A stretch of DNA of 64,000 bases from Pezizomycotina sp. ARF18 (taxonomy: Eukaryota > Ascomycota). The notes beneath the pieces were generated by a model. That model had not been told where the DNA came from, did not search any database, and saw nothing but the letters and a program-made list of their open reading frames with translations. The stretch covers positions 149,501 through 213,500 of the forward strand of contig AZLU01000011.1 in NCBI GenBank assembly GCA_002224055.1, read 5' to 3'. Numbering within the stretch: the stretch's first letter is position 1; each line of letters begins with the position of its first letter. Made by a program: the position numbers and the translations under genes. Of this stretch, positions 1-64,000 are shown in pieces.

Positions 1-363
1 TCTGGAATAGGCGACATGGAAGCGCGAAAGACAGTGATTCGATTACTCGGTTCGCGAGGCGCGGATCCGAACGTACGCGAACCGGGCACCGGTAGGACGG
101 CGTTGCACGTCGCGGTGGAGGGTAGGGAAGCGGGTATAGTAGAGGCGTTGTTGGGACTGCGGCCGGATGTCGACGCCACGGACGGGAAGGGAATGAGCGC
201 TTTACACGAGGCTGTCACTAGGGGTGACGTCGAGATGGTTAAGGTGCTCGCCGCCGCCGGGGGCGCGAATCTGAACGCGTTGGTGGGGAGACCGGGGCAG
301 GTGCCGCAGGGGCAGATGGGGCAGGGACACCAGGAGGAGGTTACGGATGATGAGATGTTCTAA
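1..363 (+). CDS. Ankyrin-repeat protein, C-terminal part
   Basis: The frame is open from the left edge of the window to a TAA at 361-363, so this is the 3' end of a gene that starts outside. It shows about two and a half ankyrin repeats with recognisable helix-turn-helix signatures: GRTALHVAVEGREAGIVEALL and then GMSALHEAVTRGDVEMVKVL, each followed by a hairpin such as VDATDGKG. The repeats are followed by a Gly/Gln-rich tail and an acidic end (EEVTDDEMF). Ankyrin repeats bind other proteins; in fungi such tails often belong to larger proteins with an N-terminal F-box, NACHT or similar domain, but nothing here shows which. The GC-rich codon use and the clean frame suggest a functional gene. 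It is the only recognisable protein family in the window with no visible break. Confidence 0.75.
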   Translation, partial: SGIGDMEARKTVIRLLGSRGADPNVREPGTGRTALHVAVEGREAGIVEALLGLRPDVDATDGKGMSALHEAVTRGDVEMVKVLAAAGGANLNALVGRPGQVPQGQMGQGHQEEVTDDEMF

Positions 364-938
364 AGGTCATTTGAGGACGTAAATGGGGGACTTGTTCTTT
401 TGGATGGTGGTCATAATGATGATATTTTGTTTTCGCAGAATTGATTTCTTGCTACGTTTTCTTTTTAATGTTTGCTTGATATCGTTACATTATATATGGT
501 CATGTATACGGTGGATTTTTTTCAGTCTCCATGATGTTACGTTGCCAGTTCTCACGCATTTCTTTTTCATGCATTCATTACTCAGAATATCACCATTACA
601 CTCGCCATTTTCATATTCCTCCTGTAAGATATTTTTGCCAAATCATGTACGTAAGAAAGAAAATAGCAAAAATGATGCAGTTTTAGCGTTTAAATAATAA
701 TTTCATGACAATAAAATGTTTATCCCTCAACTATTCCAGTCAACCCTCCCAAATCGGAGCCTTTGCCGTATTGTATCGATAGTGAAATTTTCTCCAATTT
801 TTTTTTTTTTATATATTTTTCCTATCTTAAAAACAAATAATCAAAAATCAAAAACCAGAAAACCAGAAAACCAGAAAACAGAAATCAAAATCAAAAACCA
901 TGAAAACGAGAAACTGCGCTCCGTTAAGTGTATATTCG
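364..938. other. Intergenic stretch, no gene seen
   Basis: This is AT-rich DNA between the 3' ends of two convergent genes. It holds a T-run at 797-811 and an A-rich stretch at 828-905 built of loosely repeated AAAACCAG units. The open frames here are AT-driven and resemble no protein. Confidence 0.5.
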
Positions 939-1391
939 TCATCCATCCTCGGGATCCGGGTCTACAGCCTCCGGCACGACCCAGACCAGCACATCATCGC
1001 TCCTCGCCATACTCCTATACGGCTCCCACGGATACCTTTGTAGGTCCCTCAACATACCCTTCCGCGGCCGTAATAATTCAACGGCCCTTCCAAACTCCGC
1101 CAACCTATCATCGTAATCGAGCTCCCCTCGATCCCCGCTAAGGCACTCTGCGATAACACGTAGCCAGACGCATGGTTCGCAGTCAGTAGTTTCGCATTCT
1201 TTATAGTAAAACTTACTTTCACCGGAGCTAGATAGCACGTCAGCGTCGATTAAGCGGCCAATGACGCGGGCCTTTTCTATCTTTTCGGCGAGGCAGGTGC
1301 AACGTCGCGAGGGGAGCGTGTAGCTATTTATACGCGGCCGGGAGTTGGGGTCGCCGGCGCAGGTGAAGTAGAGGGCGAAGTAGCGGCACAT
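939..1391 (-). CDS. Small cysteine-bearing protein, array copy 1 (intact)
   Basis: This is the best-preserved of five tandem paralogues. I chose ATG 1391 because every copy begins at the matching ATG-TGC (MCRYF/MCQYF). The longer open frame upstream of it is not shared. The 150-residue product starts MCRYFALYFTC, then has a Cys pair (CTCLAEKIEKARVIG), a YYKEC motif near residue 73, a second Cys pair (CEPCVWLR), ECLSGDRGELDYDD, LRDLQRYPW and VLVWVVPE, and ends acidic. Conserved Cys/His spacing suggests metal or disulfide binding. There is no signal peptide or transmembrane segment, so a cytosolic or nuclear protein is likely. I recognise no named domain. GC content is higher than in the other copies. 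The function is unknown. Confidence 0.6.
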   Translation of the reverse strand: MCRYFALYFTCAGDPNSRPRINSYTLPSRRCTCLAEKIEKARVIGRLIDADVLSSSGESKFYYKECETTDCEPCVWLRVIAECLSGDRGELDYDDRLAEFGRAVELLRPRKGMLRDLQRYPWEPYRSMARSDDVLVWVVPEAVDPDPEDG

Positions 1392-1440
1392 TATCACCTG
1401 ATATATCGTTTTTATTTTGCTAGATCTGTTATAGGGGTTG

Positions 1441-1448
1441 TTATATAA
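1441..1448 (-). promoter_or_regulatory. Possible TATA element, array copy 1
   Basis: TATATAA-like sequence on the minus strand about 50 bases upstream of the copy 1 start. It is closer to the start than the TATA elements of copies 2-4, so it may not be the equivalent site. Confidence 0.25.
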
Positions 1449-2109
1449 ACCGTTCCTAGGAGATTTTGCTTTCCTCTTCAAGTTGTATTTTTTTTTTTAA
1501 GTTGTTGCCGGTAGTTGTTAACCAGGTTGCCTTTTAAAATCAAGATAGTAAGTACATGGTAAATGCAAATGGGTTGTAATAAAGTAAAGCCCGGGCTTCG
1601 AACGCCTCGAGCGCAAGGCACGTTGCGAAAGCTTATAGTCAATTTGTTCGCTGGGGTGCGGTAATTTGTAGGTCCAGCTTTTGAATACTTAAGTTTATAA
1701 ACACGGTGTACCCAAGCTCGCGGCAGGTACGTTGTTTAGGCTTCCAACAAATACCACTGATGTTTTTCATTCTTCTATATAAAAAAATATTTGAAGCTGC
1801 TTCATCAACACCGGGGAAAGAACGACCCAAAAGAAATATGTGAGCGAGTGTGGGGTTAAGCCTCAAGTTGCTCTAGACGTCAACTATTTCAGGTTTACGT
1901 TGAAGTTACCCTGAACTTTCCACCTCTCTCTCCAATGCCTATCTCGAAACAGAGCATCCTAGTCTAATTTGAATGCAAGTACACACTATAATAGTTCTCA
2001 AGACCGTCATATGGCGCTTGGGTGTGACGATGATACAGAGACAACGTTTAAAATTACTCTTACCGAGTACAGCTGTGGTATTGACCTCACGTACAGAGTA
2101 TATTCTACA

Positions 2110-2642
2110 CTACGAATGAAATAGTGGAGCACTAAAGGCCTTAATGTGGTAGCCATATATATATTTTTCAGAGAAGGTTGTAGTCCTCCAGAGGCATTGG
2201 CCGTCGATGTTGAAATCAACGCAACGGTCAAGTTCCCAGGCATGATGATAATCATCCAACAGCTTCCACTCCGGCTGCCGGACAAGCCAGGGCAAATCTC
2301 TTAGGACGTGAACGGAGTCACTTAGCCCTAGGGTTCCCACAGTTTGCATTAGGATATTCGTTTTGTCGTCGTACGAGGTCCGCTCGTCGCTGAGAAAGCC
2401 CGCGGTGAGACGCAGCCGCGGCACAGGTCTCTTCGGTGACCACAATCGCGGTGGAAGAGCGCGTGATCGGGCTCCGGGCGCTCGCCGATACGTTTACCGA
2501 TGAACCAAGCCTTTTTGATCTTCTGGGTGTTGCAAGGACAGGTCTCGTGCCAGATGTTGAATACGCGGATTACGTCCTTCCTTATAACGTCCCGGCGACC
2601 TTGCCAGGGGCAGCTGAAGTAGATGTAGAAGTATTGGCACAT
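2110..2642 (-). pseudogene. Small cysteine-bearing protein, array copy 2
   Basis: The start at 2642 gives MCQYFYIYFSCPWQG, followed by IRVFNIWHETCPCNTQKIKKAWFIG and a FHRDCGH motif equivalent to YYKEC of copy 1. Homology then continues in another frame from about 2440: LRLTAGFLSDERTSYDD, LRDLPWLV and a tail with WELDRCVDFNIDG. That tail matches the C-termini of copies 3 and 4. A single frame change near 2440 separates the halves. No plausible intron explains it, so this is a pseudogene or carries a sequencing indel. The rest of the frame is clean. It is the second least decayed copy. Upstream it has TTATAAA about 110 bases before the start. Confidence 0.55.
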
Positions 2643-2750
2643 GTCGGTTGATTTAATGATTCTTGGTAATTTGATGCTGTTGGTAGAAATATAGGTTGTT
2701 ATGATGGAAGAGTAAGTAGTAAATTACTCAACTGCATCAAAGGATGTACC

Positions 2751-2756
2751 TTTATA
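2751..2756 (-). promoter_or_regulatory. TATA element, array copy 2
   Basis: TATAAA on the minus strand about 110 bases upstream of the copy 2 start. Copies 3 and 4 have the same element at about the same distance. Confidence 0.4.
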
Positions 2757-3547
2757 ATAATGTTACTTGATCAGAGTATGAGCAAAAGCTCAAATTTGTA
2801 AGCCGAACTCACGAATTTACGCATCGAAAGACTGTCAAGTTCGAGTTATAAGGAGTGATAGGGCTTATGCTTTTGAGACTTTCCCTTTGTCTCCTTTTCC
2901 TTCTTGATTTCTTCGGCTTCTGACTTCAGTTTGATTTAAGTAATTTCATGGCAAGGGGTTATATCCACACATGATCCCAAAGGACAGGACCATCGGGCCC
3001 TCAAGCCTGAGAGTGAGAACTTATATTCGCAAGTTCGCTATGAGTTCGCCGGTTCCTATGCTTTTCCATAATTCACGTGGCTCTGGACCATGTTAAACAA
3101 GTGCACGAGAACGCGCTATGAGGTATAGTGATAGTTTGTCGGTTATGCTCAGAACCTTTAGCGAATGAAGGCGAACCAAGATGAGCTTGTTATAAAACAT
3201 TACTTAATTCCTTTTTTTCGAAAAAAATCATTTTTTTTGTGGACTCTGGCGTTATGCTCATGTTGTGAGACTGTGTGCTAAACACCTATCTCGCGGCCGT
3301 CAATTTGAAAATAGCTCCGTAGGCTTCGATAAATACTAGTATGAGCGCAAGTATGGACGGTACTCGACTATAAGACCATCCTGTGGTATCTCGCAAGTGC
3401 GAGTATGATATAACAAAAACGATTACAGTTTCTTTTATTGAACAGTGTTATCCTACTGATCTAGTATATAAAGAATACCATATACTACTACCTATCGAAA
3501 TTCAAGCCAGCGCTCAATGTTCTGCGGTATCCTCCTCCATTGATTCT

Positions 3548-4039
3548 TCAGCGGGTGCTGTCGTTGAATTTAGGATCTAGACCGTCGCAATTACACTCAA
3601 AGCACTTGGGCGTTTCCTAGGTAGCCTTACCGTCCAGCAAAACCTTCCCGGTTGCAAAACACACCAGTGAATATGTCCGATATCGCGAATTTCGTCTATC
3701 CCAGGAAATCTCTCAGGGTTCGCATCAACCTATCTAATTCAAACTTGTAAGTGCTATTTTCATCGCTGAGGTACGCCGCGAGGTCTCGTAGAATGGGACA
3801 ATCCGAGCCTTCGTCAGAGTGATGACATTCGCGGTAGCAGACTGCTAAATCACCTTCATTGGGTGCCCGATGAGAGACATATATGCATAACGGCGATGAA
3901 GGAACCTTTTAATCTTTCGGCGTTGCAGGAACGAAGCGGTGACCAAGTCGTGTATCGTAGACTCGTCTCTACCAGAGTTTTTCATCGAAAAGATTTTCAT
4001 CGGCCGTACAGCTGAAGAAATTTCGAAGTATTGGCACAT
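3548..4039 (-). pseudogene. Small cysteine-bearing protein, array copy 3
   Basis: It starts MCQYF at 4039, but a one-base loss within the first ten codons throws the frame. Homology then reappears in pieces: a TWSP...SCNAERLKGSF segment; CYREC, CPILRDLAAYLSDEN and LMRTLRDFLG near 3690-3840; IHWCVLQP; and a C-terminal segment ETPKCFECNCDGLDPKF ending at the TGA 3548-3550. The tail contains a TAG where copy 4 has a Trp codon, the kind of change expected from a G-to-A transition. The combination of stops and frame changes means this copy is dead regardless of any sequencing error. Confidence 0.6.
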
Positions 4040-4136
4040 GATTGATGGATGAGATTCTATGATTTTTCGATGTCTTTTTCGAGGTTTAGAGTAATGAGGG
4101 AAGGGGTTACTTCCATACCTGAGCAATTAGATGCAA

Positions 4137-4143
4137 TTTTATA
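4137..4143 (-). promoter_or_regulatory. TATA element, array copy 3
   Basis: TATAAAA on the minus strand, about 100 bases upstream of the copy 3 start, in the same position as in copies 2 and 4. Confidence 0.4.
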
Positions 4144-4926
4144 GTAATAGATTACGCCGTTACCGTAGTAAGTGCGAAACTCAAGCTTGTTTAAATCCGG
4201 CTGGATTCACGAACTCACAAAAATTGGCGCATCAAGGAGTGATCGAGTTCAGGCCATTGAGCATTATACTACTCCAAGCTTAGAAGTAAGCTTACCCGCT
4301 GGGTGTTAGCAATTGATTCTACTTCAAATTCATAGATCCATTTAGAATAGGAATTATGCACACGGGTGACCCCCGAGGCAGACATCCCGTCTCACTTTTG
4401 AACCAGTACAATCCCTCGAACTCAGTTAGTTTGAGCCCGTTCTTTGCTGTTCCGCCGCGTATAAAGGTGTTTATTCATGCGAACCAAAACAAATCCTTTT
4501 GATCACTCAGTTGATCTCAAACAATATTGAAAGCGGATCGTGAGGCGCTCCGTAATAAGTATTCATATTAGATCTAGATCTAGGACTCCTTGAGATCTAA
4601 AGACTCGGAATAGAGAAATATAGTATTAACCCTGCTGTTGTTGTCAATAGTGGTCTTAGGCCAACTGTCAATAATCGCGAAATATTTTGCTGTGCCTGTA
4701 GTCACTACTCTGGGATCGAGTTTAATAATAAGATCACCCTATAACCTCTCTTCATTACGAAAATAGTTATATAGACGAAAATGGTTAGAATTTCTTTTAT
4801 CTTCAATTACGAAAAATACTACTCTTTATTTGTCTAACGGATAAATAACACATATACTACCGCATAGCAAGATTTAAACACAAAGATTCAATTTAAACAT
4901 TTTTATAGCACCTTCCTCTTGATCGC

Positions 4927-5397
4927 TCAGCTATTGTCGTTGCCGACCTTAGGGTCCGCGCCGTCGATATTGTACTCATAGGTCTCTGACGTTTCCCACG
5001 TAGGCAATTCGTCCACCAACACCACCTTCGGTCTCAGCCAAAACCAGTGTATATCTCTGAGACTGCGAATGTAGCAATCCACCTTTAACGCCTCTGTAGT
5101 TCATAACAGGCTAAATAGTTCGCTTCTTAAGGTGTATCCTTGTCACTAAGGTACGCTGACACGCCCCTCAAAATGGCGCATTGTTGGTTGCTATGATTAC
5201 ACCCGCGGTGATAGACTTTAAAGTCCAGTCCCGGTTCGTTAAAGATAAATTGACCCATGAAGTAGGCTTTTTTAATGTATCGGTTGTCGCAGCGCAAGTT
5301 GGTGACCAGTTCGTGTATGCGCGAATACGGTCTATTTTCAGAATGTGCGTGCCTTTATCCTTAGGACAGGTGAGGAATATGTAAAGAATTGGCACAT
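4927..5397 (-). pseudogene. Small cysteine-bearing protein, array copy 4
   Basis: The conserved start ATG-TGC-CAA is at 5397, but a base missing after codon 3 puts the rest (LYIFLTCPKDKG, IRAYTNWSPTCAATTDTLKK) in a different frame. YHRGCNHS, CAILRGVSAYLSDKD, CYIRSLRDIHWFW, VVLVDELPTWETSE and YNIDGADPKVGNDNS follow with further frame changes and an in-frame TGA, ending at 4927. This copy and copy 3 define the family's C-terminal motif (TWET...NxDGxDPK), which copy 1 lacks. It is clearly non-functional. The TATAAA at about -100 is retained. Confidence 0.6.
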
Positions 5398-5496
5398 GAT
5401 TGATATTTGCTTCTAGGTTATTGGTCGCCCTTGTAGAAATTCGGATTAATGGAAGAAAAGATCAGATACGGATAGCAGAGTACTAAATGTGTATAC

Positions 5497-5502
5497 TTTA
5501 TA
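5497..5502 (-). promoter_or_regulatory. TATA element, array copy 4
   Basis: TATAAA on the minus strand about 100 bases upstream of the copy 4 start, shared with copies 2 and 3. Confidence 0.4.
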
Positions 5503-5764
5503 GCAATATAGGATCACGCGTTAAAACACGAACAGACCCCAAGTTCTTTTAGACGTGAGCTCACAACTCACTAGAGCGATACATGAAGGTAGGATGAGTT
5601 ACCCTTCTCATAAAATAATGTAGGCTTAGAACTACTTGTTTTTGGGCGTGCATCAGCCCTGATTCTCCTACGAATATCTTACGGATTATCAAGCTTATCA
5701 AAAGCAAGTTCATGAGACCCTTCGTAATGAAGCACTCACCTTGATCGTGAGCTAACACTTTTTG

Positions 5765-6060
5765 AAGCTAAAGGGAAGGAGGAATAAAAAACAATAATGA
5801 TTATATTACTTGTTTTTTTTAATAGTTGCGTTAATCGAGTGGTCAATGATAGATAGGGTAGGTTGCAACACGCCGCATAGTCCCCCCTATACTAGACCAG
5901 CGTTATGTCTACGGCCCTTTTTCTTTTCTTTTCTTTTCTTTCATTTTAACAATAATAAGAATAATAATAGTAATAACAATCATAGTAATATATATATCAA
6001 ATTTTCTGCATCGGTAGTCCTAATAACCAACTTGCTACTTTTGGAGATTCAATAATTAAC
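5765..6060. other. AT-rich low-complexity stretch
   Basis: TTTTC repeats at about 5918-5940, then AATAATA-type repeats. It lies between array copies 4 and 5 and holds no gene. Confidence 0.5.
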
Positions 6061-6230
6061 AATATTGTTATTTGTTCAATTTGCATTTCATTTTTGTAAC
6101 AATCCATCGTTTTTTACCGCTCTAATCATTTAAGACTAGGCTATACGTACCTCCCAAAGATACAAAGGTATGAAGCTATATTCGGAATGTGTGACGCTTA
6201 GTCACTCTGTGAATAATAGGTGCGAGAGTG

Positions 6231-6664
6231 CTAAGATATATACCACACCGGTTCGTCGTCAAGGTTTATTTTTGTCGGCTGTCTTTCGAGCGCCTTAAAG
6301 TGAGCTATGTGAGTGACTGTCTCCGGTACCCGCAGTACTCGAGCGGGTCCATGAGAATGGCCGCCTTGTCATCGCTGTCATATGTCCCGCTTCTATCGCG
6401 AAGACAGTTTGAGACTTCCTTCAGAGCTTTGCATGTCGTGCAGTCGTCGGGTCGCACTCGCGGTAGAACCACTCGGGATCTCCATTATCAGCCACGCAGT
6501 GGTGAACCGGGCGGCCGATGGGGTGTGCTGCGACTATTCTTGGACGGAAACAAGGCAGAACTGGGAATCTGAAGAGTACGTACGAATCCTGTCTATTACG
6601 GGATCTCTGACGCGGGTGGGTTTGTCCTGGGCATGCAAAGTAAATAATGTTAGTTTCGGCACAT
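6231..6664 (-). pseudogene. Small cysteine-bearing protein, array copy 5
   Basis: This is the most decayed copy and the one nearest the Copia element (its start is 193 bases from the element). The start MCR is at 6664, followed within a few codons by a stop in frame. Family sequence continues in other frames: IIYFACPGQ, DRIRTYSSDSQ, WFYREC, CTTCKALKEVSNCLRDRSG, TYDSDDKAAIL and LDDEPVW. The YREC and CxxCxxLxxxxxCLxDRSG motifs identify it securely as a family member. Several frame changes and stops show it is a relic. Confidence 0.55.
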
Positions 6665-6851
6665 TGTCTCGGCTCTTGCTGTAGAATTAGTGTGTTCGTC
6701 TAGTAAAACTTTTCTTTCTTGTCTGATGGATAGAAAGATGGAATTGACGGATGTTAGTAGTATGCATGGAGAAAATTTGAGGGCTAGAAAGAACGATTAT
6801 ATAGCTGGAGCAACTTGTCCTTCCGCCATCCTGCACAAGTCCGGAGATATA

Positions 6852-6856
6852 GCAAA
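6852..6856. repeat. Target-site duplication, left (GCAAA)
   Basis: GCAAA immediately before the left LTR, identical to 11752-11756 after the right LTR. A 5-bp duplication is the usual size for Ty1/Copia integrases. Confidence 0.85.
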
Positions 6857-7168
6857 TGCTGGCACAGATGTATGGTATGATATCTAATAATGTAGGATAG
6901 GATCGAACTTGTAGATTGACTGCAGAACTAACTAGACTAACTAAGGGAATACACGATACTATATATAATAAACTAATAATACTATAATCTTAATATAATG
7001 TATATAGTCTGCCTCGACGGCTCGTAGAGCCTTATCGTCGTAATCTCCTTAATATCTATAGCTAAGATCTTAATATCTCTAGCTAAAGTTCCTTATTCCT
7101 TAGCTATATAATATTATCTTAATACCTATAGATTTATTATACCTCTTTAGTATATCTAATAGCTAGTA
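6857..7168 (-). repeat. Left LTR (3' LTR of the element)
   Basis: 312 bp, matching the right LTR in length and over its whole extent. The outermost ~100 bases are hardly mutated while the inner part is strongly AT-shifted. Confidence 0.85.
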
Positions 7169-7178
7169 CCTCCCCTTA
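7169..7178 (-). other. Polypurine tract of the Copia element
   Basis: AAGGGGAGG on the minus strand directly abutting the 3' LTR, the expected position of the plus-strand primer. Confidence 0.6.
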
Positions 7179-10100
7179 TCGATAATACTAGTAATCTTTA
7201 TCCTATCTTCTTATACCTATAGCCTTTATAGCGCTATCATAAGATATCTTTATAAGCGGTTTAGTAAGTACATCCGCGATATTATCCTCCGATCTTATAT
7301 ATCGAGGCTCGATAGTCCTTCTTAAACTAGTTCCTTATAAAGTAATATTATATATCGATATACTTAGTTCTACTATAGTATTTAGGATCTTTATAATACT
7401 AATAGTACTTTAATTATCTATATATATCTCGATACTATTAGGAGCCTTAAATTAAAGGCTTACTATATATCCTTTAGTATCTAAAGTACCTAGAGAGCTT
7501 CCCGTAAAGCCTCCTCTATAGCTATATATTCTACCTTAGTACTACTAGTAGCTATAGTACGTTATTTTTTTAAATATATAAGATAGCTATTCCGTTAAAC
7601 GTTACTATATAGCCGGTAGTAGATCTACGAGTAAGCTTATATCCGGCCTAGTTACGTCTACGTAGATACGTAGATCTAATATCTTATTCTCTATCTTACG
7701 GTATAGTACGTAAGCGTACGATTAAAGATCTTTCTAATATCGTAGTACTCTTTTATTACCTTCTCGTAAGTTTAGTTTACTTCGCTAACGTATTACTTAA
7801 CGTTAGATAGCGAAGGTATTAGTTAGCCTAGTAAATAGAGTATAGATTAAACTTCCTACTATCTATCGATATTATACTACCGGTATAGTATCTTAATCCT
7901 CCGTTTAAGGGATACCTCCCCTTTCTATAGGAGTACTAATCCCGGGAGTATCTTAAGCCTAAATCTTTTAAGAAGCGATTATATATATACGACTAATATA
8001 GTACTAGGCGACGTTAATTCTCTAGACCTAGTCCGTTTTACCTATATACCTAAGAAATAGGCTACCGGCCCTATATCCTTTATTTTAAAGTATAAACTAA
8101 GATTTCGCTTAAGTATCTTAACTTTATATTTATTAGATCTAGCTATTAATAGATTATTAACGTAGATAATTATTATTAGCTAATAATTCCTTATTAATAA
8201 ATAAGCTATTATTAGCCGATAAACTTTAAACTTTAGTAATTTAAGAACTAAGGTAAGTTCTCCGTATTATTCTTAAGGTAACTATTTAAGCTATATAGAG
8301 TCTTTTAACTAAACTAATTATTAATTCCGCTCTTTTAGAGGCCTAACGATAATTTTTTACTTTAGTTTAGGTATGAGAAGGCCGTTATTATATTTATCTA
8401 CTTATATTTAAGATCGAGCTAGGCTACTAATATAAAGAATAGCCTTACTATTAATATCTTAGCTACTAGTATGTATATCTTATTATAATTAATCCCTTAC
8501 TTCTATATAAAGCCTTAAGCGACTAGTCTCGATTTAAGTATTATAATCGACTAGTAGTATCGCTTATATTTAAATACTATTTACTATCGACGATATTATT
8601 TTCTAAGAAGAGATCTTAAGAATCTATAGGTTTTTATACGTCTTATTTTTAATTAAAGATAGTTTTTGATCTATCGATATACGCTATTCTTTATAGTTCG
8701 TAGAGCTTATAGCCTCTTTATAGGTAAGTGCTCTAGTTTATCGATATATACTATTAATCCTTTATAGGCCTTCTCTCTAAGGCGTATAGCCGTTAGATCT
8801 TTACTAACGTATCCTAGCCTATAGGGTATTTTATAGTTTAACTACTAGATCTTATCTTTAGCGATTCGGGAATACGCCTATTATCTTTAGTTAATCGTCG
8901 TAGATTTATTTTATAGTATCTACGTGACTTTCTCTACGAGAGCGAGTATCCTTAAATCTTAGCTATAGACTAGCGTTATCGAGATCTTCGCTCTTATCCT
9001 CGGGCTATTCTAGCGTAATCGTCTCGTAAATATCTAATTAACGATTAGAAGTTAAGTTTTAATCGTAATCTAGCGCCGTCGCTATTTTATCCTTAGACTA
9101 AACCTATTCTAAGTATCTTTAACGTACTCGAGAGGATCTTTATTATCCTTCTACGAAGTTACGTACTTTAAAGGTTAATTTAATCGGAATCTAATATCTC
9201 TACGATTATACTTTATAATAGTAGGATCCTAGACTCGTAGATATTATAAGCCTCTAGCCTATAAATATATCTTTTTAGTAGTATTATCCGGCTTCTTCTA
9301 AAGTTTATTATCGATATATACGTATATAGTTTACTAAATATCCTAAAGTTTAAGATATCGAGAGTTTTACCTTCCTATCTTCCCTATAGTATTATCTATT
9401 TACTATTCTTTAGTACTTAAGCGGCCTTAATAGCGTATAGTTATAGATTAGATTATATAATTTACCGCCTCTACCTATAGCTATGCGGTAATTCTGATAC
9501 GGCTAATATTACCTTTAATCTATTAATAAAATCTAATTAAGCTTCTTAGGTACATTATTCTATTAAGATACGTATATAGCTAAGATATAGACTATATCCC
9601 TATTTCGTTATAGCGTCTATCAATTAAGGTATATTCTTTACCTCTATTATATTATAGCTTAATAAGCTTAAGGTTTAACTAACGTTTAACTATCTTAGTA
9701 CTATAAGAGTATTATCTACCTATAAGAGTATTATCTCTCTTTTATCTTTATAAGTAGATCTAGGACTTCCGACTATTCCCTTTAAGGAAGGTAATAAACC
9801 CTATATAATCTCCTAGGCTCTTTATATACGCCTATTAGTAGAAATCTAAAAAGATTATCTCTATTAACTTATACTTACCTAATTAAGGTTTCTCGCGGTT
9901 TAGTATTACCTTCGATTTAGTAAGTCCGTAGGCCTTATAATTAATATAGCTCTAAGGATCCTTACTATCTTTAATAATACGTAACGCTTCTATATTTAAT
10001 TATTCGTTTAATATAATTTTTATTAATATATCCGAGCCGTTTATATACTTCTTATATAGTAACGAGAGCTAAACTCTTCCTTATAGATATTACATCTTAC

Positions 10101-11427
10101 CTAAGATCTCCTATAATTTTAATTTTACGTAGCTTTAATTCTTAGCCCCAGTCTAGTTATCATATATCTACCTTATCAGATCGTTATTATATATCCTACC
10201 TTATCTACGCGAGAGATCAAGAATAGACTATACTTTATCTTTAGAGTATATAGCGTATTCTTAAGTTTAATAAGACTACCGCCGTACTCCCTACTAAGCC
10301 TTATAAATATTAAGCTAGTACTAATAGCCTATAATACTTCTCTATTACTAATTATAATATTCTATAGCTTCGAGAGGGTTTATAGATAGAGAATACTTTC
10401 TTATTATTATTATATAAGAAGATACGCCTAAGTCGAGGAACTACTAAATCGTTCTTTAAGAGCCGGTATCTCGTATTAAGGTTCGTATAAGGCCTAATAC
10501 CCTATTATTACCGCTATCCTTCTTATCCTTTATATATTTCTTATAGTCGGCTCTTTTATATCTAACCTTATCATAGTAATAATATTTACCCTTAAATTTA
10601 TAAACCTTCTTATCGTTCCTTTAGGTTTTACCTTAGCTATTCCTTCTAAATAGCGCTTTATTATTTTAGAGCTAACGTCTCCGGTATATTATATTCTACG
10701 CTTTACCTCTTTAACGAGTAGCGCCTTCTTAAGTATATTAAAGGTCGGTTCCTTTACTATTAAATTTATTATCTACTAAAAGTTTATAATAAACGTCTTC
10801 TAGTCGCTATTAAGTTACTATAGACGAGATTAATAGCCTCTACTATAGCTCTATTATAGCTATATTATCCTTTAAGCCTATACCTAGCTCCGTTTTTCCG
10901 CCGTCTTCGCCTTAATCTTCTCTATTAAGATCGAGCCTAATATCTTATTATACGTTCTAATAAGATCTTAATACTTCTATAAATCCTCAAATATCGACTT
11001 TATTCTTAAGTCGAATCTACCTTAGTTATTTCCTAATATAAGGCTTACTAATAGCGGTAATAGCGATATACGCTAAACTTAAGATATCCTAATCTTATTC
11101 GCGCTACTATTAGTAGATCGTAGATAAGTACGTCAAGTTTTTACTTCGTAGTAAGCTTTGATAATAGTATACGCCTTTAAGTTATTATCTTAATTATTAG
11201 TACTTAGCTCTATATCGGCTACCGTAGCCTTAAGCGGTTTACTAGTAATATCCTAGACTTTATTATACTTAAGGAACGTAGTTATATATATACTCTAATC
11301 GAGGTAGTTTATAAGATTAGCCTTTAGCTTTACCTCGTTAACTTTAGTAAGAGAGATATTATAAGATATATCGTTTAGGGGAGATTAAAAAGTAAGTCTA
11401 TACGTTTATTAAGATATGTTACTAACC

Positions 11428-11439
11428 GGGCTTATAACC
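11428..11439 (-). other. Primer-binding site, initiator tRNA-Met (half-tRNA type)
   Basis: The 12 bases next to the 5' LTR read GGTTATAAGCCC on the minus strand, close to the complement of the anticodon arm of initiator tRNA-Met (GGGCUCAUAACC). Priming from an internal tRNA fragment is a known trait of many Copia elements, which supports the family call. Confidence 0.6.
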
Positions 11440-11751
11440 TACTAGTATAGATATATAGTATAATATCTAATAATATAGGATAGGATCGAACTTATAGATT
11501 TAACTACAGAACTAACTAGACTAATTAAAGGATATACGATGCTATATATAATAAACTGATAATATTATAATCTTAATATAATATATATAGTCTACCTCGA
11601 CGGCTCGTAGAGCCTTATCGTCGTAATCTCCTTAATATCTACAGCTGAGATCTTGATATCTTTAGCTGAAGTTCCTTGTTCCTTAGCTATACAAGCATTA
11701 TCTCGATGCCTATAGATTTGTCATGCCTCTTTGGCATGCCCAATAGCTACA
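11440..11751 (-). repeat. Right LTR (5' LTR of the element)
   Basis: 312 bp. The mirror image of the left LTR in mutation load: the inner part is AT-shifted while the outer ~110 bases (from about 11640) look near-original. Confidence 0.85.
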
Positions 11752-11756
11752 GCAAA
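11752..11756. repeat. Target-site duplication, right (GCAAA)
   Basis: GCAAA directly after the right LTR, identical to 6852-6856. Confidence 0.85.
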
Positions 11757-12608
11757 CACAAGCCTATGGCCTCATAAGACGGGTTGAAGTACTAAAATAG
11801 CCCTTTATTGCGTTATCTCTTCACCGTATTCGTTTAGCATGATAATACTAATAAGAATGCAATTTCGAAGTAATTCTTTTTAAATTGCTTTGGACATCAA
11901 AATTCAAAAGGCTTCCGGATATTTTGGAGGTTCTAATGCTTCACCGCAGAATAACCTCATCTGAATTTGCAATAATATGGAGAATTGCTTCGTTGAGAAT
12001 GCTTGAAACAGATAGAGCTGAAGCGGGAAGAGTCAAAGAGGAACTATAGCGATGAAGAGACCTTAATTAAGGAAGACCATAATAATAACAATCTTATTTA
12101 TTTTATTTTATTTTATTTTATTCTACTTTTGAGATCTTTTTCCAAATATTTCACCTCAGGAACAAATCTCCAATCAGCACAACATAAAATTAAGAGAGCT
12201 CGGAAGATTGAAAGTCCACCAAAAACAACCTGAGTGCGCAATATCTTCCCATAATAATTCCACATTTCACTCGCGTTGTAGAGCGATAGTAGGATTACGG
12301 AGCCGATGAGATAGCTCCCGTCTATATCCATCTAAATAATGGCCACTATAAGGCTTTACCTCTTTTACCGCGTGATGAGAAACTGTGTCAACGTAATCTT
12401 CTTTATCCCAAGCGAATAAAGTGAATGGCGGTACATGAACCTGTGAATCATACAACTTATAATGGAATAGTGGAGACAGAATATTGAATTTCAATAGCTC
12501 CAGGGGTATCATTATGATGCTGCCTTGTCTAAAGTAGTATTAGCAGTAAATACCCCGATATCCGCAAATAAAATCTACAAGTTCGAGTTCAATCTCCAAG
12601 ATTCGCTT
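11757..12608. other. Right flank of the Copia element, no secure gene
   Basis: Base composition returns to normal at once. A TTTTA microsatellite lies at about 12093-12122. A minus-strand frame at 12267-12512 (81 codons, with a VPPFTLFAWDKEDYVD segment) reads like protein but matches no family I know and has no clear continuation. I found no sixth unit of the left-hand array at the position where its period would place one. Confidence 0.35.
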
Positions 12609-13546
12609 TCAGCCGTTTTTGTTCGCCCTATTGTATGACCTTTCCTGGTTTACAAGCCCTAGATCTTCTGTTACAATATATATGGCGGATGCTAGATGCT
12701 CTAGGCAAAGTCTAAAGCTCGCAGCGATTGTTTGTACGTCTTGTGAGTAAGAGATAATACTCGTTGGCATAAGGCCGAGACTTGCGGACTCTTCTGTAGT
12801 TTTTCTCTCGGAAGCTGCACGTCCACCAGGTTGATACGGATAAGTGAAACCATTAATATAATTGTTGGAGAATCCCGCACATAGAGAACGAACGTGATGA
12901 AGGGCAAGCCGAGGAGGGTTTGGTGTAAGAAACGACCAATATTGTCTGTAAAAAAAAAAAAAAAGAGGTTAGAAAATGCACAGCGAATATCATGTAGTAT
13001 CAAGACACCTGGCCAGAGAAGCTCAAGGCATATCGTACTGGATAAAACCTCCCTCCCGGGTATTTTTGTTTTAGCTCTTGGCCATGGCCAGTAAGGACGC
13101 TACATAAACGGGATCAAGTTCCTCCAATTTGGAGGAATTTTTTCCAGTCTTCGCGTGCGCTTTATCGACGGCCCACGTAGGAACCGTCCGAACGCCGAGG
13201 TCGTTTCGACATCTCTTCCGTAGATATTTCTGCTTCTCCTGTAATACTGTTGCCTCCAGGAACGTTGCGATCATGGGCGGTAAACATTTGATGTCGTCAT
13301 TGTCGTCGTATCCTCTCGCCAGCGCCACGACCCATAGAATCTTAATCTTTGCTTTCGGCGATTCAAAATGAAGTGCAAGCCTTGAAAGGTGAAAATCAGC
13401 AACTGTCTTCCTACTACTAATAAAAATGAATATTTCAGAATGCGGGACAGTGTCTCCACTTTCTTCGATGTCCGTTGCTCAAGAGCCAGTCTTTTCCCGA
13501 TGTCGGCCAATCTTTGAATACATCTTATTGGTTCCCGTCGGATCAA
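12609..13546 (-). CDS. Unidentified protein, probably spliced
   Basis: From 13546 the frame reads MIRREPIRCIQRLADIGKRL and a hydrophobic stretch. Overlapping it in another frame is a strongly protein-like block, KIKILWVVALARGYDDNDD through TVPTWAVDKAHAKTGKN to DPVYVASLLAMAKS, ending at 13071. A good intron follows at 12946-13008: donor GTGTCTTG, branch-like TTCTAAC, a run of T and an ACAG acceptor. After it two frames stay open, one to 12701 and one to 12609 (with LALHHVRSLCAGFSNNY), so the downstream phase is uncertain. The change of frame near 13.35 kb could be a second intron or a break. The basic/acidic mixture with a possible membrane segment gives no function. Exon structure is a guess. 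Confidence 0.35.
12946..13008 (-). other. Probable intron (63 nt)
   Basis: GT...AG with a TTCTAAC branch-like site just before a 14-T polypyrimidine tract and ACAG; the best-formed intron signal in the window. Confidence 0.45.
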
Positions 13547-15931
13547 GGTAAACGCGTATCAGGGCCAAAAACTCCCTCTCAAGCTACCTATTCGGCTGAC
13601 TGCTGTAAAACTTGAGAATCGAAGCGATATCTTTCTCAATTGTCCCTGTTGCCAAGTCGCTGAGGCGAGAGCTCAAGACAGGTATTGGCTGAAACTGTGT
13701 CTCCGAGATACCAAGGGCTTGTAGGTGGCCAGTCGACCAGATGTAAGGATGCGTCAATCTCGCCTCCCGCGTCGTTCTACCTAAGAAGCCCGTTATGGAG
13801 GAAGCAATATCGACCGGAATTGTTGAGCCATAAGCGTATCATCGTTCATGTCGATACTGAAGTTAACTTAAGCTTGCGAACGCGACACAGTGATAAAAAG
13901 AAATCTATAATTTTCTCCAAAGTCTGAGGCAAGCAGAACTTTATTAAAAATAGAAGCATCAAAAGTCTATCTGAGACATTCCTAGAAAATATAAAGCCAA
14001 ATTGATTCTACGGCCATCATCCCACGGGTTAGCTCTAAATCACACTTTTAGCAAGTTATATCGCCAAGAAATAGTCGTAAGATATATAAAAGAAGTTTCC
14101 TGAACTAGGTTTTCCTCCTCCTTCCCTTCCGCCCCTGTTTGGGGAATATCAGATCGCGACCACCCAATATTCCAATCGTGGAACGACAAGGCAAATTCTC
14201 AGCCGATCAGGGAATGGTATTGAATTTGAGCAATGGGCCCTTTGATATTCGCGTCGTAGGACTGTCGCTATCTTGCGTCGCGAAGGATTGTCAGTCGCCG
14301 TTCGAGCACTGCTTAGAACTCACAATCAATGAAGACAGGCCGAGGACAAAATTAGACCTCACGAAGAAACTTTTCAAAGCAGAGTTCCCATGTTTCCCAT
14401 GGCCGGTGCTTTGTTTGCAGCGCTCGACTTTAAAGTAGCCTTTGCCGATGCGGAGAAACAAGCAAAGTTTGTTGTGTTGACGATGGTCAACTGAGTAGGG
14501 CTCTGGAACCTTTCCACGAGTCATTAACTTGAGCACGCCCGCTCGGGCAGAGCTCCTTGAACGTCTCCAATTTCGCTCTAATCCTTTATTGTTCCGGATT
14601 CTCGTGCCTAAAGCTGTTTAGGGTTCCGGTTTTCCATTGCAACGACATGTGTCTTGACGATTGATCCTTCAGAATCCTCAGACGGTAATCAGCCTGCGTC
14701 ATCACGCCACCCCAATCGATCAACAGGCTTGGGATGGCTCTTCCGAAATTTAGACGCCAAGGAAACTTAGAGGTATTGGGTGTTTGCCCCAGAGTTAGGG
14801 CTTAGGTTTTAGGGTCTCAAGCTCAAGCCCTAAAACGAAATTAATTTTTTTTTATTGATTTGAGTCACCCCGGTTCCCACAACTATAAATTGAACCATTT
14901 CCCCCCTTCTTTTTCAATTCTTTTTTTCTTCTCTTTCTTCTCCAGCTCTCTTTGCCTTTTGGCTTAGATCAAGTGTAGTATCTGTTCTTTTCAGTTTAAC
15001 AGCTGGAAGGTCGCCGAAATGGTGACATTTTTACTGTTATACTTGTTTTTAGACCTAGGCTGGTTTGCTCTGAGCTTGTTTCAACACTACTGCCACAGTG
15101 GCTTCTGTATTACACTGCTTCAGAACGCTGCGAATCTTCGTCTTCTATTTGTTTCTTGGTGATATTCAAGAGCAAGAAAGAAGACTCCTATTCTTTTGAA
15201 TCGATGACGTGCCATCTATTCTTTCTTTATTCCTTAATTTTTGTTGTTTTGCCTATCCTTTTCATGGTTACCATAAATACCAGTAATTCTTTTGGCCGAT
15301 GTGGACTTGTCGACGTGATCCGTTAACCGTGCTCTGGTATAATGAGATTGCCCACGATGAAGATACAAAGATGTTGAAGAGCATCAGGGAGACTTGTTTA
15401 TTGTTTGGTCGGCAGCTCCAGCCTTCTAAGAGCTCCGTGTTGGAATTATACCGCGTTTACTGTCATTATCATGCTTCAGAAAATGGTTTGCTTCAACGGT
15501 GCAACACCGCTTCATCGTTTGATACTCCCAAGTAGGGCGACGGTTTTGAGGCTCTTGAGGCTCAGCGAGACATTGAAGGTCAATCACATGACAAGGCTGC
15601 GATCCTACGCCTGTTGCTGACATGCGAGGCTTTGCATTTAGCCAACGGGAATTTGCTTATCGGTGGTGGTTCAAGATTCCTGACTATCTCTCATCCCTTT
15701 GCCCCCCTCCCTCTTTTTTTCTTCGAACCTTCTTTCGTAGCTTCGTGAGTCACGCGAGTCCTTTTTCATCCTTCATGCTTCATCAACACTAGGACTTCAT
15801 TCATCTCCAACCATCAATAAGGACATAGAAACACTCGCACGAGACACCTCATGAAATCGCGAGTTAGACTGAGATAAGACTGCCAACCGACCGGAAGCGA
15901 TATCCGTGATTTTACCTGCCAAGCCTTGCAA
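13547..15931. other. Intergenic, no recognised gene; possible promoter
   Basis: Short frames at 14139-14438 (+) and 15299-15535 (+) resemble no family. A promoter-like segment at 14873-14912 (CAACTATAAATTGAACC followed by a long C/T-rich stretch) resembles one at 54438-54480. An inverted repeat TTTTAGGG/CCCTAAAA lies at 14807-14835. Confidence 0.4.
14873..14912 (+). promoter_or_regulatory. TATA plus pyrimidine-rich promoter-like module
   Basis: CAACTATAAATTGAACCAT followed by CCCCCC and about 70 bases of C/T-rich DNA, a layout typical of fungal core promoters. A close relative sits at 54438-54480. The downstream transcript is not identified. Confidence 0.3.
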
Positions 15932-17587
15932 ATGAGATCCAGACCGTTACCACGACTGCCATGCCTCCCCGACGAAATCCTCCTCCAAATCTTTCAAACC
16001 GCTGAGGTCAGCCTGCCGTCGCTCTCCTCACCGGTTAGTTTACTAACGTTGCTATGAATCTCTAGCTCACGAAGCCCGACCTCAAAAATGCTCGCCTCTC
16101 CTGCGCGGCCTAACCGAAGTCCCTGCGACGTCCTCTTCCGATCCGTATCCCTCCCAGTAACGCTCCACCACAACACCGGATGCTCCTCGCATTCTCCAAC
16201 ACCTAACGCTCGCGAAAAATCGACCGCAAAAATGACAAAGACAACAATAACTTCCCACATACGCTCCTCCCACTACCCGATCCGTCCGTATATTCTCCAA
16301 GGACTGATGATAGTACTAAAGAACGCGAATGTGAAAAACACGCGTGTAAACTGGACCTCCGCACATGCCGAAAATTCTTCTCCGCTGCGTTCCTCTCCCG
16401 CGTACCGAACCTCAAGAGGGTGGAAGTCGACCTAGACCCCCGCTTTATAACGCAGCAGCAGATAATCCTCGTCAACGGCGCTCTAAAGTGTATAGCCGCG
16501 AGCCGCCGATGCGTTGTACGGTACGCTACCGTAACGTCCGGCTCGGCGGTGCCAACAGTGAAGTCTTCATAAAAGGTGTGAACGACATCCCCGTAGTACG
16601 CTTGACGTCGCTGGATCTCTCGTTTCGAGATGAGACGATATCGTTTCACGCCGATTTGAGAGGGTTACATAAAGCCCTCGGAGCGCTGTTAAACCGCGCG
16701 AAAACTTTAGAGAGGTTACGGCTTGAAGCGAGGGGGAAATTACGCAACGGGCAAATCAGCCTGGAATCCGTACTAGAAAACGCCGGCGACGTCGTTTTCA
16801 ACGTTACCAGTCTTTGATTTAGACGGCGTGGGTGTTCTGGCGTATCACGCCATAACGTCGCGAAGTTACGAAAGGCGACGGAGTTATCGCTACGCGGCCA
16901 ATCGGCAGAAGGGTTTCTGGCGTTGTTTAGCGGACTGTAAGCACGCGCTCACGTGGCTAGGTACGGACCGTATGAGGGAGGAATCTTCTCGTATATATCT
17001 AGCGCGCCGAGGGTAGCTTAGGACGGGTAGAGGTATATAAAAACCGCTCGTGGTCAGCATCAAACGAGGCCATGATGGCGAGGTTCTGGTCTGAGGCATT
17101 TCCCAAAATGCGGGAGGGGATAAAATACGTCAGGGTATTTGGGTGCCGGACAAGGTCTACTCGGCGGTTAGTAAGGATGTAAGACCAGATAGGACGCCGG
17201 CGTATAAACTCGGTAGGCAGACGACGCTTTTACACGGTTCCACGCTTGCCGTTCCCGCGTCGACTACGCTGAAGACGCTTAGCTTCTGCGTTAAGGCTGG
17301 CAGACGGTTCCACCATGCGGTTAAGGATCTGATAATGAGTTCGGAGAAGCTGAGGTTTCTAGAGTTCTGCTTTCATGTGGATGGGGCGAAGCAGGTGGAT
17401 ATCACGCTGACGGAGTTAGGCGGATGCTCGCGACGTGCAGACCGTGGAGGAAGGACATCGTCATCGAGACGTGGTTTCGGATCCGGAGCGGCATAAATGC
17501 GTCGGAGAGAATAATCTTGGGGTGAGGTGTTTTACGTTTACCTTTGGCAGCGCGGGGTGGAAGGATACGACATTGTTGGAGTTTTAA
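15932..17587 (+). pseudogene. F-box / leucine-rich-repeat-like protein, broken
   Basis: The ATG at 15932 opens MRSRPLPRLPCLPDEILLQI, a classic F-box start (LPxEILxxIF) that would bind Skp1 in an SCF ubiquitin ligase. Downstream homology is in changing frames: LTKPDLKNARLSC, VLFRSVSLPVTLHHN, FFSAAFLSRVPNLKRVEVDL, LTSLDLSFRDETISFHADL with ALGALLNRAKTLERLRLEA, LRKATELSLRGQSAEGFLAL, and TTLKTLSFCVKAGRRFHHAV to KLRFLEFCF. It ends CFTFTFGSAGWKDTTLLEF at 17587. The LRR-like substrate-binding part is thus present along the whole length, but at least five frame changes separate the blocks. GTTAGT...CTAG at 16031-16062, with a TACTAAC inside, may be a very short intron. Within each block the frame is clean. 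It is either a recent pseudogene or corrupted by indels. Confidence 0.55.
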
Positions 17588-17972
17588 AGAATAACATCCT
17601 TATTCTTTCGACCTTTTCTTTATGTCATGGCGTTTTATATCGGCGTCTCATTTATGTATTATTTCATATCCTCATTATTTTCGTCTATTGCATCATAGCG
17701 TAAAGAGTACCATCCTTTGGCAACAGCATACATATTTAAGTAGCAACCAATGAATTTCCACATGATTATGAATGAAACATTTAGTAAGTTACTATAGTTG
17801 GAAATAGGTAATGTTCTGTAAAAGTCGTATTATCGTACTAGACATAAATTGTATAGATAAACTTTACAAACATTACGAGTACATCGAAAGCAAAACAAAA
17901 AGACAGAAACATCGAAATTAAGGATATATGTACGAAACACATCCTAGCAAATAAGCATTCCTTAGTGTTCCC
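17588..17972. other. AT-rich intergenic stretch
   Basis: The space between the 3' ends of the F-box relic and the first carbonic anhydrase relic. It is AT-rich with no open frame of note. Confidence 0.5.
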
Positions 17973-19013
17973 TTAGCGCGAGCACGCCAGCGCGAGTAAA
18001 TTCGTCCTATTCCCGCCGTTGGGGACGTAATCCGCCTGAGGATACCGCGAGTTGAACTTCATGACCCTTTTCATCTCGTTATGTTGGAGTACAGTGATAG
18101 GAAATGGATTCCTCGCCACGAACCAATTGATCCCTTGCGTGCAGGGGGCGTAGTGAGGGAGCCTGGGTACGAATAGATCACGTTTTTGTCGTTCATTATG
18201 GCACCGTAAAACTCGCTGTGGAGCCTGCGTTAGTATTGCGGGCGGAAGGTGTAGACAACGATATAAAGGGAAGAATCAAGGCAGTACTTACACCATTGAG
18301 AGTGGAATATCGATCTTGCTCGGTGCTCCCTGAAGGTATGGGAGGGCCTTCAAGACGATGTCCGAAAGAAAATTGTGGTTTGAGTGGTACTCAAATTCGA
18401 ACATGATCCCGATTACGAGTGCTCCAGCTGTTTTCAGCGTCAGTCGTGAGGGAAAAATCAGCAAACCGTGGTGAAACAGTCTCCAGTCGACCTTTTTCAA
18501 AACGAGAGAGTTCGATGATAAAAGTAGGGCTAATTCTTACTCGCTGAACTTCCGGGCATCGGGTAGTGCACCAAGTGAACCTCCATCGGGTAGTGCTCCC
18601 CATTGAGCAAGTGCTCGCTGGGAGTGTGGAAATGAAACTGATCGAGGTAGTAGGTATTGCTGCCACCGATGTTAGTTAATAGTACCTGCTTCGGCACGTT
18701 AACCTGGATTGTATGCCCATTTTCTCTGCCGTAACGCTGTAAGTCGGAGTCCAATATTGAACTGGAAACATGTACGGCCGCAACGATGTGCTTGCCGTGG
18801 GTGGAATATTTATTGGCGACTGGTACTCCCCGGTAGCGCAGAGGGAATTCCCGTCCTGCTTAGCCCATAGAAGGGGGCCGTAGTTGCCGTAGTACGTCCA
18901 GTGCGCGGCCTCTGCTTTGCGGAGTCGGATTTACCGACGTACTTTTGCGGCATCTCATGGTAGGCAAAGACGGAGGAAATCCATAGTGTTGCAGTGAGCA
19001 ATAATTTCGCCAT
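17973..19013 (-). pseudogene. Secreted alpha-carbonic anhydrase, broken (copy 1)
   Basis: Alpha-carbonic anhydrases hydrate CO2 with a zinc held by three His residues. The start at 19013 gives a signal peptide (MAKLLLTATLWISSVFA). The family signature follows in shifting frames: HWTYYGNYGPLLWAKQDGNS with C and EYQSPINI; GHTIQV; LDQFHFHTPSEHLLNGEHY with MEVHLVH (all three zinc-ligand His visible); GALVIGIMFEF; then PGSLTTPPC and INWFVARNPFPI; and FNSRYPQ near the end, with a stop at 17973-17975. At least three frame changes interrupt it (near 18.91, 18.75 and 18.12 kb). A GTAAG site at about 18540 may be an intron donor. Catalytic residues are otherwise kept. Confidence 0.75.
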
Positions 19014-20459
19014 TATAGATGATTTTTAAAAGGTCCAAAATTTTTCAAATAAAAGGCGATTATTGGGTATCTTTGCAATATTAGTAGTAAGAGAATAGCT
19101 TTGGAGTATTTCGATTATGAAATGCGGATTAGAAACGATATCCGGATTGAAGGGAGCAAGAGCGGCCGAATTCACCGTGTTTTATAAGCAATAGGACGAT
19201 TGGATCGCGCTCGAAGGAAAGTGGAATATACAATAATAGCAAAAGGACGATACAGGAAACGCTTCAAATGCATATGCGGCCCGAAAGGAAATATCATCCA
19301 TATCCTGCGCCAACCAGTTCGCCTATTACGGGAACCCTTATCTCAGTTAATCAACAGAGTCCGTAATTCCGCATCCACTCGGTGCGTTCGGTGGCGTTTC
19401 CAAATGATCGTACGATTGTTGAAACAAGCACTATCCGATTCCCGCATTGTGGAGTTTACGTCCATAGCGCTGTTAATTTCGTTACACAACGATCGCGGAG
19501 ATTCCGACAGTCCGTCAAATAGAGCGGGCAGCTGAAGTAAAATGTTTCCAGAACGGGGTCGTGAAAATATTTGTGGCTGGCTGAAAGGTAGAAATCTCAG
19601 TGCGGAGATCGTACGACTTTTTCTTTGATAATATTAGCAAACAGGCTTCTCAACATGATCAATCGTGAACACCAGTATCGTTTTACGAAGAAGCAGCGAG
19701 CGATGGTACCGAGCGGTGAATCGTTCATGGAACCAAGGTCTCGAGAGATCCAAAGAGCAACGCAGCCCGACGCTCTGCTTACGCCCTTCTCGATGTCCCT
19801 CGCTTGGAAAAAGCCGCCGATTCGGGAAATTTTTGCGGGAACGTGGGCTGGCCATCTTTATCAACATTGCACACGAATCTGTATTGGGTGTTGAAATAGT
19901 ATTATCGACATCGGCAAACTGGTGCTTTGATTTCGTCCAAGAAATATGTTCTCCGACTGCTATCCACAGCCCCAAGCCGGGAATCGCTGGCGTATTCATC
20001 CATGTATTTTTAGGAATTCGGTGGCATGGGTGCCCCGCGCCGATTGGTGAGAATACTAGGTCGGAAGTCCCCGCCCCCGGAAAGAAATAAACTTGGCGAC
20101 CAGATAATGGAGTACACCACCAACAGAGCCTGGACGTCACATTTAAGCAAGCAACATCTTCCGAGCAGTGTGTCGGAGATGTCTGAATATCGGAAGCAAA
20201 CGGGAAAGGTAAAATTTTTTCTGTGTTAAGAAGAATTTAGAGTCTCGTCATCTGTACATATACATAAAGATTAATGCCTAAGAAACTGGACTTGCACAGC
20301 TGCATTGTACCAGGTGCGCTTTTCTGCTCCAGTAGGTCACTATATTGTTGAGATACTGGTCACTAAAGTTTGCAATTTACTCATATACATTCCTATTTTA
20401 TTACGTGTACTAAATCGCCCTTATTCTAAACACGAGGCACCCGAGGAGCGTATATGGTC
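19014..20459. other. Between the two carbonic anhydrase relics, nothing recognised
   Basis: Several open frames overlap at 19.63-20.14 kb. On the minus strand a block with YRFVCNVDKDGQPTFPQKFP reads like a protein but switches frame around it, and I cannot place it. GC is higher here than in the flanks, so a degraded gene is possible. Confidence 0.3.
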
Positions 20460-21359
20460 CTACTGCGAGGTTGCCGCCGCAAGCATCAGCAAGTTCTCCC
20501 TTGGAAGCCCCGGAGCGACGAAATCATTCTGCGTATACTGCGAATTAAATTTCAGTACACTCTTTCATCGCCCTAAATTGGCCGACGGACATGCGCAATG
20601 GTCTTCTAATAATATACCACGGCACACTCTCCGTGCACGGCGGCGTGGTAAGAGAGCCGGTGTAGGTAAAGACGGACGGGAGTTGAACGCGTAGGAGATC
20701 TCGCGCATGGGACGTAGCTAAGTTGTTTTTATCGTTCGTACCTCTCACACTAGTAATACAATTTGTGATAGCGTCCAGAAATCTCGTTGGTGGAGCGGTA
20801 TCAAGTTCGAAAAACGCGGCCAGGACGACAGTAGCGGCTGGCGAGGCGCTTAAGGTCAGTGAACTATTGTATAATTCCTTTAGGAAAACTCATGTTGCGA
20901 CTTACTCCCACCGCGTAGCTTGTAAACAAAATGAATCTCCACAGGGTAATATTCCAAATCAACCCGGTGCTCGCTCGGGTATGGAAGTGGAATTGCTGGA
21001 GATTGTACCACTTGCCGTCGAATTTATTGCTGACTTTGCCGTCCACGGGAGGTATTACTTGCACCGTGTGCCCGTTGTTTAAGTTAGGGTTGCATTGTAT
21101 ATCCTCGCGGGGAAAGTGACGCTGATTTTTGCAGTCGGCATCTTGTCGGAAGGTATATTTGACGGAGATTGGCTATCGCCCTTTGCACAAGCCGAGTTAG
21201 TAGCATCCAGTGCGGCCCACAAAAGAGGGCCGTGGATCCGGTATAAGACCACGTTGCGTTTTCCGATGCGGCACGCTTGTACCGCCTGGAGATGTCAGGA
21301 CAGGCGATGCATGCTGAGATATATGTAACGAAGAGGAATGTCTGAGATAAGGACTTCAT
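20460..21359 (-). pseudogene. Secreted alpha-carbonic anhydrase, broken (copy 2)
   Basis: Same orientation as copy 1, about 2.35 kb away. The start at 21359 encodes a signal peptide (MKSLSQTFLFVTYISACIA). Then come WSYTGSTGPLLW-like sequence split over two frames, DSQSPSNIPSDKMP, NNGHTVQVIPPVDGK, YNLQQFHFHT, EIHFVH, VVLAAFFELD, YTGSLTTPPCTESVPWYII, RMSVGQF and KFNSQYTQNDFVAPG, with a stop at 20460. The three zinc His and the SLTTPPC active-site loop are present. A GTAAGT at about 20912 followed by a TTAAG acceptor looks like an intron in the same place as the possible one in copy 1. At least three frame changes occur. The copies differ widely in sequence, so the duplication is old. Confidence 0.75.
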
Positions 21360-23232
21360 TTATTGTATGGGATGTTGCGGACTCTTCGACTTGCGATTGA
21401 GTGAATACGGATGTTCAACTAAACGGGGGCGAAACTACAGAGTATAGGATATATTTCAATCGACAAAGAAATTCCCCGAGCGCTATCAGGCTGTGGGAAT
21501 CTCAAGGGAATTTTATAGTCAACATTTTCCTTAAGAAAAACCCTCACGCCGATTGTCGTTATGAGGCGCACGGACTGTGATATGACGGGGTGAACCGCAT
21601 CGTAATTGGCAGCACAAAAGAACCCGAAGAACTTTCTCGTGCTGGGCATCCGAAGAATCATCGCAAGCACAAATCCCGAGATTATTTTCTTTCGCTTCGG
21701 CAATTGGGCGATGATGAAAAGGGCTGATTTGCGCACGTCTATGAAAAGTTTTAATTTGACGCAATTAACCGTGTTAAATAAATGTAGCGAATTAAATGTC
21801 CAGTAGGATTGAAAATCTACCATTCCCACAATAAATTTGTGTTGCGTACCCCGAATCCAGTAGCGATTTTTCTTCGCGTCTGTATATTCAAGCTTTTTTT
21901 CCATGAAATATCTTCTTTTCCCTGGTTTTCTTGACATATTATTAAACACCAAAAATCTCCCGAGCTGAGTTCGAAGGTCATGTAGCAAAAGTTACTACAA
22001 ATACTCATGCAGAGTGGGGCAGATTGTGAAGTTATGCCCTCGTTCCAATCAGGCCTCTCATGCCTGCGAGTGCTTGCCTAGGAATTGCGTTGTTTACACA
22101 ATATTACCAGCTCATCGAGCAACCAAGGAAGGATACGGATGATCGGTATTGTGAAATATAAAATTCGAGCCCGAGCTGACAAGAAATGCCGATGGGATAC
22201 TCCGGAGAAGTTTGACTATCGGCAGGTAGCTTGCCACATCCAGCACCACTTCGAGTTCTTGCTTCAGTGTTAGGTCCCTGAGGCCATACGGTGAACCGTT
22301 TTAAAACTTTGTCGGCTACTGAAGCAATAGAAGAGATGCTAGTAACTATACTGAAGAAATAGAAGAAGCTACACTGGGTAACTACATCCAAGAAACAAGG
22401 AAGATATATGGTAACTAGTTGCAGCGAAAAAAAGAAAAAAAGAAAGAAATAGAAAAAAGAAAAGAAAAAAGAAAAGAAAATTCTTGTATCTTAAACAGCA
22501 GTTGGATTATCATTCGTGCTTAAACAGCAGTTGGATTATCATTCGGGCTTATTCCTCCGTTTCCATTATATTATGCCCTGGAAAACCTGTCCACATAAGG
22601 CTCCTTTCAAGTAGTGCCCAAGTTCAATCCAGCGAGAGCATTGGTAAGGTTCGGGCTTTGTCCTTTTGCATAAGCGTGATACTGGACATTAAAGCTCATT
22701 ATTGTATATCCAGCATCTGAATTTCGATTTTCGTGTCGAGTTTCTTGGGTCATATCTTGTTATGGTCCTATGAGGAACGTGTCCGTAAGGTTCGAGGTTG
22801 CTGACACTATTTCGCAAATCGGAACTTAGCGCTTTTAATTTTGGTAGTGAATTCCCATTGAAGAACGCAAAAATGCTGACAAGCCCACCTCGATCGATTT
22901 GAGACGAATAATTATAACATTGGGTCGATACCTATTGTCGCTTCGACTTCAAGTTCCCAGCTACTGTCTGACATCACGCAGAGCCATGAAAACCGATTCG
23001 AACTTCATGTAGGGCTGTCTTGTTGCATAGGGGTTTACGATACCCATATCACGATGTGAACTCGCCGTCTAAAAGATGTATAAATCCCAACCGTCTTCCC
23101 TTCCTTCCTCCATCCTGTCCTCCATCCTGGCCAATTCACTCTCAATTAAAACGACGACTAAATTACAATCGATCTCTGTTCTAAATCATTAGACTCCTGT
23201 ACGGCACACTCGAAAGCGTCAAAGATACCATA
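21360..23232. other. Intergenic, no recognised gene
   Basis: A 189-codon minus-strand frame at 21419-21988 is the longest here but has no motif, and its composition does not look like protein. An A/G-rich tract (AAAGAAAAAAG) lies at 22424-22480, followed by a short duplication at 22490. Confidence 0.35.
22490..22547 (+). repeat. 29-bp tandem duplication
   Basis: CTTAAACAGCAGTTGGATTA... occurs twice head to tail with a period of 29 bases; the copies differ at one base. It directly follows a purine-rich tract, which may have promoted slippage. Confidence 0.85.
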
Positions 23233-23374
23233 ATGTGCGGTTGTCACCTTAGTTTATGCATGCCCACACTATCGGCGCGATTTCCCGGTGCTATGCGATG
23301 CTGCTCAAGCTCCTGGAGCTTACTCTCTGCCCCCGCTCCTGGCCTCTACGCTAGGAAATCCTGAAGACGGATAG
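23233..23374 (+). pseudogene. Small Cys protein of the RWxC family, relic 1
   Basis: The ATG at 23233 gives MCGCHLSLCMPT, then in another frame DFPVLCDAAQAPGAYSL to GNPEDG and a stop. The second block aligns with FPVVCKEAIAPGAGG of relic 2. This is the weakest of the four family members and rests on short motifs. TATAAA-like sequence (GTATAAATCC) lies about 150 bases upstream at 23077-23086. Confidence 0.35.
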
Positions 23375-24728
23375 AATTGCCGGCGATGCCACCGATTATT
23401 GTGCGCGGAACAAGGGATAACCGAATACTAGTAATACGGTTTACATCACCAATTGCTTTGCTCTTAAAGACTTAGGCATTGTAGTTTTTTTTCAATCATC
23501 ATTTAGTATTTTTAGTAATCACCTTACAAATCAAAGCAATTATCGTGTATCTGCGTTTTGTTCAATTGCAAGCTTAGCATCGTTAGTTAACTGAAATATC
23601 CCATCTAAAATATCTAATATTTACTAAATAGATCCTTTTGAGCTAGCTGATAAATATGCGGAGTAAGACGTCGATCTTAAGATATGATATCGAACCGCAT
23701 AAAAAACTCGACATATCGATCTCGAGGTGGGTTCGTATTATCATCGGCGGATTCCAGTGCGGCGAGCTTCTGCTGTGTAATAAAATAGAATATACTTGCT
23801 GGAGAAACACTTTTTCAACATAGAAATTTCACTGAGCATTGAAAAACCTGTGTAATTGTTACATGTATGCTTATTGCTGCCTCTGAATATATGCGGATGA
23901 TACATTAATTAAATATAAGAGTAAGAAAGAATGTCGTGAGATAAGCTTTGACCATTTTTTTATTTAGATTTGAAAAATTGGGACTGACGGACAAACTACA
24001 AGAGTACAGAAAGTGTAGAAAGAGAATGAAGCGCGAAAAGAAGAGACTTATTGACATGGTTAAGAATTATAAAATAAAAAACAGAAAATTGTCCACTGCG
24101 CCTGAAAACAATGAGTCGGATAATCGTTTTATGTGATGAATGCCAATGCACCATCAAAGAATTTCCGGAGCATAACCTTGCGGCAAAGGCGGCTGGATAG
24201 CTGGAGGTACAAAGTTCCGGAAAAGCTAACAGAAAGAGCTAGGTTGGATTAATCCCTTTGCTCTTTAGTCTTCTTAGCCAAGGATTAACCGATTGGTACT
24301 GCTGTTTGAATCATTTATTTAGTTCTTAGAGTGTATGTAGACTTTCTGTTTTTTTTTTTCTTCCAATGGAAGCTGTTAATAAAGAATGTTTATTAGGCTG
24401 TTTAAATGAAACTAAAATGCCATGCCAATTTAAATACGATGTCGAGTATAACAAAATACCCAGGACTAAAATATAAGTTACGCTCGTATTGACGTACGTC
24501 GTGTGTCAACAGGAGGTTACACCGGACGCGCACCAGAATATTTGTTCTGCTCCTCTACTTGATTGAACAAGGGTCCTAATGTACGGTTAAGTTTATCCGC
24601 CCTTTCCTTTGGGATCATTGTAATAGGCTCAAGTGTTCTGTATGAATATGTCACAGGTAAAGGTCAATAGAAGTGCAATATATTTAAGCCCTAATCCAGA
24701 GTTGCTATATATCAATATTTAGATATTT

Positions 24729-24966
24729 CCTCATTTAGTTTGAGCAGATTAGCAACAAGTCTCAACAAAATAATTAAAAATAATAATTGCAAAATTGCAG
24801 CACATACATAAAATCATTATTATCATAAACAGAAAGGATATTAAAGACCTCATTTAGTTTGGCAGATTAGCAACAAGTTCTCAACAAATAATTAAAAAAT
24901 AATTGCAAATTGCAAGCACATACATAAATCATTATTATATTCATAAACAAAAGGATATTATAAAGA
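24729..24966 (+). repeat. 119-bp tandem duplication
   Basis: Two adjacent copies start at 24729 and 24848 (CCTCATTTAGTTTG...GGATATTA). Nearly all differences are one- or two-base insertions or deletions in A/T runs, with very few substitutions. It sits in AT-rich DNA with no gene. Confidence 0.85.
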
Positions 24967-25440
24967 AAATGATGTAATAAACCTCAATTTAGGCGGACCG
25001 AGTCGATCTAGGGCTCAATGAGAAGTTTGTTTTCTGCCATAAACCTCGTATCTTAGCCAATCTACTCACATTATGCCTTCTTCGATGAAGTATATTCCAA
25101 AATCTCTTGCTCATTCCCATCCGTCTACATAGCTTTCTACCTCAACTCTCATCGCTTAAACCCTCTTTTAGGACTAAATTCTCTACCAAAGTCTAAACTC
25201 TCCCAAGTAGACCCTTCTAAGAAAGAATGTGCAAGTTTTATTAATTGCATGCTTGAGGAACCATTCATGAGATGGATATATTCTTACCCTTTTTCACTCA
25301 TTGCAGCAGTCTATGCGGACTACGTTTCACTTGCTCTGTTCTACCCTCCACCATCACGTTTACTGATAGGCTCTTAAACCCTACGGCGGGAACCCTCTAT
25401 TAAAGAACAAAAGAAAAACAAAAACAAAACACAAAACGTC

Positions 25441-25602
25441 CACGCCATTTTCGAGCGTTGGCAGTGCGGACACTTCATCGGAGGATTCCCGTAGTCTGCA
25501 AGGAAGCAATAGCCCCCTGGCGCGGGCGGCCCTGGTTCACAAGAAAAAGGAAATGTTACCAAGTACTATAATAGGGATTTTGTTCCTCAAGCGAAGAATT
25601 GA
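25441..25602 (+). pseudogene. Small Cys protein of the RWxC family, relic 2
   Basis: HAIFERWQCGHFIGGFP, then after a frame change VCKEAIAP-GAGGPGSQEKGN, then VTKYYNRDFVPQAKN and TGA. No start codon is visible, so the 5' end is lost or lies in an unseen exon. The core RWxCGH and the CxEA motif tie it to the relics at 27.2 and 28.2 kb. The short size, Cys/His content and family copy number fit a small metal-binding or secreted-like family, but no signal peptide is seen and function is unknown. Confidence 0.45.
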
Positions 25603-27237
25603 CGGATAGTATGGAAATGGCCGCGCTACACAGATCGTAAAGTGAGAAGAATTAAGATTTGACCTTAGAAATCAGAAGCTGTTACGTATACAAAATCATA
25701 TTGTGTACTGTAAATTTTCACGTTTTACTTTTCTTTTCTTGTTATAAATTTAGGTCATTCAAGCGGGATTTAATAGAAGCTACGACTTCCAGGCATTTTA
25801 AGCTAAATAACCTCCTGGTGATCGTAAGTGTAAAATGGGAGGTGCGTAATGGTTACGACGCACTGAGAGAAGCGATTACCGTACTTGACCTGCTATCTAG
25901 TTCCATTCAAGATAAATTGAATGGACCAACCTCGAGGTCAGTAGTCTATCTTTATCGCCGCAAATAATGACTTGCTATGCCATTTACGAAGGGAAAAAAA
26001 AAACCACCAATCCTGTGCCATATTTCTTCGTCAATCCTTCTCAGAAATCCCGGATTTTGTTGCCAAGTCTATCCGGAGAGGCATGGAGCGTCACTACTTT
26101 CATACTTACTTCTGAATAGGTATTTTCGTAAAGGAAAGGAATATATACAAAATCCTTGTGTTTCCTCAGGAGCTGGAACCAAAGCGAAAGGTATTACCGA
26201 CCAATCTTTCTAACGAAAGTAATAGAAATACGGAGAAGGATTCCATATATCAAAATCGTCACAGAGAGCAATCAAAATTGTGCAGAGGAATCGAGGAGAG
26301 GCAGAAGAGGATACCCAGAGCACGCGCGGGTAGGGCTGATATGTAAGAACCACCTTGTTCGAATTAAGTCTTTTTGTCCTACCACTATTATTCGCAAAGC
26401 AGGGTAATTACATGTTCCAATTTTGAAATATGATCTGCCAATTTCTTTTTTTTATCCTTATCACGCTTTTTGCCAATTCAAAATACATGCGTAATATAAT
26501 CACGGTGTATCTAAGCTTAAACTTATCAGATATTAAGCAATATATTACACGTAAGCTCCAATACGTGGTTTTTCCTGTGCTTCAAGCGCCAAACATTTCG
26601 TAGCTCTGATTAGCTTGGAAACAGGGAATGAACCGCGTAGAATAATATATAACACTTTAAATTTCAGTGGACACAATTCTACTCTGAGAAATAAATCTTC
26701 TAACGTCCATAGCCTATCGCAAGCCCACTATCATATGCGTCACTTCTCAATCACAACATTGGTGAGAGGTTTGTGAGTTAGAAAGTTATAAATTCAAACT
26801 CGACGAGGAAACCGCTCCGGTTTTCGATGCTAGATGAAGGACGCGAGAATCGATACTCAAGTTTAAGAAACAATCAATCAATAGAAGGAGTAAATATACT
26901 CGGCTTTTCGTGATGAGACAAAGCCACCATGAGAACGGCTGGAAACTCGATGGAGAACTGAGTTCCTTATCAGCTTGCATTTCTTCCCTCTCCATGACCC
27001 ACTTCGATACCCGTCGCTTCAAGAAGTATATAATCTTAACCATCTTACTCCGAGTGTAGTGGCTCACTAACATCCAATTCCAATTAACACACATTAGTAT
27101 CTACACTATTCAACGACTTTGTCCTAAAATCTACCGTAGCAGACAGAAAGACAGGCAGAAAACAGACCAGAAGACAGACCAGAAGACAGACCAGAAAGAC
27201 AGACCAAAAAAACAGACAAAAAAGAGAAAGAAAAGAA
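25603..27237. other. Intergenic, no recognised gene
   Basis: Several 60-100-codon frames without motifs. A purine-rich repeat of AGACAGACCAGA units fills 27140-27235, directly before relic 3. Confidence 0.4.
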
Positions 27238-27468
27238 ATGTGTAAGAACATCGATCAGCGTTGGGAGTGCTTCTGCCTCTTCCGAAGGTTTACCGAACTA
27301 TGCCTGCCAGCAAAATCTCCGGAGGGCCTATTTGCCGTGGCGAAAAGCCTAGGGAGGTGCAATTATCCCTGGATCTGGATTGTGTTTCGAATGCAAGCTA
27401 AGCTACGGAACATATGGGAGAAGGCAAGGGACAGGCAGGAGCGAAATGACAGGCTTAGGGATGATTGA
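27238..27468 (+). pseudogene. Small Cys protein of the RWxC family, relic 3
   Basis: The ATG at 27238 gives MCKNIDQRWECFCLFRRF, LCLPAKSPEGLF and a 76-codon open frame. The family's second Cys pair, however, is in another frame: GSGLCFECKLSYGTYGRR, ending near 27470. Relic 4 has the equivalent GLCKECQKLPNEVKA, so the original protein probably had an N-terminal WxCxC and a C-terminal CxxC, suggesting zinc binding. The 76-codon frame might still be expressed in altered form. Confidence 0.4.
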
Positions 27469-27597
27469 GTAATTTTTCCTCCTATAAATAACAGGAGTAG
27501 TTCTGATCTATACACATACACAGTATCTAAACGCCTCAATAATCTCCTTTGAAACCGGTATTTTCAGCGACCTATACAACATTTGCCCACACGCTTT

Positions 27598-27632
27598 TTT
27601 TTCTGTTTTTTTTTTTTTTTTTTTTTTTTTTG
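27598..27632 (+). repeat. Poly-T tract
   Basis: About 30 T residues with one interruption; no gene attached. Confidence 0.8.
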
Positions 27633-28164
27633 TTTCAAGGAAATCTTTTTGGTACTTGCACTTGATATTGATTTTATAGGCAATAGACGTTCAGTTTGGA
27701 GACCAAATTCAGCACACGCCCAGAGGGTGTTTTCATAGTTGCAACTGAGTTCATCAGCTTGAGGATAACAACAGCAGTGAATCACTCCTTTTTGAAGATT
27801 AACATATCGCAAACGAGATAAATATCATACTTCGCCAGCTCAAGAGAGTAGAAGAATTGTGTATCGTCAACCGGGCTATAAAAATAGCGTCATTTTGAAG
27901 AAAAATATACCCCGAAAAAAAAAGACCATGTATCAAGTAGAAAGCTCTCCATCGCGAGGTCGATGCTGCTCTATCTCTGCGTAAGCTCCAGGTTGTTATC
28001 TCGCGAAAGATGTTGTTATAGAGCATGCCTCTATTTTACATCGTGGTAGTCCATATAGGGCCAGCTTCAATATTCCTCTCCCTTCCTCGCCGAATCACTT
28101 GTCAACAATATTCCTAGAATCCACTACTTAATCATCTTCCCTAAATTATAATTAAGGGATAATT

Positions 28165-28380
28165 GCTGGCTGGTTTGAACAACGTTGGGAATGCCTCTGC
28201 CTCCACCGTGAGGTCCCGCGACTATTGCAGGCCAGCAAGGGCCCCCGGCGGCCTGTTCATTATAAGAAATCAGATATATCCAAATCCTCCAAGGACTTTG
28301 TAAAGAATGCCAGAAATTGCCGAATGAAGTCAAAGCCTCTGATAGAGTATAGGAAGGAGAGACTTGGCTTGGATTATTAA
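28165..28380 (+). pseudogene. Small Cys protein of the RWxC family, relic 4
   Basis: One frame gives WFEQRWECLCLHREV and LLQASKGPRRPVHY. The C-terminal CxxC part (GLCKECQKLPNEVKASD) is in another. There is no ATG in frame close upstream. It is the closest relative of relic 3 in the first half. The gap to relic 3 is only about 0.93 kb, against 1.8-2.2 kb between the other members. Confidence 0.4.
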
Positions 28381-28637
28381 GTGCATCTCTTTGGTCTCAG
28401 CGATGCGGGTTGTATAAGTTTTACGCTGGCGCTTCTTCAAGTTATTTTGCTCTTATACCCGCGTCTAGACATTTCGGTTGTTTCCGAAGCGATGTAACGT
28501 GTAATGATAGCTCCCATTAGAATTTGAAAACACTTATTATATATGTCCACTGCTGAGGTTCATTATTGTGATTTTTGAACACGCAATGATACTGAACACC
28601 ATACGTCACATATATCATCGCAGACAGGAGCTATATT

Positions 28638-29158
28638 TTAATATTTCAATCCTCTAGAGCTTTGGTGCACCACTGTATTATCTCCAACCTCCGAGCTACT
28701 CTGCTTCCGCCCTGTCACGAGGAATACGCTGTTAGGACAACTCTTCCGATTCCTGACCCTCACGTCGTACCCGAATTCCGCCGAATCGACACTAGTTTCC
28801 CCTTCATTCGCTACCGTGGGTAACTCTGTACTCGGTGTTTCTGTTACATTAAGCTCGGAACTCTACACATCGACATTAGAATCTTAAGCACGAAAAGCTT
28901 TTTGTAGAGAGAAAAATAGCTTGTACCAATCGCTCTCCTCCTTGCCTGCTCCGTGCGAAACTGGAGTATCTTCCACTCCATCGCCGCCTCGAGTGATTGA
29001 CGGTAATCTTGTATCTTCGCTGCATTCTCGGCTTCGAGCTTCCAGCGGAGTTGTGCCTCTCCTTCGACTGCCGCTGATGAGATAGAGGGCCTCGTGGAGC
29101 TTGCTTGTCCGAATGACAAATGAAGGCAGCATGATAGTATTAGATCGCCGAGGTTCAC
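28638..29158 (-). CDS. Unidentified protein with a coiled coil, spliced
   Basis: From 29158 a frame reads to a charged helical block (EGEAQLRWKLEAENAAKIQD, then EAAMEWKILQF) typical of a coiled coil. A second clean block, SSELNVTETPSTELPTVANE to FGYDVRVRNRKSCPNSVFLV and RGLKY, ends at TAA 28638-28640. Between them lies a good intron, 28863-28926 (GTACAAGC...TTCTAAT...TGTAG, 64 nt). Splicing joins the second block to a frame different from that of the coiled coil, so one further frame change (an indel or an unseen intron) is needed near 28.95 kb. The second block is Ser/Thr/Glu-rich with a short Val-rich end. I recognise no domain. Confidence 0.4.
28863..28926 (-). other. Probable intron (64 nt)
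   Basis: Donor GTACAAGC, branch-like TTCTAAT 15-20 bases before the TGTAG acceptor; size typical for ascomycetes. Confidence 0.45.
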
Positions 29159-30186
29159 GATACGGTATCATTAGAGATAGTGCCGCGGAAAGTTCAAGGA
29201 TTAAATGTGTTGTTCTGGGCAGGTTGAATGTGCCCGTAACGTGGGGCCTATATATTCAGAAAGCGCGATGAGAAAATTAAATCGCGGACACATTCGTTCT
29301 GGGGTAGAGATTGGGAATAAAAGTTCCTTGGTTGAGAAAAACGGAACCGGGAAAAAGTAGTATAAAGCCATAAAGTTTTGGATTTTTTGCTCATCTGACC
29401 GTTCTCACGACGGTCACGAAAAGATAGGAGGAGCGGATCCAGATATAAGCTTTCAAAGTCTAAGTTGACGGCATCGCTATTAAAGAATTACTACAATCTC
29501 ATTTTATCTATGATGGCTGGTGGACAAGCAGAGTACTATGAACTAACCGATAATCCCTTTTTTTTGGTAACTATCGCGTTTGACGGTAGAGTGAGCACCT
29601 GTTTCTAAAAGCTACGAACAAAAACTAGATCTATGTATCCCTCCAAGGCTTCTTTCCTGTAAACCCGGGAAAGAGAAGAGCAGCGTGTAAACCACTAACA
29701 AAAATGGAAAGAAAATTCTTGGAGACAATTTGGAAATGCAGGAGAGGAAAGGGGTGAAGTAGAAGTAGAAGGAGGAATAGGCTGAAGTATTAATGCGAGT
29801 TTGCGGTATTTCTCCTCCTGTAGCCAATCATGGAGGTCTTCCTCGTTTGGATGAAAGCTGGAACGTGAACCTCGATCATGTTTGAGATATTACCTCCTCT
29901 AAAACGTGTACCGGATAACAGAAAGGGCAAAAGATGACGCGATGGTAATTGAAGCTTTATTCTTTCTCTGCTTTCCTCGTTAAACGGAATTGAAAAACTG
30001 CGAGAAACAGATAAGATGATGATATCTTGTTCTCCACTTTGGGGGTTCTGTTTCGAGACTGACTTTGGAGATGTAAATGAAAATGTGTATTGGGAGTTAG
30101 CACGTAGTGTTTTTAATTTTGCTAGGAAGAGATCCAACTTTGTTCGTACAAGAAGTTTGCCACATAAATTTGTTTGATAAAATGAA
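29159..30186. other. Intergenic, no gene seen
   Basis: No frame here has protein-like composition or motifs. Confidence 0.4.
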
Positions 30187-30498
30187 GTGCGAACGCCGGA
30201 TAACTTCATAAGGGTTGAGTTCCAGCACCCCGGCGACCGGCAGGAAGAGGATCGCGGCGCTTATTCACCGATTGCCCTCCTGGTCCTTCGCGACTCGGAG
30301 GATCATAGTGGTGAGATCCTCAGGAACTTGGAGCTTTTGGCTTTTGCGCAATCGATAACAGTGCTCATTAATACGGTCGACGACGCCGATAACGCCATCG
30401 ACACGTTCGTCGAAGCATATCATTCCGGCAAGCTCGTAATTGATCATTATTTTCGTGCGTTGTCGGAATATTTGAGACCACCTTTATGCCCGTATTAA
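30187..30498 (+). CDS. Weak candidate ORF, unidentified
   Basis: A 103-codon frame with balanced composition (GAYSPIALLVLRDSEDHSGE, INTVDDADNAIDTFVEAYHS). Further protein-like segments follow in other frames up to 30690 (MFYNAQQFRLAAEVPGSG, QHSLLEIIDQEAERMISQW). Coding is plausible because GC rises and the segments are helical, but a competing minus-strand frame at 30265-30447 is also open. There is no known family. Confidence 0.25.
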   Translation: MRTPDNFIRVEFQHPGDRQEEDRGAYSPIALLVLRDSEDHSGEILRNLELLAFAQSITVLINTVDDADNAIDTFVEAYHSGKLVIDHYFRALSEYLRPPLCPY

Positions 30499-31221
30499 CA
30501 CGGCCAGGGAATGGGTTGGTTGCGCCGCTGGCAATAGTGGGAGGCGGAATGTTCTACAACGCACAGCAATTCAGGTTAGCGGCGGAAGTTCCAGGGTCGG
30601 GATAGGGGAATCGAGGACCTCGGTTGATACTCAACATTCGCTATTAGAAATTATCGACCAGGAGGCGGAAAGAATGATAAGCCAGTGGTGAAGGGGTGCA
30701 TACGCTAATTGTCGAACATGTACTCAAGCTGTTATTTTCTCTATGCTCTCTGATTGTATTATAATCAAAAGTTTACAAGAATAGCGAAAGCAAAGTCGCA
30801 GTTATGTCTGATTCCCTTTAAGCTCTTTGCTTTCGAGTACAAATGAATATAGGAGGCCTTAGTTTGCGAAATTATCAGTGTTTCTTGAGCATTCAAGTTC
30901 CTCACGATGGTTTACTGAAATGCGAAAGTGTTTTAAGAAGAGCCCAATCTATATTTTTATCTAAAACGAATGAATCAAACCGCTATCCCATCTTTAGATG
31001 ACATAAAAAAAGATGACATGTTGAATGTCGATAATACATGATAAAAACAAAAAAGCAAATGCAACAAAGGAAACCCGCCAAATGAAAACTTTTTTCTAAA
31101 TGCTAAAATGCACACCGTCCGTCTATAATTTAAAGAAAGAGAAAACGCCAATTCATATGCCGCCATGGAAAAATAACACCGAATACTTGTCTATGAGTGT
31201 AATTCTATCTTCTATATCCTA

Positions 31222-32053
31222 TCATTTCGTCCGTGTTCGTCGAAAATTCGAGCTAAGGTACGATTGGAACTTGCTAGCTGCGAATTTACTGCTGGTCCAG
31301 GGTAGAAACCATCCTCGCGGGACTGAGTCCAGATGGTTCCGTACTTGGAGCGGGTAACACCGTCCTTGGTGGCGATCCAGGAGTCGTCGGAGTTGGTGTT
31401 GAACATGGCGATCTCGCTGCGTCGTCGCTCATGACCATGAGGGAAACGTTGCTGGCACCGAGGATGCTGGCGACGCCGGAAGCGGAGGTGTAGAGCTCGA
31501 GGGCGTTCTGGTCCTTGACGTCGGCGTAGTTATCCCACTCGATGGGGATGGAGACCTTCTTGAACCTTGCTTGAACTGGCGGCGAAGTGGAGGAGTGCTT
31601 CAGCGGGCGGGCGCCGACGGCGAGGGATCCGGAGATGAGACCGGCGGTGATCTTGAGGAACTGGTAAAGATCGCGAACGGTCTTGATGGTTTCAGGGAGG
31701 ACAGCTGCGGTGGCGATCTTCTTGATCTCGGTGACACCGACAGCGAGGAGAGCGACGTCAGTGACGACATCGGCGATAGCCAGTCGGGGTTCAGGGCGGC
31801 CATGACGTGGATGGGCTTCTTGCTAGGGTGGTCATTGGCGACGTAGACGTGGTTCTTCCACCCGATGTTCTTGGGTTCGCGATGGAGCGGCTGGTTGGAC
31901 TCCGGGTCGAGGTTGCTGGGGTCGAGAGGGTCGATGGAAGAGCCTCGCGAGGCCGCTGCTCAGGCCGCCATCTTGAGGAAGGGCGGCAGCGAAAGAGCCG
32001 ACGAATTGGGCCGAGAGGAGGGCGGTGCTGTAGAGGAACTGCTTGATCTGCAT
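31222..32053 (-). pseudogene. Secreted protein of unknown family, frame-shifted
   Basis: ATG 32053 opens a signal peptide (MQIKQFLYSTALLSAQFVGSFAAALP). The protein continues in three frames: IDPLDPSNLDPESNQPLHRE with IGWKNHVYVANDHPSKKP and HVMAALNPDWL; IADVVTDVALLAVGVTEIKK, ETIKTVRDLYQFLKITAGLI and VSIPIEWDNYADVKDQNALE with ASGVASILGASNVSLMVMSDD; then SEIAMFNTNSDDSWIATKDG and RSKYGTIWTQ. The blocks have no internal stops, strong C-ending codon bias and about 270 residues in total. At least three single-base shifts lie near 31.97, 31.77 and 31.41 kb. The hydrophobic middle and C-terminal strand repeats hint at a cell-surface or secreted role, but I know no named domain. The clean codon use makes indel error as likely as true decay. 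Confidence 0.6.
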
Positions 32054-32334
32054 CTTGAATAAAAGTTTTATTGGAAACTTGCTGTTATAAATAACTTTCG
32101 CGGAAAGCTTTTGTTGATAAAGTGGATCAGTCGAAAGAGAACGAGTGTGAGTGTTGTTAGAACTGTTGAGATTTGCAAATGACTGATTTGGTTAGAAGCG
32201 AATGTAAAAGATTGTAATGATGGGAAAGCGAATTTTGGAGTGGGTAAAGAGTGTTAAGCTGATTGCTTTGAAAGAATGTAATGATTGAATGATGATGATA
32301 AAAAAGTTGCTCTGGACGGGAGGAGGAGGACAGT

Positions 32335-32341
32335 TTTATAG
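32335..32341 (-). promoter_or_regulatory. TATA element of the secreted-protein gene
   Basis: CACTATAAAACTG on the minus strand about 285 bases upstream of ATG 32053, implying a 5' leader of roughly 250 bases if used. Confidence 0.4.
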
Positions 32342-32707
32342 TGGACGGTCCTCTTAGAGATCTTCGAGATATTGCTCCCCTTGTCGTCTCTGAATAGCCA
32401 TATCGTACATCATCGTCTAGGCAGATGAGCAATTCGGTTCACGGGTGCTCGTTTGAAGACCTCCGTTGGACCCTACCGCGAATTCTTGGTAGGAGACGTG
32501 ATGACAAAATCTCGCGATGCTCGTTCATGCCTCAATACGAGAAGTTGAAGATTAGACCCGGCAATACTAGCCTCGTTCATTAATCCGCGCCGTCAAAACC
32601 ACGGAACTCTGGCCCGGTTCGGAATGAGGCTGTCAGCCTTCAGGCTCCATCCCTACCGAAAAACTATCGTCAAGGTCTTCTAGAAAGAGCATATACTTTG
32701 GCATTAG

Positions 32708-32884
32708 TCAGGAGGCTGAAGAATTTTCTTTTTTCCCAGTCGTCGTTTCTGGAAGCCCTTTGAACCATGTCACCCCACGTGGCGACGTCAAAGTGTCAAT
32801 GATCAGTGGTATGACCGGCTTTCCCTTATCGCAGTTGTGACACCACGTCGAGCGGGCGTGGCGACCGCATTTGCAATGGGTGCA
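32708..32884 (-). CDS. Cys/His-rich zinc-ribbon-like fragment
   Basis: A frame ending at TGA 32708-32710 reads CTHCKCGRHARSTWCHNC and then KGKPVIPLIIDTLTSPRG to LPETTTGKK. Four CxxC-type Cys plus His in 18 residues are unlikely by chance and suggest zinc binding. A stop lies five codons upstream and there is no ATG, so this would have to be a 3' exon or a relic. No acceptor site stands out. Confidence 0.3.
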   Translation of the reverse strand, partial: CTHCKCGRHARSTWCHNCDKGKPVIPLIIDTLTSPRGVTWFKGLPETTTGKKENSSAS

Positions 32885-35800
32885 GGACCAACCCAGTCAT
32901 CGCATTGTCAGGCCGGGATAACATGATGAAGGGTATGGAGATTCTTAAAACGCGATATACTTGGCAGTATCTTGCATGAGACTGGTTTAAGACAGGCCTG
33001 ATGAAAGGGTATCCCGGCCCGAGCCATTAAATTTTCCTAGCGAGCATATTGCTCCAGATTTAAAAGATATTAGACAGGATATTTGGCATCATCTCATATT
33101 TACGTTTCACTTTCGTTCCTACTCTTTACTCCGTTCGAAGATGAGATTTTGTAAGGTTCAGTTTCAATCAAAGATCTTTCGCATTTCGTATTGAGGAGAT
33201 ATATGATCGCCGCTATAGCGTTATCAAAACTCTCTCGTCCTTTCTTTCGCATCTAGGTTGACGAGGACGCTTTTTCATCCACCTTTACGTCGCCTTTGGC
33301 CTTTACGTGAAGACCTTATCCCATTAATTACTGGGACACTGTGTACAATTCACTAGCCTCAGCTCATCATCTAACGAAACAGCTACAGGAGCCTGAGGTC
33401 TGTATAATACCGGTATCGCCTGCTCCTCAGGCCAGGACGTCAATGCGTTGCGTTGGCGACCTAGGACACAGCCGTCCCCAGGTTGTGAGGACAGTTCTTG
33501 GCGGTATAGGGCCCATAAACATCGTCCGAAATTTACTATGCCTTTTCCTCGCTGCAAAAGTGCCAAAGTCTAGGATGCTGATTGGACGCGAAAATGGGGG
33601 GATGAGTAGTGAGCTCGGGTGCGATCTCCAAGCCGAGAATTTTTCTTTACGCGGTGATCGCCATACCAGGAAGACCCTGCCGAGGCCGGAGGTCGGAATA
33701 ATTCTTTCAGCTGCCGGGACTTTCGCCGAAAAGGTCCGTCATTCCCGCCCGCGCACTGCCTAAAACTCAAAATCCTCAGCTACACAATCACCAGAGGGTC
33801 CGTGTGTGTCATTGACGTTGTTGTAGCGGTTTGTGAGACAATTTGAGGGTGAAGCAAGGATCTCACCCCGATTGACGGTAGTGCGGAACCCCCCTGGAAT
33901 CACATCGCAAGTAAGTATGATTGGGCAGTCTTTTTCCCCTCTTATAAGTTATAAAAACCTTATCATGAATTCATCTATCCCATTAATTCCAGATAATTGA
34001 ATATTGACAGGACGTGTGAAACATGTCTATCAAACTCCACCAGTTCGGATGGAGAACCCTAGGGTGATGACCACTTCCCCAAAGGAATCGCTCTGATAGG
34101 AATCGCTGTGATAGGTATCACCGATCCGGGATGATGCATATTGTGGATTTTTCCCGATCGACCGGTTAACCCCTATATGCAAAACCCGGGTATAGACTAC
34201 ATCTGCTAGTAAGAGTGCCTAGAGCTGAAAACAACATATTCATTTATTCAACAGGACCAGAAAAGAAACTCGGGCCCAAAGATTTTCCCTCTCAAAAAGT
34301 CCATCAAATTAATCGATGGAGATGCGAAGTACACACACACTATTACTAAAGCAAAAAAAAAAAAAAAAAAAAAAAAACCCAATCAACAATTAGAAGTCAG
34401 GTAAATCTATGGTTATCGACACATGCCCTTTTGACGAGGAGAAAATGCGTGGAAGACAGCTTAAGTATTGAAGATCATGCCTTCAATCAAGGCCTTGTAA
34501 ATTAAGTTCTTGGGACAATTACTGATGGTCGAGGTGGAAGAAATTCCGCCGTTACAATAGGAGGTAGTAGAAGATAAAGAAGTAGTATTTCAGGCTTACT
34601 TGGCACGTAGCAAGCGAAGAAAACTATAACTAATGCCAATTTCAACCCCTTATCTCTCCCGTTCTCATTGAAAGGCCCAGATGGAAGCAGAAAAACATTT
34701 CATGCCCCACAACCCTAAGGGCCCTCAACACTACTATCAAATACCCAGAAATCAGATCTGCATTCCAGAAGGTTTCAAAAACATCTAGCCATCTATAATC
34801 TTCCAAGCATCACTACAGTGTACCACCGGCAGTAGCCTGTTGTTCGTCCTGAACATTTTTATCAAAACCAAGGAGGAGTATCAAGATAAAATAGCCCATT
34901 GATATTCTAAATAAAATCAGATGCCAGCTAGCTTTTTCTGCCTGTAAATTACAAGGCGATGGTATTTCCGGGATTCCAAGATAAAACCCTTTACTAGACT
35001 TCCTGCGCTCACGAATAACAGCAAACGCTCTCCGAGTCTACCACCCATATTGATCAACATAAAAAAATTTTCCCAACTCGTATACGACTAAAGCTAAGCA
35101 GGAGTCCAGACGACCACGTATGCCAGTTTTTCATATTGAGTGAATATTTTCATATTCGCAATATTCAGGTTCAGTTCTAAGCCTCTCTTTGAAACCGTCC
35201 GCATAATAAGACAGATGCCGCTTATCTGATTTACATCGTAACTTACTCTTGCTTCGAAGCCTATTCATCCAGATCATTTAGATACGTGGATCACGGAGGG
35301 AAAATTGCGAGGCCGACTATAACCGGGGCCAGCTCGGGACTCCCGTGAAGATACTCTCCGAAGAGCTGCCGAATCTACACCCATTATCCTCGAAATGCTG
35401 GTAGAAGCAGCATAAGTGACCCACTGGCTTAAATAACCTCATTACAAGAGCTGAATCACCTTATATAAATTCGACATTTGCATTATCATAAAATCGTGGT
35501 TGCCTTGGGAGGAACCAAGAGATTCCCATTAGTTCAAAGTCTAGCATTCGAAGACCTTTGTTTTTCTAAGAGGCCCAGAAAGACATCATCGCGGGAACTT
35601 TACGGAATTTTGGAAAAGGCCGCCTACAGCTATATATGTTTGATCACGGTATTCATGAGCCAGCTTGGTTGTAATAACTCGGCCTTGCAGAGGAAAGAAT
35701 GAAATGATGATTCCAATTGGTCCAAGAAGCGCATTTCATTTTGCAATTCCTATGCATGATTAAATTTTCAAGTTGAGTAAAAATTACTAATGATATCACA

Positions 35801-37722
35801 TGGTGAGACAATACGGAAAAAAATAACAGAAAATTAAAAAAATTAGAATAGATAGAAAGATGCCCCATCGCAAGGTCAAAGCAGACAGCCCAGAGTGTGC
35901 TAGTATGTACCTATGCTCAGGCTAGAGTACCTCTTCATACTCAACAACCCCTAAAGGAAAGCAGCGGTTTAGTGCATTCGTCGTATGCTGCCACTGGCAA
36001 ATAATGAAAAGAAGTTTCGTATTTGAACGATAACATACAGTCTACGTTAAGGCACTCGTACAATTTCATCGGTTTCGTTTTGCTTAAGATGTACTTTTGT
36101 CGCAATCGTGAATGCCGCAACTTGAACTTCCGTACGTGATAAGGGATGGAACTTGAAGAATGACGAGCGACGCATTTATCACAAATGCCCAATAAACGAA
36201 AAAAAAGGGAGATCTAGCCGTGTTCACAGATAAAAAAATAGGTCTACGAGCATCAGTCTAAGCACTCGCAGGAGTTCTGTCTACGACATTCGCTCCCGAT
36301 CACCGCAAGAGAATATGATAGCTTTACAATCACAAAGATGGAATATCGTGCTGAATGGCAATTAGGATATTATCAGGATATTTTCTAGCGATACCAAGCA
36401 CCCAAGCAGCACTGTTATCATAAAGCGTACTCAACCTCAGGGAGGAAGCATATCAAAGGATTAGTCTCCTGGTGCGCGTATATCACATACAAATCAGCCC
36501 GTCACCAATTGTTCTATCTTTGTTCTATTGATACTAGATCTATCCATGGTGATCAGAATAAAACAATCTAACGGTGCCATCAGCACTATGAGAACGTTTC
36601 ATCGCATATCGTCTAAGCATTAGCCTAGGTGTTCTACGTAGGGAGAATGATCGCTATGGAACTCCATTGTTTCCTTAAAGGGTCGTTCCCACGATTGGGT
36701 GGGCATATAGTCTCCGAAGCCACTGTGACCATGTTATGTCAACGGTTTATAGTCTACAATGTCTACGTTCCGTCACCGAGAGCCTGCCACTGCAGCTTCC
36801 ATCACACACATCATACAGCTGTAGTAAACCCATGGCTTGTGTCCAAATTTGTGAAAGGGTTGTTGGTGCTAAAAAGACATTTTGGTGCGTTTAATGACCC
36901 TTATAAGTGCCAGTAGCGACAATGCAATTACAAAGCAAAGATGTTTAGCCGTGTGAGACCTTATAGTCGCCTATTTCCTTATTACAAATCATGCCATACA
37001 GCGCTCAATTGTTTGGAAACATTGGTCTAGCAAGAGGGAAACTGCCGGTTAATGATACCATGACTCGTTATCTCATTTCCATGCGCATTACGAGGCCAAC
37101 AAAACTTGATTCTTTGTTGTCTTCGTGGGGGCACATGGGGGGAGTGGATATGTTCAATACCGCTTTTACTTTTTGTGGAGGGAACACTAGAGTAATCAGA
37201 ACATCCGTGCTCATGCAGTGTAACGTCAACTACTTAGTTCGATGTCGAACAGAAATACTTTTTGGAGGATTCAAGGCTGAATTTTGAAATGCCGCTAGTA
37301 ATAATAATATAAACAAATCAATTAGCGTATCTTAGCCGCTAACACCCATTTACCCAGGGCTCTCGATTGTATTTATGCCTAGGTACTTGAGGATTGCGCG
37401 ACGAAAACGATGGAAACGCAGATTTCTTGCGTGTTAATTGGATATCATAGATATACGGCTCAAGGGTAGGACGACAGCCTTAGTTATGCAGCACATTGCC
37501 GCCCAAGACTCGGACCATCAAAATAGCTTGACTCCGATGTTTAAGGCGACCAATCGCCAAAATGTGTACTTGATTAAAAATTATACAAAGAAAGATGTAT
37601 GCAAATTTGAAATATAAGGACCTGATATGCAAATTAATGCATAGAGTAGTATGTGCACCGCCTCCACCAAAGCTCAAAGCTTAAATTAACGGTATTCAGC
37701 CGGTCTAGCTGCATGATTACGA
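32885..37722. other. Long intergenic stretch, no recognised gene
   Basis: Open frames at 33341-33763 (+), 36629-36916 (+) and 36991-37287 (+) show no motif I can place, and their codon use is not distinctive. A pure run of about 26 A lies at 34352-34377. No repeats or tRNA were recognised by eye. Confidence 0.4.
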
Positions 37723-38671
37723 TCAGATCTGCTTGTAAACGGCGACGTAATCAACGGCCATAGCCGCCTCTAACCCATCCTTCGTCCCACTAGTCGGCGT
37801 AGTACTGCCGGCCAGAGCGTTCGGGTAAGCTCCCCCAACGGCCACGTTCAAAATAACAAAATAAGGCTTCGCGGTCAAATTACTCCACGTGCTCAAAACC
37901 CCAATCTGCGCGCCGGTAATCCTATTGGTGATTTTCCCGTCGAAGGTCCACGTAATACTCTGCTGCCGCCAGTTCTTGCTCGTCCTGTCCACCAACAACG
38001 CAAATTTATGGAAATTCCCGTCGCGCGAATTAGGCGTGCTCATGGGATTAGATAAACCCGTCGGCTCATTACAGGCAGGGGCATCGCAGTGTACGCCCCC
38101 GACGATGTTCGGAAGGCCGTTGGTTCCCTCCATTATATCCCACTCGCCGGTTCCAGGCCAACCTGCGTTTCCGTTGTCGCGGAAGGCTTTACCCATGGCC
38201 CAGAACGCCGGCCAGATACCCTGCAGGTTGCCGTTATAATGCTTCGCATTGAGGTTTATGCTGGCTTCGACGAGCATGCGCTTGCCGTTGTCGCAGGCGA
38301 ATGAAGCGCGGGTTTCGATGCGACCGGAAGTCCACTGGTCGCTGCCATCGCGGCGTGGAACGATGTATAAGTTACCGCCGCGGGAGAAGAGGTTCGAGGA
38401 CAATGAGGTCATGGTTTCGACCTCGCCGGTGCCCCAATTGGTACGGGTGGACGTCGCCGTCGAGCGGCGAGTAACCCTGACCCCCGTCGATGATCCAGTT
38501 CGTATTGCTGGCGAAGTTGTTGGTATTCAAGAGAAAGTCGTCGGACCATGTCAGGCGGTAACCTGACTTTGATGGGACGCGCTTAGGGTTACCACTGTAA
38601 CGGGGTTCAAGAGAAGACGGGAAAGCAGAAGCGATACATGGGAGCAGGGTGGAGAGAATGACTGCCTTCAT
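37723..38671 (-). CDS. Secreted GH16 endo-beta-glucanase, one frameshift
   Basis: Family 16 glycoside hydrolases cut beta-1,3(4)-glucan in cell walls. ATG 38671 opens a signal peptide (MKAVILSTLLPCIASAFPSS), then GYRLTWSDDFLLNTNNFASN, NWIIDGGQGYSPLDGD; after a shift near 38.44 kb TNWGTGEVETMTS, GIWPAFWAMGKAF, and the catalytic motif GEWDIMEG (ExDxxE: nucleophile and acid/base both present), VGGVHCDAPACNEPTGLSN, and YFVILNVAVGGAYPNALAGS to DYVAVYKQI, with a stop at 37723. Total length, about 305 residues, is normal for the family. The C-terminal 229 residues are uninterrupted. The single frame change, in otherwise perfect sequence, is the best candidate in the window for an assembly indel. Confidence 0.8.
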
Positions 38672-38764
38672 TGCAACAAAGAGTGGATTGAAACGAACGG
38701 ATGAACAAAAGGTGCAAAACTAATGAAACTAAGGTGTGTAAACGAGCGAATATGGTGAGGAACG

Positions 38765-38774
38765 GGATATAAAA
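38765..38774 (-). promoter_or_regulatory. TATA element of the GH16 gene
   Basis: CTTTTATATC on the minus strand, about 100 bases upstream of ATG 38671. Confidence 0.3.
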
Positions 38775-41700
38775 GAACGTCCGAACTGATGACCAAAATC
38801 AAAACGAGCGGAAAGAAAGATCTGAAAAGTTGCAAATTTGAATCAACGAAGGACTATGAAGGTAAGATGAAAAAGCACAACGATATTCTCACAAAAAGGG
38901 GGTAGCCCTCTGAAATCCACGTCTCAAAACATCTCGAATCGCGGACACAGGATAGGCAATATCATAATTTCAAAGGCAAAGCGTGGATGCTGAAAATAGT
39001 AAGAAATGCAGGAACCAAAAGGCTATTATCCTTGACCATTCCTGATGTAAGGTACGCAGGTGCCTCGAGATTTGGCCGCGTTTAGCATTCCGGAGCTTCT
39101 CATAACTTCAATTCACGATCGTTGGTTTTCTCGACCATTCTTTGCCTTGCAAGCCATGTCAAACGCGGAAATCATCTGATTAGGGCTTCGGCCTTTTCGG
39201 CCGTCAGGTAAAGAATTGGACTCGAAGATCATGATCAAAAAGCTACCTCAGAACGCCTCCACGAGATCAACACATGGCCTTTTAGCTCCCGCTGCTGTTA
39301 AAACGTCCGCCAGCCCGAAACAATCAGCAATAGAATATCGATCTAGATCAAAGTTTAAAGTTCAATTCGCGACTTTGACAGACCCCGCATTGCGACCAGC
39401 GCTGCTCTCTGTCTAAACGCTAGAATAAACCAACATCTTCAAATCCCTTCGTCGAAAACGGCGTCGAACCCATGCCCGCCATGCGTTCAGGCAAATAGGT
39501 CCAAGACGAGAGAACCTGATGTACAATTGAAATGCACGTTGTATCTCACTACCCGAGTCGTCTAGCGGAAAGATTCAGGCAAATAAACTTCAAAAATCAA
39601 AAATAGTAGTATATTTTTGTTTTCCTTTCCGGAACGTATTTATAAAATGTTTCTTCTTGGTTCGCAATGTCAAAGTGAGACTTCCTCACGAGCTAATCGC
39701 GGTCGCGAACGAAGCTGCGAGCCAAAGTAGCAATTCTCTACGGATCAATAGGAGAAAGAAAAAGGTACTCCACAGTTTTGTTTCCGAACGAATACGAGAC
39801 ATAGAAACATGCCACGCCTGTATGCCGCAGAAGCAGGTAAAACTAGAATATAAAAGAAACAAGAAAAGAAAAAGGAAAAGCGATAAGACAGAAGAGTATG
39901 TATGTATTCAGTGTGACCTATCGCAAATTCCAAAGTCTAGGACCCCACTATCGAGTCGCGGAATGCGTCCAATCCCTTGCTTTCGGAAAATGGATACATA
40001 CTAAACCACCATGCTATTGATATTTGCGAAGTCTCGGTACGTAGAAAAGAGGAGCATGGTATGAGCTGAACGTTCAGCTCCTCCTCATCAAAATATATCC
40101 CAGAAAAAGAACTAAACGCCTTTTGACCTTCGTATTCAAAGGTTCCCTGTTGGTTTTTCTCCTGTGATTAAGCCAAAAAAAGAGCCTTGAATCGACGATC
40201 TCCAGACCAATCACGGAGAATCCCACAAGGATGAAACCCTATAATAAAAATAAAATAAAAGGCTTTTAGTAAAATAGTCATATTCAGAGTAGAATTTTCC
40301 AAGCAATCCCGGCATAGAAAAAGAAACAATCCAAGGATAGGGAACAAAAAGGAAAAACCTTAGAAGGAATAAAACAAAAGAGTTCTCAGTTCAGGTTTTT
40401 TCGACCGGGGATGATCCATGATCATCAGACTCCCCATGTCTGCAACCTCATGCAACGACGCAGCAGGTAGGCGAGTATCGCGCGAGAAAGAAGGTTTCGC
40501 ATGTGGAGAAAAAGAAATAGTTATAAGTCACAAATTTTTCTTGTCCTAGAACTTTTCTTGTGCCAATATTTTTCCCACCTCCAAATGCGGCATCGATCGA
40601 TATATCGTGAAGCTGCAACACGCGGGGGTGATCGATATCCGAGCATTCACTGCTTATAGAAGGTGATATCTTCCTCTTCTTTTGCTAATTTGGCGGTGGT
40701 GTGGAAGGGATCCACGGCTCGGGTAAGGTCTTGTGAAATTTGAAAGGAAGCGAAAGCCGTAAGCAAAACAAGCACGCAAGCAGGGCCTTACTTTTAACAA
40801 GGGTTCCCCATGATCCTGGGAAATAATGAACGTCGAGTGGTATTAGGAATATTAATTAGAAAAAAAAAAAAATAGCTTCCAAAATAAAAGTTTCTCGGTT
40901 TGGCGAATGATCATATTACTCCTCATCGGGTCTTGACAAATAACTGATGTGTTTTTCTTTTTTCTTTTTCTTTTTCTTTTTCTTTTATTGTCGCATCGGG
41001 AGAGTTGTATGTATCTCGTTTCCCCGGCCGTCGGCGTCTCACTCACTGATGAACAAGGTAATGCGATGACCAACGTATACATCGCTTTCGTTGGGGGTGG
41101 CGCTCGCCCTCGCCTGGCATCTCACCATCTTCGTCCTAGCGGGGAAAGTCGATACGGGGCCATGGCTTGCCAAAATTCGTGGCAACTAACGTCGCAAAAG
41201 CAACAACAAAAAAAACGCCATTTTCTCGTCTCGTCTCGTCTCGTATCGCGATTTTCTATCAAAGTTTTAACAAATATAAATACATATTAGTTCATTGCCC
41301 CGCTAATAGGACTAATGCAATGGGCATTAATATAACTCGTTTAGGCAAAAATATAAACCCAGAAACTTGAAGTGGACCGAAATGTAGCTCGCCGCGCTCG
41401 GTTGTTACACACTCTCCGGGTATCTCAAATAAAAGCAGGATAGATTCCACCGCAGGTGAATCAACGACCCACATTTTGTCGCAGCGATGACAAAAAGAAA
41501 GGTAATTATACAATTGGTTTCATCATCCGGAAAACCCACTCTGACCAACCAAAGCTGTCTCAGGGAAGGAAAAGACATCGTTTGACGAAGAATCCTTATC
41601 AATCAATCAATCGTCGAAATTAGATTATTCTTGACCACCCCAAGAGTTTGATTCAGCAAGGAAGTAAATGGAACGCGGTTAAACGACATGGTGGTGACAG

Positions 41701-44700
41701 CAAAGGGACGGCAACAGGAAAGAAAAGAAACGTCGGAAGCGTACTCGACGGTCGGAAGCCGCGTTGTATCCTCCCAAAATTGCCTCAAAGTATATCGACT
41801 CATCCATGCACCCATGCAAGGGATCAAGGTCTTCCACTAAGAAATAGTAGAAAAGTGAGCGCGCTTTAAGGCAAAGTACGCAGAAATCTTCCGGCGTTCT
41901 GAACGAACAAATACTTTCGAAGGATTTAAATCGTTGACGTTTAGGGGAAAATGTGGAACCAAAGTTAAATTTCTGGAATACAGGAACCGCATGAATTAAA
42001 AAGAACAAACGGAAAGCAAAGAGAGCTCTGTCTAGAAGTGTAAACATGTCGATTCGACGGATACTTTCCAAATATTTCGTGCTTTCTTGCCTCCAATGGC
42101 CAATGTCACCGACCTCACCGCCGAAATAGGACTCTTTAGCCGCCCACCACGTTCGACTAGTGTTGGGCGGCTGCATGCGTATGTATATTACGAAAGGTCG
42201 TTGCCACCTCCACGAGAAAGCAAAAAGCCCATGTGAAATGGTCATTTAGCGCTCGGGATTTCCTTTTTCTTCCATTTATCCATTGGAAAGAGAGATTTTG
42301 TCTTCGAATTGATTAAACTAAACCCTGGCTGGTCATCTCGCCGGCGGGTCCTGTAGAAAAACTCAAGGAATGGAAGGACGATATATTCAGGTTTTTGGTC
42401 CTTTTTTCCTCGGTCAACATTCAAAGGATAGTGAATTTACCTGTTCGAGCGATAGTTCGATCGGCTCTTTCTGAATGATTTCCGGTCTTTCGTTTGGACA
42501 GAACAGCGACAAGGCCGAAAAGGTATTTAAATTTGCCGTCGCCGTGCCGTTCTATGCATCAATCGTAAAGAGACTCCCGAGAGAAAAAAAGGAAAAGTCA
42601 AAGAAGAGAGACCTTCGGGGCGATGCGCTCCGCTAACCCCACAATGTTTACTTGACACTCGGCACTTGCCATATCTTCGAAAGAGTCCAGAACGCCTGCT
42701 GCCGCTCCCTTTGTTTGATAGACCTTCCCAGAAGCCGGGGAGATGGTCGAACAGGAATCAAACGGACTAGAAAACGAAAAAGAAGCCTCTTCCGTAAGTA
42801 TCTACCGATGTGCCCGAAAATCGCCACGACTTGTGGAAGGAAATGAAGAATAGAAGCGGAAAAAATGCCCGGTTTATTTTTGACAACAACCGGAGATGAC
42901 AGGTATGACATACCTGTTCGCTCCTCAGGCGAATATCCTCGCGGTGTTTGTTTGTCACGGGCAGATAGGAAAAATACTTGCCGGCAGCGCTCATCTTAAC
43001 GTTATTGCCCGGTCGACCCGGTATTTTCTGCCGAAAGCGCCGCTATTAGAATAATCCAGGGAAACAGCCACCGAATACCAGAAAAGAAGGGGAAAAAAAA
43101 TGTGACCACTTAGAAAGGAAAAGAGGGCTTTTCCGTCATCCCTCGCGCGCGAATATATGCCTTATGTGGTAACAGTATATTTTATGGTTTTTTTTTTTTT
43201 TTCGAGCAAGGATCATGGTCGACTAAACAGGCTGAAAAAAAAAATAGCTGAATGAATAATTGACTAAACTTATAATAGTTGTTAGTTATTACTACTATTT
43301 TGGTCAAAGTTTGGCTCCAGAATCCTTCAAGCAAAGGGTAAGAAAACCAGAAAAGAAGAAGAAAAGAAAGAAAAGAAAAATGCAGAGGGTGCAGTCTGTC
43401 CCGCACATTTTTGCCGATTGGTCGAGAGGGCGAGAGCGTTTGAGCAATGCCGGAAGGACAAGTGAGAAAAAAAGAAAAGAAAAAAGCGCGACAGATTTCT
43501 TATCCAAGGGTTCGAGCAGTAGAAAAAAAAGCCATTTGGGGTAGCGTGAGGAAACGCTGGGTTGGAACCGAGAAAAAGCTGGCGAGGTGAACCGTGCGCA
43601 CACAGAAACCCGATCGCCGTGAAGCCTTCTCTCTTGCTCTATATGACGGATAATACGGATTTAAAAAAAGTCATATCTCCTAACGTGTCGCTGAACTATT
43701 GTTCTGTTTATCCGTTCCCTTGAACAGCCATTTGGCAATTGCCATATTCGACCTCTCAGCAATATCCACTTGTAGTATTCGCTCTTTAAGTCCCAATAGG
43801 CGATGTTAAACCGTGGTTCCACAGAAGCACAGTCTTCGAGAGATTTTCCGTTATCTCTCGCTTGCTTTGTGCATTCCCTCGAAATCTAACCGAAGGTGAC
43901 ATACAATATTGTTAGTGCGCCTTTCGCAATTCCGATCCAGTGAAGAAATAGAATATTTTCGTGATCACGAAGCTGCGGTGGGAGATCGCTGCTTTTCCAT
44001 TCTGTGTTCACTTCGTGTAGGCTTGCCTGCGCCCGACGCCGTAGTGTAAGAATCTTTACCCGGCAGGGCAGGGAAGGGCGCATGGCTAGAAAAGTTGGTT
44101 CTTCGAGGTCGTAATAGAATCGTTGTAGATATATTTCTGTGCCTTGTCAAAGTTGTGCGCCTCTAATGTGAGGGCAACGTCGGGCGAAAAACTGCAATCG
44201 GTCGACCCAACCGAATCGCAGCACGCTAGGGAAATACTTGAACCCGCGAAGCTTTGGGAACCCTTTTTTTTTTTTTTTTTTGGTTCGCATCATTTTGAGT
44301 GAGACTAAAAATGGCGATGATATCTTTAGTCCGACACTTGTCAGTTTCCTGTCTAGTTTGTTTGGATTTATCATCATTTGGAAAAAGAAACAAAAAAAAA
44401 AAGTTAAAAAAAGAAAGCAGATTAAGCAGGTGAAAGGTACTTACGTCTTCGCCGCTATCCTTTTGAAAAAGGGTTAGCGACCCGCGACAAACAACAATGC
44501 TTGGGATATTTTGATCATATGCTTTCGGAGGCGTTGCGGCGGATTTCGAGACCAAACTAAAGGTAGGAGGTCGCGAGAATCTCGACAAGAGCACAATAGG
44601 AAAAAAAATGAGAGTAAACAAAGCAAATAAAAGCAAACCATGAATCGCGTTAGTCAAAATCAAATCCAGGATGCATGCGAAATGCACAAGTCCTGTCCCT

Positions 44701-46617
44701 TTCAACCAACGGCATGCTAAACCGAGCGAAAGAACCAGCCCACGAAACGCCAACGCCTAATAGGATACCCACTGGAGGTCCTGCGTGTAGGAAATGCAAG
44801 TCCCACCAAACAAAAGATCCCAACACACGCACCTTCTCTTTGGCGAGAAAAAAACGAGGAACGGTACGGCGCGACTTCGCATTTTCTTGCTTTTTGAGAA
44901 CGATACCCTAGCAAAAGTGTGTGGTGAGATCACGCCTGATCCCACGAGAGTTCCCTCAAGGGTTCTTTTTCGTAAGCGTTATCTCAGAGACATTCGAGTC
45001 GCCTTTGGAACCACTTTTTGTCTCTCATTTTCAACGACCGGGGTTCCTATACGCCATTACGAGGCAAGCAGAGTTCATCAGAGTTCGCCAACGCACAAAG
45101 CACAAAAAGGCCATCCTACCTTGCACGAAGAACATGCAATTGTTTGTCAAGAACCTATCTTCTTTGTCTCGCCTGACCGACACGCTAGCAAGGACACAAG
45201 AAGAGAGGAAAGTTGGTATTTATCGTCATTTGTCTTATTTATATTTTTGTTCCTTTTTCTAGTTTTATTTTTATTTCTTTTTATTTTAGTTTTCTTGCTT
45301 TCCTCCTGATCATGTTATGTGCCTTCCCTGTAAGCGATGAGGAAATTTCTTCGACCTACAGAGAGAGCCGGAGGAGTACTCTCTAAGGATGGTTTTTTTT
45401 TTTCTTCTGGGGTTACGACTCGGAGGTTGCCACATCCACCACTTCCACCCTATCGAGATCAGGCCCAACTCGCATGGCATGGTAATCCTCTCAAATTTGC
45501 AACCTCACTTGCCACTAGCGTCGAAAAGCCCGGTCGCGAATCATGACAGAAGCGATAGAATTTTTTCGTGTCCAGAAAGCATCCAGCACCTCACACATGC
45601 GTTTCCTGTGCATATAAATCTGCATGTTTGTTAAAAGGGGAGAGGCGAAGGATCCTGGCAAGAAAGGACCAAACAGATGGCAGAGCAGTATATCAAAACG
45701 TCCGTTATATCTTACACTTGCCTCATTAGCGCCACATACACCTAACAATAATGATGAACTCTTATGAAGGACATTGTCGGAGGTGAAGGACGGCGATAGA
45801 AACAAATATACGGCAAAACTGTGTAGAAACGAGAAGAAAGAAAAAAGCAAATGTTCGTGAACTCGAAAAAAAAAAAAAGGGAAAAGATTAGAAGAGGAAA
45901 AGGGAAAAGAAAAAGAAACGTGATATTGAACCAGGAAATCCTGACATATGAGAACGGTAGGTGGAAACATACTACCTTTCCACTGACTTCATGACCACTA
46001 CCGACACAGATGGAGACCCCCCGCCCCTTGCCCTTGAACGGGTGGAGACTTGCAGCGCGATGATTTGACTTCGCCGTGAGAGGGAACTGATGTGCGTGGA
46101 AGACAGTAGCGTCTGGAATTTGCGTCCTCCGCAGCACCGACCGAATAGATACCGAGTCTGGCGCCTTTTTGGGATCCCCCCACATGTGACTTTTGGGGCC
46201 ATGTTGGTTCCTTGGGGTGGAGGTGGTACTTTCGGGGGTTGTATGTATAGCTAGTGATACCAAGCTAAAAATGATAAATCGAGATATGTAAGCGTATGCC
46301 ATGCAAACTTTCGATATGGATGTATTTGTAGTAAGAGAGAGAGAAAACAAAAAAAAAAAAAAAGAAAGAAAAGGGACCGCAGAGAGGAAGCAATTGCTTG
46401 CTAGCTAGCCTGCATTTAGTCCTTCCCTTCTGCTGCTACCTCCTCTTCCTCTCGTTTACTGCGGACAGGGGGGTAATATTAAGTGGAGCCTACATAATAC
46501 CGTAAACTGTATATATCCTGTACTTACTCACTACCTCTCGACCCATGAAGCTTCTTTAGCTTCTTATCCATCTCCAGACTGAACTGGCCGGTTAGCGTTT
46601 CCTTTGTTTTTCCTTTG

Positions 46618-46641
46618 AAGGAGGAGGAGGAGGAGGAGGAG
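46618..46641 (+). repeat. (GGA)n microsatellite
   Basis: Eight GGA/GAG units in a row; intergenic. Confidence 0.8.
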
Positions 46642-47549
46642 GACACTCCTGGCATCCACCCCCTTCCCTTGTCCACCCCCCTAAACCGGTACTCGATCAT
46701 GGTCTCCCGACCGTGATGGCGTGTTCGTTTTTTTTTTTTTTTTTCGAGGAAGAAGTTAGAGGGAGGATTTACATCGTGCAGGTCAAACATGACGAAGCGA
46801 GGGAAGTACCGCCCCGGCAAGTACAGTACGAGGATGGTGGGGGGAGGAAGAAAAGTATTGGGAGAGTGAAGAATAGAAAAAAGAAAAGAACGAGAGGAAG
46901 TTGAGATGAAATAAAGAAAAAAAGAAATAAATAAATACTTTGAACTTTGAAATAAAATAAATAAATAAATACTTTGAAATAACAATAAATAACCATAAAT
47001 AAATAAAAATAATAAAAATTGGAAAAAAAAAATATTTAATTTTTATCAAATTTATTTCCTTTTTCCGACAATTTTGCCTATTATTTTTCTTATTTTCTAA
47101 ATTTTTTTTTTTTTTTTTTTCCCTTAATACAGTAAATGTCTCTCTGTCTCTCTCTCTCTCTCTTCTTCCCTGTCCAATTTTGCCCTTCCCTGGTTCATTT
47201 TTGCCGTTCTAAGCGTTAAAGGCTGCTGAAATGGAAGATTTTGTTTGGTTTTTCGCTATTATATATTGTTAAATACATGAGAGGTACTTGTGCCTTCATA
47301 CAAGCGAGTATAGTCCTTTAAGTACCTGTCAAGTATATCAGCCTCAACGTCGCAATAACCGGGGGGGGGGGGGGGGAGGGCCACTACTGCCATTTCGTAA
47401 ATTGTGCCCCACGTCAGAGCAAAGCTACTCCCCAGCTGCTCTTGGCTATACATACATACTTAAGAATAATCAAATGCATACATATAAACATGGCCGCCTC
47501 CCCACGCCCCTAGGCACTAGACAGAAAGCACGAGCCTGCTATCACGATA

Positions 47550-47624
47550 TACTTATATATATATTTTATATATTATATATATTTTTATATTTTTATATAT
47601 TTTATATATTTATATATATTTATA

Positions 47625-47661
<37 letters not shown>
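47550..47661 (+). repeat. AT microsatellite
   Basis: Interrupted TATATATTTTTATA units ending in a pure (TA)n run; near-palindromic and likely to form hairpins. Confidence 0.8.
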
Positions 47662-47662
<1 letters not shown>

Positions 47663-47986
47663 CAGACGCATTGCCGGTGTCCTCTTTCCCTTTGATCTTC
47701 TTGGTTCAATTTCGCTCATTCCTCTCCTCCACTTCAACCTGACGTTGTGGATCTGGAGGATAAACAGCAAGGGATATCATTGGCTGGGATCTTTCGTGGG
47801 CTTGAAGGGACTCTTTGGACTGAAAAGCTCTTTGTTAGATTACCTGATTGACTTTCACTTGAGGGTTATCATGCGAATTTCTTGGGCGAGAGACAGGGCT
47901 GAAGGGTTTATACATCATTGGGTTCTTTGTCTTGCAACGGCTTTCTTCGATATCTCTTGGTTTCCCTCGAACTTTCGCAACTTACA

Positions 47987-49812
47987 ATGTCGTACCTAAC
48001 GAGGCCTGGCGTACCATACGCGCTGGAGATGATGGAGGAGAGCCTTCGCCAGGAGGAAGAGCGCCAGTACTCATTCGCATACGGTGCCGACGACGACGAC
48101 GCATTCGACGGGGTGCCGCAGCTGTCGATAGCCAGCCCGCCGCTGGACTACTACTACAATAACTACGAGGTCGAGGACGAAGCGCTGATATCGCCGCTCC
48201 AGGATTCTTTCCTCTGGAACCAGCAGACGATAGACGAACCGCCGGAGGTATCGCTGCTGAGCGTTCCCAGGTCCATACCGGTACCGAACAGGGAATCGAC
48301 GTCGACGCCCGTCGTGCAGCGGCTTTTCGCCATTCGCTCGTCGACGTTTCGAACCCGCCGGCGCCGCACTGCCAACCGTGGAAAGGGAGAATACTAGGGC
48401 AGCCGGATGGGCACCACCGGCCGGCTACACCCGTCGTGAGGGAACTTTTCAGGCAGGCATTGCGGGTCGCGGAGCTCCTCCGGCTACTAGCGCTGTCGCG
48501 GAGGTCGCGTCGCCAATACAACCCCGCGAGTGCCACATTATGAAACTACCGACTGAAATTATGCAGATGATATTCTTCGAGCACGCCTTCGCGCACTTTA
48601 GCCCGATTGCGTCACGAATCCGTGCTGGACGGCGGAGCGGTGGGTGCAGTGCAAGTCCAGCCTCGCAGTTTGCAGGCATTGGCGCCGAATTATTTTACCT
48701 CGTCTCCTTCGCGCGATTACGATTAGCCAGTGCACCTTTCTAGACAGACATAGGACGTGTACGCTATGTATTAAAAGTTCGCCGACACTATGCATACCCT
48801 GGCTGCAGGAATTAATGCTGGGGTCCGATTGGGACGAAGGCGATAAGCTGATTAACAATGTCTGGTCGGTCCGCCTATCTTCCGAACACTGCGAGCATCG
48901 CCGCTCGCACCACTTCGACGAAAACCTCGAGGGCAGGTTTTTAGCCTCGTTGCCGGAATTGCGACAGTTGACGGTCAATATGGACATCCTCGACACGTAC
49001 GCTTTCAAGTATAAAGGTCCCTCCGAGATGAAAACGAAGCCCGACATCGTCCTCGAAAACGCCCGCCCGCCGCAGCGGCTCTTTAACCGTCGCATGCCGT
49101 TCCCGGAAGCATACGGTACCCGCCGAGGCATTACAACGTTCCCGACAGCACGTGGATAAATTTCGGCGAGGCGAAGAAGGTTACGTTTGGCGGGTGCCAC
49201 GTTAGTAACGACCTACTGAGCACTTTCAAGAATAAATTACAAGGGGTGGAGACGATCGAGATTAGCAGTCAAACCGACATCAATACTTTTCTGACACCGG
49301 CGGTAAGTTCTTCACCAAGTCTTTCCCCCAATGTATTGCCGGCAGACGGTGATTTAATTAAAGGTTTTTCGTTAGGTATGGATACATTCTTCTCCTCCGC
49401 CGCCCGCTCGTTCTCCAACCTCACCACCGTAATCATGCGCTGCACGCCGACACTTCGCCCACGGGTCTCCGCGACTTCCGCTCCCATCCTCCCTCAACAT
49501 CGACGTCTGCCACGTCATCGCGCGCCAACCCTCAAAACCGTAGACGTATTATCCTGCTGCCACAATTTCTTCCAAAAGATGAGAGAGTGGAAAACCGGCG
49601 CATCTCTCGAATTACTACGCTTCGAAACGACGTGTCTGGACCTGCAAAACTTCAAGCGCACGGCGAAGCACAAGTACTCCGTCAACGGCGGCAGTTTGCG
49701 TAACGTAATTGAGGCCGCGCAGGAGATGGAAAAGGGATTGGAGGAGGACGCTGACCACGTGGAGAGGAAACCGCTGCGGATAGAAGTGTCCGTGGCGAAG
49801 GAGAGGAATTAG
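47987..49812 (+). pseudogene. F-box protein with LRR-like C-terminus, frame-shifted
   Basis: ATG 47987 opens MSYLTRPGVPYALEMMEESL and an acidic, low-complexity N-terminus that stays open to 48397. The next block is in another frame (VVRELFRQALRVAELLRLLA). The F-box, HIMKLPTEIMQMIFFEHAF, is in a third near 48531. WVQCKSSLAVCRHWRRIILP restores F-box helix 3 after another shift near 48.6 kb. LRR-like segments follow (FLASLPELRQLTVNMDIL, WINFGEAKKVTFGGCHV, LLSTFKNKLQGVETIEISS, SFSNLTTVIMRC, SLELLRFETTCLDLQNF), ending at TAG 49810-49812. Possible intron signals lie at 49303-49375. The role would be substrate recognition in an SCF ubiquitin ligase. Frames are clean between shifts. Confidence 0.55.
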
Positions 49813-49849
49813 GTATGCAACCCTTCCTCAGCTTTTATTTTTTATTTTT

Positions 49850-49882
<33 letters not shown>

Positions 49883-49953
49883 ATTTTTTATTTTTATTTT
49901 TTTTTTCAACCTCAATAATTGTAGCGCTAGGTCGCTAACATAAATTTTCTCCA

Positions 49954-50439
49954 GGTCGCGCCGACATCTCCCCTCCCTCTCCCGATCTACACCTTCCCCC
50001 ACCACGGCATCGTAAACATTTCCGAATACACCTGCAAAGCACCCAACAAGTACCGCGTCTACGTAACCTCCCTCTCCGTCCCGCCTCCACCGCATCCTGA
50101 TAAACCCATCACCATCCGTCCGGCGCATGCGCTACTCCCACCGCTCCATATCCGCTTCCGACCCGCACATCGAAATGGAAGACTGTACGCGCTTGCAACC
50201 GCGAAATCGAAGCTTTGGCGGTGGAATTACAGCGTGATGTCAGGATGTTTTTTAGCAGGAATGAGTTTCTGATGAATAGTAGGGCGAAGGATAAGGTGCT
50301 CAATGGGATGGAGAGGGCGCTGAAGGGCTTGCAGGAGCCGAAGGGCATAGGAGGAGGAGGAAGCTGCAGAGTTTATTGTTGGAGGGGTACGGGAAGGATT
50401 TGGGGGTGGGGGATGGATATGGGGATGGATGAGGATTGA
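49954..50439 (+). other. Possible further exon or relic after the F-box gene
   Basis: After a T-rich stretch and a CTCCAG acceptor-like site, GC-rich sequence reads PLPIYTFPHHGIVNISEY and APNKYRVYVTSLSVPPPPH. In another frame it then reads EALAVELQRDVRMFFSRNEF and LNGMERALKGLQEPKGI, ending at TGA near 50439. It looks coding. It could be the last exon of the F-box gene if the TAG at 49812 is bypassed by splicing (GTATGC directly follows it), or a separate fragment. Confidence 0.35.
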
Positions 50440-51069
50440 TGGTATACTGACAGATTTTTCACACACATGCGAAAATCCGACGGTTTGGATTTTTTATTTT
50501 TTATTTTTTTTTTCCACTGGTCGGATGCGACCTATTCTGAGATATGCCCCGTGCGGATTTCCCCCGCGGGATACAAATGCATTCTTTTTACGGCCTTTCC
50601 CTTTGTTACTGGACCATAGCCTTTCACGTCCAAGTCTTTTTTGCTTTTTATTCCCGTAGTTTTCCATTTTCCTTCGTGGTAACGATTTCCTTTTTTTCTT
50701 CTTTTTCTCCGGACATTCACGGCTCACGATCGGTGTTTAACGAGTATCTTTGAAAGCACAGCGATGGACGTTCACGTTTCTGCTATTTATTTGTCCTCCT
50801 CCTTTCTGCAATATACCTTCGTTACAGGCATGGAATTATACCTTCGTTTTAGCGATTCCTTATTTTTATTTCGAGAATATCCTTTTCGCATGTCATATAA
50901 AACGCGATGATGGCTTTTTTCCTTACTAGTAGTTACATGTATTCTTCCGTATTTATAATGGGAATGGAATGATGATATGACTATACCATACGAAGACTAA
51001 GTATGTACATGATATTAAGTGACTTTTGAAGTAGAAGGGATACTTGAGTGAGCAATGCACCTCAGGCTA

Positions 51070-51072
<3 letters not shown>

Positions 51073-51103
<31 letters not shown>
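51073..51103 (+). repeat. Poly-T tract (31 T)
   Basis: Uninterrupted T run between two gene relics; no transposon end recognised nearby. Confidence 0.85.
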
Positions 51104-51107
<4 letters not shown>

Positions 51108-51431
51108 GGCCTACTTTTTATTGCTTGGCTGAAGGGAACAAATTGATTGTTGTAAATTCGAGCAATCAATGCCTGTTTGCCCTATCTTAACAACATTGGG
51201 GCCTGGCGTATACTGTTTACAAGTATTACTATCAAGTAACTACTCGTAAATAAAGCATGTTCTATTTCTACGAAGATTCCCTTTCTCATCGGCCTTGTAG
51301 TTGTTCAGGAAAGCGCACAGCAGAGAGCAGGAAGCATTTCAGGATCCACTAGGGAAACAAACGCCATTTAGCGTCACCCGAAATACCCGCAAGCATTCGA
51401 ACTTGCTAGGACGACAAAGAATAGGTACGTC

Positions 51432-53114
51432 GTGGCGCAATCCTTCGATTCAAAGGCAGCCGGTGGCATTGTTCCTGCCCGGGAGACGAACGTAATGATC
51501 TCAACGCGAGATACGGAGAACGAATCCATACATAGCGCCAGTCCTCTTGTCTGTGATTGCTGGGAATATCAAGATGGAGACGGTGGACTATGTATATATG
51601 CGAGGACAGCAAGCCGGAGTCGCGAAGGAGGAAGAAGAAGACGGGGACGATTTCAAGTCGGTTAGGTCAGAACCCGAGGAGGAGGTTGTGGAGAAAACAA
51701 GGACTACCAGGAAGATAAAGATGAGGAGGATGGGGCTGAGAACGAAGGCATTGGATACCGTGACACTTCGGACAATTACAGTAACGCTATCGAGGTCCAG
51801 ACCGATGGAGGACGTGAGGGCTACGAGCACATGGGTTACAGCAACATGAATCGGAAACGGCGCTGCCCAATGTTCTACTATTGATAATGCTGATGACAAC
51901 TCTTCTAAACTTGACGCTTCCGAGGAAAACGCCGAAGACTCCATGTACGACATCCATTGGGGACGAATTCCGTACCCCGACGCTCACCGAATCAATCCTG
52001 TCAACCTTTCTTCGTAGGCGAACGGATCGCACCATCGCCGCCATGGCTCTCAAGGCCGAACACAAGCTCCGTACGCCAGCGGATTACCTTTTGCCGGCCT
52101 CGATACATACGACGAGCGAACCTATCCCATCGTCTTCGACGAGGACCACTTCTCCCACTTCTGCCGACCGGATATTCCAACCAACTCTTCCACCACAATG
52201 GATTCAAAACCAACACCACCGACTCTATCATCCGGCAACCTTCCATCTAACTCCAACCCTGCGCACCATAACAACCTCCTCCAAAATCTTCAAACAGCTC
52301 CTCTCGCCACAGCTGCCGCATCCCTCGACGCCCGCACCATTCCAAACCCCCTGAATCGTCCTCTAGGACACTACTATCCCGACTCCTGGTTCCTAAGTCA
52401 CCCTCTCCTGCCTACCATCCTGGATAACATACCCAAGAGGCGGATATGTCTTCTACTGGTCCGTGTACCTACGCCAACCACCGTTGGAAGCGAAAGAATA
52501 CCCGTGGCGTGCTTTTTCCAAAGGATTGGGATTACGGCCGGCGTATGCGAGGCTACCGGAACCGCACGATTGCGCGAGGGAGCACGTGCTGGTTTATATT
52601 TGGTGCTGCCAGAGGTACCGCGGGGCTATTGCGAGTATGCGGACGAGCATCCGGAGCTAGTGGGGGCGAGGACCGGTGGTTTGCCGTTGTGGAGAGAAGG
52701 AGACGACCAAAATTACGGAGGGGGCTGAGAGGGGCATCGAGCAAACGGTTATTGAGGCTCCGAGCGACGACTTCGAAGAGGCTATAGGGCATATCGTTTG
52801 AGCGAGACATCCAGGAGACGGCTGAAGAGGAATGCAAGTCCCACAACGAGCCCGAGCCTGTCGAACTCCACGAAGTTGCCGAAGACATCGTTGAGATTTC
52901 GATATACGAAATATCAAGGGAAGGTTAAGGATGCCTCCAACGCAACTAAGGAGAACAAAGTAAGCCGGCGGAGGACTGTACCGAAACAGCGAAATCAGGA
53001 AACGAGCACCCGGACGGCGATGACGAGGACAAGGACGAAAGAGCCGAAGTAGCCGAGACGACTGAAGAGGATGAAGAGGATGCTACTTGGGCTGCATGGG
53101 ATATATATTTTTGA
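51432..53114 (+). pseudogene. Acidic protein of unknown family, frame-shifted
   Basis: Protein-like sequence runs continuously but through all three frames: KMETVDYVYMRGQQAGVAKE with DGDDFKSVRSEPEEEVVE; NKDYQEDKDEEDGAENEG, AIEVQTDGGREGYEHMGYSN; ASEENAEDSMYDIHWGRIPY, AGLDTYDERTYPIVFDEDHF; RPLGHYYPDSWFLSHPLLP; VFYWSVYLRQPPLEAKEYPW with PEPHDCAREHVLVYIWCCQR; EEECKSHNEPEPVELHEVAE; and the tail ERAEVAETTEEDEEDATWAA, ending at TGA 53112-53114. Acidic ends surround a Tyr/Trp/Pro-rich core of about 150 residues that may be a folded domain. The true start is uncertain (51432 or 51547). There are six or more frame changes and few in-frame stops inside the blocks. The family is not recognised. Confidence 0.5.
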
Positions 53115-54437
53115 GAAGTCCGCATGGATTAGGAACTAGCCAGCGCTATGTATGAGTACTGCGACCTCGCAAACAGGAAACAAAGGAAAAGATTTCATAA
53201 GATCCTGTACTTTTAACCCCAGTAGTTCTCTAAACTTTGTCAATGCCACTTAGAAACCTATCCAGCTCCACATTTCATGTCGAAGATACCCAAGCCGCAG
53301 CATTCCTGTCCGCGTAAATTGGGTTCAACTTTTTAATTGCAAAGTATTACAAACATGTGTTCGAGTTGATTAGATACTCAGCTATTGCAGAACTTCAATA
53401 TTAGAATTATTAACGTCAAAGACGGAAAGTTTCCCAGTCAACGTGAGATTGTGTTTCCTAATCCTGTAATAGCGAAATGGTCATGCCGTTCATCCTGTAA
53501 GTCCCGAGACCGCGATAGCTCGACGCAACGACATGAACCATGGCTACTTGCAGCAATAATACCTTTGAGATGTAACTAACTGCCACGCCTATCTTTCTCT
53601 TCTATCTTGAACCCTGTCTAAAACGAAATGTACATATCGGAATTACAAGAATATATTCAAGATCTAGAACTACCTCACCAGAATTCCTCCCGAGGAAACA
53701 AATCTGTGAAATCTGTCATCAGGACGAAGCTTAGTCTTCAAATCTGCCTTGTAGAATATACGTACGTCATGAATAAATGTATCTAGACAGAGCATACAAC
53801 TCTACAGTCTTAAAAATGAGCGAGAGCCAACTAAATACATGTGTTTCACGATCTTGACCATTTCTAAGCCCACAATATGCCCGGGAACGCATGTATCTAT
53901 TCAAAATGAACATATAATACTAAAATATGCATCTATTGCTTCGTGAGTGATTCTGACGCCGTCAGATACCCGAGATACACGTTCGTGACCAATCTAACTC
54001 CCCAAACCAGCTTTTGGAAACATCTAAGAGCTTAATTGAGGCCATATGCCAAAATTCTGAGCTCTACGAAACAAAGTACCCACTGCAAAAATAAAAACAA
54101 TGCTGAGACTCCCGATATCCACAATCGTGATACATCATAGACCTCCCCTGACCCCCACGATACGTTGCAAACCCATGAAACTCATCAGCGTGATCCGTTC
54201 CATTCATCCTAAGAACTTTTCCCAGTCGAAGACAAGTCCTCTCGTCGAACATGTCAAATGCCAAGAAAGCTTAGTCGTCGCTTAGTCGTCGCGACCTTCG
54301 CGTAACCACACCTACACGAAAATCCTCCTTCGTCCACCCTCCACGGAAACTCACGGAAACTTCTTCAACGACATTGTATATCAAAATAATCGGCCAATCG
54401 AAAAACTCCTTCTTAAATTGTTGATCTGAACCACTTC

Positions 54438-54480
54438 AGGTCCTCAACTATAAATTAAACTATTCCCTCCCACGATCCTT
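54438..54480 (+). promoter_or_regulatory. TATA plus pyrimidine-rich promoter-like module
   Basis: CTCAACTATAAATTAAACTAT followed by a C/T-rich stretch and CAATCAATCAAG, closely matching 14873-14912. No clear gene follows. Confidence 0.3.
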
Positions 54481-55086
54481 TCCAATCTTCTCCTTCTTCC
54501 TTTCCTTCCCTTCCCATCAATCAAACAATCAATCAAGAACTTCGTGGTATAACATACAGCTCTATACTACATACATGGAAGCTATTCTATACACGATACT
54601 TCTTCCTTGATATCCCCACGGGTCTTCAAGCTCTAACGAGTCCTACCCGCAATATGCACTTCCCGGGCGGACGTTTCGTCTATCTTGATCACTTATTCCC
54701 GATGTTTTTCCTCAATCCCTCCTTTATAATCTTGATATTGATGTTCTTGCCACCCAAAAGAACCCCTTCTCCGGGTTGGCTTACTAAGAAATGTTCAATA
54801 CGTGATGGATTATTGCTAGCTTTTGCTAGCTTCTGGGATCTTTTTGCTTGCTCTTTGCTTGCTCTTTGCTTTATTAGCTTTAGCTCCAGCTTCGATATTA
54901 TACGAAGTATCTTGCCACATATGACTAACTCTTAGCTTTATCTCCTTTCTTCCTTTTTATTTCCTATCTTTTATCTTGATTTGTTTCTCTTTTTTGTTTC
55001 ATCGTGTTCTTTTTTGTTTCCTTCTTGGTCTGTCTCCTCTCTTGTTCTTCTTAATCTTGTCCTCCTGAGCCTTTCCTTTCTAAAGC

Positions 55087-55356
55087 TCATTTTCTCTCCA
55101 GTAGTATGTATTGGCTAGGCCTCTGGCCCCTTTTTCTCCTAAAACCATTTTCTTTCCAAAGGTTTGTGGGTGTATCTTCATGATCGTCCTTCTTCATCTT
55201 GCTTTCTCTTGCTCTTTCTCCCTCTACCTTCTTACGCTCCTTCTTCTCTAGGTAAGCTTGGTAAGCTACTAACAAACAACCGCTCTCTTCCATAATTTCC
55301 CATAATATCTGGGCTTCGCTGGGGTGTTCATAATTCTGGATCACTGGGGCATTCAT
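55087..55356 (-). CDS. Short lysine/glutamate-rich ORF, unidentified
   Basis: An 89-codon frame from ATG 55356: MNAPVIQNYEHPSEAQILWE, IMEESGCLLVAYQAYLEKKE, then a strongly charged helix (ERKKVEGERARESKMKKDDH). The first half looks like real protein; the second may be a coiled coil or just purine-rich DNA. No introns, family or partner were recognised. Confidence 0.25.
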   Translation of the reverse strand: MNAPVIQNYEHPSEAQILWEIMEESGCLLVAYQAYLEKKERKKVEGERARESKMKKDDHEDTPTNLWKENGFRRKRGQRPSQYILLERK

Positions 55357-55684
55357 AGAAACTTCACTTTCTGGACACTATACAACTGGCTTTATACCAT
55401 AGACATGGGGCTCCTCATAGATTCTCTTGGGCTTTTCATAAGATCTTTTCTTTTTTCTTTCTACCTAGTTTTCACTGGCGTCGTGATAGGACAGGCTTTG
55501 TACAGCAACACCATAGAATTTTCCCAATTTATCGTTTGCAGAATAGCTTCAAGTTAAGTGTTATGGTAGGAATGTCTTTACGCTACGTTTGCTATAGATT
55601 GTGCTGCACCTGCCAGAACTGCAACCACAGTTGCCTGTTTCTTCATTCCCGTTTCAATGTACCGGCTGTCTTCCTCCTTTTTCT

Positions 55685-55811
55685 TTATTTTATTTTATTT
55701 TATTTTATTTTATTTTATTTTATTTTATTTTATTTTATTTTATTTTATTTTATTTTATTTATTTTATTTTATTTTATTTTATTTTATTTTATTTTATTTT
55801 ATTATTTTATT
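55685..55811 (+). repeat. (TTTTA)n microsatellite
   Basis: About 24 TTTTA/ATTTT units with one slip near 55760; the longest simple repeat in the window. Shorter arrays of the same or similar unit occur at 12093-12122 and 49836-49898. Confidence 0.9.
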
Positions 55812-56929
55812 TCTATTCTTTTGGTTTTTTCTATACTCTGTTTTCGTTCTCCTGTTTCTTTCTTACATTATCGTTGTCTGCTTTTGCAGCTGGAGAAGCG
55901 CAATCAATGCAAGCCCTGGGAAATATGATCGGGCTTGCCCCCCTTTCTTTTCCTCCGCTTATTTTTCTTCCCTCATTTGCTTTCTTGTTTATTTTGCTTA
56001 TTTCTTTTGCTCTTAATCTTTTTGTTTTCTGTTTCCTGTTGTATCTTATTTTCTGTATATTATTTTCTTGTACATTTTTTCTGCTATTTTTGTATATTTC
56101 CTTTGTATCTTCGTTTTATTTCTTGTGTATATTTCCTTTGTATCTTTGTTTTATTTTTATGTAATTTCCTTTGTATGTTTTAGTTTTTTTTTTTTTTTTT
56201 TTTTTGTTCACACTTGTTTTCTCGCTATCCGGTCGGCCTTCTGCTCATCTTCCCACTCTCTTCTCCTTGCGAGAATTGTGGAAGCTTGGATCGAGCATTG
56301 CAGCTTGCTACCCCATTCCCAGTGGAGGGAAGGCCCCTGGTGTTCGAGCCTTGCACAAGGTCGTCACTACAGGGTCCCCCGGCGTGGCGCCACCCTTCCA
56401 AGAAGCAGTCGGGCAAGTGGGGTAGGGTTTGACCCCAATTATCGGGGTTCTCTACTCATACTTCAACTCGAAGACTGGGGCTTTATGGGGAATGCATTGC
56501 TTCTTCCATCTATATCAATTACGGATGGTTGTTCTTGTTTTTTGCGTTATGATTTTCCGTCCACTTTGGTTCTATTGGCGTAACTTCTACTTTTCTCCAC
56601 CCTTAAGGCGTTTTGGAAAGAGTTAAGAACAAAGAGCATGGGTTTGACCCTCGCGAAGGGCCTTCGGGTCAACATCTGGCTTGGAGGAAACCCCGATGCC
56701 ACAGAGCCTTTGCCTGATTCGCCCCTGGCTTGAGCCGCTACGCATTTTTACTCCCTTTGTCCTTTTTCTTTTTTTGTTTTTTGGACTTGAATTTTTGCAT
56801 ACGCTTTCTTGAATTTTTTGGATATGCTTTTTTGTTTTTGGATACCTTTCTTGAATTTTGTTTTGTTTTGTTTTTTTTTGGATGTTTTGTTTCAAGTTAT
56901 CTCTGCAGTGTTTTCTCTCCGAATTTGCT

Positions 56930-58384
56930 CATGTTTTACGCAGCGTTCGTCGAAAGGTGTGGACTTGAACGAAGAGTCAAGGACCGTGGAAGTCGATATT
57001 CGTGGAGGAATTCGACCACACCGACGACGCGATGTACAAACTCAAGTTAGAGCAGCAGGAGCATGCTTCTGCAGCCTTTAGTTCTATAAGCACAACATAC
57101 GTAGAGTGGTTCACAAGGGGATTTGTGAGCCACCTACTCCCCAGCTTAGGCAGGGCGTTGATTTATCGAACACCAAAAGAAGAGTTTGGCTCGCCTTGAT
57201 CACTGAACATGAGGAAAAGACTACTGAAGTTGCTTTACAGTAGCAGAAATTCGTTCCCCCACTATCCCCCAATCCCCAGTTTGCGTTTTTGTACGTTGTT
57301 TGTTCTCATGATAATTCGCTCTGCTTGATGGTATTTATTGCTTCGCGGTGCCTTTCTTTCCTTCCCCTTTTCCCCAGACATTTCATTTTGATAAGCACAA
57401 CGGGCGGGATAGGGACTAGGATGTCCCGTTCTCAGCCATCTATTTCCCCACCTATGCCCACCTCAAGGTACTGCCGTATTTCCCGACGAATCGATCGTCG
57501 GGGAGGCTGGTGAAGTGCGATGGTCCGGCGTCCTTATACGTTTGCGTTTAAGCGCTGATTCATCGACGCTGCCCGCCAAACTTGAAGCCGGACTGTGGGG
57601 AAGTCCAAGTGAGGAGCTGCGCGCCAGTACTTTGCGTTCGATCGCGCCGAGGCCGCATCTCGGGACAGCTATAATGCCGAGCTTCCATGCAGGTTCGGCC
57701 GCCACTCAGCAGTAACCCGATTCATACAGTGAAGGCCCCCTAAGGGGTTAGACCACAATGCTCATCACCGTTACTAGCAGTAAGTATTCTATTTCTACTT
57801 TGATATTTTGCCCATTTGGCTTTCCTTAGGACAACTTTTGAACTAGTGGCTAATATATCCTTTCAAAATTATCTCACAGGGCTCCGGACGACATTTATAA
57901 GATCATCCAGGAGGAATTAGAACCTGCAACATCCTTATCATCGACCACAACAGCTGAGGCTACTAGCTTTGGAGAGGAAGATAGCCGATGCGGTGTTTTT
58001 CCTCCTCGAAGCCCTAGCTCGGACAAGCCGCAATGCCGAGCTTCCAACCTGCCCAATGGCAGAATTACATCTTCCAATATCCGCCTCCCCAATATCAAGA
58101 ACAACTAAGAAACACTCGCCAACGATTGTGGCTTCAAACCTTGGAGAGGAAGATAGCCGGTGCTCGCTGTACTCGACTATGAGACGGGCACCAACCACCC
58201 AGATTTCAGAAGTGGCCCGATGCAACGGCCGTCGGGCATGGTGGGTTTTGGTCGTTTTAGACAAGTGGCACGCCATCTCGACTTCTTCTCTCCTTGGAAG
58301 CCTGTGTCTGCTTATGGTAATGACGCTCTCCACCCGAAGACTGATTTTTATGGTTTTACTAAAAAAATTAGACTGGCTATATAG
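56930..58384 (+). pseudogene. Unidentified coding stretch with internal duplications
   Basis: Protein-like blocks in order: GVDLNEESRTVEVD, FVEEFDHTDDAMYKLKLEQQ with FTRGFVSHLLPSLGRALIY; DESIVGEAGEVRWSG; SEELRASTLRSIAPRPH with AIMPSFHAGSAATQQ; then, after a well-formed 100-nt intron-like segment (57780-57879, GTAAGT...CTCACAG), APDDIYKIIQEELEPATSLS, TSFGEEDSRCGVF; MPSFQPAQWQNYIFQYPPPQ, TLERKIAGARC and NHPDFRSGPMQRPSGMVGFG with DALHPKTDFYGFTKK. The phrases MPSF and GEEDSRC each occur twice, showing internal duplication. Several frame changes separate the blocks. The proline/glutamine-rich part suggests a disordered region. No domain was recognised, and it may be more than one gene. Confidence 0.4.
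57780..57879 (+). other. Possible intron (100 nt)
   Basis: GTAAGT donor, GGCTAATA branch-like site, CTCACAG acceptor. Joining it to the small ATG at 57758 misses the downstream frame by one base, so the upstream exon is uncertain. Confidence 0.3.
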
Positions 58385-58408
58385 AAGCGGGGAACTGCAC
58401 CGGGCGAA

Positions 58409-58661
58409 CTAGCCTCTCGGATATAGCTCAGCTAGGAGCCCAGCCAACGGGATCGGCTCCAGATCCCGCTCCGAAAGGCTCCACGCCGCCCCGTCGGTCG
58501 CGAGAATGCCGTGGCCCCTGCAGCAGAGAGGTTCCGCTAAGGATCGATCCACCAGACAATAGGGTTCGAAAAATACGGGTCGGGTGCCTGGCATACTGAA
58601 ACCCGCCACCGTTGGCGACGTTATGAAGGGTTTCGTGAGGTTGTTTGAAGAATCCGCTCAC
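58409..58661 (-). other. GC-rich stretch with open minus-strand frames
   Basis: Two minus-strand frames are open here (VANGGGFQYARHPTRIFRTL; PVFFEPYCLVDRSLAEPLCC). On the plus strand GGATATAGCTCAGCTAGGAGC at about 58420 resembles the start of a tRNA (A box), but no B box or cloverleaf follows. Neither reading can be supported. Confidence 0.2.
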
Positions 58662-58730
58662 TACAACCTAACCACACTTGGGGAGCAGCCGTGGATGCGG
58701 GAAAAAGCATCGAACGGAAACATTCAATAA

Positions 58731-60035
58731 ATGAACCTTCAGCAGCTGGTCGACGCAACTTTCGTCCCCGGAGAAATGGAGACGACGTATCCTCACGATA
58801 TTGCTTCGCCAGTGTCATCGGAAAAATCAAAACCCCAATCCCTGCCTCGTCACCGGGGAACTCCCATTTCAAATCGCTTCTGAAACGCCATAATGCCTTC
58901 CGAGAGTATTCCGAGGACTAGCAAAGCAATTCCGCTATGGATGGCGTACGGTATGCCTATGGAGGTTCTTAGGTAGATCTCAAGGGCTGAAAAACGTTTC
59001 CGAAGACGCAAATTCGGCTCGAAGTCCCATTCTGTTTACATATTCGCTCTAGAGATTTGTCCCAATTCTTTTGCCGCCACCAAAAACGACTATCACCAAT
59101 TTTATTCAATGTTAAATTGGGTTTCATCTTGGCGTTTCAACCCTTTCAACCAATTAGGCTTAATATCCACCGACTCTTGCTCCTACTCCGGCTTCATCAC
59201 TTTTTCTACAGATCTCACAATCACAACGTCACAGGCGTCTTTGTTGGCACAATTTCTGCCAGGCGGAAACCACGACTTAAAAAGAAGGAAAAAATATCAA
59301 AGAGGAAAAAGAAAAGGCCTTGTGTCATCATCCGGTGTTTTATAACGATGTCTCTTAAATGATTTCTTTCATATTATGGCAAAGCGCGTTAGAAATCGGC
59401 TCGACTTTCACGCCAGCCTCCTCCTAAAACCCCAGACGATCACCAGATCATCAGGAGGAACCCTAAAACGCTACACATTCCTCGTATATGGTGTGGGAAA
59501 GAGAAGGTTTTGTGTCACCGTCTTCGGGTGTTTTTATAGCAAGCGATGAAAAAGTTCGCCGAAGGCAGGAAGCAGAAGGTTCAAGACGGCTTGGGAACGG
59601 GGGCTTCGGTTCCTCCCATTTTAAAACCTGTTCTGCTTGCTTCCTTCGCCCAAACTCTAGAGAATGATTTGACAGCGCGCCGCTCCACGGCTCTCATCAG
59701 CAGGAGGTGGGCATGCAGCCAGCCACGGTGCAGACGGCCCGAGATCGCGAGCTCGCCGCCGATCATACCGACTTCAGGCAGACTATTGTGGTACCCGCGA
59801 AAGGGGAATGGATCTCTAGGACCTGAGGTAATGAAGGAGGAGACTGCCGCTGCGATTGAGGACAAGGCCGCTAAGAAAAAGGACGAGAAAACCTGCCAGA
59901 AGAGCTCGAAGAAAGCTACCTCGACTCCTAAGGAGACGGAGACTAACGAGAGAACGCGATAAAGCCGTAGAGGCAAATGCAGAAGACAAAACCAAACTTG
60001 AAGCTCCACCCCATATTTATCGTCCTTATATTTAA
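58731..60035 (+). pseudogene. Unidentified protein with a lysine-rich C-terminus
   Basis: ATG 58731 gives MNLQQLVDATFVPGEMETTY, HDIASPVSSEKSKPQSL; later MPSESIPRTSKAIPLWMAYG. A protein-like frame resumes at 59546 (MKKFAEGRKQKVQDGLGTGA), with MQPATVQTARDRELAADHTD to FRQTIVVPAKGEWIS in a second frame, and EVMKEETAAAIEDKAAKKKD, KSSKKATSTPKETET and DKAVEANAEDKTKLEAPPH ending at TAA 60033-60035. The KKKDEK...KSSKK tail resembles a nuclear or coiled-coil charged tail. A non-coding interval at about 58980-59540 may be an intron-rich part or the gap between two genes. Frame changes occur inside both parts. The family is not recognised. Confidence 0.35.
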
Positions 60036-60417
60036 AATATTTAAGAAACGAGAAGCTAGTACTAACGGCAAATTATTTTCTTCGTTCCACATCTCGCACA
60101 ACTTATAGCATAAAGTAGGCCTGTCACTCACTTGTACAAAGAGTTCATCTTTTTCGAAGATTTTCCATTATCGTTCCATTTTGGTTACGCTTCGAAACGG
60201 AGTTATCAATTTCTTATAATACTAGTAAAATGATCAGTGTATCTATCTATTCAACATGGATAGAATTCAAAAAGATCGAGAAAAATGTGAAACAAAGCTG
60301 AAGACATCAAGCTAGACTAAATGTTTTCTGAAAATAAATATTATTAATAAAAAAAAAATATTGAAGGCAATCCAAAGGAAACACTCAAAATTCTTCGTGA
60401 TACTCTAAGGAGTCAGC

Positions 60418-60600
60418 TCACTTCTCTTGTAGAGCACCATCTGCTGCCAGAGCAGGTAGCAATTCCTTTCGCAACCAAGCTTTTATGTGCGGATGGCGGA
60501 TATTTACGGCCAAATTCCTGTCCGCAGGCGTAACTGGCCTCTCAAGACCGGCTGAACTACCAGGCAGCCAATCGTACAGCTCGCTCGTCACCGGAATCAC
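60418..60600 (-). CDS. Short unidentified minus-strand frame
   Basis: A frame of 60 codons, VTSELYDWLPGSSAGLERPV to IKAWLRKELLPALAADGALQ, looks like the end of a real protein (helical, Leu/Ala-rich) and continues upstream in frame as QSAEVIP. It may be the 3' end of the EGF-like gene below or of another gene. A competing plus-strand frame covers 60485-60811. Confidence 0.25.
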   Translation of the reverse strand: MIPVTSELYDWLPGSSAGLERPVTPADRNLAVNIRHPHIKAWLRKELLPALAADGALQEK

Positions 60601-60959
60601 TTCAGCGCTCTGTTATAACAATCAGATGCGCAGCTACAGGAAATGTCGTATCGCGTGGCATGTAGGGCATAGCGGCGAAGTCATTGACGAAAATTGCCCG
60701 GAAGCTTTTAAAAGGACTCTGTCATTCTCCGGCGCAATGAAGAACTGCGACCAGGGAAGTGACCGTAGTTCGAATTATAATTGCTATTATATCGCAAGAG
60801 GGCAAGAGTAACGAGCCTTCACCTTTCCATCCCTATAGCGACGCGGGGAATTTTATATTTAGCATTCCGCCATGTTGGTTTGCGATTTACTACCTCAAGC
60901 CCATGACGTTTAGATCCACTATTATACTGCGGCTCGTCTTTAACTAGACAGAAAAAGTG

Positions 60960-61680
60960 GAAACTCTAGAGCTCCAGCCCGACTCGTCTACATCCTGCCC
61001 CCGTAACAGGTCTGCAGATCCCCTCCCTTACCGTTCTGTTGTTTCTCAAAAATACCCTCAATATCTTCCCCCCAAACCCCGCGCAGCCCACGAGCTCAAT
61101 CTCTGGTTGCTTTAACAAAGTATGAAATCACATTGTGCATACCTCCGCGAACCAATCTTGCGGTCCCTACACTTCCATGATTCCTCATCGAGAAATTCTG
61201 ATTTTCCGTGACATCGCAGTCCCTGAGCTCCAAACATTGCCCTGCGAATCTATACGATACTGCGTCCGGTAATAAATGTACCCTGCTTCACATTTGCATT
61301 CACCTTCTGTACTGCCATCAGATACCGCGTTATCGATCGTACACGGTACGCCGTCTCGGTTTCTACCGTAGGCCCTTTACAGCTGCCATCCACCGCCGGT
61401 GCGTATGCAACACAGTGCTCTCTCCATTGATCATCCGGTTCCATTCCATCCCGACAAAGCAGTACGGTGTATCTGGCGAATTTTGAGCACCGTCAGTTCC
61501 GCAGGGAACTGGAAGGACGCATGAGTCTAGTATTCGCGAGTATCTGTATCCTGGCTTGCAGCTGCATGCGAAGGGAGCAGTCCAACTTGGCGGTCCATCA
61601 GTGACGACGGGAAGGGCGGAACTATTGTAGATTGAGTTCGGTATACCACAGGGAATCGGCGTGTCCGTTACTCGGGATAG
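60960..61680 (-). pseudogene. Secreted-type protein with EGF-like Cys modules, broken
   Basis: Two related cysteine modules read on the minus strand: TDTPIPCGIPNSIYNSSALP to PFACSCKPGYRYSRILDSC, and after frame changes DGVPCTIDNAVSDGSTEGEC with KCEAGYIYYRTQYRIDSQGN. The shared pattern PC-x(n)-CxCxxGYxY is the core of EGF-like repeats, which are extracellular and disulfide-bonded. Between them lies CFVGMEWN/HCVAYAPAVDGSCKG. Downstream pieces (CLELRDCDVTENQNFSMRNH, VWGEDIEGIFEKQQNGKGGD) continue the protein in other frames. No clear signal peptide or start was found near 61.7-61.85 kb. At least four frame changes mean it is a relic or indel-damaged. Confidence 0.45.
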
Positions 61681-62029
61681 CCCGAGTAGGAAGAACCTGG
61701 ATACATTATCGTGTCGTCTTCATGGGAAGGAATGGGTTGGCGATCACTCCTAGATTTCGCAACATGCCAAAGAGAAAAAAGCAACAAGTAAATCAAGAAC
61801 GGAAAGCTTTTGACTCGCGGAACGTTATAAAATACACATTTGATTTCGATTAAGTTTCCACGTTTATGGACACGTAATTTTATACCAGTTTGGTGTAGGG
61901 AATAAAGTTAGACGATCAACTCTCGATGGCATGTAAACTTCCATCGAGCAGAGTAGGGGCGGAGGAAAGATAGAACGACGATGAATAGACGCGCGCACGC
62001 CACGAAGTCACGCAAATTTTCCCTCTCGT

Positions 62030-62051
62030 TTTTTTTTTTTTTTTTTTTTTC
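62030..62051 (+). repeat. Poly-T tract
   Basis: About 21 uninterrupted T residues; intergenic. Confidence 0.8.
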
Positions 62052-62576
62052 TGGTAGCAAGATTTTCCTGTTAGCCGTAAATATTTAAAGCAGAAAATAC
62101 GCCCAGCGCTTTTTGCCATCTTCTTAATACTCCAATAACTCTATCAACCATCCTACCATGCTAATCAAGCAAATCACATAACCACTACTACTTGGAATAC
62201 AAATCTTGGAAGTTTTTGAAGCTCCCCAAGTCGAGAACTGATACTTACCCTTGTCACGACTTTAAGTTTCAAGGCAAACGTCCACGAGGAAGTGGCCAAC
62301 ATATAGCTAAAGTAGGAGAAGCGACCATAAGCTTTCCAAACCCCTCGCGATAGCACAGACAGCGCAGTTCTGCCAGGGATTCAGAAGCGTACAGCATAGG
62401 TTGGCAGAGGTCATGCCTTGGCGAATATCATATCGCCCCGAGCGGCTAGTTTTATCAGCATCACAACTTTGATCTCCGTCGATCTATAGACCAGCAATCG
62501 GACTTCCCGCAGCAGCCCGCCGGCAGTATTTCATCTCGTCAAAGCCCAATGAAGTTCTGCATAAGACACTAGACCT

Positions 62577-62885
62577 CTGGAGATCGTTAAGATAGACTGC
62601 AGGTCCAGGGAGAGATGACCAATCCGCATCAAGCGTTCCAAGGCGTAGTACGCTTTGGATAGTTAAGAACCTTGGTGTATTCGAACTCTACAAAAGTAAC
62701 GGACTAAGAGGGAGCCACAGTATATCAAAACCATACTTAAGTATCCTTTCGAGAAGCCCTCTGGGGGTAGTTAAGGTCAGGCTGCAGGTCCAAGAAGAGA
62801 TGGCCAAATCGGCATCAGCGTTCCGAGGCGTCGTGCGCTTTGGAACGTTAAGAACCTCGGTGCTTTCGGCCTCTAAAAAGGTATC
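62577..62885 (+). repeat. Diverged direct duplication, offset 185 bp
   Basis: About 115 bases, GAGATCGTTAAGATA... and GGGGTAGTTAAGGTC..., sharing CTGCAGGTCCA, GAGATG and GCGTTCC. They are offset by 185 bases and about 80 percent alike by eye. Both encode the same carrier segment. Confidence 0.7.
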
Positions 62886-63145
62886 CGCCGCCCGTGAACA
62901 CCTGTGGATTACTAGAAATCAAGATAGTTTGGCTTTTAATGATAGGAAACCCGGGCTACCGCAAAATACACAGGTGGCAAGTTGGAGTTCTGTTCGAAGT
63001 TGCTGACAGGAGGAAGCCCGGAACGCTAGACCTCCGCGACTATGCGTTCATCGAAAACATCCTAAATAAGCCTGGTGCAGAGTATGAGATTGCCTTCAGG
63101 GTATTCGACAAGAATGGCAACAGCTACAATAGGTGTGATTATTAG
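62577..63145 (+). pseudogene. Rearranged fragments of a mitochondrial Asp/Glu carrier gene
   Basis: Mitochondrial aspartate/glutamate carriers (Aralar/AGC family) have N-terminal EF-hands and a C-terminal carrier domain. Here a carrier-domain piece occurs twice: LEIVKI...LQVQGEM with VPRRSTLWIVKNLGVFELYK at 62577-62697, and VVKVRLQVQEEMAKSASAF with VPRRRALWNVKNLGAFGL (next frame) at 62767-62885. They are followed by an EF-hand-region piece, RWQVGVLFEVADRRKPGTLD to PGAEYEIAFRVFDKNGNS, at about 62970-63123. In the intact family the EF-hand part precedes the carrier part, so the order is reversed and most of the gene is missing. An open frame of about 127 codons (62625-63008) runs through both carrier pieces. 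Recognition rests on family memory; the pieces are short. Confidence 0.55.
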
Positions 63146-64000
63146 AAAGGAAGATCCTCAACTGTCACTCGATATCAAGCAACCAGTAAGCTATAGATCC
63201 TAAACTAGTTTCATCCCGAGGAGGACTGAGCAGTATACATATATTTTAACACTGCTCAACTTGGAGCTCCGGACGATCGTCAAGCATGAGCCCCTTTTTG
63301 CTGTCGCTACAGCGCCAATCTCAACCAAGCCTATTGCCCCCGCGACATCTGACGTGCTCTTATTTCGACTGGAGAATAAATTTCAAGCACCAAAACAAGA
63401 ACGCAACAGGATTAAGAGCAACCTGCACTATAAATCTCAATGGATATAAGGCTCTATAATAATAGCTCAACCATGAACCGAGCTTTTCAAATCATCGCAT
63501 AGCTTGCGGGGGTAGTAGGCCAGATGAGAATATTTATCCCAGTACTATAGTATAGATACGCCGTCCAAACTTGAAAGACGAAAGAGAATCTGGGTATGTC
63601 CATACGGAATATCAGAAGTTAGCTGAACACTGATAATCAAATCGTTGAGTGCTAGATGTCCAAGCTCCCTCCCCCACATAAAATTAAAATAAAATTAAAT
63701 AAATCCCCGCTCAAAGGGTTAATAGATAAAAGAATTCGGTTTTCCCAGCTTATAGAAGCCATCCACCAAAAAGTAACAGCATTCTGCCCTACCCACTACG
63801 AAAAGAATAGTACCATAAAATTCCCTACGAATGGAATACCACCATACAGATTCCTACGAAAGGGAATACTACCATACCTTGAGCTTTGATTCTTATTAGG
63901 AGTGCACACACGATACTACATTCACGATGCTTTCCGACACAAAATGATCATTACATAGAGGCAGAACACCATTTTTTTTTCTCACCGGATTACTAAACTA
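63146..64000. other. Right edge, no recognised gene
   Basis: Frames at 63261-63449 and 63656-63889 show no motif. Two imperfect copies of a unit starting CCTACGAA and containing GGAATACCACCATAC lie head to tail at about 63824-63880. Confidence 0.4.

Follow-up and report, generated by a model that had tools for sequence, protein, structure and literature searches.

Filamentous ascomycetes contain lineage-specific tandem families, in which diverged short genes lie head to tail near repeat-rich DNA. Small size, cysteines, clustering, fast divergence and repeat-rich surroundings are often reported for effector families. Hypothetical proteins of the pattern MCxxxxxxYxCGH, which start with Met-Cys and have a second cysteine about nine residues further on, are common in fungi. 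The genes described here, found in a 64,000-nucleotide stretch of DNA from Pezizomycotina sp. ARF18 (the window), have the same arrangement as the ascomycete tandem families, a likeness of kind and not of a sequence family, and differ from them in having no Pfam or PDB match, a seven-cysteine pattern and no apparent secretion signal. With the MCxxxxxxYxCGH proteins they share the Met-Cys start and the spacing of the second cysteine, but this cysteine is not followed by Gly-His, the comparison being one of general pattern only. The AvrLm6-like family of Venturia is likewise large, resides in a fungal genome with RIP and is described as effector-like, whereas the members here have no recognisable signal peptide; the two families are compared by description only (PMC4646964).

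The minus strand of the window carries five related genes with starts at 1391, 2642, 4039, 5397 and 6664, as an initial annotation of this DNA had proposed. A profile of 14 family members, all from outside the window, was aligned to the copies with tolerance of frame changes. The alignments begin exactly at these five starts, and copies 1–5 score 138, 125, 63, 85 and 110, respectively, each exceeding its own 60 dinucleotide shuffles (best scores, 45–58), the opposite strands (24–49) and the best of 174 other tiles of the window (61), so that the translated copies do align above chance. Copy 3 has the lowest protein score, just over that of the best unrelated tile; in a BLAST comparison of the region with itself, its DNA matches copy 2 over 33 nt (88%) and copy 4 over 39 nt (79%) and 110 nt (67%). 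For the open pieces, hmmsearch gave E-values of 2e-13 (copy 1), 1e-10 (copy 2), 4e-5 (copy 5) and 0.01 (copy 4), the copy 3 piece being weak (1.3). Self-BLAST also shows start offsets of 1.25–1.40 kb between copies 1 and 2, 2 and 3, and 3 and 4, confirming the proposed spacing, and further matches between copies 3 and 4 at offsets of 1361–1379 include flanking DNA.

Copy 1 (939–1391, including the stop codon) is an unbroken ORF of 150 amino acids (942–1391) starting with MCRYFALYFTC, with neither frameshift nor stop. It is the only copy in which a single frame runs across the whole gene, which bears out the view that gene calling would be mostly blind to the array. Copy 2 (2110–2642) has one frameshift and no in-frame stop in its aligned part (2272–2642); its 3′ end is uncertain, 2110 being the end of the open frame that holds the C-terminal part. 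Three frameshifts are present in the aligned part (3711–4039) of copy 3 (3548–4039), and its tail, which reaches to about 3548, has one in-frame TAG at 3617–3619 on the minus strand, a point at which the related copy 4 tail continues open; copy 3 may be damaged. Copy 4 (4927–5397) also has three frameshifts in its aligned part (5041–5397), followed by an open tail, TWETSETYEYNIDGADPK, to about 4927. The aligned part of copy 5 (6353–6664) contains two frameshifts, and its 3′ end was not found. Of the tail motif that had been assigned to copies 2–4, copy 2 keeps only part, whereas copies 3 and 4 show it clearly. Also on the minus strand, TATAAA occurs at 2751–2756, 4138–4143 and 5497–5502; the distance to the gene start downstream is 114, 104 and 105 bases for copies 2, 3 and 4, respectively, where about 100 had been claimed. 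This common position, together with the repeats of copies 3 and 4 that take in the flanks, supports duplication of the gene with its promoter, and the initial reading of a tandem array largely hidden from gene calling is likewise supported.

The genome (46.4 Mb in 408 contigs) has 59 places matching the start pattern MCx5[any]Y[F/L]xC as DNA, compared with one for a backward control, and at least one of the 59 (C310) resembles simple sequence. Pooling the pattern places with protein hits of E ≤ 0.01 and with copies 3–5 of the window gives a family of at least about 72 loci. When loci with gaps under 5 kb are taken as one cluster, 57 of the approximately 72 loci listed fall in 17 clusters; the array in the window is one of them, which adds to the initial reading. 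Among the loci listed, 37 of 40 neighbour pairs are on the same strand, with 21 of the 37 same-strand spacings within 1.1–1.6 kb (range, 0.7–4.4). Contig C3 has a run of three unbroken members at 147555, 148681 and 149881, and a fourth hit, without stops, is at 146268. The likeness among 35 copies is 0.297 within a contig versus 0.226 between contigs, a difference reached in none of 2000 label shuffles. As expected of a tandem family, therefore, homologues stand side by side on the same strand and cluster mates are nearer to each other than to other members, and head-to-tail neighbours that are more alike than members elsewhere fit local duplication. We regard it as virtually certain that the five copies belong to one family scattered in clusters through the genome.

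In searches for relatives, 11 members had no match at cut-off in Pfam, and neither copy 1 nor an 11-row profile matched the PDB. Weak Pfam hits (CitX, 0.055; EGF_4, 0.053; EAV_GP5, 0.04; PHM7_cyt, 0.024; and others) were rejected as chance, because they were below the curated cut-offs or isolated, each in a single member. Viral contigs and GTDB genomes gave 12 and 42 pattern matches with copy 1, respectively, and no close relative, a weak test of restriction to one lineage, and the family was not found in the literature under the terms tried. Judged by these comparisons, the family is without a name in the libraries searched (Pfam and PDB), and the initial designation as an unnamed family of small genes holds, homology among the copies being evident and a Pfam match absent.

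Fifteen unbroken members were fetched, which have 100–164 amino acids. Seven common cysteines (C2, C11, CxnC, C, C, CxxC) are present in 13 of them, while L047 is without one and the plus-strand member of L074 without two. Eleven of the 15 were aligned, and C2, C11, C31, C33, C66, C71, C74, Y8 and G45 (numbered as in copy 1) are invariant among them, the conservation of C2 and C11 being biased because both were in the search pattern. A second alignment covers 35 copies, broken ones among them, and is biased towards the profile to which it was fitted. Of its cysteine columns that played no part in the search pattern, three are complete (34/34, 33/33 and 32/32 copies) and two others have the residue in 28/32 and 22/31. 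By hydrophobicity alone, no transmembrane span is seen in the 15 unbroken members, nor is a plausible signal-peptide core in 14 of them; the borderline member (L021, C8:244330) begins with a hydrophobic run of 12 residues that might be taken for such a core. By the methionine aminopeptidase rule, an N-terminal Met-Cys is expected to be trimmed, leaving a free N-terminal cysteine. In proteins with no secretion signal, seven conserved cysteines are more suggestive of metal ligands than of disulfides, and metal binding by the family proteins is predicted at slightly better than an even chance. This prediction derives from the cysteine pattern alone, since modelling of the copy 1 structure, for which copy 2 was the sole alignment row, gave no usable result (mean pLDDT, 32).

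Upstream of the genes, 45 of 70 TATAWA sites fall 100–199 bases from the start, and a 6-mer scan of the upstream DNA returned AT-rich words only, with nothing convincing beyond TATA. At the starts of 53 copies, A is found at -3 in 87%. The protein is shown to be under constraint: pN is lower than pS in 104 of 105 pairs of the 15 intact copies, with medians of 0.56 and 0.81, pS being near saturation in this comparison. Only five in-frame stops occur in 5055 codons of the family, and the loss of constraint that marks pseudogenes is not seen in either count.

An open frame of at least 100 amino acids is present in only 15 of 49 distinct fetched copies. The frameshift count is based on 50 aligned sequences; one is a truncated duplicate, so that 49 of the 59 pattern places are represented by distinct copies, which were picked by an intact start motif and include the 14 profile seeds. 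The family has 55 frameshifts in 15.2 kb (3.6 per kb), with a base missing in 36 and an extra base in 19. Similar breaks are found in other genes of the assembly. At five of six HSP70 loci the gene is divided into successive pieces whose frames differ (21 frame changes over 8.9 kb), and seven of eight CCT loci are split in the same manner (11 frame changes in 8.7 kb). These piece counts use 37 HSP70 rows out of 38 and 32 CCT rows out of 33, the only C10 row and a C20 row overlapping another being omitted. One HSP70 gene aligned with E. coli DnaK has seven frameshifts in 1.8 kb (3.9 per kb), all of them missing bases, and no in-frame stop in 601 codons. HSP70 and CCT being essential, their breaks must largely be assembly errors, and because essential genes of the same assembly are likewise broken, the frame breaks that hide copies 2–5 are most likely assembly indels, a further addition to the initial reading. 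At 3.6–3.9 per kb, about one quarter of genes 0.4 kb in length would be left unbroken, near the observed proportion (15 of 49). Among 34 broken copies, 19 show homology past the first open frame that beats every one of 19 shuffles, where about two are expected; in the other 15 it stays within the shuffles, in part because the frame ended near the gene end. The piece-count rates of CCT (1.3 per kb) and HSP70 (2.3 per kb) are below that of the family, but they come from another method that yields lower bounds, and some real decay is still possible. Insertions make up 19 of the 55 family frameshifts versus missing bases only in the one HSP70 gene, and the fetched copies L017 and L036 have both stops and frameshifts. 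On balance, we hold with considerable confidence that assembly error, at single bases, is the main cause of the broken frames; most family members are probably intact, working genes. Frameshifted essential genes are observed assembly-wide, for example at L082 (C49:52900–54950).

From 7001 to about 11500 of the window there is a very strong RIP signature, with TpA/ApT of 1.5–1.6 and a (CpA+TpG)/(ApC+GpT) substrate index of 0.03–0.09, and this stretch is probably an old repeat element. About 300 bases separate the start of copy 5 from the onset of the extreme RIP DNA. Within the array, the RIP indices are near neutral in six of seven bins, bin 1001–2000 being mildly RIP-like (0.44), and decay of the array as a whole by RIP is thus unsupported. 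On the other side, the C-terminal end of an ankyrin-repeat gene (1–363, plus strand) adjoins copy 1.

The explanation we consider likely overall is that of a large, fast-diverging family of intracellular metal-binding proteins expanded by duplication of gene and promoter. The cluster would have arisen by repeated local duplication of the two together, beside heavily RIP-mutated DNA. The proteins would stay inside the cell, where the seven cysteines may bind a metal, probably zinc, forming a small scaffold with loops that vary between copies. Most speculatively, the variable surfaces might bind other proteins and the clusters might serve as a repertoire of related binding modules, a guess that we think is probably wrong. 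The closest pair among 52 copies matches in DNA at 70% over 240 bases. The absence of close pairs fits removal of fresh duplicates by RIP, and RIP mutating away new tandem copies that are still alike would explain why no close pair exists among the approximately 72 members; the identity threshold of RIP is that of Neurospora. A fuller version, in which the intracellular metal-binding family would be a diversified recognition repertoire shaped by RIP, with only copies diverged below the threshold surviving, is quite unlikely to be right in all its parts. A relict array, with copy 1 alive and copies 2–5 true pseudogenes decayed after duplication, is unlikely. It would account for the one to three frameshifts in each of these copies, the in-frame TAG in copy 3, and the nearness of extreme RIP DNA to copy 5 with the mildly RIP-like bin in the array, but the 511 codons aligned across the five copies contain no in-frame stop, the cysteines are kept in broken copies, the array indices are otherwise near neutral, and essential genes show the same kind of breaks.

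The resemblance to effector families, in that the members are small, cysteine-containing, clustered, fast-diverging and near repeat-rich DNA, raises the question of whether they are unconventionally exported effectors with a site of action outside the fungus. We judge this improbable, since 14 of the 15 unbroken members have neither a signal peptide nor a membrane span by hydrophobicity, and C2 and C11, both within the first 11 residues, are ill-suited to a cleaved leader. Alternatively, the clusters might have been spread by a mobile element to which the genes belong or which has captured them. A stretch that is RIP-mutated and probably derived from a transposon does adjoin the array, and clusters are found on many contigs, yet neighbours within clusters run head to tail and resemble one another more than they resemble members elsewhere, the repeats seen between units are short ones, and the pieces scanned, which cover part of the window, yielded neither a transposase nor an integrase. 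We rate this origin as very improbable. The family raises the question of how a tandem family can expand where the adjoining DNA shows very strong RIP, which is expected to destroy fresh duplicates. A family of about 72 loci is here largely hidden from ordinary gene calling because the assembly breaks most of its frames, and as a practical warning, claims of decay from this assembly need caution.

Further along the window, an open frame on the minus strand at 37726–38526 has weak SKN1/KRE6 and GH16 matches, below the Pfam cut-offs, and a long frame at about 55600–55900 is built of a TTTTA-type simple repeat.
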